From Lachnospiraceae bacterium (GTDB lineage: Bacteria; Bacillota; Clostridia; Lachnospirales; Lachnospiraceae), in assembly GCA_017463225.1 (NCBI GenBank), contig JAFTPO010000046.1, positions 1 through 64,000 on the forward strand: DNA of 64,000 nt, written 5' to 3'. The notes under the pieces are model-generated. The model saw only the letters and a list, made by a program, of their open reading frames with translations, did no database searches and was not told the origin of the DNA. A program made the translations under genes and the position numbers. Of this stretch, positions 1-64,000 are shown in pieces. Position 1 is the stretch's first letter. Every line of letters begins with the position of its first letter.

Positions 1-963
1 AGAACCAATAAGTGGATTAACCTTACCCTTTGTTGCCCAGCACATAATCTTACCAAATATTACTCCGGCAGCTGTACCAAAAGCAAATGCCACAAGACCG
101 AGAGCAACTATCTTAAGTGTACTTAACTGAAGGAATGCCTCCGCACTTGTAGTTGCACCAACAGAAGTACCAAGCAAGATAACTACGATATACATAAGTG
201 CATTGGAAGATGTCTCAGTAAGCTGCTTAACAACTCCACACTCTCTGAATAAGTTTCCTAACATAAGCATACCTACAAGTGGAGCTGTAGTAGGAAGAAT
301 CATAACAACTACTAAAGTAACAATGATTGGGAAGAGAATCTTCTCAAGCTTTGTTACAGGACGAAGCTGTCCCATCTTAATCTTTCTTTCTTTGTCAGTT
401 GTAAGAAGCTTCATAATAGGTGGCTGAATAACTGGTACAAGAGCCATATATGAATAAGCTGCTACTGCAATAGGACCCATAAGAGTTCCTCCCATTCCAA
501 GCTTTCCTGCAAGGAAAATAGATGTAGGTCCATCTGCTCCACCTATAATAGAAATTGCTGCAGCTTCCTTTCCATTGAATCCCATAAGGAATGCAAGGAA
601 ATAAGCTGAATAAATACCAAACTGTGCCGCCGCACCAAGTATAAAGCTCTTCGGATTGGCTATCAGTGGACCAAAATCCGTCATAGCACCAACACCCATG
701 AATATAAGTGATGGCAAAATACTCCACTCATCAAGTAAGTAGAAGAAATGTAATAATCCGCCCTCTTCCATAATACCAGGGAACATATTAACCAAGAACA
801 TACCAAATGAAATTGGTACCAAAAGTAATGGTTCAAATCCCTTTACAATTGCAAGATACATAAAGAAGCACGCAACTAAAATCATAATATAATGCTTCCA
901 TGTAAGAGTTGCAAAACCGGTCTGAAGAGCAAGATTTTTTAATACGTCTGAAAAACCGCTCAT
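1..963 (-). CDS. mmdB: Na+-translocating decarboxylase beta subunit (partial)
   Basis: This is the multi-pass membrane subunit of a sodium-pumping biotin decarboxylase (OadB/MmdB/GcdB family). It decarboxylates carboxybiotin and couples this to Na+ export. The reading frame is open from ATG at 963 to the window edge (321 codons), so the C-terminus is missing. Several hydrophobic segments are visible, and the family signature GGADGPTSIF lies near residue 140; its Asp belongs to the Na+ pathway in this family. A ribosome site CAGGAGG precedes the start. It is the last visible gene of an operon ordered carboxyltransferase, OadG-like, biotin carrier, beta, as in mmdADCB of Veillonella. The true substrate (methylmalonyl-CoA, oxaloacetate or glutaconyl-CoA) cannot be fixed from this subunit. 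Confidence 0.9.
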   Translation of the reverse strand, partial: MSGFSDVLKNLALQTGFATLTWKHYIMILVACFFMYLAIVKGFEPLLLVPISFGMFLVNMFPGIMEEGGLLHFFYLLDEWSILPSLIFMGVGAMTDFGPLIANPKSFILGAAAQFGIYSAYFLAFLMGFNGKEAAAISIIGGADGPTSIFLAGKLGMGGTLMGPIAVAAYSYMALVPVIQPPIMKLLTTDKERKIKMGQLRPVTKLEKILFPIIVTLVVVMILPTTAPLVGMLMLGNLFRECGVVKQLTETSSNALMYIVVILLGTSVGATTSAEAFLQLSTLKIVALGLVAFAFGTAAGVIFGKIMCWATKGKVNPLIGS

Positions 964-1006
964 TTAGCGTTACCTCCTGTTGTTTTAGGTAATTATCTAC
1001 CGGTAA

Positions 1007-1384
1007 TTAGTTTAAAGTTGCTAATGTATCTCCAGCCTCAACTGAATCATTTGCTGCTACATTAATGCTTGCAATAGTTCCATCCTCTGGTGCAACAACC
1101 TCATTCTCCATCTTCATAGCTTCAAGAACAAGAATAACATCACCCTTCTTAACTGCCTGACCTACGCTTGCCTTAACACTCAATATCTTACCAGGCATTG
1201 GTGAAGAAACTGTTACGCTACCTGCTGAACCGCTTGCAGCTGGAGCTGCTGGGGCTGGTGCTGCAGGAGCAGGTGCTGCTGCTACAGGTACTGCTACAGG
1301 AGCCGCTGCAACTGAGCCCGCTCCTAACTCTTCTACTGCTACATCATAAGCTGTACCATTAACGGTAATTCTATAATTTTTCAT
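1007..1384 (-). CDS. mmdC: Biotin carboxyl carrier subunit of Na+ decarboxylase
   Basis: This 125-residue biotin carrier moves the carboxyl group between the carboxyltransferase and the membrane beta subunit. The C-terminal biotinyl domain (about residues 55-125) carries the EAMKMEN motif, whose Lys is biotinylated. Between it and the N-terminal beta segment lies an Ala/Pro-rich flexible linker (about residues 27-50), as is usual for swinging-arm carriers. It starts at an ATG behind AGGAGG. It sits between the OadG-like gene and the beta subunit with short gaps, so it is almost certainly cotranscribed. It could in principle also serve acetyl-CoA carboxylase, because no accB is present in the fab operon of this window, but the neighbours favour the decarboxylase. 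Confidence 0.9.
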   Translation of the reverse strand: MKNYRITVNGTAYDVAVEELGAGSVAAAPVAVPVAAAPAPAAPAPAAPAASGSAGSVTVSSPMPGKILSVKASVGQAVKKGDVILVLEAMKMENEVVAPEDGTIASINVAANDSVEAGDTLATLN

Positions 1385-1410
1385 TGAAATATCCTCCTAA
1401 TTAGTTGTAA

Positions 1411-2409
1411 TTACTTTCTTGCTTTCTTAATAGAGCGAACAACAAGTCTATCCTTACTTATCGCTCCATTACCTGACTGTGCTTCATATGCATAAATAGC
1501 TGCTGTGATTACTGCAACAAGCTGTGAATCATCTACAAGATTCTCAGAAACAGCAACCGGTGCTGGTGTTGCCTTTGGAGCCTCTGTTTTTTTCTCAGGC
1601 TCAACCTTAGGCTTTTTAGCAAAAAGTGCAGGTAAATATTTAAATAATGAAATAATAAATGAAATGAATATAAGAACAACGAAAACTGTTCCCATACCAA
1701 TCAAAGTATTCATACCTGCCTGTCCTACTAATTCCTTATTGGAATAAATTGCAGAAACAACCATTTCCTGTTCTACATATGGATATATTCCATTTGCTGA
1801 AAGTGATGCATGAACAGAATTTAAATCATACTCATAAAGCTCCTCTAATGAAGAAACTCCAGCCTGAATACAAATATCATCTATTGAAACTCCATAGGTT
1901 TGTGAGATTAGCTGAGCATTTTCTTTGTATGATTCAAAATTTTCCATACCATTTTGAATGAGTATTTCATTATACTGAATATAATACTCTCCATTCTCTA
2001 TATACTTAACAGCAACCTCAACATCTCTATTGCTGGCATTGTTTATAAATATTACAGTTACATAATCAACACCATGCTCGAATTTTACTTCCGCGTTCTC
2101 GGCAGAAGTTACACCGTTTGATAAATCTGATATTGTACCGGATAAATCCTCATATTCTCCTACTTTATCAGTTTCCTTAGCCTGGGTTATTCCCTTAACA
2201 GCTGACTTTTCATATTCAGTACCATCTGATAAATAATACTGAACATAATCATCTGATATACCTTCATATGTCATAAATGAATTCATAGCATGCGCAGCTA
2301 TTTCATTTTCATCATATTCAAAAGGCTTATCAAGATTCTCATCACAGCCTGCAAGCGAGAACATAACAGCTAATATGGAAACTAATGCAATTAACTTTTT
2401 AATTTTCAT
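1411..2409 (-). CDS. mmdD: OadG-like subunit with lipoprotein-type N-terminal domain
   Basis: The protein has 332 residues. The N-terminus is a lipoprotein signal (basic MKIKK, hydrophobic stretch, lipobox LAGC with Cys about 22). A polar domain of roughly 200 residues follows. One membrane segment (about residues 232-258) is followed by a Lys/Pro/Ala-rich linker and a C-terminal VVRSIKK-type tail, the layout of OadG/MmdD-type small subunits that anchor the carboxyltransferase to the membrane pump. Classic OadG proteins are only about 80-120 residues, so the added lipidated outer domain is the odd feature. Its place between the carboxyltransferase and biotin-carrier genes supports the role. 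The gene symbol is by position and should be read as tentative. Confidence 0.7.
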   Translation of the reverse strand: MKIKKLIALVSILAVMFSLAGCDENLDKPFEYDENEIAAHAMNSFMTYEGISDDYVQYYLSDGTEYEKSAVKGITQAKETDKVGEYEDLSGTISDLSNGVTSAENAEVKFEHGVDYVTVIFINNASNRDVEVAVKYIENGEYYIQYNEILIQNGMENFESYKENAQLISQTYGVSIDDICIQAGVSSLEELYEYDLNSVHASLSANGIYPYVEQEMVVSAIYSNKELVGQAGMNTLIGMGTVFVVLIFISFIISLFKYLPALFAKKPKVEPEKKTEAPKATPAPVAVSENLVDDSQLVAVITAAIYAYEAQSGNGAISKDRLVVRSIKKARK

Positions 2410-2426
2410 TTAGTTGTCACCTCTCC

Positions 2427-3851
2427 TTAAACTGCTCCGTGCTTCTTGTAAGGTCTATCCTCATTCTTAGTATAAAGCATATCAAGGGCAGCAATTATTC
2501 TCTTTCTAGTTGCGTCAGGCTCAATAATATCATCAATGTAGCCTCTCTTAGCTGCAGCCATAGCACTTGACTGAAGCTCAGTATACTTAGCCTTGAGATC
2601 TGCAACACATGCAACCTTATCATCCGCTGCTGCAATCTCCTTCTCATACATAATCTTAACTGCCATCTCAGGATCCATAGTTCCAATCTTAGCTGTTGGC
2701 CAAGCATATACCATATCAGCTCCGATAGACTTTGAATTCATCACAGTATAAGCTGTTCCAAAAGCATCTCCCATAACAAGAGTAACCTTTGGTACAGTAG
2801 CATTAGCAAATGAATAAGTTAAATTAGCAACTGCCTTTGCAATCTTCTTCTCATTCTCAACAGTTGCAACAAAGCCCTTAGTGTTAACTAATGTAATTAC
2901 AGGAATATCAAAAGCATCACAGAATTTAACGAAATCAGCTGCAAGATTTGCACCCTCTGCTGAAATCATATCTGAACCGCCTTCAACCTGGTTAGCAACA
3001 CAACCTACTGTATCTCCATTAAGCTTAACAAAACCTACAACCATATCCTTTGCAAATTCCTTGTTAACCTCAAAGAAAACATTATTATCAGCAATATTCT
3101 GTAATACTGCTCTTCCATCCTTAACAAAGCCATCAAGGTTAGGAATTACTCTGTTAAGATCATCTGTACAATCAATAGATGCATCAACCTGATTATTTGA
3201 TGGAAGCATATCAATAAGTGTTCTTATCTGACCTAATACAGCTGCATCATCATCACACACTCCATCTACAAGAGAAGTATTTGCACTTAAATATTCTGCA
3301 TTAGCTGTGTCAAGCTTTGACTGATTATTACCATCTAAAGCATTTGGACTATTGACAAAAAGCTTTGAACCCTCAGCTGTCATAAATGTAAAGTCAGTAA
3401 GTGCAGGTATAAGTGCAGTACCACCACCGCAGTTACCAAATATAGCAGTAATCTGTGGAATTACACCTGATGCAAGAGTCTGCTTCAAGTAAAGCTCACC
3501 AAATGCATTCATAGCATCAGTAGCTTCCTGAAGTCTAAGACCGGCACAGTCAATAAGACCAACAACCGGAGCACCTACCTTCATAGCCATATCATAAATC
3601 TTTGCAATCTTCTTAGCGTGCATTTCACCAACAGCGCCACCAAGTACTGTTGCATCCTGGCTATAAACATAGACAATCTTGTCATTGATAACACCATATC
3701 CGGTTATAACACCATCTTTTGGAGTATCATTTTCCTGCATGTTAAAGTCTGTGCTTCTTGCTGTAACATATGCACCAACCTCAACAAAGCTTGCGTCATC
3801 AAGCAAAGCGTTGATTCTGTCACTTGCTGACATAGTAAGTTTGTTACTCAT
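2427..3851 (-). CDS. mmdA: Carboxyltransferase (alpha) subunit of methylmalonyl-CoA decarboxylase type
   Basis: This is a 474-residue acyl-CoA carboxyltransferase of the PccB/MmdA family, which transfers the carboxyl group from an acyl-CoA to biotin. Two crotonase-like halves are visible: the N-terminal half has the oxyanion-hole glycines (GNCGGGTALIPAL, about residue 140) and the C-terminal half has TLVNTKGF and GDAFGTAYTVMNSK. It is a little shorter than the 510 residues usual for MmdA, with the N-terminal region compacted. It is the first gene of the operon, behind GGAGGACGTAAAATG and a good sigma-A promoter. Methylmalonyl-CoA is the likely substrate by family and operon order, but this was not tested. 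Confidence 0.85.
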   Translation of the reverse strand: MSNKLTMSASDRINALLDDASFVEVGAYVTARSTDFNMQENDTPKDGVITGYGVINDKIVYVYSQDATVLGGAVGEMHAKKIAKIYDMAMKVGAPVVGLIDCAGLRLQEATDAMNAFGELYLKQTLASGVIPQITAIFGNCGGGTALIPALTDFTFMTAEGSKLFVNSPNALDGNNQSKLDTANAEYLSANTSLVDGVCDDDAAVLGQIRTLIDMLPSNNQVDASIDCTDDLNRVIPNLDGFVKDGRAVLQNIADNNVFFEVNKEFAKDMVVGFVKLNGDTVGCVANQVEGGSDMISAEGANLAADFVKFCDAFDIPVITLVNTKGFVATVENEKKIAKAVANLTYSFANATVPKVTLVMGDAFGTAYTVMNSKSIGADMVYAWPTAKIGTMDPEMAVKIMYEKEIAAADDKVACVADLKAKYTELQSSAMAAAKRGYIDDIIEPDATRKRIIAALDMLYTKNEDRPYKKHGAV

Positions 3852-3918
3852 TTTACGTCCTCCGTTAAAATTTATTTTAGGCTTTATCTAAAAATAAAAC
3901 CAATTTAATCCGATTATA

Positions 3919-3947
3919 ATAATAACCTTTTTCGCCTTATTTTTCAA
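3919..3947 (-). promoter_or_regulatory. Sigma-A promoter of the Na+ decarboxylase operon
   Basis: Read on the minus strand, TTGAAA (3947-3942) is separated by 17 bases from TATTAT (3924-3919). It lies about 70 bases before the carboxyltransferase start, with no other gene between. Confidence 0.6.
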
Positions 3948-4014
3948 GCTAATCTTCCAATTATTTTCATTCTTTACCATAATATCCACACTAAATATAC
4001 CACAGTAAAAAATA

Positions 4015-4042
4015 TAAGCCCTTTCTAAAATGAAAGGGCTTA
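4015..4042 (-). terminator. Rho-independent terminator after the pgsA-linked membrane protein
   Basis: An 11-bp perfect stem (TAAGCCCTTTC / GAAAGGGCTTA) with a 6-base loop is followed on the minus strand by TATTTTTTAC. It lies just after the stop codon at 4048 and closes the ftsK-fhs-folD-rimO-pgsA gene string. Confidence 0.85.
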
Positions 4043-4047
4043 CTTTT

Positions 4048-4875
4048 TTAATCCTTTTTAAGAGAAAACTTACTACTATAAGTAGTATTATCCGGTGTTT
4101 CTACTTCAACTTCACTATTTTCCACTTCTGTAGATTCAGTATTCAAATTACTATCTAAGTCATTTTGAATATTGTTTCTTGCATATAAATTTTTAAATAT
4201 TGGATCATTCTCTAGCTTATTGTTAACAGGTTCGTTTAATGCTTTTATACGTGCTTCCTTATCCTTTTTATATTCTCTATATCCTAAAAATGCAAGAATT
4301 CCAAATAGTATAGCTAGAAATGCTGCTATACCTAGCAACAGGATAGACACAATTCTTTTTTGTGATGTATCAATATCAAACATATAGGCATCACCTGTTG
4401 AAGAATATCCGTAATATGAAAGAGCCTCTTTGTAATAACCTATAATTTCGGAATCAACTTTTCTTACTGTGCCTGTAAATTTTACAGTGGTAGGTTCCGG
4501 ACAAGAATCATCCATTAAATAATCAAAAGTATCATCAACCAGTTTATCTATCTGATTATACTCTTTTGAATCCTTCTTTGCAGATAAAGAAATTATCTCT
4601 CCTGAATCCAAAACCGCAAGAGCATGATAAGTAATCTTTGTTCCGGTTCTTTTGCCTCTCTGTGTAAGCTCGGCATACCAATCAACAACATATGTAACCT
4701 CTATAGAAACATGTTCACCAACTTTAAGCTCTTCCCCATTTTCAATCATTTGATTTATATCTTTTGCTTCTCCGGTAAAGATATACTTTGCATCTTTCAT
4801 CATTATTATCACAACAACTAAGCATACAACAGATATTATAACATTTTTTACTATTCCATAATCTTTACTATTCAT
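4048..4875 (-). CDS. Membrane protein of unknown function, two membrane segments
   Basis: I do not recognise this 275-residue protein. A hydrophobic segment at about residues 10-26 and a second at about 175-197 (IVSILLLGIAAFLAILFGIL) bracket a polar domain of about 150 residues that would lie outside the membrane. The cytoplasmic C-terminal 75 residues are charged and Asn/Glu/Ser-rich. The start follows GGGGGATAAAG, and the gene begins 25 bases after pgsA and ends at a strong terminator, so it is the last gene of the pgsA operon. A role at the cell envelope is plausible from topology only. Confidence 0.7.
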   Translation of the reverse strand: MNSKDYGIVKNVIISVVCLVVVIIMMKDAKYIFTGEAKDINQMIENGEELKVGEHVSIEVTYVVDWYAELTQRGKRTGTKITYHALAVLDSGEIISLSAKKDSKEYNQIDKLVDDTFDYLMDDSCPEPTTVKFTGTVRKVDSEIIGYYKEALSYYGYSSTGDAYMFDIDTSQKRIVSILLLGIAAFLAILFGILAFLGYREYKKDKEARIKALNEPVNNKLENDPIFKNLYARNNIQNDLDSNLNTESTEVENSEVEVETPDNTTYSSKFSLKKD

Positions 4876-4900
4876 CTTTATCCCCCGTGATTTAAAAAAT

Positions 4901-5440
4901 TTACTTTTGTTCAGCTAAAACTTCTTTATTCTTTGCCAAATAATCTATAAGTGATATTACAGTCAAGGCAAGTGCTGCATATATGAGAACATTTTCAATA
5001 ACAGCTACTACACTTCCACCAAAATCACACATTACAACAATAATCATAATCATCTGAACAACAGTTTTTACTTTTCCCCACCATCCTGCAGCTATTACAA
5101 TACCATTATCTGAAGCTACAAGTCTAAATCCGCTTATTATAAACTCTCTTGCTATTATTATAATTACAACCCATGCAGGAATTCTGTCAAGCTCTATAAG
5201 TGCAATCATAGCTGAACATACAAGAAGCTTATCAGCCAGTGGATCCATAAACTTACCAAAGTTGGTTATCAAATTATACTTTCTTGCAATTTTTCCATCA
5301 AGCATATCAGTTAAGCTAGCTATGATAAATATGGCAACTGCAATCCATTTTCCGTATGGAATTGCATCAACCATAAGTGCTACTAAGAAAAATGGTATTA
5401 ATATAACTCTTAATATTGTTAATTTGTTAGGTAAATTCAT
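4901..5440 (-). CDS. pgsA: CDP-diacylglycerol-glycerol-3-phosphate 3-phosphatidyltransferase
   Basis: PgsA makes phosphatidylglycerol phosphate from CDP-diacylglycerol and glycerol-3-phosphate, the committed step to anionic phospholipids. The protein has 179 residues, normal for PgsA, with multiple membrane segments. The CDP-alcohol phosphotransferase signature DG..AR....G...D...D is visible as DMLDGKIARKYN followed by GKFMDPLADK (about residues 45-72). The ATG overlaps the rimO stop (TAATG), and the GGAGG lies upstream inside rimO, so translation is coupled. rimO-pgsA linkage is common in Clostridia. Confidence 0.95.
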   Translation of the reverse strand: MNLPNKLTILRVILIPFFLVALMVDAIPYGKWIAVAIFIIASLTDMLDGKIARKYNLITNFGKFMDPLADKLLVCSAMIALIELDRIPAWVVIIIIAREFIISGFRLVASDNGIVIAAGWWGKVKTVVQMIMIIVVMCDFGGSVVAVIENVLIYAALALTVISLIDYLAKNKEVLAEQK

Positions 5441-6771
5441 TATTCTACTACGCCTCCTATTAAGTCATAAGGACCAGCCTCATCTATTCTCACCTTAACT
5501 ATTGTACCAGATATCAGTTCGTAATCACAGTTAAGAAATACAAGTCCATCAACATTTGGTGCATCTTTATATGTTCTTCCAACATAAACATCATCATCAG
5601 GAGAATATCCTTCAACAATAACATCCAGAATCTGTCCTACTAATTCCTGATTCTTATCGTAAGAAACCTCCTGTTGAAGCTCCATTATCTCATCTCTCCA
5701 AACATTTGCCAAATCTGCAGATACCTGATCTGGAAAATCAGCTGCAGGAGTACCATCCTCTCTCGAGTATGTAAATACTCCAAGTCTATCAAGTTCCATC
5801 TCATCAATGAATTCCAGAAGCTTTTGGTGGTCATCTACGGTCTCTCCAGGGAAACCTGTGATAAGAGAGGTCCTTATTGCAATATTAGGAACCTTAGATC
5901 TAAGCTTTGATATGACTGACTTGATAGACTCCTTATCTGTTTTTCTTCCCATTCTGTGAAGTATATTATCCTCAGAATGCTGTAGAGGCATATCTATGTA
6001 TTTACACAGCTTATCCTCTGTAGCATATAAATCAATAAGCTCATCATCAATTTCTTCAGGATAACAGTACATAAGTCTTATCCACTCAATACCTTCAATC
6101 TTTGCAAGCTCTTTAACAAGCTTTACCAGGGATTTCTCACCGTAAATATCTATGCCATAGCATGTAGTTTCCTGAGCAACAAGAATTAGCTCTTTTATCC
6201 CTTGAGATGCCATATATTCAGCCTCTTTAATAAGCTTTTCCATAGGAACACTTCTATATCTGCCTCTAATATGAGGAATCACACAATAGGTGCAAAACTT
6301 ATTACAACCCTCTGCAATTTTAAGATATCCCATAAATGTTCCAGATGTAATAACCCTGTTAGAAGCAACCAAAGCTAATCTATCTAAGTCATCATATATT
6401 GAAACCTTTGATTTACCCTTTGATTCTTCGAGCTGTTTAATAACCTGAATTATCTTATCAAAGCTTGAGGTTCCAACACAGGCATCAACCTCAGGAATTT
6501 CGTCAAATATTTCATCCTTAAATCTCTCAGCAAGACAGCCTGTAACGATGAGATATTTTAATCGTTCCTTCTTTAATTCGGCCATTTCAAGAACAGTATT
6601 CACACTTTCTTCCATGGCATCATTAATAAAGCTACATGTGTTGACAACAACTACATCTGCCTCTGATTCATCATTGGTTATATTATAATTATTATCTCGA
6701 AGCAAACCTAGCATTGCCTCACTATCACAAAGGTTTTTGTCACAACCCAGCGATACCATTAAAATATTCAT
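5440..6771 (-). CDS. rimO: Ribosomal protein S12 methylthiotransferase RimO
   Basis: RimO is a radical-SAM enzyme that adds a methylthio group to an aspartate of ribosomal protein S12. At 443 residues it is full length. It shows the N-terminal UPF0004 domain with VSLGCDKNLCDSE and VVNTCSFI and a third Cys in VTGCLAER (one FeS cluster). The radical-SAM motif CNKFCTYCVIP is near residue 155, followed by the IRGRYRS segment typical of RimO rather than MiaB. A C-terminal TRAM domain ends in DLIGGVVE. It starts 3 bases after the folD stop with no strong ribosome site, suggesting coupling to folD. Confidence 0.95.
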   Translation of the reverse strand: MNILMVSLGCDKNLCDSEAMLGLLRDNNYNITNDESEADVVVVNTCSFINDAMEESVNTVLEMAELKKERLKYLIVTGCLAERFKDEIFDEIPEVDACVGTSSFDKIIQVIKQLEESKGKSKVSIYDDLDRLALVASNRVITSGTFMGYLKIAEGCNKFCTYCVIPHIRGRYRSVPMEKLIKEAEYMASQGIKELILVAQETTCYGIDIYGEKSLVKLVKELAKIEGIEWIRLMYCYPEEIDDELIDLYATEDKLCKYIDMPLQHSEDNILHRMGRKTDKESIKSVISKLRSKVPNIAIRTSLITGFPGETVDDHQKLLEFIDEMELDRLGVFTYSREDGTPAADFPDQVSADLANVWRDEIMELQQEVSYDKNQELVGQILDVIVEGYSPDDDVYVGRTYKDAPNVDGLVFLNCDYELISGTIVKVRIDEAGPYDLIGGVVE

Positions 6772-6774
6772 ATA

Positions 6775-7614
6775 CTAATTCAAACCTGCTTCCACACAAT
6801 TATTCATAAGCATAGCTATAGTCATAGGACCAACTCCTCCCGGAACAGGAGTTATAGCTCCTGCAACAGGCTCAACAGATGCGTAATCAACATCTCCGCA
6901 AAGCTTATTATTCTCATCTCTATGTATACCTACATCTATAACTGTAGCACCTTCCTTAACATAAGATGCATCTATCATACGAGGCTTTCCGATAGCCACA
7001 ACTAATATATCTGCCCTCTTGCAAACTTCTTTAAGATCCTTAGTTCTTGAATGACAGATTGTAACAGTACCATTTTCTCTAAGCAAAAGCATACTCATAG
7101 GCTTGCCTACAATATTACTTCTTCCAATTACAACACATTCCTTACCGGATATCTCAATATTTGAGCGCTTAAGAAGTTGTATAACTCCGGCTGGAGTACA
7201 TGACACAAATCCCTTCTGTCCAATACTAAGAGCACCTACACTTGCCGGATGGAAACCATCCACATCCTTTGATGGGCTAATAGCATTGATAATCTTTTCC
7301 TCATTAATATGCTTTGGTACCGGTAGCTGAACCAAAATGCCATGAACACTATCATCCTTGTTCAACTTATCAATTATACCAAGAAGCTCTTCCTCAGTGG
7401 TCTCCTCAGGAATCTCATAAGCAAGTGACTTTATTCCTATATACTCACAAGCCTTCTTTTTATTACCTACATATACAGTTGAAGCAGGGTCATTACCAAC
7501 CTGAATAACAGCCAGACATATTTCTTTACCATTAGCCTTTAATTCTGCAACCTTTTCCTTAAGCTCATCCTTTATCTGCTGGGATATAAGCTTTCCATCA
7601 ATAATCTGCGCCAT
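6775..7614 (-). CDS. folD: Bifunctional methylene-THF dehydrogenase / methenyl-THF cyclohydrolase
   Basis: FolD interconverts 5,10-methylene-, 5,10-methenyl- and 10-formyl-tetrahydrofolate with NADP. The protein has 279 residues from the chosen ATG (MAQIIDGK). An upstream ATG in frame would add 8 residues, but GGAGGAT at 7621-7627 is well placed only for the ATG at 7614. Family motifs include YVGNKKKACEYIGI with the catalytic Lys, VQLPVPKHI, SPSKDVDGFHP, GRSNIVGKP and TPVPGGVGPMT. It lies downstream of fhs (formate-THF ligase) with one lipoprotein gene between, so the two steps of the formate branch of one-carbon metabolism share an operon. Confidence 0.97.
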   Translation of the reverse strand: MAQIIDGKLISQQIKDELKEKVAELKANGKEICLAVIQVGNDPASTVYVGNKKKACEYIGIKSLAYEIPEETTEEELLGIIDKLNKDDSVHGILVQLPVPKHINEEKIINAISPSKDVDGFHPASVGALSIGQKGFVSCTPAGVIQLLKRSNIEISGKECVVIGRSNIVGKPMSMLLLRENGTVTICHSRTKDLKEVCKRADILVVAIGKPRMIDASYVKEGATVIDVGIHRDENNKLCGDVDYASVEPVAGAITPVPGGVGPMTIAMLMNNCVEAGLN

Positions 7615-7649
7615 TTCAATATCCTCCATTTTATTCATAATTATAATTA

Positions 7650-8489
7650 TTATTTTTCATATGTTGTATACCATTCAAATCCACCAATGTCGTCATGTAC
7701 AAGAAAATTACACATATAATACTCTTTTTCATCAACAGTGAAAATATAGTAAGTAACCATTGAGGTTTGTCTTACCTCAGGATTTCCTAGCACTTGAACA
7801 ACATCCTGAATATTAACACCTGTTTCAGTAAACAAATGTTGCTCTTTCCTTAAATACTTTGCATCAGCTGATAGCTTGGAAATCTCATCAATATATTTTA
7901 AATCAACCTCATCTTCAGCTGTCATCCAACCATTACGACTATGATGATATGAACCCAAATAATTTCCACTCTCATCATAAGCCTCAACAACCAAGTCATT
8001 CCAATAATTTCTTGTATCAACAGCGGTATACAAATCACTTATTTCCTTAGTTAAGGTAGCCACATTTGATATATTAGATGATTTGTATTTAATTTTAGCA
8101 AAATAATATATATATGTTCCATCTGACACAGAAATATCAATGTTATATTTTTGCTCTAACATAGATAAATCCGTATCTACCACTTCATTAATATAGTTAT
8201 AATATTGAATATCAAAGTTATTACCTTTGTTCTCTGTTGAGCCGAAGGAAGAACCATCTATAATAATTTCATTCATATAGCTTGACACATAGTATTCAAA
8301 GCCATACTCTTCGTCCTTAAAGTAGCATATTGTATTCTTATCATCACGTTCTTCAGTTCTTAATAAAGTAGCCTCACCATATTCATCATTAGCAAATTTA
8401 ACTATTTCCTTTTCTGATGCAACCGAGCATCCTGTTAATGATAAAAATAACAGTGAAAAAACAATTAATGTTATAATTCTTTTCCCCAT
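7650..8489 (-). CDS. Putative lipoprotein of unknown function
   Basis: This 279-residue protein begins MGKRIITLIVFSLLFL and has the lipobox LTGC (Cys about 21), so it should be a membrane-anchored lipoprotein. I chose the ATG at 8489 because GGGGAT precedes it and it places the signal peptide at the N-terminus; an upstream in-frame start would add nine unrelated residues. The mature part is acidic and Tyr-rich with no family I recognise. It lies between fhs and folD, both cytoplasmic folate enzymes, so it does not share an obvious pathway with its neighbours. Confidence 0.75.
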   Translation of the reverse strand: MGKRIITLIVFSLLFLSLTGCSVASEKEIVKFANDEYGEATLLRTEERDDKNTICYFKDEEYGFEYYVSSYMNEIIIDGSSFGSTENKGNNFDIQYYNYINEVVDTDLSMLEQKYNIDISVSDGTYIYYFAKIKYKSSNISNVATLTKEISDLYTAVDTRNYWNDLVVEAYDESGNYLGSYHHSRNGWMTAEDEVDLKYIDEISKLSADAKYLRKEQHLFTETGVNIQDVVQVLGNPEVRQTSMVTYYIFTVDEKEYYMCNFLVHDDIGGFEWYTTYEK

Positions 8490-8516
8490 AATATCCCCAC
8501 AATAGTCTAATAACAC

Positions 8517-10187
8517 TTAGAACAAACCATTAATTACACCATTGTCATCAACAAATATTCTCTCAGCAGCTGGAACCTTAGGAAGACCCGGCATAGTCAT
8601 AATAGCTCCTGTAATAGCAACTACAAAGCCTGCACCTGCACTCACATAAACCTCTCTAATATTTACAGTAAAGCCTTCAGGTCTACCAAGTAAAGATGCG
8701 TCATCAGACAAAGAATATTGATTCTTAGCCATACAAACAGGCACATTTCCCATACCCATAGCCTCTATTTTAGCTATTACATTTGAAGCCTCTGATGAAT
8801 AAGTAACATCTTTTGCACCATAAATCTTGGTTGCTATAGTAGAAATCTTTTCCTTTATAGATAAATCATCTTCATAAAGAACCTTGAAATTACTTTCCTT
8901 TGTTTCAAGAGTGTTAAGTACAGCATTCGCAAGTTCAATACCACCTTCGCCACCCTTTTCCCAAACATTTGCAAGAGCGAAATCACAGTTTCTTTCCTCA
9001 CAGAAATTCTTAACATACTCAAGCTCTGCTTCAGAATCTGTAATAAATCTATTAAGAGTAACAACAACAGGTACTCCATACATTTGAAGGTTCTCAATAT
9101 GCTTTTCAAGGTTAACAATACCCTTTGAAAGAGCCTCTAAATTCTCATTATTTAAGTCAGCCTTTGGCACTCCACCGTTATACTTTAAAGCTCTAACTGT
9201 AGCTACAAGAACAACCGCATCCGGCTTAAGACCTGCCATACGACACTTTATGTCAAAGAATTTCTGTGCACCAAGATCAGCTCCAAATCCAGCCTCAGTA
9301 ATTACATAGTCTGCTATCTTAAGAGCAGTCTTAGTTGCTCTAACAGAATTACAGCCATGTGCAATATTAGCAAAAGGTCCACCATGAACAATAGCAGGTG
9401 AATGTTCTAAAGTCTGTATGAGATTAGGCTTAATAGCATCCTTAAGAAGAGCTGCCATAGCTCCTACACAATTAAGTTCTCCTGCTGTTACAGGCTCATT
9501 ATCATAATTGTATGCAACAATTATCTTTGATAATCTGTCCTGCAAATCATTAATATCCTCTGCAAGACAAAGAATTGCCATAATTTCAGATGCAACAGTA
9601 ATAACAAAACCATCCTGACGAACAACACCGTCGGCCTTCTTTCCCATACCAACTATAATACTTCTAAGAGCTCTGTCATTCATATCAAGACAACGCTTAA
9701 ATACTATTCTCTTAGGATCTATTCTAAGAGAATTACCCTGATGAATGTGATTATCCATTACAGCCGCAAGAAGATTGTTTGCTGAAGTAATTGCATGGAA
9801 ATCTCCTGTAAAATGAAGATTCAAATCCTCCATAGGAACAACCTGAGAATAACCACCGCCCGCTGCTCCACCCTTTACACCGAAGCATGGACCTAAAGAA
9901 GGCTCTCTTAAAGCAATTATAGATTTCTTACCAAGCTTATGCATAGCCTGACCAAGTCCTACAGTTACTGTAGTTTTACCCTCTCCTGCCGGAGTTGGAT
10001 TAATAGCTGTTACAAGAATTAACTTACCATCCTTATTATTCTTAACTGAATCCATATACTCATCAGATAACTTTGCCTTGTACTTACCGTACATTTCAAG
10101 GTCATCCTCCGTAATACCAATATTTGCAGCAACTTCTTTAATATTAAGAAGCTGCGCCTGCTGTGCAATCTGAATATCTGTTAACAT
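8517..10187 (-). CDS. fhs: Formate-tetrahydrofolate ligase
   Basis: Fhs condenses formate with tetrahydrofolate at the cost of ATP, giving 10-formyl-THF. The protein has 556 residues, the normal length. Visible motifs are the P-loop-like [17 protein letters not shown] (about residue 67), [21 protein letters not shown] and the C-terminal [12 protein letters not shown]. It starts 28 bases after the ftsK stop and is followed by the lipoprotein gene and folD. In an anaerobe it feeds purine, fMet and methyl-group synthesis. A full Wood-Ljungdahl pathway is not implied, because no other pathway genes occur here. Confidence 0.97.
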
Positions 10188-10215
10188 ATTTTAAAACTCC
10201 TACTTTCTTTTTTAT

Positions 10216-12951
10216 TTATAAATTATTCTCTACGTAATTATCAAATTCTTCAAGGGTCATAAGTACCTTTCTAGGCTTTGTACCCTCCTCAGGACCAACA
10301 ACTCCTGCATCAGATAACTGATCCATGATTCTTGCAGCTCTGTTAAAGCCAATCTTATATACCCTCTGGAGCATTCCTATGGAAGCTTTATCCTTTCCTA
10401 TGATGAATTTTCCTGCATCCACAAAGTATTCATCCACATCAGGCTCAGCTCCTCCCGAACCAGGAAGTCCTGAAGCACCTGTACTGGAAATCTCTTGTGT
10501 AATCTTATCATCATATGCAGTTTCACCATTCTTTGACTTCAGGAAGTCAACAACGCCTGCAATCTCATCATCTGACAAAAATGCACCCTGAACTCGTACA
10601 GGCTTTGGATAACCCGTTGGATAAAAAAGCATATCACCCTTACCGAGAAGCTTTTCTGCACCATTCATATCAAGAATTGTACGTGAATCCACACCCGATG
10701 AAACTGTCATGGCAATTCTTGAAGGCACATTTGCCTTTATCAAACCTGTAATAACATCTACAGAAGGTCTTTGTGTGGCAATTACAAGATGAATTCCTGC
10801 CGCTCGAGCAAGCTGTGATAATCTTACAATAGCATCTTCCACCTCGTGATGAGCAACCATCATAAGGTCAGCAAGCTCATCTACAATAAGTATAATCTGA
10901 GGTAATTTCTTAATCTCCTCATTACCTTCCTCGCATCCGGTAACAGCTTTAACCTTTTCGTTATAACCCTGTAAGTTACGAACATTATACTGAGCAAAAA
11001 GCTGATATCTGTTAGTCATCTCCATAACAGCCCAGTTGAGTGCTCCTGCAGCCTTCTTAGGATCAGTTACAACAGGAATAAGCATATGAGGTATTCCATT
11101 ATATATACTAAGCTCAACCTGCTTAGGATCTATCATTATAAGCTTAACATCATCAGGCTTAGCCTTATATATAATACTCATAATCAGTGTATTAATACAT
11201 ACGGACTTACCTGAACCTGTAGCTCCTGCAACAAGCAAGTGTGGCATCTTGGCAATGTCAGCAACCACAACCTGACCACTTATATCCTTACCCACAGCAA
11301 ATGCAATATTTGAATTATAATTTTTAAAATTATCTGATTCTAATAAATCTCTAAAATAAACAGCTGAGCTTTCTTTGTTTGGAACCTCTATACCTATGGC
11401 TGCCTTGCCAGGTATAGGAGCCTCAATTCTTATATCAGCTGCAGCAAGATTAAGCTTGATATCATCAGCTAAGCTAACAATCTTATTAACCTTAACACCC
11501 TGTTCCGGCTGAAGCTCATATCTTGTAACAGATGGACCACAGCTATAATCTGTTACAGTAACATTAACACCAAAGCTTTCCAATGTGCTTTTTAGCTTCA
11601 TAGCTGTCTCTCTTACAGATGCTTCGTTATTAGCACCAGCCTTACCTTTTCCTGATTTAAGTAAGGATAAAGGTGGGAAGATATATTCTCTCTTTACTTC
11701 CTGAGCCAGATTTGTTGGAATATCTGATTTTTCAACATCAGCTGTAACCTTAGCATTATCACCAGAAGCGTTTGATAATGATTCATTCATTGCGCTGGCA
11801 CTAACACCACTTATGGCTTCTGCAACATCTGCTGTAGCCTCGGCAACCTCAGCCTGTGATTCCTTTGTCTTTCTAGGCTTTCTCTTTGGAGCAACATTTA
11901 CGCTCTCATCTGTACCACTGCCAAAATCATCATCAAAGTTAATCTCTAATTCTATTTCTTCGCAATTAGGTCGAAGAGTTGTAACAGGCTTATTAAAGAA
12001 ATCTGTTCTTACTCCACTAACATCCACTGGAGCATCACTTTTAACAGCATCATCAAGAGTAAAGAAATCTGTAGCCTTTATAGGCTCAAGCTCGTGAACC
12101 TCTTCAGAAGGAACTATACTATTCTTTGCTTTTTTATGTCGGGCTTTCTTCTCCTTTAATTCCTCTGATTCAAGAACCTTTACATTATCTAATATGTAAT
12201 CCTTTTTTCTACCTCTTATCTCACTATCAGTAAGCTTTGCTAACTCCCCGTCGATGTAATCATCATCCTCATCATCGTCATCAACAGCATCCATTCTTGC
12301 TTTCATTGTATCTAAAATTGATACATCCATAACAACTATAATACCAATAATAACAAGTAATACTGTCACTATGATACAACCGGTAAAGCCAGTGAGCTTA
12401 TAAAGAATAACCAACAGACCACCTAATAAAACTCCGCCCCCCTGCTTATTCTCTGATCCATTCTTATAAAGTGTCTTTATTGACTCTCCATCAGCTCCAC
12501 TTATAAGCTGACAGATAAAAGCTAAAGCTACTATGAATATAGCAACACATAGCACTCTCTTAATAACCTTTCTATGTGCTCCATTTGAAAATAAAAATGC
12601 AGCCGACAAAAATATGTAAAGTGGCAAGATATATGTTACTGAACCAAATAATCCAAATAATATCTTAGATATAAAATCTCCAACTACTCCACACCATCCA
12701 AAATTACTACAAATTAAGAATACTGTAACTGCAAGATAAACGAATACATAAATCTCATTTTTTCTAGAAGGACCATCATCCTCGACTAAAGCAGCTCTTG
12801 CTGCAGTCTTTCTGTCCTTAGTATACTGGTTATTGGAGGAATTCTTTCCCTTGGAATTCTGACTTGTATTTCTTGTCGAAGTCGACTTACCTGTCTTCGA
12901 ATTACCAGTTGACCTTCCTTTGTTATTAACGGTTTTATTATTTCCCGCCAT
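10216..12951 (-). CDS. ftsK: DNA translocase FtsK/SpoIIIE
   Basis: This hexameric ATP-driven DNA pump clears chromosome DNA from the division septum and, in spore formers, moves it into the forespore. The 911-residue protein has a basic Asn/Ser/Thr-rich N-terminus, about four membrane segments (residues 70-210), a low-complexity acidic/Lys linker (about 225-430), and the motor domain with Walker A GATGSGKS near residue 578 and Walker B LILIVDELADLM. The C-terminal gamma winged-helix domain (YKIGFNRAARIMDQL) reads KOPS/SRS-type sequences. It follows the tepA-like gene, a linkage also found around spoIIIE in Bacillus. Whether it acts mainly as FtsK or SpoIIIE cannot be told here. Confidence 0.95.
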   Translation of the reverse strand: MAGNNKTVNNKGRSTGNSKTGKSTSTRNTSQNSKGKNSSNNQYTKDRKTAARAALVEDDGPSRKNEIYVFVYLAVTVFLICSNFGWCGVVGDFISKILFGLFGSVTYILPLYIFLSAAFLFSNGAHRKVIKRVLCVAIFIVALAFICQLISGADGESIKTLYKNGSENKQGGGVLLGGLLVILYKLTGFTGCIIVTVLLVIIGIIVVMDVSILDTMKARMDAVDDDDEDDDYIDGELAKLTDSEIRGRKKDYILDNVKVLESEELKEKKARHKKAKNSIVPSEEVHELEPIKATDFFTLDDAVKSDAPVDVSGVRTDFFNKPVTTLRPNCEEIELEINFDDDFGSGTDESVNVAPKRKPRKTKESQAEVAEATADVAEAISGVSASAMNESLSNASGDNAKVTADVEKSDIPTNLAQEVKREYIFPPLSLLKSGKGKAGANNEASVRETAMKLKSTLESFGVNVTVTDYSCGPSVTRYELQPEQGVKVNKIVSLADDIKLNLAAADIRIEAPIPGKAAIGIEVPNKESSAVYFRDLLESDNFKNYNSNIAFAVGKDISGQVVVADIAKMPHLLVAGATGSGKSVCINTLIMSIIYKAKPDDVKLIMIDPKQVELSIYNGIPHMLIPVVTDPKKAAGALNWAVMEMTNRYQLFAQYNVRNLQGYNEKVKAVTGCEEGNEEIKKLPQIILIVDELADLMMVAHHEVEDAIVRLSQLARAAGIHLVIATQRPSVDVITGLIKANVPSRIAMTVSSGVDSRTILDMNGAEKLLGKGDMLFYPTGYPKPVRVQGAFLSDDEIAGVVDFLKSKNGETAYDDKITQEISSTGASGLPGSGGAEPDVDEYFVDAGKFIIGKDKASIGMLQRVYKIGFNRAARIMDQLSDAGVVGPEEGTKPRKVLMTLEEFDNYVENNL

Positions 12952-12976
12952 TTTTTCTCTCTCCTTTTACCTATGT

Positions 12977-13012
12977 AGCTTTATAGCTGCCAAAAATCAA
13001 CAGCTTAAAGCT
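12977..13012 (-). other. Hairpin in the ftsK leader
   Basis: AGCTTTA-AGCTG and CAGCT-A-TAAAGCT pair with one bulged base (about 12 bp, 11-base loop) between the tepA-like stop and the ftsK ribosome site. There is no T-run after it on the minus strand, so it is more likely an mRNA stability or processing element than a terminator. Confidence 0.4.
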
Positions 13013-13030
13013 TACTTATAAATAATCATA

Positions 13031-13732
13031 CTAAGATATTTTACTATTTTTCCTTTGATTTATCAAGTCATATAACTCATTAAAAGCCTCTTTAATTCCG
13101 CCCACCTTATTAATCAATCCCACGTCAACAGCTTGCTTACCAACTAATATAGAACCAATGTCTTTAGTAAGCTCCTGTGTATTAAACATAAGATTTTGTA
13201 AATCCTCTTTCTTTACACCAGAATGAGCCACTGTAAAATCCAGTATTCTATCCTGCATTCTCTCAATATACTCGAAATTTTGCTTAACTCCTAATACCAT
13301 TCCACCTACTCTTATAGGATGTACTATCATAGTTGCCGAAGGAGCGATAAATGTTACATCACCTGATACAGCCAGAGGCACACCTATGGAATGACCTCCA
13401 CCTAAAACAAGACAAACCTTTGGCTTGCTTATAGAACCTATCATCTCAGCTATGGCAAGTCCTGATTCAACATCACCACCTAAAGTATTAAGAATAACCA
13501 AAAGTCCATCTATATCATCACTTTCTTCAACAGCGGCTAAAAGCGGAATAATGTGCTCGTATTTGCTGGTTTTTGATGTTTGAGGACTATTTTCATGTCC
13601 TTCTATTTCACCTATTATATTTAGCAAATGTATTCTATGCTTATATTTGTTATTATTAAGAATGATTTGACCAAAATCTGTAATAAGCTCCTGATTACAT
13701 TTGTTTATATCGTTATTATCTGTTTTTTCCAT
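13031..13732 (-). CDS. tepA: ClpP-like serine protease (TepA family)
   Basis: This 233-residue cytoplasmic protein belongs to the ClpP/crotonase superfamily and resembles Bacillus TepA (translocation-enhancing protein). The motifs IPLLAAVEE, VILNTLGGDVESGLAIAEMI, GGGHSIGVPLA (likely nucleophile Ser) and SATMIVHPI (likely His) are in the ClpP order. It lacks the N-terminal axial loops of canonical ClpP, and no Clp ATPase is adjacent, so ATP-dependent proteolysis is not implied. A GGAGG lies 11-12 bases upstream of the ATG. It is just upstream of ftsK, the usual place for tepA. Confidence 0.8.
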   Translation of the reverse strand: MEKTDNNDINKCNQELITDFGQIILNNNKYKHRIHLLNIIGEIEGHENSPQTSKTSKYEHIIPLLAAVEESDDIDGLLVILNTLGGDVESGLAIAEMIGSISKPKVCLVLGGGHSIGVPLAVSGDVTFIAPSATMIVHPIRVGGMVLGVKQNFEYIERMQDRILDFTVAHSGVKKEDLQNLMFNTQELTKDIGSILVGKQAVDVGLINKVGGIKEAFNELYDLINQRKNSKIS

Positions 13733-13787
13733 AATTCATCTAAACCTCCAACATTATAATTTGCAATTATGTCAGATAATATACCTA

Positions 13788-13844
13788 TAAAAAAACAAGA
13801 AGATTAAACGCCTTTCTTACCAAAGACAATTTAATCTTCCTGTT
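13788..13844 (-). terminator. Terminator-like hairpin upstream of tepA
   Basis: On the minus strand a 15-bp stem with one G-U pair (arms 13844-13830 and 13808-13794) with extra inner pairing is followed by TTTTTTT. It is a second terminator about 75 bases downstream of the one closing the cellobiose phosphorylase gene, which raises the question of what it terminates. Confidence 0.7.
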
Positions 13845-13918
13845 CATAAAATATGAAATTCACCCCAAAGAAAATCTTATTGACACCAAACTCAATTAGA
13901 TTAACCATGATTATAATA

Positions 13919-13962
13919 ACAAAAAGAGGTAACCTTTAATAGCCACTAAAAGTTACCTCTTT
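13919..13962 (-). terminator. Terminator of the cellobiose phosphorylase gene
   Basis: A perfect 11-bp stem, AAAGAGGTAAC / GTTACCTCTTT, with further partial pairing in the loop, is followed on the minus strand by TTTG. It lies 28 bases after the stop codon. Confidence 0.8.
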
Positions 13963-13989
13963 GACGCTTATCTAATTATCAAGCATATA

Positions 13990-16392
13990 TTACATAGTAA
14001 GAACTATTTCATTAACATCAGCAAGCTCTGACTCTAAGATATAATTTGAATCCATAGTCTTTCCATTTAAAGTAAGACTTGAGTATCCACTCTCTGCCCC
14101 ATTAGGATTTAATACCTTAATGTTAAGCTTCTTTCCTCTAAAGTCCTTAGCTATACTAAATTCCTTCCAATCACTCGGAACAGAAGGTGCAATCTTAATA
14201 CCATCAAAATCAGGTCTCATACCGAGAATACCCTCTACGCAACCTACCATAACAGTTGAAGCTGTACCTGTAAGCCAATGAACATGTGAACGACCCTCAA
14301 ATGGTGATTCAGTACTCTCAGTAAACTGTCCATGACAATATGGCTCAAGCTTACGAATCTCAGCCTTATCATTCATAGATGCAGGTGAGCTGTTAGCAAA
14401 GTACTCAAATGCTCTATTTCCATGACCCATAAGTGCCTCAGCAAGGATAATCCAACCCTGTGGCTGTGAGAAAATACCACCATTCTCCTTTGTTGAAGGG
14501 TTAAAGAGAAGCATAAGAGCGCCATCAAAGGCATGATCAACATATGAAGGAGCCATTACTCTACAGCCATATGGTGTGCTAAGCTCTCTGTGAACTGACT
14601 CTAAAGCAAGCTCAGCCTGCTCCTTAGATGCCAAACCACTGATTACTGACCATGACTGTGGGTTGAGCCACATATTTGCCTCAGGATCATGCTTTGAACC
14701 AATAATCTGTCCATCCTCTTTATAGCCTCTTATATATCTGTCTTCCTCCCAGCACTTAGTCTGGATAGTATCTCCTAATTCCTTCTGAATCTTATCAAGA
14801 TATGCTATATACTCAGTATCATTCTTCATCTCTGAGAACATACGAAGCACAGTCATAGCATAGTAAAGCTGCATAGCTACAAATGATGACTCACCCTTCT
14901 TACCAAGTCTTAAGCAATCATTCCAGTCTGCATGAAGTCCAGCTGGCATATTGTTATTTCCAAGACGATTCATAGAGAAATCAATAGCTCTCTTAAGGTG
15001 CTCATAAACTGTACCCTCTCCGCCATTAGCAAATACAATAACCTCATCTATGAAAGCTGTATTACCAGTCTCAGCAATATACTTATATATAGTTGGGAAT
15101 AACCAAAGAGCATCATCAGCTCTATATGCAGGATGTCCTGTAGCCTTTACATATGATGGGTCATCTGGTGTATCCTCATGACCAGCATTATGGTCAAACT
15201 TTACAAGTGGAAGTCCACCACCGTTATCAACCTGCGCTGAAAGCATAAAGCGAATCTTATCCAGTGCCATCTCAGGCTCAAGGTGAATAATTCCCTGAAT
15301 ATCCTGTACAGTATCTCTATATCCGTAGCCATTTCTAAGTCCACAATATGAGAAGGAAGCAGCTCTTGACCAAATAAATGTCATAAAGCACTGATAAGCA
15401 TTCCATGTATTAAGCATAGCATTGAATGACTCACTAGGAGTATTAACCTGCAGATGGTTAAGCTTTGCATGCCAATTAGTCTTAAGCTCCTCAAGCTCTA
15501 AAGAAGTCTGATTAGCAACATCTTTATATGTAGCTAAAACCTCTTCCTGCTCCTTATCATCCTTCATACCAAGGATAAATGCTATCTCCTTACTCTCTCC
15601 CGGAGCAAGTGTAATCTTTGTCTCTAACGCACCACAGCTATTTGAATTATAGTTAAGTGCATTTGTTAAATCGCCATTCTCAACACATACCGGATTACCA
15701 TAAGAATGATATCTTCCTAAGAATACCTCCTTATCACCACAGTAAGTTGAAACCTCTGCGCCTACAAGACCAAAGAATCTTGTAAATGTAGTATTACCAT
15801 CTAAAGCCATACCCTTATTTACATTCTCGTTTATAACCTGCTTAATTCTATCACCCATAAAATAAGTTCTAGTGATAAACAGAGTATACTGAAGGTTAAC
15901 CTGGTCCTGCTCATAATTATTATCATTTGTGAATTCACAATAACCGATTACTGAAAGATTTCTCTCATTGTCAGAATTATTTGTTACCTTTAATTTCCAT
16001 ACTTCATGAGTCTTATCAAGTGGTACATAATATAAAGCCTCAGAATCAATACCTGAATAGCTAGCCTTAATATTAGTATATCCTGTACCGTGATGACACT
16101 CACTCTTGTACTGGGCCAAATCCTTACCTACTGGCTGCCATGATGCTGACCAATAATCCTTTGAATCATTATCTCTAAGATAAATATATCTTCCAGGCTG
16201 GTCAAAATTATTAAATACATATCTTATTATTCTACCATTTGCACCTGACTTTACGAAACTATATCCTCCTGCATTGTTTGATATAATTGCACCGTACTCA
16301 GGTGATCCAAGGTAATTCGCCCATGGGGCTGGTGTGTCTGGTCTGTCTATAACATATTCCTTGTTTGTCTCATCAAAATAACCAAATCGCAT
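13990..16392 (-). CDS. Cellobiose phosphorylase (glycoside hydrolase family 94)
   Basis: This 800-residue enzyme matches the length and motif order of GH94 cellobiose phosphorylases, which split cellobiose with phosphate into glucose-1-phosphate and glucose. The N-terminal MRFGYFDETNKEYVI and NNAGGYSF are typical. The catalytic acid is the first Asp of HADWNDCLRLG (near residue 488), and SRAASFSYCG, RNGYGYRDTVQD and QPQGWI line the active site in the family. There is no signal peptide, so it acts in the cytosol on imported cellobiose, saving ATP for an anaerobe. It follows pnp by 78 bases with AGGAGG before the ATG. No sugar transporter or regulator is adjacent. Cellodextrin or other disaccharide specificity is possible. 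Confidence 0.9.
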   Translation of the reverse strand: MRFGYFDETNKEYVIDRPDTPAPWANYLGSPEYGAIISNNAGGYSFVKSGANGRIIRYVFNNFDQPGRYIYLRDNDSKDYWSASWQPVGKDLAQYKSECHHGTGYTNIKASYSGIDSEALYYVPLDKTHEVWKLKVTNNSDNERNLSVIGYCEFTNDNNYEQDQVNLQYTLFITRTYFMGDRIKQVINENVNKGMALDGNTTFTRFFGLVGAEVSTYCGDKEVFLGRYHSYGNPVCVENGDLTNALNYNSNSCGALETKITLAPGESKEIAFILGMKDDKEQEEVLATYKDVANQTSLELEELKTNWHAKLNHLQVNTPSESFNAMLNTWNAYQCFMTFIWSRAASFSYCGLRNGYGYRDTVQDIQGIIHLEPEMALDKIRFMLSAQVDNGGGLPLVKFDHNAGHEDTPDDPSYVKATGHPAYRADDALWLFPTIYKYIAETGNTAFIDEVIVFANGGEGTVYEHLKRAIDFSMNRLGNNNMPAGLHADWNDCLRLGKKGESSFVAMQLYYAMTVLRMFSEMKNDTEYIAYLDKIQKELGDTIQTKCWEEDRYIRGYKEDGQIIGSKHDPEANMWLNPQSWSVISGLASKEQAELALESVHRELSTPYGCRVMAPSYVDHAFDGALMLLFNPSTKENGGIFSQPQGWIILAEALMGHGNRAFEYFANSSPASMNDKAEIRKLEPYCHGQFTESTESPFEGRSHVHWLTGTASTVMVGCVEGILGMRPDFDGIKIAPSVPSDWKEFSIAKDFRGKKLNIKVLNPNGAESGYSSLTLNGKTMDSNYILESELADVNEIVLTM

Positions 16393-16413
16393 GTAATGCC
16401 CTCCTATATTTTA

Positions 16414-16440
16414 TGTATCCCCACATAAAGCAGGGATACA
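16414..16440 (-). other. Hairpin between pnp and cellobiose phosphorylase
   Basis: TGTATCCC and GGGATACA form an 8-bp stem with an 11-base loop. No T-run follows on the minus strand, so read-through from pnp into the phosphorylase gene is possible; the hairpin could instead protect or divide the mRNA. Confidence 0.4.
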
Positions 16441-16470
16441 AGTTCATTCATAGATTTTATATTCTAATAA

Positions 16471-18555
16471 TTACTCAGCATCCTTTAAGCTAAGGCTTAC
16501 CTTACCCATTCTATCAATCTCAAGAACCTTAACTCTAACCTCATCGCCGATATTAACAACATCCTCAACCTTCTCAACTCTGTTGTTAGCAAGCTTTGAA
16601 ATATGGATAAGACCATCCTTATTTGGAGCAAGCTCAACAAATGCACCGAAGTTCATAATTCTTACAACCTTACCCTCGTAAGTCTTACCAACCTCAAGTG
16701 GATCAACGATTGAACGAATAATCTTAAGAGCCTTGTCCATACCTGCCTGCTCAACACCACAGATAGATACTCTTCCTTCATCATCGATATCAATCTTAAC
16801 ACCTGTCTCCTCGATGATTGCGTTAATAGTCTTACCTCTCTGACCAATAATCTCTCCAATCTTCTCTGGATCAACTACAGTCTGGATAATCTTCGGAGCA
16901 AACTCTCCAACCTGTGGTCTTGGCTCTGCTATAGCTGGCTTCATACAAGTGTCCATGATAAACATTCTTGCCTCACGACATCTTGCGATAGCACCCTCTA
17001 CGATAGGTCTTGTAAGACCGTGAATCTTAATATCCATCTGAATAGCTGTAATACCCTCTGTAGTACCAGTTACCTTAAAGTCCATATCTCCAAAGAAGTC
17101 CTCAAGACCCTGGATATCTGTAAGAAGCACATAATCGTCATCAGTATCTCCGGTTACAAGACCACATGAGATACCAGCTACCATCTTCTTAATAGGTACA
17201 CCGGCAGCCATAAGTGCCATACATGAAGAACATGTTGAAGCCATAGATGTTGAACCATTTGACTCAAATGTCTCTGATACGGAACGAATAGCATATGGGA
17301 ACTCCTCCTCAGTAGGAAGTACAGGGATAAGAGCTCTCTCAGCAAGTGCTCCATGTCCAATCTCTCTACGTCCAGGTCCTCTAGATGGCTTAGTCTCACC
17401 AACTGAGTATGAAGGGAAATTATAATGGTGCATATATCTCTTGTTTGTTACGTTCTCATCAAGACCGTCTAACTTCTGAGCCTCTGAAAGAGGTGCTAAA
17501 GTTACAACGTTACAAATCTGAGTCTGTCCTCTAGTGAACATAGCTGAACCATGTACTCTAGGGATAATATCGGTCTCTGCAGCAAGAGGTCTAATCTGAG
17601 TCATCTGTCTTCCATCAGGTCTCTTACCATCCTTAAGAATCATCTTACGTACAGTCTTCTTCTGATACTGGTAAACAGCCTCATCAAGTACAGCTAACCA
17701 GTCCTCCTTATCAGCGAAGGCCTCCTCAAGCTTGTCCTTAATCTGTCTAATATTCTCTTCTCTAACCTGCTTCTCATCAGTGAATACTGCAACCTCCATC
17801 TGCTCTGGAGTAACAATTTCCTTAATAGCTGTGAAAAGCTCATCAGGTATAGCACAGCTTGTATACTCATGCTTTGCCTTACCACACTCAGCAACTATCT
17901 CATCGATAAAAGCGATAACCTTCTGATTTAACTCGTGAGCTGCATAAATAGCCTCAATCATCTTAGCCTCAGGCACCTCATTAGCACCAGCCTCAATCAT
18001 GATAACCTTATCTCTTGTTGAAGCAACTGTAAGTTTAAGATCTGATACAAGATTCTGAGTAGCATTTGGATTAAATACGAACTCACCATCAATCATACCA
18101 ACCTGAGTTGTAGCACATGGACCATCAAATGGAATATCTGAAATAGCTGTAGCTATTGCTGAACCAAGCATAGCTGTAAGCTCAGGTGAACACTCAGGAT
18201 CTACTGACATAACCATATTGTTAAGAGTAACATCATTTCTGTAGTCCTTAGGGAAAAGTGGTCTCATAGGACGGTCGATTACTCTTGATGTAAGGATAGC
18301 ATTCTCACTAGCCTTACCTTCTCTCTTATTAAAGCCTCCTGGAATCTTTCCAACTGCGTAAAGCTTCTCCTCATACTCAACTGAAAGTGGGAAGAAATCA
18401 ATACCCTCTCTTGGCTTCTCTGAAGCTGTAGCTGTTGATAAAACAACTGTGTCTCCGTAGTGCATTAAAGCTGCACCGTTTGCCTGCTTTGCAACTCTGC
18501 CAACATCAACTCTAAGAGTTCTGCCGGCAAGTTCCATCTCGAACTTCTTATACAT
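16471..18555 (-). CDS. pnp: Polyribonucleotide nucleotidyltransferase (PNPase)
   Basis: PNPase is a trimeric 3'-5' phosphorolytic exoribonuclease. The 694-residue protein has two RNase PH-like domains (about residues 1-220 and 310-540) separated by the all-alpha domain, then a KH domain (KIGEIIGQRGKTINAI, about 563) and a C-terminal S1 domain (NFGAFVELAPNKDGLIHIS). Catalytic-core motifs GRREIGHGALAERAL and MDIKIHG are present. Usually rpsO precedes pnp in Firmicutes; here the nearest upstream gene is recG, and pnp has its own strong promoter and structured leader. AAGGAG precedes the ATG. Confidence 0.97.
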   Translation of the reverse strand: MYKKFEMELAGRTLRVDVGRVAKQANGAALMHYGDTVVLSTATASEKPREGIDFFPLSVEYEEKLYAVGKIPGGFNKREGKASENAILTSRVIDRPMRPLFPKDYRNDVTLNNMVMSVDPECSPELTAMLGSAIATAISDIPFDGPCATTQVGMIDGEFVFNPNATQNLVSDLKLTVASTRDKVIMIEAGANEVPEAKMIEAIYAAHELNQKVIAFIDEIVAECGKAKHEYTSCAIPDELFTAIKEIVTPEQMEVAVFTDEKQVREENIRQIKDKLEEAFADKEDWLAVLDEAVYQYQKKTVRKMILKDGKRPDGRQMTQIRPLAAETDIIPRVHGSAMFTRGQTQICNVVTLAPLSEAQKLDGLDENVTNKRYMHHYNFPSYSVGETKPSRGPGRREIGHGALAERALIPVLPTEEEFPYAIRSVSETFESNGSTSMASTCSSCMALMAAGVPIKKMVAGISCGLVTGDTDDDYVLLTDIQGLEDFFGDMDFKVTGTTEGITAIQMDIKIHGLTRPIVEGAIARCREARMFIMDTCMKPAIAEPRPQVGEFAPKIIQTVVDPEKIGEIIGQRGKTINAIIEETGVKIDIDDEGRVSICGVEQAGMDKALKIIRSIVDPLEVGKTYEGKVVRIMNFGAFVELAPNKDGLIHISKLANNRVEKVEDVVNIGDEVRVKVLEIDRMGKVSLSLKDAE

Positions 18556-18586
18556 AATACATACTCCTTAAAAATTATTTTTCATT

Positions 18587-18660
18587 AAGACACCGAAACA
18601 ACTGAAAATGGCACTTATTTATTACTAAAATACCATTTTCAGTAGTCTCGGTTGGGTCTT
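18587..18660 (-). promoter_or_regulatory. Long hairpin in the pnp 5' leader
   Basis: Three nested arms pair on the minus strand: AAGAC/GTCTT (18660-18656 with 18591-18587), ACCGA/TCGGT, and a perfect 11-bp ACTGAAAATGG/CCATTTTCAGT stem, with small internal loops. The predicted start from the upstream promoter is about 8 bases before the structure. No T-run follows at once, so it is a leader structure rather than a terminator. In enterobacteria a pnp leader hairpin is cut by RNase III and used for autoregulation; a similar role here is inference. Confidence 0.65.
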
Positions 18661-18675
18661 AATGCAATCTATGTA

Positions 18676-18704
18676 ATTATATCATTAAAATATAGGTTCT
18701 TCAA
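18676..18704 (-). promoter_or_regulatory. Sigma-A promoter of pnp
   Basis: On the minus strand TTGAAG (18704-18699), 17 bases, TATAAT (18681-18676). The predicted start is near 18668, just before the leader hairpin. Confidence 0.75.
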
Positions 18705-18710
18705 GCATAA

Positions 18711-18803
18711 AATAAAGGTATTATGATTTATTTTTGCGAATTTTAGTTTAATTTTACTTAAATAATTTTCGCATTTACTTAATAAACTAACAACACCTTT
18801 ATT
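18711..18803. repeat. Nested inverted repeats between recG and pnp
   Basis: AATAAAGGT (18711-18719) and ACCTTTATT (18795-18803) form a 9-bp outer pair enclosing TGCGAA/TTCGCA, with a further AT-rich inner pair. It lies just after the recG stop and before the pnp -35. It may end recG transcription, although no clean U-tract follows. Confidence 0.4.
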
Positions 18804-18823
18804 ATGTGAATATATTATTGTTA

Positions 18824-20842
18824 TTATAAAACTGCACTGTCATTTAAAGAGGTAATTATAGTAGACCTTGTAGGCTCTAAACCATCACCATACTTTGCAA
18901 GAATCTCCTGGGCCGTTTTTAGCATATCCGCATGGTTATATATATCTGCCAGCATAAATAACATCTCACCACTTTGTCTTATACCAAAGAAATCTCCCGG
19001 ACCTCTTAGCTTTAAATCTTCACTGGCGATAAAAAAGCCATCATTAGAATTCTCCAACACCCTAAGTCTGTCCATAGACTCCTTACTTTCCTTGCCATTA
19101 ATAAATATACAGTAAGACTGTTTCTTTCCACGACCAACACGGCCTCTTAGCTGGTGAAGCTGGGCTAGACCAAATCTTTCAGCATTCTCAACCATCATAA
19201 CAGTTGAATTTGGATTGTTAATACCAACCTCTATAACTGTTGTCGATACTAAGACATCAATATTTCCGGCAATATAGTCTTCCATTATAGAATTCTTTTC
19301 ATCTGCCTTCATCTTGCCATGAAGCATGGCAACCCTTACATTTGATGGCAAATTAGCCTTCATGGTTTCCGTATATTCAGTAACATTAGTAAGATCCATA
19401 GTCTCACTTTCCTCAACCATAGGACAAATTACATATACCTGTGAGCCCTCTTCTACCTGTGATGCTATAAATCTATAGGCTGTATTTCTATAATTGGTTC
19501 CAACTACACAGTTTTTAATAGGTTTTCTACCTCTAGGTAGCTCTGAAATAACAGATATATCAAGGTCTGCATACATAATTATAGCTAAGGTTCTTGGAAT
19601 AGGTGTGGCACTCATAACAAGAGTATGTGGCGCATCACCCTTTGCAGATAGCTTCTTTCTCTGATTAACGCCAAAACGATGTTGTTCATCAGTTACAACA
19701 AGGCCAAGATTATTATATTCTACCTTGTCCTCTATAAGTGCATGAGTTCCAATTACCAAATCAATGTCACCGGATTTTAAACCATCATATATATGACGTT
19801 TTTCCTTCAACGGCGTAGAACCAACTAAACAAGCTGTTTTTATGCCGTATTTCGCAAACATTACGCTAATTTCCTCATAATGTTGTTTTGCAAGAACCTC
19901 AGTTGGAACCATCAAAGCCCCCTGATATCCTTCTTTAATACAAGCAAACAATGCTGCTTCTGCCACAACAGTCTTTCCGGACCCAACATCTCCTTGAACC
20001 AGTCGATTCATAACATTTTCACTACCCATATCAGCTAAAATATCTTCGATGGCATTTTGCTGGCCCTTAGTAAGGCTGAAGCATAAATCATTCACAAATT
20101 CAGCTACATTCTTACCCTGCACAATCTTATGGGTATTAGATATCTTTATATTCTCTTGTTTTAGCTTACTCATATCATAAAGGAATTTATAAAATTCATC
20201 AAAGGCAAGCCTTTTGATAGCATTCCTTAGTACAGTTTCATTCATCGGAAAATGAATATTCTCATAAGCTTCACTAATATCCATAAGTGAATAATCCCTT
20301 TTCACATCCTCTGGTAGATAGTCCTCTAATCTAAATATCATCTCTCTGGTGCTTATGATAGCCTTTTGAAAGGTTTTATTTGACAGACCAGTGGTAAGCG
20401 GATATACAGGTTGCATCTCCTGCCTCATATCCTCGTATTGCGCTAACTTATAATATTCTGGCATATCCATAACACGCATATTATTCTTAACCTTTACAGT
20501 ACCGACAAAAACGTATGTATCTCCCCTATGAAGTACATTTTTTAGGTATGGTGAATTAAACCAGGTTATTTTAATATTACCTGTATGATCCTTGGCCGTA
20601 ATATTAGTCAGGGTAAGTCCTCTAACCTTTCTTGTATCCACATAAGAAGATATGACAGCACAAATAGCCTGGCGTTCACCTATTACCGTATCCTTAATCT
20701 CAACCGGCTCCCCATAAGACAGATAATTCCTAGGGTATGTGTGTATTAAGTCATCTACAGTATGAACTCCAAGCTTAGCAAAAGAGGCAGCAGTTTTCTC
20801 GCCTATACCTTTAATTGTGGTTATGTTATCTGTTAATTCCAT
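18824..20842 (-). CDS. recG: ATP-dependent DNA helicase RecG
   Basis: RecG remodels stalled replication forks and Holliday junctions. From ATG 20842 it has 672 residues. An in-frame GTG at 20869 that overlaps the stop of the previous gene would add nine residues; I prefer the ATG because the family begins close to the TTIKGIGEKTA motif and GGAGAG lies just before it. Domains in order: N-terminal wedge with OB fold (about 50-150), helicase domain with Walker A GDVGSGKT (about 280), the DEQH box VVTDEQHRFG, motif III SATPIPRT, and the C-terminal QLRGRVGRG. It forms an operon with the 71-residue membrane protein. Confidence 0.95.
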   Translation of the reverse strand: MELTDNITTIKGIGEKTAASFAKLGVHTVDDLIHTYPRNYLSYGEPVEIKDTVIGERQAICAVISSYVDTRKVRGLTLTNITAKDHTGNIKITWFNSPYLKNVLHRGDTYVFVGTVKVKNNMRVMDMPEYYKLAQYEDMRQEMQPVYPLTTGLSNKTFQKAIISTREMIFRLEDYLPEDVKRDYSLMDISEAYENIHFPMNETVLRNAIKRLAFDEFYKFLYDMSKLKQENIKISNTHKIVQGKNVAEFVNDLCFSLTKGQQNAIEDILADMGSENVMNRLVQGDVGSGKTVVAEAALFACIKEGYQGALMVPTEVLAKQHYEEISVMFAKYGIKTACLVGSTPLKEKRHIYDGLKSGDIDLVIGTHALIEDKVEYNNLGLVVTDEQHRFGVNQRKKLSAKGDAPHTLVMSATPIPRTLAIIMYADLDISVISELPRGRKPIKNCVVGTNYRNTAYRFIASQVEEGSQVYVICPMVEESETMDLTNVTEYTETMKANLPSNVRVAMLHGKMKADEKNSIMEDYIAGNIDVLVSTTVIEVGINNPNSTVMMVENAERFGLAQLHQLRGRVGRGKKQSYCIFINGKESKESMDRLRVLENSNDGFFIASEDLKLRGPGDFFGIRQSGEMLFMLADIYNHADMLKTAQEILAKYGDGLEPTRSTIITSLNDSAVL

Positions 20843-20865
20843 TTCTCTCCAAATAAGCTGCTTAA

Positions 20866-21081
20866 TCACTCTACATTATTGTATATTTCAAAGCCTAGTA
20901 TTTTTATAATTGTACCATCCTGGTAACCATCGTCGCTGTCAAAGTCAATTCTATGTATATCTGTCACACTATAAACTATAGCCTTATATTCAACGGAACC
21001 CCCATCTTTATAACGCAAAGGAATAGGTATTAATAAAATAGCAACTATTATAATTATAGCTATAATCAATTTCTTTTTCAT
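20866..21081 (-). CDS. Small membrane-anchored protein, unknown function
   Basis: This 71-residue protein has a basic start (MKKK), one strongly hydrophobic segment (IIAIIIIVAILLIPI), and a polar tail containing RYKDGGSVEYKA and KILGFEIYNN. I believe similar small proteins occur in many gut Clostridia but know no function for them. It is preceded by AGGAG and its own promoter and overlaps the possible GTG start of recG, so the two are cotranscribed. Confidence 0.75.
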   Translation of the reverse strand: MKKKLIIAIIIIVAILLIPIPLRYKDGGSVEYKAIVYSVTDIHRIDFDSDDGYQDGTIIKILGFEIYNNVE

Positions 21082-21114
21082 TATTATTTCTCCTAAAGAT
21101 ATAACCTATCATAA

Positions 21115-21143
21115 ATTATATTTTACCATCATTCAAAAATCAA
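21115..21143 (-). promoter_or_regulatory. Sigma-A promoter of the small membrane protein-recG operon
   Basis: On the minus strand TTGATT (21143-21138), 17 bases, TATAAT (21120-21115), about 34 bases before the start codon. Confidence 0.7.
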
Positions 21144-21165
21144 TATCTTACAATTTGAAGTTAAA

Positions 21166-21198
21166 CAAAAATTGCGTAGTGACATCTCACTACGCAAT
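21166..21198 (-). terminator. Terminator of the Asp23-fakA operon
   Basis: A perfect 12-bp stem (ATTGCGTAGTGA and complement) with a 4-base loop is followed on the minus strand by TTTTTGTTT. It is 11 bases after the fakA stop. Confidence 0.92.
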
Positions 21199-21208
21199 CA
21201 TTAAAGTC

Positions 21209-22894
21209 TTATTCAACTGATAGTATATAATAATATACCGGCTGATCACCTGGGTGAAGTTCTATCTCATAATCAGGATATTCCTCCTCAAGAACAGCCA
21301 CGAGAGCTTCTGCATCTTCTTTAGATACATCCTCACCATAGTATACACTTAAGAGCTCTGAATCTTCATCTGACATTTCCTTAACAAGCTCTTTAATAAC
21401 CTCAACTATATCAGTACCTACTGACTTAATTCCGGTATCATCAATACCCATAAAGTCGCCGATCTTAATCTCCTTGCCATCTACTGATGTGTCTCTTACT
21501 GCATAAGTAACCTGACCTGACTTAACTGCTGACATAGCTTCAGTCATGCTTGCCTCATTGTCCTCAGCAGACATACTTCCCTCGAATCCAATCATAGCTC
21601 CTATACCCTGAGGGATAGTCTTAGATGGAATAACAATAACATTCTTATCATCCTCTATAGAAGCAGCCTGATTGGCAGCTAGAATAATGTTCTTATTGTT
21701 AGGAAGAACAAATACTGTCTCAGCATTTACATTAGCTATGGCACCAAGAACATCCTCAGTACTTGGGTTCATAGTCTGACCACCCTGGATAATATAATCT
21801 ACGCCTAAATCAGTAAATATAGTATTTAGACCCTTACCCACAGAAACTGCAACAAAGCCATATGGCTTCTTAGGAGTATTAGCCTTAGCCTCTACAGCAT
21901 CCAGCTCACTTTCCTTAGCCTTCTGTCTATCCTGCTCCATAATAACCTTCTCACGGTGCTCTTCTCTCATATTGTCAACCTTCATATTAGTAAGCTGACC
22001 ATATTCAAGACCCTTTTCAAAGGCCTGACCAGGATGATTAGTATGAACATGAACCTTTACTATCTCATCATCTGATACTACAACTAAGGAATCACCTATA
22101 GAACCTAAAAATTCCTTGAACTTAAGCTCTATATCCATATTCCACTCCTTCTCAAGAAGGATAATAAACTCTGTACAATATCCAAAGGTAATATGAGATG
22201 TATCAATATCCTCTGAGCTTACACTTGTACTAGCACCAGTCTTTGGAGCAGCCATAAGCTTATCATCAACTATCTCCTTACCTGTAAGTCCATTATATGC
22301 TCCTATAATAAACTCCATAAGACCCTGTCCACCAGAATCAACAACACCTGCCTCTTTAAGAACAGGAAGCATATCAGGAGTCTTAGAAAGAACATAGTTA
22401 CCATGCTCAATAACCTTCTCTCCCATTTCTTCAAAGGTTAAGCCTTCTGCAGCAAGTTCAACAGCCTTTTCAGCAAGTCCCTTTGCAACAGTAAGAATTG
22501 TACCCTCCTTAGGCTTCATTACTGCCTTATAAGCTGTCTCAACACCTCTTACAAATCCATCAGCTAATACATTAGTAGTGATTACCTTCTTATCCTTAAT
22601 CTCCTTACAGAATCCTCTTAAAAGCTGAGATAAAATAACTCCTGAGTTACCTCTTGCACCTCTAAGTGAACCGCTGGAAATAGTCTTGGATAAATCAGCT
22701 ATTGTTGGATTAGATAATGCTCCAACCTCCTTAGCTGCGGCCATAATAGTTAGGGACATATTAGAACCAGTATCTCCATCAGGTACCGGGAATACGTTAA
22801 GTTCATTGATATAATCCTTATTTCTCTCTAAATTGTACGCACCTGCAATAAATGCCTTTTGAAGCATCTCTGCATTAATTTTCTTAATAGCCAC
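21209..22894 (-). CDS. fakA: DAK2/YloV-type fatty acid kinase subunit FakA
   Basis: The 561-residue protein has an N-terminal DAK2 nucleotide-binding domain (NVFPVPDGDTGSNMSLT near residue 34, GARGNSGVILSQLLRG near 80), a middle domain, and the C-terminal YloV domain. FakA phosphorylates fatty acids held by a FakB partner so they can enter phospholipid synthesis. No fakB is present in this window, so the partner must be elsewhere. The start is GTG behind AGGAGG. It follows the Asp23-type gene by 16 bases, and this pair divergent from rpmB is conserved in Firmicutes (yloU-yloV). Older names call the family a dihydroxyacetone-kinase-like protein. Confidence 0.9.
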   Translation of the reverse strand: MAIKKINAEMLQKAFIAGAYNLERNKDYINELNVFPVPDGDTGSNMSLTIMAAAKEVGALSNPTIADLSKTISSGSLRGARGNSGVILSQLLRGFCKEIKDKKVITTNVLADGFVRGVETAYKAVMKPKEGTILTVAKGLAEKAVELAAEGLTFEEMGEKVIEHGNYVLSKTPDMLPVLKEAGVVDSGGQGLMEFIIGAYNGLTGKEIVDDKLMAAPKTGASTSVSSEDIDTSHITFGYCTEFIILLEKEWNMDIELKFKEFLGSIGDSLVVVSDDEIVKVHVHTNHPGQAFEKGLEYGQLTNMKVDNMREEHREKVIMEQDRQKAKESELDAVEAKANTPKKPYGFVAVSVGKGLNTIFTDLGVDYIIQGGQTMNPSTEDVLGAIANVNAETVFVLPNNKNIILAANQAASIEDDKNVIVIPSKTIPQGIGAMIGFEGSMSAEDNEASMTEAMSAVKSGQVTYAVRDTSVDGKEIKIGDFMGIDDTGIKSVGTDIVEVIKELVKEMSDEDSELLSVYYGEDVSKEDAEALVAVLEEEYPDYEIELHPGDQPVYYYILSVE

Positions 22895-22910
22895 TTTAAA
22901 TTTCCTCCTA

Positions 22911-23270
22911 CTAATCTATAACCCTTACACCTTCTACGAAGATGTTGATAGCCTTTACAGGCATAGATGTCATCTCTTCAAGAGAATATCTTACTGTACT
23001 TATGAGATTGTCACATACTGTCGAAATACTTACGCCATAAGCAACGATAATATGGAAATCAATTGTAAGCTCATTATTTTCACTTATCTTTACATTAACT
23101 CCCTTACTAACGCTATCGCCCTTAAGAAGCTTAGCGATACCATCCTTCATACTAATAGCTGCCATACCTACGATACCAAAGCAGCCAAGTGCCGCGTGAC
23201 CTGCATACTGGGCAATTACTTCATTTTCAATAATTATTTCACCGTTCTCGTTAGACATATATCCACTCAT
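22911..23270 (-). CDS. Asp23/Gls24 family protein (YloU-like)
   Basis: This 119-residue alkaline-shock family protein has the typical segments IIIENEVIAQYAGHAALGCFGIVGM and VKISENNELTIDFHIIVAYGVSI, and VNIFVEGVRV at the end. Family members are abundant membrane-associated or cytosolic envelope-stress proteins; the short YloU form has no proven function. GGGGG lies 8 bases before the ATG. It is first in the operon with fakA, which suggests a link to membrane lipid supply. Confidence 0.85.
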   Translation of the reverse strand: MSGYMSNENGEIIIENEVIAQYAGHAALGCFGIVGMAAISMKDGIAKLLKGDSVSKGVNVKISENNELTIDFHIIVAYGVSISTVCDNLISTVRYSLEEMTSMPVKAINIFVEGVRVID

Positions 23271-23357
23271 GAATGTTACCCCCTTATTATTTATATAAAT
23301 ATTTTCATTATAAAATGCACTTAATCAATTATCATTCGCGCATACATAATCATCATA

Positions 23358-23386
23358 ATTATACCCATTGCAATTAATTTAATCAA
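23358..23386 (-). promoter_or_regulatory. Sigma-A promoter of the Asp23-fakA operon
   Basis: On the minus strand TTGATT (23386-23381), 17 bases, TATAAT (23363-23358). It is back-to-back with the rpmB promoter; the two -35 elements are about 50 bases apart. Confidence 0.7.
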
Positions 23387-23434
23387 GTAAAACTAACAAA
23401 ATATAATAATTTGAAAAAATTATGAATTTTTTTC

Positions 23435-23463
23435 TTGCATATTATATTCTTTTTTGTTATTAT
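23435..23463 (+). promoter_or_regulatory. Sigma-A promoter of rpmB
   Basis: TTGCAT (23435-23440), 17 bases, TATTAT (23458-23463). The predicted start is near 23470, giving a leader of about 54 bases. Confidence 0.7.
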
Positions 23464-23523
23464 ATGTACGTTGCGAGTTTACAGTATAAGTAAACTAAAT
23501 GATTTGTCAAGGAGGTGCTAACA

Positions 23524-23709
23524 GTGGCAAAGTGCAGTATTTGTGAAAAAGGTGCTCATTTCGGTAACAATGTGAGCCATTCTCATAGAAGATCAAACAG
23601 AATGTGGAAGTCAAACATTAAGTCTGTTAAGGCTATCGTAGACGGATCAGCTAAGAAGATTTACGTTTGTACATCATGCTTAAAGTCAGGAAAAGTTGAG
23701 CGTGCTTAA
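23524..23709 (+). CDS. rpmB: 50S ribosomal protein L28
   Basis: The 61-residue basic protein matches L28 throughout: AKCSICEKGAHFGNNVSHSH, a basic middle, and a C-terminal CTSCLKSGKV. The two CxxC pairs suggest the zinc-binding (C+) form. The start is GTG at 23524, because GGAGGT at 23511-23516 is 7 bases upstream; an earlier GTG in frame at 23515 overlaps that ribosome site. It is monocistronic between its own promoter and a strong terminator, and divergent from the Asp23-fakA operon. Confidence 0.97.
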   Translation: MAKCSICEKGAHFGNNVSHSHRRSNRMWKSNIKSVKAIVDGSAKKIYVCTSCLKSGKVERA

Positions 23710-23724
23710 TTTACTTGGTTTATT

Positions 23725-23770
23725 GGCATAAGAAAAACCGGTCATTGACCGGTTTTTCTTATGCCTTTTT
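23725..23770. terminator. Bidirectional terminator between rpmB and tex
   Basis: A perfect 20-bp inverted repeat with a one-base centre (arms 23725-23744 and 23746-23765). Its core is AAAAACCGGTCA and TGACCGGTTTTT, so both strands read a GC stem followed by T5. On the plus strand TTTTTG follows as well. It ends rpmB and can back up the stop of minus-strand transcripts. Confidence 0.92.
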
Positions 23771-23779
23771 GTTTATAGC

Positions 23780-23905
23780 AAAAAAATGTGCGCATTTTAC
23801 TTTCTTGGCCGACCTGCCTAGGGTGGGTCCACGCCCACACTAAAACGGTGGGCTTAGTCCCCACCACTGTCGCGGCCGGAATGAAGATTATGGCGCACAT
23901 CTTTT
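23780..23905 (-). ncRNA. Candidate rod-like structured RNA, GC-rich
   Basis: This stretch is far richer in G and C than its surroundings. An 8-bp base stem ATGTGCGC/GCGCACAT (23786-23793 with 23893-23900) encloses TTGGCCG/CGGCCGG (23805-23811 with 23873-23879), then GGTGGG/CCCACC (23822-23827 with 23860-23865) and GCCCAC/GTGGGC (23833-23838 with 23848-23853). Read on the minus strand it ends in seven T, so it looks like an RNA ending at a terminator just after the tex stop. It could be a tex 3' end, a separate small RNA or a short mobile palindrome. I do not recognise the family. Confidence 0.5.
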
Positions 23906-23946
23906 TAAGATTATGTAAATTATTAAAAATTAATAGAAGCTATACC

Positions 23947-26085
23947 CTATATCATAGAAAGCTGGATTCTCTTCTTCTCTAAATCTACAGCGAGTACGGT
24001 TACATCAACTACATCTCCTACACTTACAACTTCAAGAGGATGCTTGATGTATTTGTCGCTCATCTTTGAAATATGAACAAGTCCGTCCTGATGTACTCCT
24101 ATATCTATGAAAGCACCAAAGTCGATTACATTACGTACAGTACCCTTAAGCTCCATACCCTCTTTAAGATCCTTCATCTCTAAGACATCGCTTTTAAGGA
24201 TTGGCTTTGGCATCTCCTCTCTTGGATCTCTACCAGGCTTTTCTAATTCGCTAATTATATCAATAAGGGTTGGTTCACCAATTCCTAATTCCTCAGCAAT
24301 TTTCTTTGTATTGCTTACCTTCTTAGAGATACCCTTTAATCCTCCAGCCTTAAGCTCATCATCAGTAAGACCAAGCTTAGTCATAAGTGCCTTTGTTGCC
24401 TCATAGCTTTCAGGATGAACTGATGTATTATCAAGAATTTCATCTCCACCATTTATTCTAAGGAAGCCTGCACACTGCTCATAAGCCTTTGGTCCAAGCT
24501 TTGCAACCTTAAGAAGCTCCTTACGATTCCTAAACTGGCCATTTTCTTCTCTATAGCTAACAATATTCTTTGCAAGAGTCTTATTTATACCTGAAATATA
24601 CTCAAGCAAGGATGCAGATGCAGTATTTAAATCTACACCAACGCTATTTACACAATCTTCAACAACGCCTGTAAGTGCATTGCCAAGATTCTTCTGATTC
24701 ATATCATGCTGATACTGGCCTACACCTATAGACTTAGGGTCAATCTTTACAAGCTCGGCAAGTGGATCCTGAAGTCTTCTGGCAATAGATGCAGCAGATC
24801 TCTGTCCTACATCAAAGTTAGGGAACTCCTCTGTAGCAAGTTTGCTGGCAGAATATACAGAAGCTCCAGCCTCATTTACTATTACATACTTAACATTTGC
24901 CTTTATTTCCTTTAAAAGCTCAACTATTACCATCTCTGACTCACGGCTTGCAGTACCATTTCCAAGAGAAATTAAAGTTATACCATACTTATCTATAAGC
25001 TTCTTTAATACAGTCTTTGCCTCTGCAACCTTATTCTGTGGGGCTGTAGGATAGATAACAACTGTATCAAGAACCTTTCCTGTAGGGTCAACTACAGCAA
25101 GCTTACAGCCAGTTCTAAATGCAGGATCCCATCCAAGTACTGTCTGTCCTGCAACAGGTGGCTGCATAAGAAGCTGGTGAAGGTTTTTACCAAATACATT
25201 TATAGCACCTTCCTCTGCCATCTCAGTAAGCTCATTTCTGATCTCTCTTTCGATAGATGGAGCTATAAGTCTCTCATAGCTATCCTCAACTGCTTCAGAA
25301 AGATACTTTGCACTATCATGGTCCTCATTTGTAATAATCTGACTCTTAAGATATTTTATAATATCAGCTATAGGAGCCTCAATCTTAACAGTAAGAATCT
25401 TTTCTGCCTCACCTCTATTTACAGCAAGGATACGATAACCTATCATCTTCTTTATATCTTCTTCAAAGTCATAATACATCTCATATACTGACTTTGCCTC
25501 AGGATCCTTTGCCACAGATTTAAGCTTACCCTTAGCTCTGGTTAAATCCCTAAGCTTAGTTCTGTAATCAGCCTCATCAGCATAAACTTCAGCAAGAATA
25601 TCCTTTGCTCCTGCTATAGCATCCTCTGCAGTAAGAACCTCTTTTTCCTCTGAGATATAAGCTTCAGCTTCTTCTAAAATTGTCTTATTAGTCATCTGCA
25701 AGCTTATAATATTTGCAAGACCCTCTAATCCCTTTTCCTTTGCAATAGTTGCTCTTGTTCTTCTCTTAGGACGGTATGGTCTATACAAATCCTCTAGGGC
25801 AACCATTGTCATACAATCTTCTATCTGCTTCTTTAATTCATCTGTCAGCTTCCCCTGCTCCTCAATTGTAGAAAGAACAGTACCCTTCTTATCCTCAAGA
25901 TTTCTAAGATATGTAAGTCTCTCATCAAGTGTTCTAAGCTGCTCATCATTAAGAGAACCTGTAACCTCCTTACGATATCTGGAAATAAACGGAATGGTAT
26001 TTCCCTCATCGATAAGCTCAACCGTCTTCTCAACCTGCCATACCTTAACATTTAATTCCTCTGCAATAATCTTCTCAATATTCAT
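23947..26085 (-). CDS. tex: Tex family RNA-binding transcriptional accessory protein
   Basis: The 712-residue protein has the Tex layout: N-terminal helical region, YqgF-like RNase H-fold domain (LGWDPAFRTGCKLAVVD, about residue 320), helix-hairpin-helix modules (VGVDLNTASASLLEYISGI), and a C-terminal S1 domain (NVIDFGAFIDIGVHQDGLVHISKM). Tex binds nucleic acid and influences transcription and stress survival. I chose ATG 26085 (MNIEKIIAEE) because AGGAGAG sits five bases upstream; the longer frame adds 11 residues with no ribosome site. No operon partner is evident. Confidence 0.93.
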   Translation of the reverse strand: MNIEKIIAEELNVKVWQVEKTVELIDEGNTIPFISRYRKEVTGSLNDEQLRTLDERLTYLRNLEDKKGTVLSTIEEQGKLTDELKKQIEDCMTMVALEDLYRPYRPKRRTRATIAKEKGLEGLANIISLQMTNKTILEEAEAYISEEKEVLTAEDAIAGAKDILAEVYADEADYRTKLRDLTRAKGKLKSVAKDPEAKSVYEMYYDFEEDIKKMIGYRILAVNRGEAEKILTVKIEAPIADIIKYLKSQIITNEDHDSAKYLSEAVEDSYERLIAPSIEREIRNELTEMAEEGAINVFGKNLHQLLMQPPVAGQTVLGWDPAFRTGCKLAVVDPTGKVLDTVVIYPTAPQNKVAEAKTVLKKLIDKYGITLISLGNGTASRESEMVIVELLKEIKANVKYVIVNEAGASVYSASKLATEEFPNFDVGQRSAASIARRLQDPLAELVKIDPKSIGVGQYQHDMNQKNLGNALTGVVEDCVNSVGVDLNTASASLLEYISGINKTLAKNIVSYREENGQFRNRKELLKVAKLGPKAYEQCAGFLRINGGDEILDNTSVHPESYEATKALMTKLGLTDDELKAGGLKGISKKVSNTKKIAEELGIGEPTLIDIISELEKPGRDPREEMPKPILKSDVLEMKDLKEGMELKGTVRNVIDFGAFIDIGVHQDGLVHISKMSDKYIKHPLEVVSVGDVVDVTVLAVDLEKKRIQLSMI

Positions 26086-26177
26086 AATTTCTCTCCTGTT
26101 CATATATATTACAAGCACTTGGAACCATATAATACATTACAAATGCCTATAAACTAATTTAATTAAGTACTAATGTA

Positions 26178-26561
26178 TTACATAACATCCATGCTTTTAT
26201 ATTCGGCACTTTCGAAATGTTTCAAATATTCAGGGTCTTTCTTCATCTCAACCATCTGTTTAAAGGCGTGAAGAATCATTCTTTCCTTATTACAATTGTT
26301 TGGATTTTTCCCTATATCATAAAAATAATTATATTTATTCATTTGGGCAAAATATAAATCTAGCAAAGAAAAATCACCACATTTAACAGTACCTTTAAGA
26401 GTTCTATTAACTACATAATAGTTAAATTCCTCCAACAGCTCCTGATCCTGAAGCATATCCTGCCATAAGGTCGCAGCAAATTCTTCAGTTTCTCCCACTG
26501 ATAATGCAAGAGCCTTTAAGTTTTCAAATGATTTAATTTTACCAGCGTTATAAAGAATCAT
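26178..26561 (-). CDS. Hypothetical protein, about 127 residues
   Basis: I do not recognise this small soluble protein. It is predicted mostly helical, with Asn, Lys and Tyr-rich segments (MNKYNYFYDIGKNPNN) and no signal peptide or membrane segment. I take ATG 26561 as the start because GGGTGG lies five bases upstream; an in-frame GTG at 26570 would add three residues. It begins 13 bases after the EamA transporter stop and is probably cotranscribed with it. Confidence 0.65.
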   Translation of the reverse strand: MILYNAGKIKSFENLKALALSVGETEEFAATLWQDMLQDQELLEEFNYYVVNRTLKGTVKCGDFSLLDLYFAQMNKYNYFYDIGKNPNNCNKERMILHAFKQMVEMKKDPEYLKHFESAEYKSMDVM

Positions 26562-26574
26562 ATCATCCACCCTT

Positions 26575-27468
26575 TTACTTAGTTTTATTCAACCCGTAAC
26601 GCCACTTAACAATTGCAACTCCAATTATTATTACGTAACCAACCACACTTAATATGTCCGGTGTTTGATTAAGAAAGAAATAACCTAATATAGCTGTTGT
26701 TATTACTATGGAAAAATCAAAAACTGATATTTCCTTAGCCGGTGCATAAGAATATGCTTTTGTTATAAGCACCTGACCTCCTGCAGCACTAAGGCCACAC
26801 AGTATTAGTATTAATATTTGTTTAACACTCATAGGTGCACAATTAAATATCATATACGGCAATGTACATAATGTAGAAAACATACTGAAATACAATACTA
26901 TAATCATACTTCTCTCACCCTTAAGCCCCAGTTTTCTAACATATGTATACGCCATACCTGCTGCGCAACCGCCTATAAAACCTATAAACGCGGGTAATAC
27001 TTCCACGTTAAACGAAGGCTTTATAACAAACAAAGCTCCAATAAATGCTATAATTACAGCTGTCCATTCAAATTTATTAGCCTTTTCTTTTAATATGAAG
27101 AAAGAAAATATGATGGCAAAAAATGGTGATAGCTTGTTTAATATAGATGCATCTGAAATATTAAGATTATCCATAGCATAAAAATTACAGAAAACACCTA
27201 TGGTTCCTGCCAAGGAGCGCAAAAACAAGTCCTTGAAGTTTCCCTTTTTACACTTATAGTCTCCACCTGCTTTGGTTAAAGCAATTAAGGCTACTATGAG
27301 AGCTATAACATTTCTAAAAAAGCTCTTTTGTATAGATGGTAAATCCCCTGCTAACCTAACAAATAAATTCATAAATGAAAAGCACAGCACTGAGCCCAGC
27401 AAACAAATCACACCCATTGCATAATTGCTTTTAGGTTTTATATTCTTTTCTAATTCGATTTCACTCAT
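26575..27468 (-). CDS. EamA/DMT superfamily transporter
   Basis: The 297-residue protein has about ten hydrophobic segments in two repeated halves, as in EamA (DUF6, RhaT-like) drug/metabolite exporters. Segments such as YAMGVICLLGSVLCFSFMNL and INKLSPFFAIIFSFFILKE-like signatures at the end of the first half are typical (here LNKLSPFFAIIFSFFILKEK). The substrate is unknown. It starts 11 bases after the thiI stop without a clear ribosome site, suggesting coupling to thiI. Confidence 0.85.
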   Translation of the reverse strand: MSEIELEKNIKPKSNYAMGVICLLGSVLCFSFMNLFVRLAGDLPSIQKSFFRNVIALIVALIALTKAGGDYKCKKGNFKDLFLRSLAGTIGVFCNFYAMDNLNISDASILNKLSPFFAIIFSFFILKEKANKFEWTAVIIAFIGALFVIKPSFNVEVLPAFIGFIGGCAAGMAYTYVRKLGLKGERSMIIVLYFSMFSTLCTLPYMIFNCAPMSVKQILILILCGLSAAGGQVLITKAYSYAPAKEISVFDFSIVITTAILGYFFLNQTPDILSVVGYVIIIGVAIVKWRYGLNKTK

Positions 27469-27479
27469 ATCTAAATATT

Positions 27480-28661
27480 CTATTTACAAATAACTACTTC
27501 TACATTTTCCATAGCCTTCTCATAAAGCTCCTCTATCTTACCAACCAAAGCCTGCTCTGATTCTAATATCTTATCAAGCTTAGGTCTGGTAACTGGATGC
27601 TTTGCAACAAAGGTTGTACAACAATCTTCGTATGGCTGAATTGAAGTCTCATAGGTTCCTATCTTCTCAGATAAATCTATAATTTCCTGCTTATCCATAC
27701 CAATACAAGGTCTCATAACAGGAAGCTTGTCGGCAGCCAAATCAATTACAGATAAGCTCTGTACAGTCTGACTAGATACCTGTCCTATACTTTCTCCGGT
27801 AATGATACATTGACAATCATTTGCCAAAGCCAGCTCCTGAGCCATCTTATAGAATACTCTCTTCATAATAATGGTTAACTCATCATGTGGACAGTTATCA
27901 TATATTGCCAGCTGAACATCCGTAAAATTAACAATATGAAGCTTAATTGGTCCTGAATACTGAGCTACAAGCTTTGCTAGGTCAACAACCTTCTGCTTTG
28001 CTCTCTCACTTGTATATGGTGGTGCATGGAAATATACAGCCTCAAGCTCAACACCTCTCTTAGCAATCATATATGCAGCCACAGGACTGTCTATACCACC
28101 TGATAAAAGTGTCATGCCCTTTCCATTAGTTCCAACAGGAAGACCACCTGGACCCGGAATTGTCTTAGAGTAGATATATGCTATATCTCTAACCTCAACA
28201 TTTATCATAACCTGAGGATTATGAACATCAACCCTCATCTCTGGAAACTTATCTAAGAGTACAGCACCAATTTCACAGTTAAGCTCCATAGATGACATTG
28301 GATAGCTCTTATTTACTCTCTTTGCATGAGATTTGAAGGTGAAATCCTTATTTGCAAATTCATTATCAACATACTCTACAACTGCTTCAGATATCTTCTC
28401 AAAGCTTGTATCCTCAACTACCACTACAGGACAGATTCCTACAACACCGAAAACCTTCTGAAGTGCAGCTATAACATCATCATAGTCATAGTCAGAAAGA
28501 GCTTCTACAAATATTCTTCCATATTCTCTTCTAACATCAAAGCTTCCTAGTCTCTTTAACAAAGCACGCATTCTCTTACACATAATTTCTTCGAATACGT
28601 ATCTATTCTTGCCCTTTGTTCCAATCTCAGCATATTTTACTAAGAACATCTTATAATTCAT
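27480..28661 (-). CDS. thiI: tRNA 4-thiouridine synthase ThiI
   Basis: ThiI adenylates U8 of tRNA and inserts sulfur; in some bacteria it also serves thiamine thiazole synthesis. The 393-residue protein has an N-terminal ferredoxin-like/THUMP region (residues 1-165) and a PP-loop ATPase with SGGIDSPVAAYMIAKRG near residue 183. The C-terminal rhodanese domain of E. coli ThiI is absent, which is normal for Firmicutes. It lies downstream of a cysteine desulfurase, matching the nifZ-thiI pair of Bacillus in which the desulfurase hands sulfur directly to ThiI. GGAGG is five bases before the ATG. Confidence 0.95.
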   Translation of the reverse strand: MNYKMFLVKYAEIGTKGKNRYVFEEIMCKRMRALLKRLGSFDVRREYGRIFVEALSDYDYDDVIAALQKVFGVVGICPVVVVEDTSFEKISEAVVEYVDNEFANKDFTFKSHAKRVNKSYPMSSMELNCEIGAVLLDKFPEMRVDVHNPQVMINVEVRDIAYIYSKTIPGPGGLPVGTNGKGMTLLSGGIDSPVAAYMIAKRGVELEAVYFHAPPYTSERAKQKVVDLAKLVAQYSGPIKLHIVNFTDVQLAIYDNCPHDELTIIMKRVFYKMAQELALANDCQCIITGESIGQVSSQTVQSLSVIDLAADKLPVMRPCIGMDKQEIIDLSEKIGTYETSIQPYEDCCTTFVAKHPVTRPKLDKILESEQALVGKIEELYEKAMENVEVVICK

Positions 28662-28704
28662 AATTTCCTCCGTTTAAACCTAAGATAGCATACAGCTATC
28701 ATTC

Positions 28705-29847
28705 TTATTTCCTAATATATCTTCTAAAAACTGGTAATATTTCCTCTATACACTTTAGTGTATAATCAACCTCTTCCATAGTATTGGTCTCACAAAAGCT
28801 GAATCTAAGTGTTGATTCTAATCTTTCCTTAGGTAGATTAATGGCTTTCAATACACTACTTACATTTGTCTTATTAGATGAACAGGCTGAGCCTGAAGAA
28901 ACATATATACCCTTTTCCTCTAAAGCATGAAGCATTACCTCACTTCTTATTCCTACGAATGTTATACTGGCAATGTGTGGCGCCTCTCCAGAATTATTGA
29001 ATACATTTTCCAGTTTAGTTACCTTGCTTATAAATGTATCCTTCAAATTCCTTACATATTCCATCTTAGTTTCATGATTCTTATACATAAGCTCTGCGGC
29101 CAGTCCCATACCTGCTATAGCAGGAACATTCTCAGTACCTGAACGCATAGCCTTTTGCTGCCCCCCACCATACATAGTTGGTCTAATTAGTGTCTTATCT
29201 TTAATATAAAGAACTCCGGAGCCCTTAGGACCATGTATCTTATGTCCACTTATACTAAGCAAATCAACGCCTAATCTCTTTGGAGAAAACCTAAGCTTAC
29301 CAAAAGCCTGAACACCGTCAACATGAAACAAAATCTGAGGATTGTAGGTTTTAACTATCTTAGAAATCTCTTCAATAGGCTGAATGGAACCAATCTCATT
29401 ATTAACATACATCACTGATACAAGAATTGTATCCTCTCTCAACGCTGCTTTCAGATCATCAAGCTTAATAATTCCTTTATCATCCACTCCAATATAGCTT
29501 ACCTCATAGCCTTCCTTTACAAGGAACTCTAAGGTTGCACTTACGGATGCATGCTCAATATTTGTTGTAATAATGTGCTTTCCCGCACGTCTGTGTGCCA
29601 TAGCTCCACCTATTAAGGCAAAATTATTTGCTTCCGTTCCACCAGAAGTAAATACTATCTCCTTTTCCTGGCATTTAAGCTCTGTAGCTATACGACTTGT
29701 TGCTTCCTTTATGTATTTTTCTGCTTCAACACCCTTCATATGTAATGATGAAGGATTACCGTAATCCTCCTCCAGAAGCTTAATCATAAGCTCCTTTACT
29801 TCCGGATATACCTTTGTTGTTGCCGCATTATCAAAATAAACTTCCAT
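28705..29847 (-). CDS. Cysteine desulfurase (NifS/NifZ-like), sulfur donor for ThiI
   Basis: This 380-residue PLP enzyme (class V aminotransferase fold) takes sulfur from cysteine. Motifs: NAATTKVYPEV at the N-terminus, HVDGVQAFGK, the PLP lysine in SGHKIHGPKG (about residue 205), GTENVPAIAG, and the active-site Cys in SSGSACSSNKTN (about residue 325) on a long loop typical of group I/IscS-type enzymes. It directly precedes thiI, and no iscU or sufU is adjacent, so the main role is likely tRNA thiolation rather than Fe-S assembly. Confidence 0.93.
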   Translation of the reverse strand: MEVYFDNAATTKVYPEVKELMIKLLEEDYGNPSSLHMKGVEAEKYIKEATSRIATELKCQEKEIVFTSGGTEANNFALIGGAMAHRRAGKHIITTNIEHASVSATLEFLVKEGYEVSYIGVDDKGIIKLDDLKAALREDTILVSVMYVNNEIGSIQPIEEISKIVKTYNPQILFHVDGVQAFGKLRFSPKRLGVDLLSISGHKIHGPKGSGVLYIKDKTLIRPTMYGGGQQKAMRSGTENVPAIAGMGLAAELMYKNHETKMEYVRNLKDTFISKVTKLENVFNNSGEAPHIASITFVGIRSEVMLHALEEKGIYVSSGSACSSNKTNVSSVLKAINLPKERLESTLRFSFCETNTMEEVDYTLKCIEEILPVFRRYIRK

Positions 29848-29891
29848 CTTATATCTATCTCCTTAGTTCCATTAGCGAAACATCTAATTAA

Positions 29892-30629
29892 CTACTCATC
29901 TATCTCAAACATTATTATAGAAAGAATTGCTAGACCAGCAGTCTCAGTTCTAAGTATACGATTGCCCAAGGTAATGCATTTTGCTCCCATATCCATGGCC
30001 ATATCAACCTCTTCTTTGGCAAAGCCTCCCTCAGGACCTATAAATATACCCAGGCTCTTCTTTCCTTTAATACCCCTAATTATTTGTCTTGAATACTCAA
30101 GACCCTCAGCCTCCTCATAAGGAATAATATTCATATCTAAGGTTTTTGCATACTCTAATGCTTCTTTAAAGCTCATAAATGGTTTTACCTCAGGTATAAT
30201 ACCTCTTCCGGATTGTTTGCCTGCGCTTTCAGCTATTTGATTATATCTGTCTATTTTTTTAGACACCTTCTTATCTTCAACCTTTACAATGGTTCTTTTA
30301 GTCATAACAGGTACAATCTCATAAGCTCCAAGCTCTACAGCCTTCTGAATTATCATCTCCAGCTTGTCCGACTTAGGCATACCCTGGAAAAGAGTTATCT
30401 TAGTGGAAAGCTCAGCGGAATTCTTTAGAACATCTTCTATTCTGGCTGTAACCGAATCATCGTCCATATCTATAACAGTGCACTCATAATCAGTGCCATT
30501 ACCATCACTAACTAATATTTTCTCACCCATGCGAATTCTCAGCACATTTTTAATATGATTCACATCATTGCCTGTTATTATTATATTGTCTACAGCATTT
30601 GTACAGCCGTCCACAAAAAATCTATGCAT
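29892..30629 (-). CDS. rsmE: 16S rRNA (uracil-1498-N3)-methyltransferase RsmE
   Basis: RsmE methylates U1498 of 16S rRNA. The 245-residue protein has an N-terminal PUA-like domain (MHRFFVDG, HIKNVLRIRMGEKILVSDG) and a SPOUT-fold C-terminal domain with the trefoil-knot motifs FIGPEGGFAKEEV and LGNRILRTETAGLA. In Firmicutes it normally follows prmA. Here a decayed gene, two terminators and a small plus-strand gene separate it from prmA, so it has its own promoter. The ATG follows GAGGT. Confidence 0.95.
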   Translation of the reverse strand: MHRFFVDGCTNAVDNIIITGNDVNHIKNVLRIRMGEKILVSDGNGTDYECTVIDMDDDSVTARIEDVLKNSAELSTKITLFQGMPKSDKLEMIIQKAVELGAYEIVPVMTKRTIVKVEDKKVSKKIDRYNQIAESAGKQSGRGIIPEVKPFMSFKEALEYAKTLDMNIIPYEEAEGLEYSRQIIRGIKGKKSLGIFIGPEGGFAKEEVDMAMDMGAKCITLGNRILRTETAGLAILSIIMFEIDE

Positions 30630-30666
30630 GTATATTTACCTCATAAACGATACTAAAACCTTTGTA

Positions 30667-30695
30667 ATATTAACACATTTTATATTCTTATTCAA
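30667..30695 (-). promoter_or_regulatory. Candidate promoter of rsmE
   Basis: On the minus strand TTGAAT (30695-30690), 17 bases, TAATAT (30672-30667). The -10 is weak, but it is the only reasonable pair between the upstream terminator and rsmE. Confidence 0.4.
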
Positions 30696-30744
30696 TGTTA
30701 ATAATAAGATATAGTCTATATTTTAGCAAAGTAATTAAAACAAA

Positions 30745-30770
30745 AAAAGAGAGGCAAAAACCTCTCCTTT
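30745..30770 (-). terminator. Terminator after the decayed gene
   Basis: GGAGAGG and CCTCTC pair around a 5-6 base loop on the minus strand and are followed by TTTTTTTG. It begins about nine bases after the stop codon of the remnant at 30779. Confidence 0.85.
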
Positions 30771-30778
30771 TATAAGTA

Positions 30779-30991
30779 TTATGGAGCAACATATTCCTGT
30801 GAACCATCGTTATACTTTAACCAATAACCACCATTATCACAATCAGGTATTGTCTCTACTACATATCTCTCTGCCTCTGTAGCAGCTGCTGTTGTGGCTG
30901 GCGCCGCTGTTGTAGCCGGTGCAGCTGTTGTAGCTGGTGCCACTGTTGTAGCTGGTGCTGCTGTTGTTACTGAGCTGCTGTTGTACTCTCT
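30779..30991 (-). pseudogene. C-terminal remnant of a secreted or surface protein
   Basis: An open frame of about 70 codons ends at TAA 30779 but has no usable start: it is bounded upstream by TGA (30994-30992) and lacks any start with a ribosome site. It encodes four Ala-Pro-Ala-Thr-Thr-type repeats and then a short folded-looking tail (ERYVVETIPDCDNGGYWLKY). The repeat-linker plus tail layout suggests the end of an exported protein, similar in style to an SH3-like tail. Just upstream the Thr/Ala-rich coding pattern continues in another frame (TTEESTTAA), consistent with a frameshift. The surviving terminator shows that it was once a normal gene. Confidence 0.6.
30887..30958 (-). repeat. Four tandem 18-bp repeats (Ala/Pro/Thr coding)
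   Basis: Four successive 18-base units (30887-30904, 30905-30922, 30923-30940, 30941-30958) and a partial fifth. On the minus strand each unit reads about GCNCCNGCNACAACAGNN and encodes AP-ATT-(A/V). They form the linker of the decayed gene and are a plausible site for slippage. Confidence 0.85.
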
Positions 30992-31012
30992 TCAGTAGTT
31001 AAAAATATAACT

Positions 31013-31147
31013 ATGACAATAAGAATAGACAAAACACTTCAGGAAGAATACAATATATTATCAGCAAAAACAAATCGCTCAAGAAACGAACTAATCAGTA
31101 TGGCACTTCGTTATGCATTAGACAATATGGAATTACAGAACAAATAA
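31013..31147 (+). CDS. Ribbon-helix-helix (Arc/CopG-type) mini-protein
   Basis: This 44-residue protein has the ribbon-helix-helix layout: short beta strand MTIRIDKTL, helix LQEEYNILSAKT, turn NRSRNE, and helix LISMALRYALDN. Such proteins are dimeric DNA binders, often antitoxins or small repressors. No plus-strand ribosome site is visible before the ATG, and the sequence just upstream belongs to the decayed minus-strand gene, so the gene may have lost its expression signals. It ends in a bidirectional terminator shared with prmA. No toxin gene is adjacent. It is too short to be noticed by a normal gene caller. Confidence 0.6.
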   Translation: MTIRIDKTLQEEYNILSAKTNRSRNELISMALRYALDNMELQNK

Positions 31148-31175
31148 AAAATAGAGGGTTTCCCCTCTATTTTTT
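31146..31175. terminator. Bidirectional terminator between the RHH gene and prmA
   Basis: AAAAAATAGAGGG and CCCTCTATTTTTT form a perfect 13-bp stem with loop TTTC. Both strands show the stem followed by T6. It overlaps the stop codons of both flanking genes. Confidence 0.92.
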
Positions 31176-32139
31176 ATTTGGCTATGATAGATACCCAGTC
31201 ATTCATATGTACAACATCTATTATTTCAAATCCATTTCCAAGAAGAGCTTCCTTAACAGCCTCTTCCTTCATATCTATAATACCTGATGTTATAAAATAT
31301 CCACCATCCTTAAGAAATGGTCTTACAACCCCTGATAAAGGTATGATAACATCCGCCAAAATATTAGCTACAACAATATCATACTTATTGCCACCATTTA
31401 CATCCAGTGCCATCTTAGAAGTTGCTTCACTTACCTCAAGAAGATTACCACAGGTAAGAACAAGCTGTTCCTCAGTCATATGATTTACTTCACGATTCTC
31501 AATACTTGCTCTGACTGCTACCTCATCTATATCCATACCATGAACAAAGCCTGCTCCCAGCATAACACTAATGATAGATAGTATGCCGCTACCAGAACCT
31601 ACATCAAAAACTGTATCCCCTGACTTAAGATATTTCTTAAGCTGACCTATGCACAGCTTTGTGGTTTCATGAGAGCCTGTTCCAAATGCAATACCAGGGT
31701 CTATTTCTACAACCATATCCCCTTCCTTTACATCATCAAGCTCCTCCCAAGTAGGCTTTATAACAATATTATCATATAACCTAAATGGTTTAAAAAACTG
31801 TTTCCAGTTATTTATCCAATCCTTGTCCTCTGTATTACTTAAGGTAATGTCCTTTGTACCTACAGGTAAAAACTCTTCAAGGCGGGTAAGTTCTGCAACT
31901 ATATCCGCCTTTAAAGTGTCTAGATTGAAGCTATCATCTATAAAGCATGAAACCTTTGCTGTTCCATCATCCTCTCCCTCTACGAGAGGAATATCTACAA
32001 ACATAGCTTCTTTCTCTTCATCTGTAAGTGGAACATTATCCTCGATCATAATCCCCTCAACTCCCAATTCATCTAAGAAAGCGCTGAGAATATCAACTGC
32101 CTCAACAGTTGTATCGATAGTTAATTTTGTCCACACCAT
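31174..32139 (-). CDS. prmA: Ribosomal protein L11 methyltransferase
   Basis: PrmA trimethylates lysines of L11. The 321-residue protein has the N-terminal L11-binding domain (VWTKLTIDTTVEAVDILSAF) and a class I SAM domain with motif I VFDVGSGSGILSI (about residue 180), preceded by DPGIAFGTGSHETT, and NILADVI as motif IV. It starts three bases after the dnaJ stop, as in many Firmicutes, so it belongs to the hrcA-dnaJ operon and ends at the bidirectional terminator. Confidence 0.97.
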   Translation of the reverse strand: MVWTKLTIDTTVEAVDILSAFLDELGVEGIMIEDNVPLTDEEKEAMFVDIPLVEGEDDGTAKVSCFIDDSFNLDTLKADIVAELTRLEEFLPVGTKDITLSNTEDKDWINNWKQFFKPFRLYDNIVIKPTWEELDDVKEGDMVVEIDPGIAFGTGSHETTKLCIGQLKKYLKSGDTVFDVGSGSGILSIISVMLGAGFVHGMDIDEVAVRASIENREVNHMTEEQLVLTCGNLLEVSEATSKMALDVNGGNKYDIVVANILADVIIPLSGVVRPFLKDGGYFITSGIIDMKEEAVKEALLGNGFEIIDVVHMNDWVSIIAK

Positions 32140-32142
32140 ATT

Positions 32143-33306
32143 TTATAATCCTTTTTTAAATCCTTTTTTCTTCTTATGGTCACCAAAGCTAAAACCACCT
32201 GCTGAATCCTTTGAAGATCTGGCATTTACTGTAGTCGTATTAGCATACTGGTTAAGAATAGACTTCTGCTCCTCTGTAAGCTTATCAGGAACCTGTACAA
32301 CAAGTGTTACATAGTGATCTCCTCTAACATTCTTATTTCTAAGAGTAGGAACACCCTTGCCCTTAAGCTTAATCTTTGTATCAGTCTGTGTACCAGCCTT
32401 GATATCTATCTCATAAGGGCCATCAATTGTATTGATAGTAACCTTACCACCTAAAGCAGCCTGTGTAAAGCTGATAGGCTCTGATGAGTAAATATCATAC
32501 TCCTGTCTCTGGAAGGTAGGATGTCTGTCTACAAGAACAGTTACAAGAAGATCTCCTCTTCCACCGCCGTTAATACCAGGCTCACCCTTCTCTCTAATAC
32601 GTATACTCTGACCATTGTCTATACCTGCAGGAACTGCAACCTGAATCTTCTTCTTTGACTTAACAAAGCCTGATCCTGCACAGTTACTACACTTAAATTT
32701 TATAAGCTTTCCTGAACCACCGCAGTCCGGACATGCCTGAACTGTTCTAGCCATACCAAAAAGTGACTGCTGAGTAAATACAACCTGACCCTTACCTGCA
32801 CACTTTCCACAGGTTTCAGACTGATGACCAGGCTGGCATCCATTACCCTTACAAACATCACACTCATCCTTAAGAGGAAGCTCAAGCTCCTCCTGAGTAC
32901 CAAATATAGCCTCCTCGAAGGAAACTCTAACTGTTGTCTTAATGTTAGCTCCCTTCATAGGACCTGTCTGCTGGCGATTTCTTGAGCCACCACCAAACAT
33001 ATCTCCGAAGATATCTCCAAAAATATCTCCCATATCAGCAAAATCAAAGCCACCAAAACCACCTGGTCCTCCATTTTGGTCAAAGGCTGCATGACCATAC
33101 TGATCATACTTAGCCTTCTTTTCAGGATCAGACAATATTGCATATGCTTCTGCTGCTTCTTTAAATTTCTCTTCTGCTTCTGTATCACCTGGATTTGTAT
33201 CCGGATGATATTTCTTAGCAACTACTCTGTACGCCTTTTTAATCTCAGCATCTGTGGCGCCCTTAGTTACTCCAAGCACTTCATAATAATCTCTCTTATC
33301 AGCCAT
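32143..33306 (-). CDS. dnaJ: Chaperone DnaJ (Hsp40)
   Basis: DnaJ is the co-chaperone that stimulates DnaK ATPase. The 387-residue protein has a J domain with HPD ([10 protein letters not shown]), a Gly/Phe-rich region (about residues 75-110), four zinc-finger repeats ([33 protein letters not shown]), and C-terminal substrate-binding domains. Its leader follows dnaK by about 100 bases with an intercistronic hairpin. SD AAGGGTG. Confidence 0.98.
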
Positions 33307-33346
33307 CTGAATTCACCCTTAAATATACATTAATCAGTTACATTGT

Positions 33347-33391
33347 AAGCTTATTCTCACTCCCGGATGTAACCGGGAGTAAACAAAGCTT
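33347..33391 (-). other. Intercistronic hairpin between dnaK and dnaJ
   Basis: ACTCCCGG/CCGGGAGT (33359-33366 with 33373-33380) is an 8-bp GC-rich stem with a 6-base loop, extended by outer AAGCTT/AAGCTT pairing. No T-run follows on the minus strand. It probably protects the dnaK message or lowers dnaJ expression relative to dnaK. Confidence 0.55.
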
Positions 33392-33410
33392 TATTTAGTC
33401 TAATATATTA

Positions 33411-35276
<1,866 letters not shown>

Positions 35277-35289
35277 TTATATAAATATT

Positions 35290-35940
35290 TTAGTTTGCAA
35301 CCTTAACCATACTGTGTCTAAGCACCTGGTCTTTGAACATATAACCCTTCTGCATTTCTTCTGCAACTATATTCTCACCGAAGTTCTCATCCTCAACGTG
35401 AATTACAGCATTATGAAGCTCTGGGTCAAATTCTTTGCCTTCAGCATTCATAGCAGCTACACCAATGCCCTCTAATGTGGTCATAAGCTGCTTGTAGATC
35501 ATATCTACTCCCTGCTCAAAGCTTCTATCCTTATCTTCCTCAGGAATCATAAGAATAGCTCTCTCAAAGTTATCTACTACAGGTAGAAGCTTTTCTAAAA
35601 CCTCCTTAGCACCTATATCGTACATCTTCTTTGATTCTTTCTCAGTTCTTTGTCTTGCATTTTCAAACTCAGCTAAAAGTCTCTTATACTTATCCTCGTT
35701 ATCCTGCGCAAGCTCCTTAGTTCTCTCAAGTTCAAGCAAAAGCGCCTTACTTCCTCTTCTGCTTCCCTTTGGTACTGGCTTTGGCATTGCATTATCCACT
35801 GCCTCCTGGTTATCAGCTGGTACCTCAACTGTAGTATTAATCTGTACGTCCGTGCCCTCGCTAACAGGAGCATCATCAGTTACGTTAACATCTTCTACTA
35901 TCTCTTCAGCGCTTGTCTGCTTAACCTTTTTAGTCGCCAT
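35290..35940 (-). CDS. grpE: Nucleotide exchange factor GrpE
   Basis: GrpE releases ADP from DnaK. The 216-residue protein has a disordered acidic N-terminus (about 70 residues), a long helix (RTKELAQDNEDKYKRLLAEFENARQR) and the C-terminal beta domain with the signature HNAVIHVED....IVAEEMQKGY. Its start overlaps the end of hrcA by about 11 bases, so translation is coupled. Confidence 0.96.
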   Translation of the reverse strand: MATKKVKQTSAEEIVEDVNVTDDAPVSEGTDVQINTTVEVPADNQEAVDNAMPKPVPKGSRRGSKALLLELERTKELAQDNEDKYKRLLAEFENARQRTEKESKKMYDIGAKEVLEKLLPVVDNFERAILMIPEEDKDRSFEQGVDMIYKQLMTTLEGIGVAAMNAEGKEFDPELHNAVIHVEDENFGENIVAEEMQKGYMFKDQVLRHSMVKVAN

Positions 35941-36976
35941 CAGTGTTCACTCCTTTGCCTTTCTTAAATATGTCATCTAACTCAATAGTTAAATTCTTAA
36001 GTGTACTAACTACCTTTTTGTAGTCCATTCTCTTAGGTCCAATGATACCTATGGTTCCTGTTGCTCCTTCAGGCATCTTATAAGTAGCCGTTACAAGAGA
36101 ACAATCCTTCATATTTTGAACCGGGGTTTCATCACCTATATAAACCTGAATTCCTTCTTCGCCATCATTATTAACGGTCTTTTCAAGAAGATTGGTTAAC
36201 TCATTCTTATTTTCAAAAGCTTCAAGCAACTCACTTGTCTTACTAATATCTCCAATCTCAGGATATTTTAGTATGTTAGTTGCTCCGCTTGTGTATATCT
36301 CAAGCTCATTAGCCTCGTGTATAGCCTCAACTATACCCTGGAAAATATGTTCAAGTATGACATCATATTCTCCTGCCTGTTTCTTCATGGCTTGTATCAT
36401 TTCCAGATTGATATCCTCAAGAGCTGCCCCCTGTAAAAATGTATTAAGCAAAATATTAAACTTTAGTACATCTTCATTATCTAAAGGGACATTTACAGGA
36501 ATCATCTGATTCTTGATTATATTACCCTCTACAACTATGACTGCCAAAAGATTGTCAAGATCCACCTGAGATAACTGAATAAACTTAACAGTTTTGCGGT
36601 AATTTGGAGCTGTTACCATAGTTGCATAATTAGTATTATATGCCAAAACCTTGGCAACCTGCTTAAGCATAAGCTCCATTCTATCCACTCGCTCTAACAG
36701 TGTGCTTTTAACCTCTTCAATCTCTTCTTTTTCTTCCATAAGATTATCTACATAGAATCTGTAGCCCTTATCTGTGGGAACTCTACCAGCCGAAGGATGT
36801 GGAGAATAAATATAACCCAGCTCTTCCAAATCAGCCATCTCATTTCTGATGGTTGCAGAGCTTAAATCCAGGTCTGTATACTTTGAAATTGTCCTTGAAC
36901 CTACCGGTTCACCTGTTTCAAGATAGTTAGCAATGACAGCTTTAAGAATCTTTTTCTTACGCTCATCAAGCTCCAT
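35930..36976 (-). CDS. hrcA: Heat-inducible transcription repressor HrcA
   Basis: HrcA binds CIRCE and represses the heat-shock operon, with GroEL as modulator. The 348-residue protein has the N-terminal winged helix (ERKKKILKAVIANYLETGEPVGSRTI, SSATIRNEMADLEELGY) and central GAF-like and insertion domains. It is the first gene of the operon, behind a perfect CIRCE and a sigma-A promoter, so it is autoregulated. AGGAGGGATGAC precedes the ATG. Confidence 0.97.
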   Translation of the reverse strand: MELDERKKKILKAVIANYLETGEPVGSRTISKYTDLDLSSATIRNEMADLEELGYIYSPHPSAGRVPTDKGYRFYVDNLMEEKEEIEEVKSTLLERVDRMELMLKQVAKVLAYNTNYATMVTAPNYRKTVKFIQLSQVDLDNLLAVIVVEGNIIKNQMIPVNVPLDNEDVLKFNILLNTFLQGAALEDINLEMIQAMKKQAGEYDVILEHIFQGIVEAIHEANELEIYTSGATNILKYPEIGDISKTSELLEAFENKNELTNLLEKTVNNDGEEGIQVYIGDETPVQNMKDCSLVTATYKMPEGATGTIGIIGPKRMDYKKVVSTLKNLTIELDDIFKKGKGVNTDGD

Positions 36977-36998
36977 GTCATCCCTCCTGTCTTATTTA

Positions 36999-37025
36999 TT
37001 AGCACTCACCAACATCGAGTGCTAA
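36999..37025. promoter_or_regulatory. CIRCE operator
   Basis: TTAGCACTC-N9-GAGTGCTAA, a perfect 9+9 inverted repeat identical to the CIRCE consensus, about 20 bases upstream of the hrcA ATG and covering the predicted start of transcription. It is the HrcA binding site. Confidence 0.98.
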
Positions 37026-37034
37026 CCTATAGTT

Positions 37035-37063
37035 AATATACTCCCACCAATAGCTTTTGTCAA
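37035..37063 (-). promoter_or_regulatory. Sigma-A promoter of the hrcA-dnaJ operon
   Basis: On the minus strand a consensus TTGACA (37063-37058), 17 bases, TATATT (37040-37035). The start falls at the edge of CIRCE, so HrcA blocks initiation directly. Confidence 0.88.
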
Positions 37064-37104
37064 CCTATTTTCGGTATTTTAAACTGTGAATTTAATATGA
37101 AAAC

Positions 37105-37136
37105 AAAAAACTCAGACCAAAAAATAGTCTGAGTTT
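37105..37136 (-). terminator. Terminator of the gpr-to-YcxB-like gene string
   Basis: AAACTCAGAC and GTCTGAGTTT form a perfect 10-bp stem with a 9-base loop, followed on the minus strand by TTTG. It separates the upstream genes from the hrcA promoter. Confidence 0.85.
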
Positions 37137-37169
37137 GATTATTCAACAAATATAAGCATTTTTAGAGTT

Positions 37170-37655
37170 TTATTTCTTTAATTTCATACTCTTTTTTATC
37201 AAAGAATAACAGGTCTTAGCATCACCTTCAACAAATGAAGCCTTCATAATTAAGCATCCTTCACCTTCATAGCTTATAGCCACTATCATTTTCTTATCTT
37301 GAATAAGTCGCGCAATGCTTTTATAGCTCATGCAACGCTCTCTGCCATCTGATTTAATAATAAGTTTATCCTTAATTTCTACTGTAACAGTTGGATTATT
37401 ACCATTATGTTTTTCGTGAAATGCATTTAAGCCATCTTTAATCGCCTTTTTTACTTTTAAAAAAACAACAATATCTAATACAAAAACCAATATAAGATAT
37501 GCTAAGTATTTAATATTACTAAAGGTATATGCTGTAATAATAAAATACAGTGATATAAAAAATGAAATCAATATATTCCTTATAATATATCCTCTTAACA
37601 CCAACAATATATATTTTCTTTGTACCTGGTCGTCATAGACGTACTTATTAGTCAT
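37170..37655 (-). CDS. YcxB-like membrane protein
   Basis: This 161-residue protein has two hydrophobic segments (about residues 26-45 and 49-68) and a C-terminal soluble domain of about 90 residues with alternating strands (TVTVEIKDKLIIKSDG.. YKSIARLIQDKKMIVA), the pattern of the YcxB-like family. The function is unknown. It begins 9 bases after the hemW stop and ends before the terminator, so it is the tail of the lepA-hemW transcript. Confidence 0.7.
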   Translation of the reverse strand: MTNKYVYDDQVQRKYILLVLRGYIIRNILISFFISLYFIITAYTFSNIKYLAYLILVFVLDIVVFLKVKKAIKDGLNAFHEKHNGNNPTVTVEIKDKLIIKSDGRERCMSYKSIARLIQDKKMIVAISYEGEGCLIMKASFVEGDAKTCYSLIKKSMKLKK

Positions 37656-37664
37656 TACTATCCA

Positions 37665-38867
37665 TTACTCCTTATCCAGAAGAAAATCTGCCAAAATAAC
37701 GTTGCTGACATCAATTCCCATATCTGTAAGATAAATTCTATCCTCATATGTGGCCATAAAACCTTGGTCAATATATTTTCTAAGTACCGGACCATAAACC
37801 TCGTATATATCCTTTTTGAATCTTTCCTCAAAATCTGTTCGACTTATACCACACATCATTCGAAGTCCAAGGAACATAAATTCCTCCATACGAGAATCGA
37901 TATACATAGGAGTAACATTTTCTCTCAATCTTCTGGTTCCATCATTGTAGAGCAGTTCAAGATTTGGACAATCATTAAACTTGGTAGATATTTCTTCCAT
38001 AGTATTAATGTAATTCATAAGCTTAGTTATGTTATTAAATCTTTTTCCCTGAAAATATGAGGAAGCACCTAAGCCAAAACCAATATACTCTCCGCCTGTC
38101 CAGTAAACCATATTATGCTTACATTCAAAGCCCGGTCTGGAATAATTAGAAAATTCATATCTTTCATAGCCGTTAGCAGCCAGAAGCTTCTTTGTTATAT
38201 CATACATACGTCTATCCATCATCTCAGTAGGCAGTGACTCAAGTATAGCCTGATCACAGGCAAACGGCGTTCCCGGCTCTATAGATAAAGAATAAGCAGA
38301 AATATGCTCAGGACCAAACTCCATCACTCTTGATAATGTGTCTACATAGGAATGAATTGTTAGTCCCGGAAGTCCTGACATAACATCTACGTTAATATTA
38401 TTAAAGCCTGCACGTCTTGCTGCCTTAAAGCTTGCAACAAACTGGTCATAATTGTGAAGTCTTCCTAACTTATTAAGCATCTCATCATCAGCAGATTGAA
38501 GACCTATACTTATTCTATTTATTCCGGCACTTCTATAGCCATTTAACTTTTGATGTCTAAGAGTTCCCGGATTAGCTTCTATAGTAATCTCAGCATCCTT
38601 TTCCAGCTTAAAGGTTTTTCTAATAAATGCCATAATATTAGTGATAAGACCTTCGTCCAATAACGAAGGTGTTCCACCGCCAATAAATACACTTCTCACA
38701 ATATACTCATCAGCAATAGGTGCATATAATCTAATCTCCTGACACAATGCATCAACATATCTAAGCATTGTGCCATAGCTCTCTCCATCAAAGGATAAAA
38801 AGTCACAATATTTACATTTTAATGCACAAAATGGAATATGAATATATAAGCTTACATACTTTTTCAT
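37665..38867 (-). CDS. hemW: Heme chaperone HemW-like radical SAM protein
   Basis: The 400-residue protein has the HemN/HemW radical-SAM start YIHIPFCALKCKYCDFLSF (Cys-x3-Cys-x2-Cys), then GGGTPSLL, EANPGTL and RISIGLQSADD. HemW binds heme and inserts it into target enzymes; it lacks the N-terminal segment needed for coproporphyrinogen oxidase activity, and this one starts directly at the radical-SAM domain, so the older name coproporphyrinogen III oxidase is unlikely to be right. It follows lepA, its normal neighbour in Firmicutes. Confidence 0.9.
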   Translation of the reverse strand: MKKYVSLYIHIPFCALKCKYCDFLSFDGESYGTMLRYVDALCQEIRLYAPIADEYIVRSVFIGGGTPSLLDEGLITNIMAFIRKTFKLEKDAEITIEANPGTLRHQKLNGYRSAGINRISIGLQSADDEMLNKLGRLHNYDQFVASFKAARRAGFNNINVDVMSGLPGLTIHSYVDTLSRVMEFGPEHISAYSLSIEPGTPFACDQAILESLPTEMMDRRMYDITKKLLAANGYERYEFSNYSRPGFECKHNMVYWTGGEYIGFGLGASSYFQGKRFNNITKLMNYINTMEEISTKFNDCPNLELLYNDGTRRLRENVTPMYIDSRMEEFMFLGLRMMCGISRTDFEERFKKDIYEVYGPVLRKYIDQGFMATYEDRIYLTDMGIDVSNVILADFLLDKE

Positions 38868-38916
38868 CAGTAACTACTCCCTTATACAGTAAAACACCTA
38901 AAACTACATTAAATAT

Positions 38917-40731
38917 TTACTCTTCATCTAGTTTAAGCACACTCATGAATGCCTTCTGAGGTATCTCAACATTACCTATCTGACGCATTCTCTTCTTTCC
39001 TTCCTTCTGCTTCTCTAAAAGCTTTCTCTTACGTGTGATATCACCACCGTAACATTTAGCTAAAACGTCCTTACGCACAGCCTTAACCGTTTCTCTGGCG
39101 ATAATCTTACTTCCGACAGCTGCCTGTATAGGAATCTCGAAGAGATGTCTTGGAATCTCCTCCTTAAGCTTCTCACACATTTTTCTTCCTCTCTCATAAG
39201 CTGTATCCTTATGTAATATGAAGGAAAGTGCATCAACCTCTTCTTTGTTGATAAGCATGTCCAGCTTAACCAAATCAGACTTCTCATAGCCTTTAAGCTC
39301 ATAATCAAGAGAAGCATAACCTCTCGAGCGTGACTTAAGTGCATCAAAGAAATCATATATTATCTCATTAAGAGGAAGGTCGTACTTGAGCAATGCACGG
39401 GTAGTCTCAAGATACTCCATACTCTTATATATACCTCTTCGCTCCTGACAAAGCTGCATTATAGCACCAACATATTCTGTTGTGACCATAATTTCTGCTG
39501 AAACAAATGGCTCTTCCATATATTCAATCATGGATGGATCAGGAAGATTGGATGGATTAGTAAGCTCTATTACCTCTCCGTCAGTTTTGTGTACCTTATA
39601 TATAACGCCCGGAGCTGTTGTTACAAGATCAAGGTTATACTCTCTCTCTAAACGCTCCTGTATAATCTCAAGATGAAGAAGGCCTAGGAAACCACATCTA
39701 AATCCAAAGCCTAAAGCAATGGATGTCTCCGGTTCAAAGGTAAGCGATGCATCATTAAGCTGAAGCTTCTCCAAAGCATCTCTAAGGTCCGGATACTTTG
39801 CTCCGTCGGCAGGATACATACCACAGTAAACCATTGAATTAACCTTCTTATATCCTGGCAATGCCTCCTCACATGGATTATTTGCATCAGTAACAGTATC
39901 TCCAACTGTTGTATCCTTAACATTTTTTAAGCTGGCTGTAATATATCCAACCATTCCTGCTGAAAGCTCCTCACAAGGAAGGAACTGACCAGCACCAAAT
40001 ATTCCAACCTGAACAACCTCTGCCTCAGCACCGGTTGCCATCATCCGAATCCTAGTACCTTTTGTTACTACACCGTCGAATACTCTGCAGAATATTATTA
40101 CTCCTTTATAGGAATCATATAAGCTATCAAATATAAGTGCTTTAAATGGTTTATCATTATCTCCACATGGAGCCGGTATCTTATGAACTATCTGCTCCAA
40201 AACCTCTTCTATATTGATACCATTTTTTGCTGAGATAAGTGGCGCATCCTGAGCCTCAAGCCCTATAATATCTTCAATCTCGTTGATAACTCTGTCAGGG
40301 TCTGCAGATGGAAGGTCAATCTTATTAATTACAGGCATAACATCAAGATTATGATCTATGGCAAGATAAACATTAGCTAATGTCTGTGCCTCTATACCCT
40401 GAGCTGCATCAACAACAAGTATAGCGCCCTCACAGGCAGCTAAGCTTCTTGATACCTCATAGTTAAAGTCCACATGACCCGGAGTATCAATAAGATTAAA
40501 AATATACTCCTCACCATCATTAGCTTTATATACTATACGTACGGACTGAGCCTTTATAGTTATGCCACGCTCTCTCTCAAGGTCCATATTATCTAAAACC
40601 TGATTCTGCATCTCTCTGCTGGTAAGCAAACCTGTTTTCTCTATAATTCTATCTGCTAAAGTAGATTTACCATGATCTATATGAGCAATTATACAAAAAT
40701 TTCTTATTCTGCTTTGATCCAAATGAGCCAT
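38917..40731 (-). CDS. lepA: Elongation factor 4 (LepA)
   Basis: LepA is a translational GTPase that assists ribosome back-translocation or biogenesis. The 604-residue protein shows G1 [11 protein letters not shown]2 RERGIT, G3 DTPGHVDF, G4 NKIDLPSAD and the LepA-specific C-terminal domain ([24 protein letters not shown]). It sits between spoIIP and hemW as in Bacillus. Confidence 0.98.
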
Positions 40732-40796
40732 TTATTATTCCTCTCACATATACATATTTGTCTAAAGTATACCATACAACCTCTTATAGTGACAAT

Positions 40797-41999
40797 CTAT
40801 TTTTCCGTAAGAACACTATATAATATGGCAGCCAACGGAATCATTGCATTCTTAGCCTCCTGAACTGTATTGGTCTGTGCTCCAACCTCAACCAATGAAG
40901 CCCTTGGAAGTCTGTCAAGATTATAACAGTAACCACCCACATATATTTTTCTCATCAAATCTCCATACATACTTTTGCCCTCAAGGTGCATCTTAAGACT
41001 GAAGCTTAGATTTGATGTAAGGTTAGGATTATATAAGTATCCAAGATCACCTTCCTCATTTAATCTACTGATACCATTAAAAAACATTATCTGAGCTGTA
41101 GGCTTTCCATCAATTGTTTTCACAAGTCTAACCTCATCTCTCACACCGTCTCTATGTATGTCTAAAACAACCTGTATAGATGGATGTTCTTCTAATATCT
41201 TATCAATTCCATATCCCGAATTTGTGTAAGCATAATTTCTATCTAATTTACCGTCAATAACATCATAAACTGTTCTATCATGATAGGTCTTAATACCATA
41301 GTCCTCCTCAAGTATTCTGGTAAGCTCATCACCCACACCTATTATAGAATCTTCAGTAACCCCAGGACGACTATCTGCAAAGGCTTCACTTCCATGGCTA
41401 TGATATATTAAAACTTTATAATCATCCCCTGATAAATCAACAGACATATCCATAGCAAGTAAGCTATTCACATCAACATCCTCCGGTGTAATACTTGTTG
41501 AACTATCTACGGTATAGCAATTATTTATCAGAAACTCAAAATCCGTAAGTTGTTCCATAGAATAATTAATACCAATATCAAGATTATTAGCCGGCAAATT
41601 AATTACAGGGATATCAGATTCACCTTGAGTATTATCCTGAATTGATGTATTCTCAGTCCCACCTTGAACCATAGACTGATATTCACTATCTGAATCGGTT
41701 GCAGTTTGTAAATCTACATCAACACTGCCAACGTCCACTGTTTCATCTATATTGTAAGACTCAATTTGGCAACTTTCGTCCATATAATCTGAAACAATGC
41801 ACCTATTATTCTCACTATTCTTAGCAGGAATAAATTCATCCATAACTCCTTCCAGGCACACATTTTTCTCACATGATAAAGGAATCACCTCATTTCTAAT
41901 GCCCAAAAGAAGTATACGAGATAAACCTGAAGGATTACCCAAGATTATAAAGCAAACTATAATAAGACATACAACACATTTAAACAAATCATTTTTCAT
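40797..41999 (-). CDS. spoIIP: Stage II sporulation protein P
   Basis: SpoIIP is a membrane-anchored cell-wall hydrolase (amidase and endopeptidase) that works with SpoIID and SpoIIM in forespore engulfment. The 400-residue protein has an N-terminal membrane anchor (about residues 8-30), a low-complexity acidic Asp/Ser/Thr-rich region (about 60-140) and the catalytic domain with IYHSHGSEAF and VLDIHRDGV near the end. It starts 25 bases after gpr, matching the gpr-spoIIP operon of Bacillus. The ribosome site is weak. Confidence 0.93.
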   Translation of the reverse strand: MKNDLFKCVVCLIIVCFIILGNPSGLSRILLLGIRNEVIPLSCEKNVCLEGVMDEFIPAKNSENNRCIVSDYMDESCQIESYNIDETVDVGSVDVDLQTATDSDSEYQSMVQGGTENTSIQDNTQGESDIPVINLPANNLDIGINYSMEQLTDFEFLINNCYTVDSSTSITPEDVDVNSLLAMDMSVDLSGDDYKVLIYHSHGSEAFADSRPGVTEDSIIGVGDELTRILEEDYGIKTYHDRTVYDVIDGKLDRNYAYTNSGYGIDKILEEHPSIQVVLDIHRDGVRDEVRLVKTIDGKPTAQIMFFNGISRLNEEGDLGYLYNPNLTSNLSFSLKMHLEGKSMYGDLMRKIYVGGYCYNLDRLPRASLVEVGAQTNTVQEAKNAMIPLAAILYSVLTEK

Positions 42000-42024
42000 A
42001 CTTCATTATATGATGAGTTCTCAA

Positions 42025-42933
42025 TTATAATTCAAAAAATGAATTTATAGCCTCAGAAATAGTAAAGCTGATACGTTTTACTGACTCGTCTATATTCTTT
42101 GGAGTAACAAACATAGATATTAAATTCTTTTCTAAAAAATTACACGACAGATTATATTTTTCCTCATCAGTAAGCTCTATTCTGTCTCCTCCAGGCTTAC
42201 TCATAAAGAAATTCAGCATATCATCAACTACTTGATTAACTATTGCCGGAACTGATATGACCGTAGGAACTCCTATGGCGATAACCTTAACACCTAACGT
42301 AGTAGCATCAAGTTTTGCTCTTTGATTCCCCACTCCTGAGCCTGGGCTTATTCCGGTGTCACATATTTGTATAGTACGGCCTAATCTGGACGGCTCTCTT
42401 GCTGCTAATGCGTCTATAGCTATTACTATATCTGGTTTAATTTTACTGCAAAGAGACTGTAATATCTCCTGAGTCTCAACTCCTGTCTGAGCCATAACAC
42501 CTGGAGCTATAGCAGATAATTCTATAGAATTCTTTATAATTCCTTCTGATATAAGATGTCTTGTAACAAACAAATTATCTACAACATAAGGACCAAGCGC
42601 ATCTGGTGTTACAAATCTATTTCCCATACCAACAACCAGAATTTTCTTACTCCCTTTAAGAAGCTTATCCAAATTATCTCTTAGACACTGACTAAAAAGC
42701 TGATGTACATCTTCATCCTCTTTGCAAAGCTCATCACCTTCAATTGTAATATATGTTCCAACAGGTTTTCCCAAAAGCTCTGCCCCTATAGAATTCTTAA
42801 TATATATAATAGACTCTCTTATTTTTCCATTATAATTATCGATATTCTTTATCTCTATTCCATTATCTATTGAACTATCTTCTATTTCCTCATTAAGTTC
42901 TAGCGCCAAATCACTTCTTAAATATTTTTCCAT
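42025..42933 (-). CDS. gpr: Germination protease Gpr
   Basis: Gpr degrades small acid-soluble spore proteins during germination. The 302-residue protein is made as a zymogen; the N-terminal propeptide region (MEKYLRSDLALELNEE) is followed by core motifs VVGMGNRFVTPDALGP, GVMAQTGVET and DIVIAIDALAAREPSRLGRTIQ. It is slightly shorter than Bacillus Gpr (about 370), mostly in insertions. Expression should be in the forespore. Its ribosome site AGGAGT (42949-42944) lies inside a terminator-like hairpin, described separately. Confidence 0.95.
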   Translation of the reverse strand: MEKYLRSDLALELNEEIEDSSIDNGIEIKNIDNYNGKIRESIIYIKNSIGAELLGKPVGTYITIEGDELCKEDEDVHQLFSQCLRDNLDKLLKGSKKILVVGMGNRFVTPDALGPYVVDNLFVTRHLISEGIIKNSIELSAIAPGVMAQTGVETQEILQSLCSKIKPDIVIAIDALAAREPSRLGRTIQICDTGISPGSGVGNQRAKLDATTLGVKVIAIGVPTVISVPAIVNQVVDDMLNFFMSKPGGDRIELTDEEKYNLSCNFLEKNLISMFVTPKNIDESVKRISFTISEAINSFFEL

Positions 42934-42971
42934 AAAAAATACTACTCCTATATTATATAGAAGTAGTATTT
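42934..42971 (-). terminator. Hairpin that terminates upstream transcripts and hides the gpr ribosome site
   Basis: On the minus strand a 16-bp stem (one G-T pair; arms 42971-42956 and 42952-42937) with a 3-base loop is followed by six T that run directly into the gpr ATG at 42933. The second arm contains the gpr Shine-Dalgarno AGGAGT. A transcript from the upstream amidase gene would form this hairpin, terminating or blocking gpr translation. Confidence 0.8.
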
Positions 42972-42992
42972 GTATAATTTAATATATTATTC
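42964..42992 (-). promoter_or_regulatory. Candidate sigma-G promoter of gpr
   Basis: On the minus strand GAATA (42992-42988), 17 bases, AATACTA (42970-42964). This fits the sigma-G pattern GHATR / CATxHTA except for the first base of the -10. It begins right after the stop of the preceding gene, and the -10 lies within the first arm of the hairpin, so transcripts starting near 42957 would lack most of that arm. Confidence 0.55.
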
Positions 42993-42994
42993 CT

Positions 42995-45298
42995 TTAATT
43001 AGCATCTGTAGATGTTGAAATATCAATTGTGGTTACATCTTCTGTTGTGTCCTGGATTATGCTATCACAAGCTGCCTCTTCCACTGAATATTCTTCAACA
43101 ACCTCTGCTTCATCCACTGTAGCATTGCCATTGATATAAGGTCTTGTTGTACTTCCCGGAGCAGGTCCTCCCTTTGGAACATACCTTATCTCAATACCCT
43201 CTAAACGTTTTGACAAGCCTTCACTACCGGCCATCTCACCGTTTTTCGCCCAGTCAAGCCAGCCATAATCCTGACAATGAACTCTATAATATACATCATA
43301 GGTCTGCTCTAATTCTCCTGTAAGTTTGATGCATATTCCTTCTAATCTTCTGGACTCTCCAGTAGTTCCTGATAAAGCACCATCACTTACCCAATCCATC
43401 CATCCATGATCCTGACAATGTACCTTATATGTAACACTTCCGCTTATATCGGACATATTTTCAATTTTAATACCTTCAAGTCTCTTTGAGCGACCAGTTG
43501 TTCCAGACATCTTACCATCGCTTACAAATCCCTGCCAGCCTATATCCTGTACATGAGTTCTATATCTGATAAGCTCTGTCACATATGGTCTTGCTGTTGA
43601 ACCAGGAGCTTCGCCACCCTTTTCAACAAGCTTAATCTCTATAGCCTCAAGTCTCTTTGCGTATCCGCTGGTTCCTGATGCCTGACCATTTTTCGCCCAA
43701 TCAAGCCAGCCGTAATCCTGAGCATGAACTCTATAGTAGATATCATACTCTGCTTCTAATTCTCCTGAAAGCTTTATACGAATAGCCTCAAGTCTCTTAG
43801 ACTCTCCACTGGTTCCACCCATCTGACCGGATTTCACCCATTCCATCCAACCATAATCCTGGCAATGAACCTGATAGCTAATATCTCCGGAAATACCAGT
43901 GTTATTTCTAATAATAATACCCTCTAATCTCTTAGACTGTCCTGTTGTTCCACTTGTTATACCATCATAAGCTTCAGCAACCTCCCAGCCATAATCCTGA
44001 ATATGTGTCAGGTAGGCTACTCCGGCCTCAGCAGGTGCTTTAACAGGCTCTAAATAAGCGCTTACATAGCTTGTTGGGGCATTTCCACCCTTGGTAATCA
44101 GCCTTACCTGTATAGCTCTAATTTCAGAGCCAAAGCCTACCTTACCAGCAGGCGCACCATTCTTTGCCCAACCTAACCAGTTGCCTTCTCCAAGGTGAAC
44201 CCTGTAATATACATCATATTTTGATGCTATGTCACCTGTTAAGCTTATATTTATAGCTTCTATAGCTTGTCCGTTTGTTGTGCTTCCTGCTATACCACCG
44301 GTAGTAACCTGGTTCTGCCAGCCACTTCCAGCCATATATGCACTATATACTATATCACCTGATACGCCTTCTTTATTCAAATCAATCTTAAAGGCTTCCA
44401 TCTGCTTATCTCTGTGGTCATTCTTTCTAAAAGTAAGGAATCCGGCAGCCATCCCATTAGGAGCTGTTGAAACCCAACCGTAATCATCCATAAAAGGAGT
44501 AACCTCTAAGGTAGGAAATCCTGTATTACCTGTTCCCTTTAATTTAAGATTAAAATACTTTGCTATAGCCTTAGCATCAGCCTCTCCCATAGCCTTAAGC
44601 TTACTAGGGCTATTAAGAAACTCCGCATCAAACTTATTATTAACAAATGCATGCTCTACGATAAGAGATGGTATTCCACTCATAACACAATCTGCTATTA
44701 CTGTGTAATAATCATCATCCGGCAAAATAGTAGACGGCTTAGTCTTAACTCCTCTGTTAGTAAGTCCTAATGCAGATAAATTAGCGCAAATATCAGTTGC
44801 AAGCTGATTAGTATTGCTGGCATAAGGCTCTACCACTGATCTATAAACCTCGCAACCGTTAGCTCCTGAAATCTCATAGCTGGTAGAATTGCTATGTAAG
44901 CTTACAAACAAATCTGCCTCATTAACCTCAGCAACCTGAACTCTGGCGCTTAATGATGAATACTCATCTCTATTTTGTCTGGTAAGAATAACCTTTACAT
45001 TTTCATACTTCTCTAAATATGCCTTACAAGCAAGTGTCATCTCCCAGTTACTGTTCTTTTCATTGGTTTTCAACTGGGCATTACACGCGCCATTATCATT
45101 ACCACCATGACCGGGATCTAAAACAATTACTATGGGATCACTAGCAGATGCCACAGAAACTATAGTACCAATTCCTTCATATCCCAGTAAACCAACAAAC
45201 ATTATAAAAGTCGTAATCAAAGCTAATAATCTTGTAGCAATTCTTTTAATTCTCAATTTCCCCAATTCCTTCCTTATTATTTTATGTCTATTCAACAT
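42995..45298 (-). CDS. Secreted N-acetylmuramoyl-L-alanine amidase with nine ChW repeats
   Basis: The 767-residue protein has a long signal peptide (about residues 20-52, ending near ASA), an Amidase_3 zinc amidase domain (VLDPGHGGNDNGA, VSLHSNST, LIVEHAFVN, about residues 57-245), and nine ChW repeats of about 50 residues (pattern HxQDYGWxxWxxxGxxxGTxGxxKRLEAIxIxL). ChW repeats are typical of clostridial surface proteins and thought to aid wall binding. A Glu/Asp/Thr-rich tail ends the protein. The ATG overlaps the L,D-transpeptidase gene by 11 bases with no clear ribosome site; an alternative TTG start near 45250 is possible. Probably cotranscribed with the transpeptidase. Confidence 0.9.
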   Translation of the reverse strand: MLNRHKIIRKELGKLRIKRIATRLLALITTFIMFVGLLGYEGIGTIVSVASASDPIVIVLDPGHGGNDNGACNAQLKTNEKNSNWEMTLACKAYLEKYENVKVILTRQNRDEYSSLSARVQVAEVNEADLFVSLHSNSTSYEISGANGCEVYRSVVEPYASNTNQLATDICANLSALGLTNRGVKTKPSTILPDDDYYTVIADCVMSGIPSLIVEHAFVNNKFDAEFLNSPSKLKAMGEADAKAIAKYFNLKLKGTGNTGFPTLEVTPFMDDYGWVSTAPNGMAAGFLTFRKNDHRDKQMEAFKIDLNKEGVSGDIVYSAYMAGSGWQNQVTTGGIAGSTTNGQAIEAINISLTGDIASKYDVYYRVHLGEGNWLGWAKNGAPAGKVGFGSEIRAIQVRLITKGGNAPTSYVSAYLEPVKAPAEAGVAYLTHIQDYGWEVAEAYDGITSGTTGQSKRLEGIIIRNNTGISGDISYQVHCQDYGWMEWVKSGQMGGTSGESKRLEAIRIKLSGELEAEYDIYYRVHAQDYGWLDWAKNGQASGTSGYAKRLEAIEIKLVEKGGEAPGSTARPYVTELIRYRTHVQDIGWQGFVSDGKMSGTTGRSKRLEGIKIENMSDISGSVTYKVHCQDHGWMDWVSDGALSGTTGESRRLEGICIKLTGELEQTYDVYYRVHCQDYGWLDWAKNGEMAGSEGLSKRLEGIEIRYVPKGGPAPGSTTRPYINGNATVDEAEVVEEYSVEEAACDSIIQDTTEDVTTIDISTSTDAN

Positions 45299-46226
45299 CT
45301 ACATCAGTAGGATCCCATGTCTGATCCTCAGGTATCTGTGTAAAGCCAGGCTTTCCTAAAGGCCCTGGATTAGAATCATTATAAATAGTTATTTCTGTAC
45401 CTGTTGTACAATTATCATATATCCACTTTGCATCTTCACATTTTAATCTAATGCAACCATGAGAACAAAGTGTTCCTAAGTCATTATACATCTCAGTATC
45501 TAAATCATATATATCCATTGAATTATATGGAACTGAATGGAATAAATAATCTCCTGATATCTGAGAGCAATATCTTCCATACTGTCCTTTAATTAATGTA
45601 AGCCAGTCCCACTGACTCTGCATATAAAATGTACCTTCAGGAGTTGATTCGCCAGCCGAACAAATCATTGCTTTAATTGGAGTCTCACCCTTATAAATTG
45701 TAACACAGCTAGACTGTTTATTAACTTTAATGGATAATTCTCCTTCAATCTCCTGCCAATTTTCTACCTCAATAACCTCTGGCATAGACTCAACTTTAGT
45801 ATCTGCCACCTGATTATTAACATCATTTACAATTCCGGAATTATTTACAACACCTGTTTCACCAACAGACTCTGTTGCTACAACAGTATTACCCGAAACA
45901 CTTGAACCTATCTCCTGTACACTACCATCAGCGGTAACCTGAGATATGCTTCCTGTTACTTCATTACAACATACATCCTCAGTACTATTTTCTACATCCA
46001 TACAGTGCTCGTCGATAGCAGCTTCTAAAGAAATACTATCTATATTTATATCTGTATACTCCACCACGTCGCTAGTATACTTCTGCTGAGCTACTTCCTT
46101 TAGATACTCAAAATTATTTGATTTTGAAGCATGTGAATTAATATGAACAACCATTAATATGGTAATCATAAGACAAATCATAGATATTGAAATAAACTTG
46201 TTATATTTTCTAGTGTAATTCTTCAT
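45288..46226 (-). CDS. L,D-transpeptidase (YkuD domain), membrane-anchored
   Basis: YkuD enzymes make 3-3 cross-links in peptidoglycan. From ATG 46226 (MKNYTRKYNK) the protein has 312 residues. GAGG is nine bases upstream; a longer frame would add 18 unlikely residues. There is an N-terminal membrane anchor (about residues 12-32), a Val/Thr/Ser-rich spacer, and the catalytic domain with HSVPYNS and the signature CSHGCIRL (nucleophile Cys near residue 257). It shares a transcript with the ChW amidase. Two WalR-type boxes lie at its promoter. Confidence 0.92.
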   Translation of the reverse strand: MKNYTRKYNKFISISMICLMITILMVVHINSHASKSNNFEYLKEVAQQKYTSDVVEYTDINIDSISLEAAIDEHCMDVENSTEDVCCNEVTGSISQVTADGSVQEIGSSVSGNTVVATESVGETGVVNNSGIVNDVNNQVADTKVESMPEVIEVENWQEIEGELSIKVNKQSSCVTIYKGETPIKAMICSAGESTPEGTFYMQSQWDWLTLIKGQYGRYCSQISGDYLFHSVPYNSMDIYDLDTEMYNDLGTLCSHGCIRLKCEDAKWIYDNCTTGTEITIYNDSNPGPLGKPGFTQIPEDQTWDPTDVDVE

Positions 46227-46266
46227 ACGCAAATTCCTCAAAACAATTATTTTAATAAGTGTTTTG

Positions 46267-46295
46267 AGTATATCACGCATGTAACAAGTTTGTAA
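46267..46295 (-). promoter_or_regulatory. Sigma-A promoter of the L,D-transpeptidase gene
   Basis: On the minus strand TTACAA (46295-46290), 17 bases, TATACT (46272-46267), about 40 bases before the ATG. The -35 is covered by one of the two WalR-type boxes. Confidence 0.6.
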
Positions 46296-46330
46296 AGTAT
46301 TTTTTAAGATTTTTGTAACTTTTTTGTAAC
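46280..46330 (+). promoter_or_regulatory. Two WalR-type direct repeats
   Basis: Read on the plus strand: TGTAAC-AAGTT-TGTAAA (46280-46296) and TGTAAC-TTTTT-TGTAAC (46314-46330). Both fit the published WalR (YycF) pattern TGTWAH-N5-TGTWAH exactly. The first overlaps the -35 of the cell-wall enzyme operon and the second lies about 20 bases further upstream. Confidence 0.55.
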
Positions 46331-46399
46331 AATTAGAGTATTATTAACAATTATGTAATATTTAGCAGTTTTATGTAAAACAAAACATATTACCTATAT

Positions 46400-46906
46400 T
46401 TAAATATTACCTAGTTTATCACTAAGCATTGCTACTGCTTCTTCTATAGTAGTATTATCGCAAGCTATTGTAATATCTGCATAGCGTTCATATATAGGCA
46501 CTCTTTCTGCATAAATGTCATCTAAGGTTTTACCATCCTTCATGGCTATACCTCTGGTGGTAATATTCTTAACACGATTCTTTATCTCGTCACAGCTTAG
46601 CTTAATATACACAACAACACCATTGTTTTTCATATTTTCCATAGCTTCTTTACCATAAATAGCACTACCACCTGTTGCAATAACTGTGTTTTTCACATGA
46701 AGTCCGGCTATAACTTCATTTTCAATTTTCAAAAACTCATCTATGCCAACCTCTTCTATAATCTGATAGAGCTTCTTACCCACTTTTTTCTGTATAACAA
46801 TATCAGCATCTAGAAAATCATAGTTTAATACCTTAGCAAGCAATACACCCAAGGTGCTTTTTCCTGCTCCCGGCATACCTATTAATACTATATTTTTATC
46901 CATCAT
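46400..46906 (-). CDS. Shikimate-kinase-like P-loop kinase
   Basis: The 168-residue protein has the shikimate kinase fold: Walker A GMPGAGKS, DADIVIQ, a GG segment ATGGSAIYG, and the C-terminal ERVPIYERYADI. However, the shikimate-binding FRxxE is FLKIE, so the key Arg is lost, the third Gly of the GGG motif is Ser, and the lid reads TTRGIAMKDG instead of the usual RPLL. The true substrate may therefore differ. I start at ATG 46906, since GTAGGG is about eight bases upstream; GTG 46915 or ATG 46903 are possible. No other aromatic-pathway gene is nearby. It follows the small Cys-rich gene. Confidence 0.75.
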   Translation of the reverse strand: MMDKNIVLIGMPGAGKSTLGVLLAKVLNYDFLDADIVIQKKVGKKLYQIIEEVGIDEFLKIENEVIAGLHVKNTVIATGGSAIYGKEAMENMKNNGVVVYIKLSCDEIKNRVKNITTRGIAMKDGKTLDDIYAERVPIYERYADITIACDNTTIEEAVAMLSDKLGNI

Positions 46907-46923
46907 TATGTTCACCCTACCTA

Positions 46924-47124
46924 CTACATTTGCTTTCTTACAACACTATATTCATCCCCATACTTATAATAAGGACAATTATAATATGTATCCGACATAA
47001 ACCTTGCCATCTCATCCTCATCTAAATTCACATCACATACATAGCACTCATATTCGTCATCATACATATAGTAAGCACAGCTCTCACAGTGTGAAGGTCT
47101 TTCTTTTCTCTTTTTATCTGCCAT
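46924..47124 (-). CDS. Small Cys-rich protein (DUF6472-like)
   Basis: This 66-residue protein has Cys pairs CESC and CYVC and a later Cys in YYNCPYYKYGDEY, spaced as in a possible zinc or Fe-S site, plus many acidic and Tyr residues. I recall similar small proteins (DUF6472) in Lachnospiraceae with no known function. It starts one base after the HAD hydrolase stop and is followed closely by the shikimate-kinase-like gene, so the three form a tight operon. Confidence 0.75.
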   Translation of the reverse strand: MADKKRKERPSHCESCAYYMYDDEYECYVCDVNLDEDEMARFMSDTYYNCPYYKYGDEYSVVRKQM

Positions 47125-47125
47125 A

Positions 47126-47788
47126 TTAAAACACCACCTGTTCCTTTGTCATATCACATATTATATCCCATTTATCTTTTTCCGTATCATCATAAACACC
47201 AATAACATCAAAGCCTGCATTAATTGCAGTATTTATGGCAAAGTTTGAATCCTCAAATATTACTGCTTCCTCTACACTTGCACCGGCCAGCTCGCAGGCC
47301 TTTAGATATACATCCGGCTTTTGTTTACTGGCACCGACCATAGTACATGTAACCAAGCCGTCCATATATTCCATAATTCCATTTCTCTCAAGACATTTTT
47401 GTACCATGTCATATTCATTTGCAGTGGCAACAACAAGATGATAGCCCAGTTCCTTTAGTCTAATAATTAAGTCTGCAGCACCAGGTTTCAGCAATAAATC
47501 CTTTTCGTAGTGAACTCTCGCTAACTCCATAATTTCCTCAGTTATAGTTTCAAGCTCTTTATCTACCCCAAAGTATTCTTTAATATATACTGATGCATCA
47601 CTTATTGTCATCATCTTTACCCTTGTACAAAAATCCGGTTCAGGATGATATCCCATTCCCTCAAGGTAATCAATATCAAGCCTTGCCCACATTGGCATAC
47701 TATCAAGCAAGGTCCCATCAACATCAAATATCAATGCCTTCTTACCCTGAATGATTGGATTTATTTTATCTAATATATATTCAGTCAT
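47126..47788 (-). CDS. HAD family hydrolase, beta-phosphoglucomutase-like
   Basis: The 220-residue protein has HAD motif I LIFDVDGTLLDSMPMW, a helical cap, motif II VATANE, the Lys in KQKPDVYLKAC, and motif IV FEDSNFAI. This is the class I cap type of phosphatases and phosphoglucomutases. The second Asp of DVDGT suggests phosphatase or mutase activity on a sugar phosphate. The substrate is unknown. GGGAG precedes the ATG. Confidence 0.85.
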   Translation of the reverse strand: MTEYILDKINPIIQGKKALIFDVDGTLLDSMPMWARLDIDYLEGMGYHPEPDFCTRVKMMTISDASVYIKEYFGVDKELETITEEIMELARVHYEKDLLLKPGAADLIIRLKELGYHLVVATANEYDMVQKCLERNGIMEYMDGLVTCTMVGASKQKPDVYLKACELAGASVEEAVIFEDSNFAINTAINAGFDVIGVYDDTEKDKWDIICDMTKEQVVF

Positions 47789-47801
47789 ATATAACTCCCT
47801 A

Positions 47802-48758
47802 TTATCTATTGTTTAACTCCATAACAAGCTCATAAAATGTATTAACAATATGATTAGCCCTAGTCATTTCTATATCATAGTCTATTTTTTTTGACAATGG
47901 AGGATAATTTTTAAAGTTATTAGACTTAATTTTTAGTTCTATAGTATCGCCTTCCATAATAATACACATTGGCATCTTAAAATTAACAATCTTTTCAATT
48001 AACTCTTTAATTCTATCATTTACCAGCTTACCAGCTTTATCTGCATCTATTGTTTTAATACAGTATTCTTTATCTATAATATTATTGTTAGTTGTAAGAG
48101 AAGAATACATCTTAACTCCATTAATATAATCCTTCTTCTGGAATTTCTTATGGTAAATATATATATTAAAAGGTAATCTTCTAGTGTTCTCAAATAAACA
48201 ATCAAGTTCAACATCCTTTGATGTAGCTCGCATTGTACGGACATTGAAATAATACAAGAAACCAAGGTCCTCATTATTCATACGCCATCTTACCACATTC
48301 TCAAGCTTTAAGCTTATATCTGAGATGTCTGCTAATATTGAAAGATAAGCCTGCTTACAATATACATAGTACTCATGATCTGCTTTACTTCTTTTTGTAC
48401 TACGGCTTTCAAAGTCATCAGATTTAACATCAGTGACTTCAATACTCTTTATTGTTACATTTTCTTGATTCTCCAAAGCCTTCACGTAAAACAAATTGTT
48501 ATATCTATTCATAAAATCATTTTTACTTTCAATATATCTGCTTACCATTACCACTATTATAATTAGAGGTAAAAATATTAAGGCCATAAATAAAAGAGTA
48601 CCTGCAGGTGAATCGCCAAATGGCTCATCCACCCAGCCCATACCAGTTGCAAAGAAAAACACAAAATCTGCAACAACTATGAAACTCATTAGTATAATTA
48701 TTAAAATCCATATTTTTATCTTATTTTGTACTTCAACAAGTTCTTTAAAGCTATCCAT
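47802..48758 (-). CDS. Membrane protein of unknown function, two N-terminal membrane segments
   Basis: I do not recognise this 318-residue protein. From ATG 48758 (MDSFKELVEVQ), well placed after GGAGGATAAATAT, it has two hydrophobic segments (about residues 18-40 and 55-80) and a long soluble domain of about 230 residues, Lys/Asn-rich with many strands. An upstream in-frame start would add 28 residues without a ribosome site. It follows the fabZ terminator and precedes the HAD gene by 13 bases. Confidence 0.65.
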   Translation of the reverse strand: MDSFKELVEVQNKIKIWILIIILMSFIVVADFVFFFATGMGWVDEPFGDSPAGTLLFMALIFLPLIIIVVMVSRYIESKNDFMNRYNNLFYVKALENQENVTIKSIEVTDVKSDDFESRSTKRSKADHEYYVYCKQAYLSILADISDISLKLENVVRWRMNNEDLGFLYYFNVRTMRATSKDVELDCLFENTRRLPFNIYIYHKKFQKKDYINGVKMYSSLTTNNNIIDKEYCIKTIDADKAGKLVNDRIKELIEKIVNFKMPMCIIMEGDTIELKIKSNNFKNYPPLSKKIDYDIEMTRANHIVNTFYELVMELNNR

Positions 48759-48828
48759 ATATTTATCCTCCAAGTTAGTAAATAATGCAAAATATATTCT
48801 ACACTTTAAATCGTACACTTTCAAGAAG

Positions 48829-48861
48829 AAAACCCCTGACATTTTCCAACATCAGGGGTTT
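48829..48861 (-). terminator. Terminator of the fab operon
   Basis: AAACCCCTGA and TCAGGGGTTT pair (10 bp, 12-base loop) and are followed on the minus strand by TTCTTCTTG. It is 13 bases after the fabZ stop. Confidence 0.85.
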
Positions 48862-48874
48862 AATAATTATATTA

Positions 48875-49300
48875 CTATCCTATTGCAAATGTAAGCTCTG
48901 CAGTAACTGCAATCTTACCATCAACTTTAGCTACAGCATTGCCATAGCCGATAGGTCCCTTACGAGCAGTAAGCTCACACTCAAGCTCTAAAACATCTCC
49001 TGGGATAACCTGCTTCTTAAATCTGGCGTTCTTAATTCCACCAAAGAAAGCAACCTTACCCTTGTTTTCCTCCTCTGAAAGGATTGCAACTGCTCCAACC
49101 TGAGCTAACGCTTCGATAATAAGCACACCAGGCATAACGTGTTGGCTTGGGAAATGTCCACAAAACTGCATCTCATTAGCAGACACACACTTGATACCCT
49201 TAGCAAATTTACCAGGTTCAAAATCTGTAATCCTATCTACTAATAAAAATGGATATCTATGAGGTATAATCTCTTGTATCTGATTTGAATTTAACTCCAT
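48875..49300 (-). CDS. fabZ: 3-hydroxyacyl-ACP dehydratase FabZ
   Basis: FabZ dehydrates 3-hydroxyacyl-ACP in each elongation cycle. The 141-residue hot-dog protein has [11 protein letters not shown], the catalytic His in [12 protein letters not shown] and Glu in LIIEALAQ. It is the last gene of the fab operon, three bases after fabF. Confidence 0.97.
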
Positions 49301-49303
49301 AAT

Positions 49304-50542
49304 TTACTCCTCCCACTTCTTTAAGAGAATACTTGCATTGTGACCACCAAATCCAAGAGAATTAGAAAGCGCATAATCCACCTGAATATTTCTTCCCTCA
49401 TTTGGCACAATATCAAGATCACATTCCTCATCAGGAACTCTATAATTGATTGTAGCAGGAATAAATCCATCCTTCAACGCTAATGTAGTGAAAATAGCCT
49501 CAACAGCTCCTGCTCCACCTAAAAGATGACCAGTCATAGACTTAGTTGAGCTAACCATAAGCTTGTAAGCATGCTCTCCAAAAGCAGTCTTGATTGCCAT
49601 AGTCTCACCTGCATCATTTAAATGAGTTGATGTACCGTGAGCATTAATATATCCAACCTTATCAGGTGTAATTCCTGCATCACCCAACGCCATAGTCATA
49701 GCAGCTGCTCCACCTGAACCATCTGGAAGTGGTGCTGTAATGTGATAAGCATCACATGTAGCTCCATAGCCAACTACCTCAGCATATATCTTAGCACCTC
49801 TTGCCTTTGCATGCTCATACTCCTCAAGTACAAGTGCTCCTGCGCCCTCTCCCATAACAAAACCAGAACGCTCCTTGTCAAATGGAATTGATGCTCTATT
49901 ACAATCCTCAGTTTTATTCAATGCCTGCATTGCTGTGAATCCACCAAGTCCAAGATGTGTTATGGCACTCTCTGAACCTCCACAAAGCATAACCTCTGCA
50001 TAGCCATCTCTAATATAATGGAATGCATCACCTATTGCATTATTACTACTTGCACATGCAGTAACTACGCAGGTACACATACCCTTAAAGCCTGTTCTAA
50101 TGGCAATATTTCCAGCAGCCATATTTGATATTCCCATAGGAATATAAAATGGAGAAACTTTATCATAGCCTCTTCTCTCACCAGTGTTATAATTTGCCTC
50201 TGTTGTGGCCATTCCACCTATACCACTTGAAAAGATTATTCCACAACGTATAGGATCCTCATTCTCCATATTCAAATTACTATCCTCAAATGCCTCAACT
50301 GCAGATACAAGGGCAAACTGAGAATACTTGTCCATTCTTCTTAATTCTTTCTTATCTATAACTGTCTCAGGAGCAAAATCCTTAACCTCTCCTGCCACCT
50401 TTACAGCGTGATCTGTTGTATCAATCTGAGTGATTGGAGCTATACCACAAACACCCTTCTTGGCATTCTCCCAAGTGTCCTTTACATTATTACCGATTGG
50501 GTTAACTGTTCCAAGACCTGTAATTACGACTCTTCTCTTCAT
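49304..50542 (-). CDS. fabF: 3-oxoacyl-ACP synthase II FabF
   Basis: FabF condenses malonyl-ACP with acyl-ACP. The 412-residue thiolase-fold protein has VVITGLGTVNPIGN, the nucleophile Cys in VTACASSNNAIGDA (about residue 163), and His residues in NAHGTSTHLND and SMTGHLLGGAG. It lies between fabG and fabZ. Confidence 0.97.
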   Translation of the reverse strand: MKRRVVITGLGTVNPIGNNVKDTWENAKKGVCGIAPITQIDTTDHAVKVAGEVKDFAPETVIDKKELRRMDKYSQFALVSAVEAFEDSNLNMENEDPIRCGIIFSSGIGGMATTEANYNTGERRGYDKVSPFYIPMGISNMAAGNIAIRTGFKGMCTCVVTACASSNNAIGDAFHYIRDGYAEVMLCGGSESAITHLGLGGFTAMQALNKTEDCNRASIPFDKERSGFVMGEGAGALVLEEYEHAKARGAKIYAEVVGYGATCDAYHITAPLPDGSGGAAAMTMALGDAGITPDKVGYINAHGTSTHLNDAGETMAIKTAFGEHAYKLMVSSTKSMTGHLLGGAGAVEAIFTTLALKDGFIPATINYRVPDEECDLDIVPNEGRNIQVDYALSNSLGFGGHNASILLKKWEE

Positions 50543-50563
50543 ATTATCTCCTTTTCTCTATAC

Positions 50564-51307
50564 TTACATAGCCATTCCGCCATCAACACATATAACCTGT
50601 CCTGTTATGTAGCTTGCATAATCTGATGCAAGGAATACAACTACATTGGCAATATCATCACCTGTTCCCATTCTCTTTAACGGTATAGCCTTAAGCATCT
50701 CCTCTGCCACAGACTCATTTAAAGCTGATGTCATATCTGTCTCGATAAATCCCGGAGCAATAGCATTTGAGGTAATTCCTCTTGAAGCAAGCTCCTTAGC
50801 TACTGACTTAGTCATACCAATAAGACCAGCCTTACTCGCTGCATAATTAACCTGTCCGGCATTTCCAAATACACCAACTACGCTGCTTATATTAATTATT
50901 CTTCCTGAACGCTGCTTAAGCATAATCTTAGACACATCCTTTGTAAAAAGGAAGGCGCCTTTAAGATTAGTATCAATAACCTGCTCAAAATCTGCCTCTG
51001 TCATCTTAAGCATAAGATTATCCTTTGTGATACCTGCATTATTAACCAATATATCGATAGAACCAAACTCTTCCTTGGTCTTAGAAACCATTGAAGAAAC
51101 ATCTTCATAGTTTGCAACATCGGCCTTCATGGCCATAGCCTTTACACCAAGCTCCTCACAGAGTTTTACTGTTTCATTGGCTCCATCAGAACCGTGTGCA
51201 TAGCAAGTAACAACATTCGCACCCGCTTTTGCCAAAGCTAAGCAAATACTTCTTCCAATTCCTCTACTACCACCTGTTACTATGGCAGTTTTACCATCTA
51301 ATCTCAT
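50564..51307 (-). CDS. fabG: 3-oxoacyl-ACP reductase FabG
   Basis: FabG reduces 3-oxoacyl-ACP with NADPH. The 247-residue short-chain dehydrogenase has TGGSRGIGRSIC, NNAGITKDN, the catalytic Ser in INISSVVG and the YAASKAG motif, and ends in ITGQVICVDGGMAM. It lies between fabD and fabF. Confidence 0.97.
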   Translation of the reverse strand: MRLDGKTAIVTGGSRGIGRSICLALAKAGANVVTCYAHGSDGANETVKLCEELGVKAMAMKADVANYEDVSSMVSKTKEEFGSIDILVNNAGITKDNLMLKMTEADFEQVIDTNLKGAFLFTKDVSKIMLKQRSGRIINISSVVGVFGNAGQVNYAASKAGLIGMTKSVAKELASRGITSNAIAPGFIETDMTSALNESVAEEMLKAIPLKRMGTGDDIANVVVFLASDYASYITGQVICVDGGMAM

Positions 51308-51331
51308 CTATTCTACCTCACAAATATAAAT

Positions 51332-52273
51332 CTACTTAAGTGCCTCTAAAACTGCATTTAAGCTGTCAACATTCTCAATTGAATATGCAGTAAGAGCTCT
51401 GTCTATTTTCTTGACAAATCCACTTAAGGTTTTTCCAGGGCCTATCTCAACGAAGGTATCAACACCCTGATTAATCATATATCTAATGGTATCCTCAAAA
51501 TACACACTGCTTTGAACCTGAATCTCAAGCATCTCAGGAATAGTCTTTCCTTCCTCTAACTCCTTACCAGTTGAATTAAAGATTACAGGGAAACTCATAT
51601 CACCGAAGCTCTCATCTTTAAATCTTTCAGCAAGCTTATCTCCTGCAGGCTTCATAAGTGAGGTGTGGAATGGACCGCTAACTGCAACAGGAACAATTCT
51701 CTTTGCACCCATCTCAGTCATAATCTCTCCTGCTCTTGTTATAACAGGTGTATCACCTGATACTGTAACCTGTACAGGAGTATTATAATTAGCAACCTCA
51801 GCTATATTAAACTGTGAATCTTTGAACTCCTCATGTGCCTGTTCACAAGCTTTCTTTATAGAATCTCTATCAAGACTCATAACAGCTATCATACCTACAT
51901 CTCTGCCTGTTACTGCCTCTTCCATTGACTTTCCTCTATATGCAACAAGATCTATAACCTGTTTCTCCTCAAATACTCCGGCTGAATAAAGGGCTGAATA
52001 CTCTCCAAGAGAAAGACCTGCAGCATACGCCGGCTCAATACCATTTGCCTTCAAAATCTTAGTAACTCCAACAGCAAATGCAACCATACATGGCTGAGTG
52101 TATCTTGTCTGTCCTAATTTCTCAATTGGTCCCTCAAAGCAACATTCTTTTATATCAAATCCAGGGTTTGCGTTATCAAAGGTTTCCTTGAACTCAGGAT
52201 ATGTATTATATAAGTCCTGTCCCATGCCTACACTCTGACTACCCTGTCCCGCATACAAAAATCCTATCTTCAT
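51332..52273 (-). CDS. fabD: Malonyl-CoA:ACP transacylase FabD
   Basis: FabD loads malonyl groups onto ACP. The 313-residue protein has GQGSQSVGMGQDLY near the N-terminus, the nucleophile Ser in GLSLGEYSAL and the His in VSGPFHTSLM. No acpP gene accompanies it. Confidence 0.96.
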   Translation of the reverse strand: MKIGFLYAGQGSQSVGMGQDLYNTYPEFKETFDNANPGFDIKECCFEGPIEKLGQTRYTQPCMVAFAVGVTKILKANGIEPAYAAGLSLGEYSALYSAGVFEEKQVIDLVAYRGKSMEEAVTGRDVGMIAVMSLDRDSIKKACEQAHEEFKDSQFNIAEVANYNTPVQVTVSGDTPVITRAGEIMTEMGAKRIVPVAVSGPFHTSLMKPAGDKLAERFKDESFGDMSFPVIFNSTGKELEEGKTIPEMLEIQVQSSVYFEDTIRYMINQGVDTFVEIGPGKTLSGFVKKIDRALTAYSIENVDSLNAVLEALK

Positions 52274-52290
52274 ATTAATCTCCTTTATTC

Positions 52291-53226
52291 TTAAATGGAC
52301 TGAGCATAAAGCTTGGAAAGCTCAGTCTTGGCATCCTCGTAAAGTTTCTCAAGTATATCAGCAACCGGCTTAATCTCAGTAACAAGACCACAAACCTGTC
52401 CTGCCATAAGAGAACCACCTTTAGTATCTCCTTCTAAAACAGCTTTTCTAAGAGAACCAAGTGTAAGCTGTTCTAATTCCTCTCTTGGAACATTCTGACC
52501 CTCAAGTTTAAGATATTCTCTAGCCATATTGTTCTTTATAACTCTTACAGGAGCTCCAGATGAACGTCCTGTAACGACAGTTCCATTATCTTTAGCTTTA
52601 ATTACTGCAAGCTTGTAATTCTCATGTATAGGACACTCTTCAGCAACCAGAAGACATGTACCTATCTGAACGCCTATAGCACCTAATGCCATAGCAGCAA
52701 CCATCTGTCTTCCATCAGCTATACCACCTGCAGCTATTACAGGAATATCTACAGCATCAACAACCATAGGAACAAGTGACATAGTGGTCATCTCACCAAC
52801 ATGGCCACCACTTTCACCGCCTTCAGCGATAACAGCGTCAACACCCATTCTCTCCATTCTCTTTGCAAGTGCTACACCTGAAACAACAGGGATAACCTTT
52901 GTACCAACAGCCTTCCAATCAGCCACATACTTCTCAGGAGAACCTGCGCCTGTTGTAATAACATCAACCTTCTCCTCTGTAAGCATCTTGGCTATATTAT
53001 CAACATCAGGATTCATAAGCATAAGATTAACACCAAAAGGCTTATCCGTTAATGCTCTACACTTATTTATCTCCTCTCTAATTCTCTCAGCATCAAAACC
53101 GCCTGATGCGATAAGGCCAAGTCCACCTGCATTTGACACAGCAGCTGCAAACTCACCTGTGGCAATATTTGCCATACCACCCTGAATAATAGGATATTTA
53201 ATATTCAAAAATTCATTTAATTTCAT
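52291..53226 (-). CDS. fabK: Enoyl-ACP reductase FabK (FMN-dependent)
   Basis: FabK performs the last reduction of each elongation cycle with FMN, in place of FabI. The 311-residue TIM-barrel protein (2-nitropropane-dioxygenase-like) has YPIIQGGMANIATG, EGGESGGHVG, IPVIAAGGIADG and GAIGVQIGT for FMN binding. I chose ATG 53226 because AAGGAG is seven bases upstream; an ATG six bases earlier is too close to it, and the longer frame overlaps fabH. A FabK-only organism would tolerate triclosan-type FabI inhibitors. Confidence 0.93.
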   Translation of the reverse strand: MKLNEFLNIKYPIIQGGMANIATGEFAAAVSNAGGLGLIASGGFDAERIREEINKCRALTDKPFGVNLMLMNPDVDNIAKMLTEEKVDVITTGAGSPEKYVADWKAVGTKVIPVVSGVALAKRMERMGVDAVIAEGGESGGHVGEMTTMSLVPMVVDAVDIPVIAAGGIADGRQMVAAMALGAIGVQIGTCLLVAEECPIHENYKLAVIKAKDNGTVVTGRSSGAPVRVIKNNMAREYLKLEGQNVPREELEQLTLGSLRKAVLEGDTKGGSLMAGQVCGLVTEIKPVADILEKLYEDAKTELSKLYAQSI

Positions 53227-53237
53227 TTTCATTCTCC

Positions 53238-54179
53238 TTACCACTCCATGTAAGCTCCACCCCAGGTGAGGCCACCACCAAATCCAACACAAATTATCTT
53301 CATACCAGGCTTTAACATTCCCTTTTGATTAAGCTCACTTAAAGCAATTGGTATACTTGCTGATGAAGTATTACCATACTCATCTAAATTTATATAGAAT
53401 TTATCAAGACTTTGCTTACATTTCTTAGCAACAGATTCTATAATTCTCATATTGGCCTGATGACAAACAAACAAATCTATATCATCAGCTGATACACCAG
53501 CCTTGTCCAAAAGCTCGAATATAGTCTTAGGTACAGTACTTACGGCAAACTTAAACACGTCACTTCCTAGCATAGACACGTATCTGTCTCCCTGTTCATT
53601 AGGACAATGCAATACAACATCATCTCCTTTTGATCCAAGTACTGAATAATAATTATTGTCAGCAAGCTCAATAACAGCAGCTCCAGCTCCGTCTCCGAAC
53701 AATATACATGTTCCTCTATCTGTCATATCAAGTATTTTTGATAATGTTTCACTACCGATTACAAGACCATATTTTTTGTCGCTCTGTAGTAGAATGCCTC
53801 TAGCAACCTGTATACCATACATAAAACCTGAACAGGCAGCATTTATATCAAAGCAAGGCATATTCCCAGGAAGCTCTAGTATGCTTTGAACCATACAAGC
53901 CATAGATGGTGTAAGGTTATCAGCTCTAACAGTTGCACAGATACATACACCAAGCTCCGACTTATCTATTCCTGCATTTTCAAGTGCCATCTTAGCTGCA
54001 GCAACAGCCAAGTCCTGATTCTTCTCAGTAGTTACGTGATGTCTTCTCCTTATTCCGGTTCTACTTGATATCCATTCATCGTTAGTATCAACAATTTTGC
54101 TTAAATCATCATTTGTCACCACATTATCGGGAGCATAGTGTCCTGTTCCCACAATGCGGAGTCCTTTAAAATTCTGCAT
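53238..54179 (-). CDS. fabH: 3-oxoacyl-ACP synthase III FabH
   Basis: FabH starts fatty acid synthesis by condensing acetyl- or branched acyl-CoA with malonyl-ACP. The 313-residue protein has EWISSRTGIRRRH, the catalytic Cys in DINAACSGFMYG, His in FVCHQANMRI and Asn in YGNTSSASIP. It lies directly downstream of accA. Confidence 0.96.
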   Translation of the reverse strand: MQNFKGLRIVGTGHYAPDNVVTNDDLSKIVDTNDEWISSRTGIRRRHHVTTEKNQDLAVAAAKMALENAGIDKSELGVCICATVRADNLTPSMACMVQSILELPGNMPCFDINAACSGFMYGIQVARGILLQSDKKYGLVIGSETLSKILDMTDRGTCILFGDGAGAAVIELADNNYYSVLGSKGDDVVLHCPNEQGDRYVSMLGSDVFKFAVSTVPKTIFELLDKAGVSADDIDLFVCHQANMRIIESVAKKCKQSLDKFYINLDEYGNTSSASIPIALSELNQKGMLKPGMKIICVGFGGGLTWGGAYMEW

Positions 54180-54193
54180 AATATCTCCTTAAT

Positions 54194-55135
54194 CTATACT
54201 AGCTTCAGATAATCTGAATCTATGCTTCTAAACTTCTTATATCTATGCTTACTAACATCATCACCATCCATCTTGGAATACTTAGCAAGCTCCTTGTGTA
54301 AATATTTACTCACAGTCTTATATACTGCCTTAGGGTTGATATGAGCTCCTCCAACAGGCTCTGGAATTATGTCATCTATGACATTAAATCCCTTTAAATC
54401 CTGTGCTGTAAGCTTCATCATCTCACAGGCCTCATCGCTTCTTGATGAATCCTTCCAAAGAATGGTTGCATAACCTTCCGGTGAAAGAATTGAATAAACT
54501 GCATTCTCCATCATAAGAACTGAGTTAGCAACACCTATGGCTAAAGCACCTCCGCTACTTCCTTCTCCTGTAACAACAGCTATAACAGGAACCTTAAGAG
54601 CACTCATCTTAGCAAGATTTGTAGCTATGGCAGTACCCTGCCCATTCTCCTCAGCCTCAAGTCCGGGATATGCTCCCGGTGTATCTATAAAAGTAATAAT
54701 AGGTCTTCCAAACTTCTCAGCCTGCTTCATAAGACGCAATGCCTTACGATAGCCTTCCGGACCAGGCATACCAAAATTACACTTTAAATTCTCAGCTAAA
54801 TCATTACCCTTTCTGTGACCAATTACGGTTACAGGAACACCGGAAAATGTTGCTATGCCACCTAATATACTACCATCTTCCTTACCAAGGTCATCACCTT
54901 GCTGCTCAAAGAAATCTTCAAATATATTATCTATATAATCTGTAATCTTAGGTCTCTTCTTATGTCTTGCAAGAAACACCTTATCATGTGGACCTAAGTT
55001 CTTGCACATCTTAATAAGATCATGTCTCTGTCTCTTTAACACGTAAAGCTGAGCCTCATCTAATACTTCTGCAGCATATATTGCTTCTATTTGGCTATCT
55101 ATCTCATTAATCTTTGCATCTATTTCCTTAATCAT
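54194..55135 (-). CDS. accA: Acetyl-CoA carboxylase carboxyltransferase subunit alpha
   Basis: AccA with AccD moves the carboxyl group from biotin to acetyl-CoA, forming malonyl-CoA. The 313-residue protein has the helical N-terminus (LKRQRHDLIKMCKNLGPHDKVFLARH), VTVIGHRKGND, NFGMPGPEGYRKALRLM, FIDTPGAYPG and GEGSSGGALAIGVAN. It starts two bases after accD. accB and accC are not in this operon. Confidence 0.97.
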   Translation of the reverse strand: MIKEIDAKINEIDSQIEAIYAAEVLDEAQLYVLKRQRHDLIKMCKNLGPHDKVFLARHKKRPKITDYIDNIFEDFFEQQGDDLGKEDGSILGGIATFSGVPVTVIGHRKGNDLAENLKCNFGMPGPEGYRKALRLMKQAEKFGRPIITFIDTPGAYPGLEAEENGQGTAIATNLAKMSALKVPVIAVVTGEGSSGGALAIGVANSVLMMENAVYSILSPEGYATILWKDSSRSDEACEMMKLTAQDLKGFNVIDDIIPEPVGGAHINPKAVYKTVSKYLHKELAKYSKMDGDDVSKHRYKKFRSIDSDYLKLV

Positions 55136-55137
55136 AA

Positions 55138-56052
55138 TTACCTACCTCTCTTACTATGGAGTCTAAGAATATGAGCAATTGTTTCTCTCATCTTATCTCG
55201 AGGAACGACCTGGTCAACAAAGCCATGTGCCTGTTGAAACTCCGAACGCTGAAAGCCCTCTGGAAGCTTCTGTCCTATAGTCTGCTCGATTACTCTTGGT
55301 CCTGCAAAGCCTATAAGCGCATCAGGCTCAGCAAGTGTAATATCACCTAAAGTCGCAAAGCTTGCTGTTACACCACCGGTTGTTGGATGTGTTAAAACCG
55401 AAATATACAAGCCTCCATTGTTGTTAAACTTCTCAACTGCTGCACTAGTTTTGGCCATTTGCATAAGAGATAAAATTCCCTCCTGCATTCTTGCACCACC
55501 ACTGGCAGTAAATATGATAAGAGGAAGCTTCTTTCTATCTGCATACTCTACGGCGTTAGTAATCTTTTCGCCTACAGCTATACCCATACTTCCCATAAGG
55601 AATTTACTACTCATAACTGCAACAACAGCATCATATCCATCTATCTTAGCTGTACCAGCTAATACTGCCTCATCTAAACCAGTCTTTTCTCTAAGACTAA
55701 GTATCTTATCCTCATAATCCGGAACCTCCAGTGGGTTTGTAAGCTCAACTTTACATTTTAATGGCTTAAATGTACCCTTATCCACCAGGCTTTTCATTCT
55801 CTTATCTGCGGATATAACAAAGTGATGGCCACATGCTACACATACATTAAGATTATCCTTAATCTCCTGTTTACTAAATTCCTGCTTACACTTAGGACAT
55901 ACTGTTGTATCCTGCTGCGTAATGAAATCTGAGTTTTTTTCAACACTTTTTTCTTCAGTATCCTTAGTTTCCTCAGGCATATTATTGTTAAGTTTTATAA
56001 CTTCAACATGGTCTGTGGACTTCTTAAATAATTTTTTTAGATTAACTTTCAT
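55138..56052 (-). CDS. accD: Acetyl-CoA carboxylase carboxyltransferase subunit beta
   Basis: AccD is the zinc-containing partner of AccA. The 304-residue protein has the four-Cys zinc finger (CPKC and CVACGHH, about residues 53-77), FTASGGARMQEG and IGFAGPRVIEQTI. It is the first gene of the fab operon, with GGAGAG before the ATG. Confidence 0.97.
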   Translation of the reverse strand: MKVNLKKLFKKSTDHVEVIKLNNNMPEETKDTEEKSVEKNSDFITQQDTTVCPKCKQEFSKQEIKDNLNVCVACGHHFVISADKRMKSLVDKGTFKPLKCKVELTNPLEVPDYEDKILSLREKTGLDEAVLAGTAKIDGYDAVVAVMSSKFLMGSMGIAVGEKITNAVEYADRKKLPLIIFTASGGARMQEGILSLMQMAKTSAAVEKFNNNGGLYISVLTHPTTGGVTASFATLGDITLAEPDALIGFAGPRVIEQTIGQKLPEGFQRSEFQQAHGFVDQVVPRDKMRETIAHILRLHSKRGR

Positions 56053-56084
56053 GTTATCTCTCCATACTATAAAATAATTTATTT

Positions 56085-56097
56085 ACTCAAATTGAGT
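56085..56097. promoter_or_regulatory. Candidate operator upstream of accD
   Basis: ACTCAA-A-TTGAGT, a perfect 6+1+6 palindrome about 35 bases before the accD ATG. It could be the site of a fatty-acid regulator (FabT- or FapR-like), but it does not match the published form of either (its half-sites face the other way from FabT). No regulator gene is in the operon. Confidence 0.35.
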
Positions 56098-56316
56098 GAT
56101 TTTCTACAAACATTTGGTAAATATAAGCGAATTATTTAAGTATTTTTACATAGTTTTAGTCAAATGTCAATATTTTCAATATATCAATAATGTCTTTTTA
56201 TTAGTACATAACGCAATATTTCTAATTCACCCTGTAGATTAAACTATAATTTCTTGAATTATTTTAATCCCTATGGTAATATTTTCGTAAATATCAAGAA
56301 ACTGGAAGGAAGTACT

Positions 56317-56556
56317 ATGTTTTTCATTGTTGTGCTAATAGCTATATATAGTGGCATATATTTAACAGTCTTTGTGCAGGCTCATAAAGATGCAAATATG
56401 ATAAAGCCTCTAACTATTATGACAGCAGGTATGCTTATCTTACTTGCTATCACAGCTATAATATGCCTTTCATTTGGCTACTGGTATTTTAGTATAATTA
56501 TATTGATAGTTATATTAGGTTTACTTAACTTTCTATCATTCCTTATAAAATATTAA
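56317..56556 (+). CDS. Small membrane protein, 79 residues
   Basis: From ATG 56317, behind GGAAGGAAG, the product is 79 residues with three hydrophobic segments (MFFIVVLIAIYSGIYLTVF, then two after HKDAN) and almost no soluble part. It is one of the few plus-strand genes, divergent from the fab operon and convergent with rnhA through a shared terminator. Function unknown. Confidence 0.7.
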   Translation: MFFIVVLIAIYSGIYLTVFVQAHKDANMIKPLTIMTAGMLILLAITAIICLSFGYWYFSIIILIVILGLLNFLSFLIKY

Positions 56557-56591
56557 AAGCTGATATTACATTTACTGTAATACCAGCTTTT
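56555..56591. terminator. Bidirectional terminator between the small membrane protein and rnhA
   Basis: AAAAGCTG-a-TATTAC and GTAATA-c-CAGCTTTT pair with one internal mismatch around a 7-base loop. T-runs follow on both strands. Confidence 0.85.
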
Positions 56592-56593
56592 TC

Positions 56594-57208
56594 TTATTCT
56601 ATGCCAACTGCTTTTTTAGCTAATCTGTCAGCTTCTTCGTTACCATCCACCCCAGAATGACCTTTAACCTTAACAAAATATAAAGCAAGATTATGTCGAA
56701 TGGAATTCACATAATCATAATATGCTATAGTCCCTTTTTTATTTCTTTTCCAATTACCCAAAGCCCACATCTCAATGCCTGCATAATCATAATAAATCTT
56801 TAACTCTTTTAACCCAAGCTCTATTGCTTTTGCCATAGCTGCCTGACTTCCTAAAACCTCTCCTGCTACATTTCTCATAGATGCCATCTCGGGGTCATTA
56901 CCGGAGCCCATCAATATATGCTTTTCATTATTACATACAAGAAAACCACCGTAACCATAAGTTCCTGTAGCTATATTATATGAACCATCAACGAAGGCAT
57001 AAGGCATATCCAATTCATAATATGAAGTCTTAACCTCTTCTACTGCCAAACTTATTTTATCCCCTATAAATTCTACAGCTTCCTCTCTGGTTTTAAAGCT
57101 CTTATATATCGCTCCAGGAAAACCATTAACATTATCCTTACATTCATCCCAAGTTGTATATATTCCGGGAGTCTTACCAACCTTTACCGCATAAAATTTA
57201 CCAGCCAT
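56594..57208 (-). CDS. rnhA: Ribonuclease HI with N-terminal viroplasmin (hybrid-binding) domain
   Basis: The enzyme cuts RNA in RNA-DNA hybrids. From ATG 57208 (MAGKFYAVKVG) it has 204 residues; AAAGGA lies about seven bases upstream. An N-terminal hybrid-binding domain (KVGKTPGIYTTWDECKDNV, about residues 1-50) precedes the RNase H fold with catalytic residues in FVDGSYN, GEVLGSQAA, YYDYAGIEMW and KGHSGVDGNEEADRLA. The same layout occurs in eukaryotic RNase H1 and many Firmicutes. Confidence 0.92.
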   Translation of the reverse strand: MAGKFYAVKVGKTPGIYTTWDECKDNVNGFPGAIYKSFKTREEAVEFIGDKISLAVEEVKTSYYELDMPYAFVDGSYNIATGTYGYGGFLVCNNEKHILMGSGNDPEMASMRNVAGEVLGSQAAMAKAIELGLKELKIYYDYAGIEMWALGNWKRNKKGTIAYYDYVNSIRHNLALYFVKVKGHSGVDGNEEADRLAKKAVGIE

Positions 57209-57238
57209 ATACTCATCCTTTACTACTATTACTATCAA

Positions 57239-57270
57239 ATAGGCGGAATATCATATTTTATTCCGCCTAT
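57239..57270 (-). terminator. Terminator after the tubulin-like gene
   Basis: ATAGGCGGAATA and TATTCCGCCTAT form a perfect 12-bp stem with an 8-base loop. The T-run after it on the minus strand is short (TTTG), so termination may be incomplete and rnhA may be partly cotranscribed. Confidence 0.7.
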
Positions 57271-57279
57271 CAAATATTC

Positions 57280-59805
57280 CTATACTATATTGGAATAGTC
57301 CCTCATATTCTTGTTAACCTCGTCTGTATGAAGTCCAAAGTACACTGAAGAATCAACCTTATCGTAAGCTGCCTGCATCTCCTCCGCACACTGTAACACA
57401 GATAACGGTACAGCAATATACATATCATCTACTGATATCTCCAGCTCACCCTTGTTTGTTGTAATTGTATCCTCCTGTTCATTATATGGCTCCGAAACAT
57501 ATAAATCCTTAACAGCCTTACTGAAATATGGCATTCCATCCGGCAATGATATATATTTCTTATTTGTAAGACCTGTCTCATAACCATCCTTAAGAATACA
57601 AAGCTTCTTTTTCTGAGTTTTTTCCTTTGAACCCTCAACAAATGCTCTTGCTACATCAGCCATAATAGCTGCACGTCTGTCATTTGTAGGAGACACAAAC
57701 ATAATATTTGTTTCCTGTAATGTAGGTATCTTATCTGAGAAAGCTATGGAAATAAGCTTTTCAGGAGCATACATACCAACACTTACAAGAGCATTCTTAT
57801 AAACCTTCTCAAGCTCACTCTTTACAACTATAGGTCTACCGTTATCAATATTTGCCTCGTTAGAAACCATTATATTAACGATACCCTTCTTAACCTCGTT
57901 AATCTTTGCCTCTGTGACAAAATCTGCAGGTAAAAACTCCTTATGCTTAGCTTCCTTCAAAAGATAATCTATAGTTCTTTTACCTCTTATAGCAAGATCC
58001 TCTACTGCATTTTTAAGATCCTCATCAAACTGAGAATAAATATCATTGTATCTTTCTGCCTTCTGACGAAGCATTCTAATTACGTCTCCAAAAACATCCT
58101 GAGAATCTAAACCATCAACCAAGAGATTTCTCTCCAATGCATAAGCTTCCTTTACACAGGCATCATAGTATCCATTTTCAGCCTCACGCTTTGCATTTGG
58201 GAAAGCAAAAAGCTTCTTTGAAACCATACTCTGTATAGATTCAATAATTCTGCTAAATTCTCCTGTTGGCTGATAGCTCCTCTGAAGCTGTTCCAAATCC
58301 TTCAATGCCTTAATCAAGCCTGCATCATCTTCAAGACCAACTATTCCCTCAGCACCTATCATATGCATTGCGATAAATGGACCATGATTATTAAGTACAT
58401 TTTGAATCTCTGCTTCAATATTTTGAACAAGCTTATTCTTAAGGGACTTCATAATGATAGGCATATCTGCCTTCATATCACTAAGCTGTCTGGCCATACT
58501 ACTTCTAAATCTCTCAGTACCCTTCTTTATATCCTTATAAGCCGGCTTCTCGAACTGTCCAGGTCTTATCTTTCCAGGAACTTCAATATTAATGTCTGTA
58601 CCAGGTCTATCACTTAAGAATGTCCTTAAATCCTCGATTGTCTTATCAATACTAAGCTTTAATAAGCTTCCCAAAGCACTAGGATCATGAAGTCGCTTAT
58701 AAGCCTCCATAAACATTTCGTGCTCACAGATATTCTCTATCTCCCTGATAGGAATCTTATAATCAGCCTCGTTAATTACCTTATAGAAGCCTCTGCTATC
58801 CTTCTTAAAGAACATATCTCTAAGCAGCTCTCTGTCTTCACCCGACTTCTCTGAACCAATATACTTATTAATAGCAAGCTTATATAAGAAATATGCAGTA
58901 TCACTAAACACTACACCATCAGGTATATATCCCTGTTCATCCTTCTTACCGGAAACAAGAAGACATGAATCAAATATATTCTCCTTCATACAAAGTCTGT
59001 GGGTAGTGCTCTCAGATATGAACCCATCAGGCTTGTCCATAATTCTCATAAGATAGTCTATTTCCTTAAGAGTAGCACAGCCATTAGCATTTAACAGTGA
59101 CATCTTCTCCGGATCATCATAAATATCCTTCACTCCAAAGTGACAATCCGGCATAAGCAGACATCCACCTATTCTAAAATTCTGCCATTTCTTAACCTTA
59201 GCCAAAGCTTTTAAATTATAAGTAACATCAGCTATGATACCACTACCTGTACCACCTGCCACGCTTGTTACAAGGATAACATCAAGCTTTCCTGTCTCCG
59301 AACGCTCATAGCATTCCTTAACTCTGTCAAAAAGAAGAATTCTCATATCCTCATATGCATTTGAGAACATAAGTCTACCTATCTGACGATTACCATTTGT
59401 GCCTTCTCTTCCCAAAGTAATATTAGGAAAATCAGACCTCATCCAGTTAGCAAGATTTGGATGAACAGGATTATTATCAATACCGTTCTCCAATATAGTA
59501 TCTATGTTAGGTCTGTATATACTTATAATCTCTAAAGCATTTAGACCTATACCATCCTTGCTGTCCTCAATAGTCTGCTCCATAGTAGGAATATCTGAAT
59601 CGATATATAAGAAGTTAATATTATCTTCAGGTCTAACCTCATCCATGAGCATTCCCTTAAGATTACACACCACTCTACCGCCGGCTCCACCCAAGCCGAT
59701 TACTAAAAAGTCACGATTAAATCTATTAATCTCATCAGACTTTCCAAATATTCTTATGTCCTTTAATCGGGCAAACTCTTCTTTTTGAGTATCAATAAGT
59801 ATCAT
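57280..59805 (-). CDS. Large tubulin-like (Tubulin_2 family) GTP-binding protein
   Basis: This 841-residue protein has a nucleotide-binding start VIGLGGAGGRVVCNL (about residue 34) and the tubulin/FtsZ signature VAGGTGSGIIAD (about residue 180), with LYIDSDIPTM between, the order of the bacterial tubulin-like Tubulin_2 family. After the GTPase part a long helical region (about 340-620, probably coiled) and a C-terminal domain with ISVDDMYIAVPL follow. It is twice the size of FtsZ and is not expected to be the cell-division protein. GGAGG precedes the ATG. It sits between prfC and rnhA with no obvious functional partner. The role is unknown. Confidence 0.8.
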   Translation of the reverse strand: MILIDTQKEEFARLKDIRIFGKSDEINRFNRDFLVIGLGGAGGRVVCNLKGMLMDEVRPEDNINFLYIDSDIPTMEQTIEDSKDGIGLNALEIISIYRPNIDTILENGIDNNPVHPNLANWMRSDFPNITLGREGTNGNRQIGRLMFSNAYEDMRILLFDRVKECYERSETGKLDVILVTSVAGGTGSGIIADVTYNLKALAKVKKWQNFRIGGCLLMPDCHFGVKDIYDDPEKMSLLNANGCATLKEIDYLMRIMDKPDGFISESTTHRLCMKENIFDSCLLVSGKKDEQGYIPDGVVFSDTAYFLYKLAINKYIGSEKSGEDRELLRDMFFKKDSRGFYKVINEADYKIPIREIENICEHEMFMEAYKRLHDPSALGSLLKLSIDKTIEDLRTFLSDRPGTDINIEVPGKIRPGQFEKPAYKDIKKGTERFRSSMARQLSDMKADMPIIMKSLKNKLVQNIEAEIQNVLNNHGPFIAMHMIGAEGIVGLEDDAGLIKALKDLEQLQRSYQPTGEFSRIIESIQSMVSKKLFAFPNAKREAENGYYDACVKEAYALERNLLVDGLDSQDVFGDVIRMLRQKAERYNDIYSQFDEDLKNAVEDLAIRGKRTIDYLLKEAKHKEFLPADFVTEAKINEVKKGIVNIMVSNEANIDNGRPIVVKSELEKVYKNALVSVGMYAPEKLISIAFSDKIPTLQETNIMFVSPTNDRRAAIMADVARAFVEGSKEKTQKKKLCILKDGYETGLTNKKYISLPDGMPYFSKAVKDLYVSEPYNEQEDTITTNKGELEISVDDMYIAVPLSVLQCAEEMQAAYDKVDSSVYFGLHTDEVNKNMRDYSNIV

Positions 59806-59859
59806 ATGCCATTTCCTCCCCTTTTACTGTAACTATAAGTAACAAATACCTTTTATCTC

Positions 59860-61455
59860 CTAATCCTTTCGGAAATCAGCTAATTCTAAGCCTTCGTTAT
59901 GTTCAAGGATAATCCTTATGGACCATTCGTTTGCAAATAACAGCAATGGATTATCCTTCATATCTTTAACCTTCTTACAATCACTGATTCTGCTAAGCTT
60001 GTTCAAATCAGTTGTTGGGTCTTTAACCCATCTAATATAATTATATGGCAACGGCTCCATGCGAACATCACAACCATATTCATTTTCAAGTCTGTATTTT
60101 AATACATCAAACTGAAGAACACCTACAACACCAACTATAATCTCGGACATACCAAGAAGATAATCCTGGAATATCTGTATAGCACCCTCCTGAGCTATCT
60201 GTGTAACGCCCTTCATAAACTGTTTCTTCTTCATAGAATCAAGAGGAACCAATCTACAAAAATGCTCTGGAGCAAAGGTTGGTATTCCTTCGTATTCAAA
60301 CTTCTTACCAGGTACTGTTATAGTATCTCCTATAGAGAATATGCCAGGATCAAATATACCAATAACATCTCCTGCATAAGCTTCTTCTATAATCTTTCTA
60401 TCCTGTGCCATAATCTGCTGTGGCTGAGAAAGCTTCATCTTACGCTTACTTTGAACGTGATACACATCCTTAGTAGCATCAAACTTTCCGGAACAGATTC
60501 TCATAAACGCTATTCTGTCATGATGCGCCTTATTCATATTAGCCTGTATCTTGAATACAAAGCCTGAGAAAAAGTCATTCATAGGGTCTATCTCGCCCTC
60601 ATTTGACAATCTAGGAAGTGGTGACTGAGTCATCTTTAAGAAATGCTCTAAAAATGTCTCTATACCAAATGTTGTAAGAGCTGAACCGAAAAATACCGGT
60701 GATAGCTCTCCCTTATCAACAAGCTCCTGATTAAACTCATCACTTGCTCCATCAAGAAGTTCTACCTCTTCAAGAAGCTGGTCATAAAGTTCATCTCCCA
60801 CCTGTTCTTTAAGAACATCATCCTCTACATCATATTCTTCCTTAGCTGCACCCTTAGCTCCGCCAACAGAAACAGCCTTAAACATTGAAACCTTCTTTGT
60901 TTCTCTGTCGTATACACCCTTAAATCTCTTACCTGACCCTATAGGCCAATTGATAGGACAAGTTCTTATGCCAAGTACACTCTCTATCTCATCTAAAAGC
61001 TCAAATGGGTCTCTGGCCTCTAAGTCCATCTTATTGATAAAGGTAAATATAGGAATATGTCTCATAACACATACCTTAAAAAGCTTTATGGTCTGTGCCT
61101 CAACACCCTTGGATGCATCAATAACCATTACAGCAGAGTCAGCAGCCATCAATGTACGATAAGTATCCTCGGAGAAATCCTGGTGTCCAGGTGTATCAAG
61201 GATATTTATACAATAGCCATCATAATTAAACTGTAATACTGATGATGTAACAGAGATACCTCTATCCTTCTCTATCTGCATCCAGTCCGAAACAGCATAT
61301 TTTGAATTTGCCTTTCCCTTTACTGAACCTGCTGTATTAATAGCTCCACCATAGAGAAGAAATTTCTCTGTAAGCGTAGTCTTACCCGCATCAGGATGAG
61401 AGATAATGGCAAAGGTTCTTCTTCTTTCGATTTCATTTCTTAACTGATCTGACAT
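59860..61455 (-). CDS. prfC: Peptide chain release factor 3
   Basis: RF3 is a GTPase that removes RF1/RF2 after termination. From ATG 61455, behind GGAGG, it has 531 residues. It shows G1 SHPDAGKTTL, G2 RGISVTSS, G3 DTPGHQDFSEDTYR, G4 NKMDLEARDP and the RF3-type C-terminus. The EF-G-like signature with the QDFSEDTY extension distinguishes it from EF-G and TetM-type proteins. Confidence 0.95.
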   Translation of the reverse strand: MSDQLRNEIERRRTFAIISHPDAGKTTLTEKFLLYGGAINTAGSVKGKANSKYAVSDWMQIEKDRGISVTSSVLQFNYDGYCINILDTPGHQDFSEDTYRTLMAADSAVMVIDASKGVEAQTIKLFKVCVMRHIPIFTFINKMDLEARDPFELLDEIESVLGIRTCPINWPIGSGKRFKGVYDRETKKVSMFKAVSVGGAKGAAKEEYDVEDDVLKEQVGDELYDQLLEEVELLDGASDEFNQELVDKGELSPVFFGSALTTFGIETFLEHFLKMTQSPLPRLSNEGEIDPMNDFFSGFVFKIQANMNKAHHDRIAFMRICSGKFDATKDVYHVQSKRKMKLSQPQQIMAQDRKIIEEAYAGDVIGIFDPGIFSIGDTITVPGKKFEYEGIPTFAPEHFCRLVPLDSMKKKQFMKGVTQIAQEGAIQIFQDYLLGMSEIIVGVVGVLQFDVLKYRLENEYGCDVRMEPLPYNYIRWVKDPTTDLNKLSRISDCKKVKDMKDNPLLLFANEWSIRIILEHNEGLELADFRKD

Positions 61456-61482
61456 AATGTCCTCCAAGCAATTATATTAGTA

Positions 61483-61496
61483 TATGTCAAGACATA
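61483..61496. promoter_or_regulatory. 14-bp palindrome in the prfC leader
   Basis: TATGTC-AA-GACATA, a perfect inverted repeat about 30 bases upstream of the prfC start and downstream of the predicted transcription start. A two-base centre makes a hairpin unlikely, so a protein operator is the better reading. No known regulator is assigned. Confidence 0.3.
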
Positions 61497-61525
61497 ATTT
61501 ATCCATTATTAAACATACATAGCTT

Positions 61526-61554
61526 ATTATATCCTTTATTTATACTTTTCTCAA
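61526..61554 (-). promoter_or_regulatory. Sigma-A promoter of prfC
   Basis: On the minus strand TTGAGA (61554-61549), 17 bases, TATAAT (61531-61526). Confidence 0.7.
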
Positions 61555-61565
61555 TAGCTTTTAAG

Positions 61566-61615
61566 CAAAAAATCCGCATAAATAAGGTAAATATTATCAC
61601 CCTACTCATACGGAT
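61566..61615 (-). terminator. Terminator after the Asn/Tyr-tailed membrane protein
   Basis: About 15 paired bases including several G-U pairs (arms 61615-61601 and 61587-61572), 13-base loop, followed on the minus strand by TTTTTTGC. It lies about 28 bases after the stop. Confidence 0.85.
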
Positions 61616-61643
61616 ATTCCTGTATTAATAAACATACAACAAT

Positions 61644-62213
61644 TTATTGATTATAGTTGTTATTATTTTGATTATAGTTACTGTAGTTATTTGACTGATT
61701 ATTGTAATACATATTTTGATTATAATACATATTAGGATTGTAATATGTATTGTACATAGATGTATCAACTACATTTGTCTTAAAGGAAGTTACCATATTA
61801 AATATAAGAAATACAGTATATGCTATGGCTAAAATAAACCCAACAATACCTACCATCATTCCACTACAAAGTAGCATCCCGATAGCTGTTAATATTAAAA
61901 ACACATAGGTGGTAATCATTAGCCCACGGTATGTTCCAAGCTTATTAACATCTCCGGTATAAGTAAATCTTGCTATAGTTGCAAACACAAAACTTAAAAT
62001 AAGCAATACAGCAAAAACATACATCATAAAGAATATCATCATAGCGCCTATTACAAGGAATCCTCCAAAAAGTGCAAGAGCAAAGCCATCCTGACCCACT
62101 GTATCAAATGCATCATCAAAGTATAAAAACACTATATACAATCCAAAAAGATACACTATTGCAATTATCAGTAAAACTAAAATTCGTCTATAATTCTTTT
62201 TTATATTCTCCAT
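61644..62213 (-). CDS. Four-segment membrane protein with Asn/Tyr-rich tail
   Basis: From ATG 62213 (MENIKKNYRR) the protein has 189 residues. Four hydrophobic segments (about residues 12-30, 45-80, 95-115 and 120-140) are followed by a cytoplasmic tail of about 45 residues made almost only of Asn, Tyr, Gln and Ser with repeats like YYNxNMYYN. The tail is prion-like in composition. I do not recognise the family. A longer upstream frame overlaps azlD and lacks a ribosome site; the chosen start has only a distant GGGGA. It ends in its own terminator. Confidence 0.6.
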   Translation of the reverse strand: MENIKKNYRRILVLLIIAIVYLFGLYIVFLYFDDAFDTVGQDGFALALFGGFLVIGAMMIFFMMYVFAVLLILSFVFATIARFTYTGDVNKLGTYRGLMITTYVFLILTAIGMLLCSGMMVGIVGFILAIAYTVFLIFNMVTSFKTNVVDTSMYNTYYNPNMYYNQNMYYNNQSNNYSNYNQNNNNYNQ

Positions 62214-62242
62214 ACTATACTCATTCCCCAACTTTTTATATA

Positions 62243-62542
62243 CTATAAGAATAGTTCTAAGATTAAAACTATCAAACAACAAGAAACAGCCGTCTTGAAC
62301 AAATCAAAACCTAACCAGGCAACTATCATTCCTATGATTAAAGCCGCAACACCCGATACAGTACTCTGTGTAGCATTTACTATAGCAGGAAATGTCATTA
62401 CTGCCAAGGTAACATATGGCACATAGTATAAAAACGACTGTAAAAACCTATTCTTTATCTGACCTTTAATCAAGGTAAGAGGAAGCACTCTAATGGCATA
62501 GGTTACTACTGCCATAATCAAAATGTATATATAATTATTCAC
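62243..62542 (-). CDS. azlD: Branched-chain amino acid export protein AzlD
   Basis: AzlD is the small partner of AzlC in an exporter of branched-chain amino acids (and azaleucine). From the GTG start at 62542, seven bases after AAGGAGGTG, it has 99 residues with about four hydrophobic segments (VVTYAIRVLPLTLI, YVPYVTLAVMTFPAI). The start overlaps the azlC stop by 8 bases. The longer ATG frame would read through azlC and is rejected. Confidence 0.88.
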   Translation of the reverse strand: MNNYIYILIMAVVTYAIRVLPLTLIKGQIKNRFLQSFLYYVPYVTLAVMTFPAIVNATQSTVSGVAALIIGMIVAWLGFDLFKTAVSCCLIVLILELFL

Positions 62543-63287
62543 TCTCTGCCACCTCCTTAGCTTCTTCAACAGGAACAGGAAATAATATGGCAGCTGCTGA
62601 TGCAATAACAACTGTTAATATTATAGTTCTGGTTCCCTCTGATAGCTCACTAACTACCGGCAATGTTGCTGCCAAATAGCTTAATACAAAGGATATTGCT
62701 ATTAACCCTGCAACTATCTTACTCTTTCTTGCTGGAGGAATTATGACAGCTAAAAACATACCATATAATGCTACACTAAAGGCGCTTACCAATCTTACCG
62801 GCAGCATATTTCCAGCTATTACACCAAGCATTGTTCCTATACCCCACGCAGGAGAAGCTATAAGTGCAGCACCATAGGAATAATATGGGTTTAAATACCC
62901 CGGTCTTGCTATTGCTATTCCGAACAATTCATCGGTTACATGGAAAGCCATGGTAAATCTATGAAAGAAAGGCATCTTAGGATCAAGTCTCTGACTCATG
63001 GCACAGCTCATAAGCATATATCTTGCATTTGCAACAAGAGTTGCCAAGGCAATTTCAAGATAAGCAGCCATAGCTCCTATAGAAGTGAAGCCTGCATATT
63101 CACCTGCAGATGCGTTACATAGTATACTTACCAAAAATCCCTGTGCCGGTGTAAGTCCTACATTCTTAGCAGCAATTCCAAGAGAAAAGGATACCGCTAA
63201 GTATCCTAATGCTATTGGAATTCCATCCTTCATACCATTGCGGAAGGTTTCCTTATTATGTTCATTTTGTATCGAATATGTGTCCAT
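62535..63287 (-). CDS. azlC: Branched-chain amino acid export protein AzlC
   Basis: The 250-residue protein from ATG 63287 has about six membrane segments and the AzlC signatures GIPIALGYLAVSFSLGI, CNASAGEYAGFTS, ANARYMLMSCAMSQR and FHVTDELFGIA. With AzlD it exports branched-chain amino acids, which a fermenter may make in excess. AAAGGA precedes the start by about nine bases. Confidence 0.92.
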   Translation of the reverse strand: MDTYSIQNEHNKETFRNGMKDGIPIALGYLAVSFSLGIAAKNVGLTPAQGFLVSILCNASAGEYAGFTSIGAMAAYLEIALATLVANARYMLMSCAMSQRLDPKMPFFHRFTMAFHVTDELFGIAIARPGYLNPYYSYGAALIASPAWGIGTMLGVIAGNMLPVRLVSAFSVALYGMFLAVIIPPARKSKIVAGLIAISFVLSYLAATLPVVSELSEGTRTIILTVVIASAAAILFPVPVEEAKEVAESE

Positions 63288-63322
63288 TACTTTTGGTCCT
63301 TTTCTCAATATGTATAAATAGT

Positions 63323-64000
63323 TTAGTTATATTTTTCTTCAAATTCTTCGATGGACATAGGCTTAGCAAAATAATATCCCTGAATCAAGTCACATTCCTG
63401 AGCAGCAAGGAAATCAACCTGCTCTCTACTCTCTATTCCCTCAGCAACAATCTTCATATTAAGCTTCTTTGCTAAATCTATTACCTCAGATACTATTAAC
63501 ATACCTCGCTCAACAGAGTCAACCCCTCTAAAGAAATCTGCATCTATTTTAAGTACATCAATAGATAATTCCTTGAGCGAATTAAGAGATGAATATCCTG
63601 CACCAAAGTCATCCATGGATACTATAAATCCATAATCCCTAAGCTGCTTTACTGTATCTATAAGAACATATTTGTCATCAAAGAAAGCACTCTCTGTAAG
63701 CTCTAGTTCGATAAACTTATGAGGTACATTATATTTATCAACTATTTTGCAGATATGCTCTGCCAAATCCTCTCTTGTAAAATGAGCTCTGGATACATTT
63801 ACGGATATTGGAAACAGCTCTCGTCCCTCCTGAATCCATTTTGACTGCTGTATCGCAACCTGTTCAATCATATAATCATCAAGTTGAAGGATAAATCCAT
63901 TCTTTTCAAATATAGGTATGAATTTATTAGGTGGAATCAAGCCATCAGCAGGATGAACCCATCTAACCAATGCCTCAGCTCCTGCAATTTCTTCATCTTT
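63323..64000 (-). CDS. EAL-domain cyclic-di-GMP phosphodiesterase (partial)
   Basis: The frame is open to the right edge, so the N-terminus is missing; 225 residues are visible. They form an almost complete EAL domain: AEALVRWVHP (EAL motif), ELTESAFFDD, DDFGAGYSSLNSLKEL, LKIDADFFRGV, and VAEGIESREQVDFL followed by CDLIQGYYFAKPM. The catalytic acidic residues and Lys are present, so it should be active. Whether a GGDEF or sensor domain precedes it lies outside the window. Confidence 0.9.
   Translation of the reverse strand, partial: KDEEIAGAEALVRWVHPADGLIPPNKFIPIFEKNGFILQLDDYMIEQVAIQQSKWIQEGRELFPISVNVSRAHFTREDLAEHICKIVDKYNVPHKFIELELTESAFFDDKYVLIDTVKQLRDYGFIVSMDDFGAGYSSLNSLKELSIDVLKIDADFFRGVDSVERGMLIVSEVIDLAKKLNMKIVAEGIESREQVDFLAAQECDLIQGYYFAKPMSIEEFEEKYN

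Follow-up and report, generated by a model that had tools for sequence, protein, structure and literature searches.

Packed bacterial genomes must silence developmental genes while their neighbours are transcribed, and the locus described here, at which a spore operon lies behind co-directional genes, raises the question of how this might be done. On its minus strand, the window (the whole 64,000-nucleotide stretch of Lachnospiraceae DNA that was analysed) carries, in this order, genes for a shikimate kinase, an L,D-transpeptidase-domain protein and an amidase, followed by gpr, spoIIP and lepA. The amidase gene runs in the same direction as gpr and ends 61 nt ahead of the gpr ATG. A base-by-base check of the 59-base stretch 42934-42992 gave GAATA-N17-AATACTA, a 16-bp hairpin and a run of six T residues, after which comes the gpr ATG. 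The genes and the parts of this segment are as follows.

46400-46915, minus strand: shikimate kinase gene
45288-46280, minus strand: gene for an L,D-transpeptidase-domain protein
42995..45298, minus strand: gene for an N-acetylmuramoyl-L-alanine amidase with ChW (clostridial hydrophobic W) repeats (PF01520, PF07538)
42988..42992, minus strand: -35-like element GAATA of a forespore-type promoter (sequence)
Between GAATA and AATACTA, minus strand: 17-base spacer (sequence)
42964..42970, minus strand: -10-like element AATACTA, within the 5' arm of the hairpin (sequence and register test)
42956..42971, minus strand: 5' arm of the hairpin, AAATACTACTTCTATA, which includes the -10 element and, as pairing partner of the ribosome site, CTTC (fold)
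42957..42957, minus strand: predicted position at which forespore transcripts begin, about 7 nt past the -10 element
42953..42955, minus strand: hairpin loop, TAA (fold and sequence)
42937..42952, minus strand: 3' arm of the hairpin, TATAGGAGTAGTATTT, which includes the gpr ribosome site (fold)
42944..42949, minus strand: gpr Shine-Dalgarno sequence AGGAGT, buried inside the 3' arm (sequence)
42934..42939, minus strand: T6 run, the U-tract of the terminator-like hairpin, abutting the start codon (sequence)
42931-42933, minus strand: gpr start codon ATG (sequence)
42025..42933, minus strand: gpr, spore endopeptidase GPR, 302 amino acids (TIGR01441, E 4.9e-98)
40797..41999, minus strand: spoIIP, beginning 25 nt past gpr and probably in the same operon (PF07454, E 8.5e-54)
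38917-40731, minus strand: lepA

The initial annotation of this DNA had placed the hairpin, the T run, AGGAGT and the promoter elements at these same positions, and all were confirmed to the base. From the sequence and from modelled RNA folds, we consider it probable that the 59 bases insulate the gpr-spoIIP operon, with whose start they are fused, and act as a promoter-position switch. Such a switch is well supported by the comparison of genomes, namely by sequence, arm pairing, covariation, a fixed promoter register, predicted opening energies and the link with a co-directional neighbour. The start of transcription, its termination, the block to translation and the sigma factor involved are inferred; they would combine in the following way. 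RNA reading through from the upstream gene would carry both arms and fold into the 16-bp hairpin. Together with the U residues after it, this fold should end some of the transcripts and cover the gpr ribosome site in those that continue. A forespore polymerase carrying sigma-F or sigma-G would use the promoter whose -10 element lies in the first arm and would start about seven bases further on; the resulting RNA, lacking nearly all of the first arm, would form no hairpin and gpr would be translated. If this is correct, one short spacer would serve as terminator, translational lid and promoter at once, and would silence the operon without a protein regulator, simply by where the RNA begins, a possible way for a spore operon to tolerate a position behind housekeeping genes.

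The stem comprises 16 bp with one G-U pair in coding-strand RNA, and the first three residues of the T run are part of the second arm, pairing with A residues of the first. The layout of an intrinsic terminator, a stem-loop and then a U-tract, is therefore present, and because the stem is A+T-rich, termination may be weak. A simple terminator scan did not list the gpr hairpin, probably because the arm-pairing T residues count as stem under the scan rule, and Rfam covariance models gave no match at E values up to 1 in region 42700-43300. The fold of 111 nt had a z-score of -3.65, which none of 200 shuffles equalled. Ribosome sites as deeply buried as this one are rare in the genome: in a sample of 450,271 bases (the 64-kb window plus 20 further stretches), where 278 starts were scored for the cost of opening the ribosome site, the cost reached at least 12 kcal/mol at two, gpr among them, at least 9 kcal/mol at five and at least 6 kcal/mol at 17. 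At least five T residues directly precede the ATG at two of the 205 ATG starts in the same sample, gpr again being one of them.

The effect that the choice of start should have was estimated by comparing the predicted opening cost in RNA that includes 60 nt upstream with that in RNA begun 7 nt past the -10 element. Across the 21 genomes of the genus with a short hairpin loop, the median was 11.3 kcal/mol for the longer RNA versus 1.6 kcal/mol for the truncated one, the highest residual costs being 5.9 (G004 and G023) and 5.7 (G030). For gpr of the genome under study, the predicted cost fell from 10.5 kcal/mol in read-through RNA to 0.6 kcal/mol on truncation; in another sequence context it was predicted at 12.8 kcal/mol. 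The initial annotation had proposed that the read-through hairpin either stops transcription or leaves gpr untranslated: masking is borne out by the comparison and by the predicted opening cost, while for termination the one pointer is the U-run. It had also held that forespore RNA cannot fold the arm; in silico, removal of the arm does free the ribosome site, and a start near 42957 would bring this about.

Conservation was assessed in 37 genomes of the genus, gpr being found in 29; in one of these (G010) the contig stops where the gene begins, leaving 28 upstream sequences, which include that of the genome under study and from which L009, a duplicate of G005, was left out. Both arms of the hairpin are kept in 27 of the 28, a figure to be read against a gpr tree of about nine genus lineages, with support below 80 at 12 of 31 inner branches, whose members are not independent of one another. 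Arm pairing in relatives, singled out for checking in the initial annotation, is thus retained, with stem changes on both sides. In 21 of the 28, a hairpin predicted to bury the ribosome site lies within 60 nt, with an opening cost of 6.2-16.0 kcal/mol, and six of the 27 have an insertion in the loop. The single loss, in G001, concerns both arms and the T run together; here a divergent MgtE-family gene lies upstream, a search for co-directional ORFs of 80 codons gave none, and G001 is the sole genome in which no co-directional gene was found ahead of gpr. With a sigma-G profile, the best hits in 31 of the 37 genomes had E values of 7e-113 or lower, the curated cut-off being passed by none of the 37, and the six whose best hit was 1e-39 or weaker (G014, G024, G027, G028, G033 and G034) are also without gpr. 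In two further genomes, G015 and G017, which may be incomplete assemblies, sigma-G and SASP gave hits and gpr gave none.

In the six genomes with a loop insertion (G011, G026, G029, G012, G009 and G020), the two arms are retained and are separated by an element of about 100-300 bp. When five of these were folded whole (G011, G026, G029, G012 and G009), the element folded on itself, joining the arms, and in G011 it is bounded by 25-base inverted repeats. The opening cost in the long-loop genomes was 5.5-10.8 kcal/mol with both arms, falling to 2.0-2.6 kcal/mol in RNA from 7 nt past the -10 element; in G009 a C breaks the T run. The loop elements, at loci L033, L030, L031, L027, L028 and L022, occur in two clades, with 25-base inverted-repeat ends in L033.

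When a terminator-like hairpin closely follows one gene and closely precedes another, it is important to consider that it may simply serve the upstream gene as an ordinary intrinsic terminator, overlapping the gpr start by chance and burying the ribosome site as a by-product. Consistent with this, T5-7 follows the hairpin in all 21 short-loop genomes, and in 20 of these a co-directional ORF of at least 80 codons ends 53-78 nt ahead of the gpr ATG (in the 21st, G019, a 67-codon ORF ends 73 nt ahead), gaps that offer little space for a second hairpin; in G106 and G076, which belong to sister genera, the amidase-like gene upstream is followed by a separate terminator-like hairpin, as judged by eye. 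However, the hairpin stays with gpr while the upstream gene varies between amidase, shikimate kinase, permease-like and other genes (named by eye from C-terminal sequences, except in the genome under study, where a profile was used), its least variable part is the one that pairs with GGAG, the -10 element abuts that arm in a fixed register, and G076 masks its ribosome site without a U-run despite the terminator-like hairpin ahead. We therefore regard a chance overlap with a terminator as unlikely.

Variation within the stem was read from each sequence's own fold, because MAFFT misaligned the 3' arms of two stem-length classes, which by eye differ by three bases in both arms. Numbering from the first G of GGAG, and bearing in mind that the counts are biased towards pairing, the criterion by which each fold was selected, we found TA in eight and AT in four at position -4, AT in 11 and TA in three at position -3, and TA in 10 and AT in six at position -2; position +6, with CG in 10, AT in six and TA in one, mostly splits the two length classes. 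The CTCC/GGAG core is nearly fixed, with a U-G pair at position +1 (the CTTC.GGAG step) in seven of 21. These data also bear on the idea that the inverted repeat acts as DNA and not as RNA, serving as an operator at which a repressor, for instance a SpoVT-like protein, controls the forespore promoter. The repeat does overlap the -10 element, and in C. difficile, according to the accessible part of one report, gpr is up 9-fold in a spoVT mutant (PMC3789822). Against an operator, the U-G pairs at the CTTC.GGAG step fit pairing in RNA and not a fixed protein site, the other letters of the stem change freely, and the loops range from 3 nt to several hundred; we hold this explanation to be highly improbable.

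The switch proposed above places particular weight on where the promoter lies with respect to the hairpin. The consensus for sigma-G promoters has GHATR at -35 and CATAMTA at -10, separated by about 17-18 nt. We let the hairpin alone set the register, taking the seven bases before the GGAG-pairing arm as the -10 element and the five bases 17 upstream as the -35 element, and scored the 21 short-loop sequences against GHATR-N17-CATAMTA at slides from -12 to +12. The mean was 3.31 at slide 0, the next best being -2.49 at +3 and the remainder below -8; G023, whose row is one base off in register, was kept in the test. An overlap of hairpin and -10 element in relatives, which the initial annotation had suggested looking for by alignment, is indeed found, the -10 element abutting the ribosome-site-pairing arm in a fixed register. 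AATACTA itself occurs in 10 of the 21 rows, or 11 if G023 is shifted by one base. Among 27 genomes, the -35 element at N17 matches GHATR at four or five of five positions in 17, at three in one and at two in nine, several of the last being better at N18 (GAATG in G003, GTATG in G031 and TAATA in the G030/G011 group), and the -10 element matches CATAMTA at only four of seven positions in seven (G035, G004, G036, G003, G019, G021 and G020).

This register also bears on a further possibility, that forespore transcripts start upstream of the first arm and carry the hairpin as a leader which tunes gpr translation during sporulation, like the small hairpin at B. subtilis sigG (PMC5942855, as far as its accessible text goes). 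That case is itself an argument in favour, as is the hairpin over the ribosome site of the genus's own sigG, with an opening cost of at least 6 kcal/mol in 22 of the 27 loci scored. Yet the fixed-register motif puts the start within the hairpin, and the 61-nt gap offers little room for another promoter and a full leader, so that a tuning leader appears improbable to us.

As to which factor would read the promoter, gpr of the genome under study matches the sigma-G consensus at all five -35 positions (GAATA) and six of seven -10 positions (AATACTA) with 17 bases between them, and its own SASP gene has ACATA-N17-AATAATA, with the same spacing as gpr. On a promoter matrix learned from the ssp genes of the genus, the gpr site scores 13.8, where random 63-mers drawn from the window have their 99th percentile at 11.7; this matrix, built from 28 of 30 ssp upstream sequences (two with doubtful starts being left out), drifted on divergent members and was dropped beyond that comparison. 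Many ssp upstream sequences in the genus (L094 and others) show, by eye, an AAGACA...TGTCTT-like inverted repeat just past the predicted promoter and off the ribosome site. For sigma-F the -10 consensus is GGNRANANTR, which the decamer of gpr in the genome under study matches at five of seven positions and those of G002, G018 and G025 at seven of seven. In C. difficile, gpr and spoIIP are placed in the sigma-F regulon, and the accessible text distinguishes sigma-F promoters there by a G upstream of the -10 element and sigma-G promoters by an A on the downstream side of that element (PMC3789822). Because of the complete sigma-F decamers in three relatives and this C. difficile listing, we term the promoter forespore-type, with sigma-F or sigma-G as the probable factor. 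The assignment to sigma-G in the initial annotation holds as regards the pattern, and not as regards exclusivity, sigma-F being a candidate as well.

SpoIIP (PF07454) lies downstream of gpr in 26 of the 27 genomes in which gpr ends within its contig, the one under study included; in the 27th, G003, the sequence after gpr is masked. The nearest open frame starts -14 to 58 nt past gpr, the negative gaps being due to early TTG codons. The short gap to spoIIP makes it likely that the unit shielded is the gpr-spoIIP operon. Since GPR is synthesized as a zymogen, the danger posed by a protease may be the lesser reason for such shielding and the wall hydrolase SpoIIP the greater. The initial annotation had spoken of keeping a dangerous spore protease silent; shielding is supported by the comparison, and the protease is probably not its sole target, given that spoIIP probably shares the unit.

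A search of the family found a match to gpr in 198 of 299 genomes, our own included, and the 29 best matches outside the genus were examined together with their loci. None of these 29 has five or more T residues ahead of the gpr start. When masking was counted from the upstream sequence alone, with two start codons corrected, opening the ribosome site cost at least 6 kcal/mol in two of the 29, G076 (6.9) and G051 (9.5). In G076, of a sister genus, the mask is formed by an unrelated GC-rich stem, GAATA-N17-TAAACTA is present, and the opening cost falls from 7.3 to 0.8 kcal/mol; in G106, of another sister genus, the upstream gene is co-directional and the ribosome site unmasked. In G051 (L062) the gpr ribosome site is likewise predicted to be buried. 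By eye, a divergent rpsT-like gene lies beside gpr in nine of the 29, both of the two that were profiled being ribosomal protein S20, and in 15 of the 29 the nearest reported ORF looks antisense to rpsT.

Masking of a ribosome site in read-through RNA, with the promoter inside the hairpin, is in principle already known. The lysozyme gene e of phage T4 is transcribed early into RNA that folds over the ribosome site and lowers synthesis 100-fold, while the late promoters sit in the DNA for the 5' strand of the structure and give RNA that is well translated; soc, 49 and I-TevI have leaders of the same type (PMC3014915, accessible part). The gpr segment resembles gene e in that read-through RNA would mask the ribosome site and the gene's own promoter lies in the 5' arm, and differs in that the promoter is of a bacterial forespore type, as opposed to a phage late promoter, and serves a chromosomal operon, and in the fusion of a terminator U-run to the start codon, none being described for gene e in that part of the source. 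For B. subtilis sigG (spoIIIG), a hairpin of 20 or more bp has been proposed to block translation of the spoIIGA-sigE read-through RNA, whereas RNA begun at the sigG promoter cannot form it (PMC5942855, accessible part). Similarly, the gpr hairpin is predicted to form in read-through RNA and to be absent from RNA of its own promoter; unlike the sigG case, as far as this source describes it, the gpr -10 element abuts the ribosome-site-pairing arm and a T run before the ATG gives the whole a terminator-like form, in another gene and another lineage. In C. difficile, too, gpr is forespore-controlled and in one operon with spoIIP, a likeness by description only, the accessible text making no mention of a masking hairpin (PMC3789822). 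Our literature searches, with most subscription journals outside their coverage, found no such arrangement at gpr. New at gpr are the fusion with a terminator-like U-run and the upkeep of the arrangement across a genus, where a device known from a phage lysis gene and from B. subtilis sigG has been kept despite changes of neighbour and insertions into the loop; the gpr element also offers clear, testable base changes.

In IS10 and other transposase genes, RNA that enters from outside buries the transposase ribosome site, which is known as fold-back protection. Such a fold-back protects a mobile element, whereas the gpr hairpin belongs to a developmental operon. Repeated IS-like copies, identified by eye, in the genome under study (L180 and L186; G000:C12 and C69) have a hairpin over a transposase-like start, GGAGGTCGGTTTTTTATG.

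The gpr layout was also sought elsewhere with the pattern GGAG-N1-8-T6-ATG. In the genome under study this led to a rubredoxin gene with an opening cost of 16.4 kcal/mol (L189, G000:C94:21651), in which a long terminator-like hairpin runs into the start, T7 preceding the ATG, and in relatives to masked starts of a Clp-protease-domain gene, a YdcZ-type exporter and a DUF6240 protein. The T run as a mark of a class was dropped: the pattern has 17 matches in the genome under study, many of which are not gene starts or are unmasked. DUF6240 has a match in 36 of the 37 genus genomes, and 30 loci (L213-L242) were scanned. In 28 of the 30, [CT]CGATA lies 20-75 nt ahead of a start that has a sequence loosely resembling a ribosome site, and at 12 loci TAGA lies 14 nt ahead of the -10 octamer. 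The opening cost was at least 6 kcal/mol in 14 of the 28, falling to 1.0-5.5 kcal/mol for RNA from 7 nt past the -10 element; the copy in the genome under study (G000:C26:13169) went from 7.9 to 1.6 kcal/mol on truncation. Because the scan picked each start for having a -10 element and had no shuffled control, and because 14 of the 28 have no strong mask, the DUF6240 gene is only a lead, as a possible case of a gpr-like layout with a sigma-D-like promoter (of CCGATA type) in the masking arm. It is conceivable, although we would stop a little short of calling it likely, that one layout serves several regulons, with alternative-sigma genes behind co-directional genes (gpr-spoIIP and DUF6240) carrying their promoter in the ribosome-site-masking arm, often with a U-run touching the start codon; such a layout would combine terminator, lid and promoter in a short spacer independently of the sigma factor used.

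The sigG hairpin mentioned above is conserved among the genus loci fetched (30, L099-L128, that of the genome under study being L126), and the sigG promoter could not be placed among them. Finally, GGAGGTGCATTTTTTATG occurs four times in G005 (C13, C27, C43 and C104), perhaps as another mobile element.
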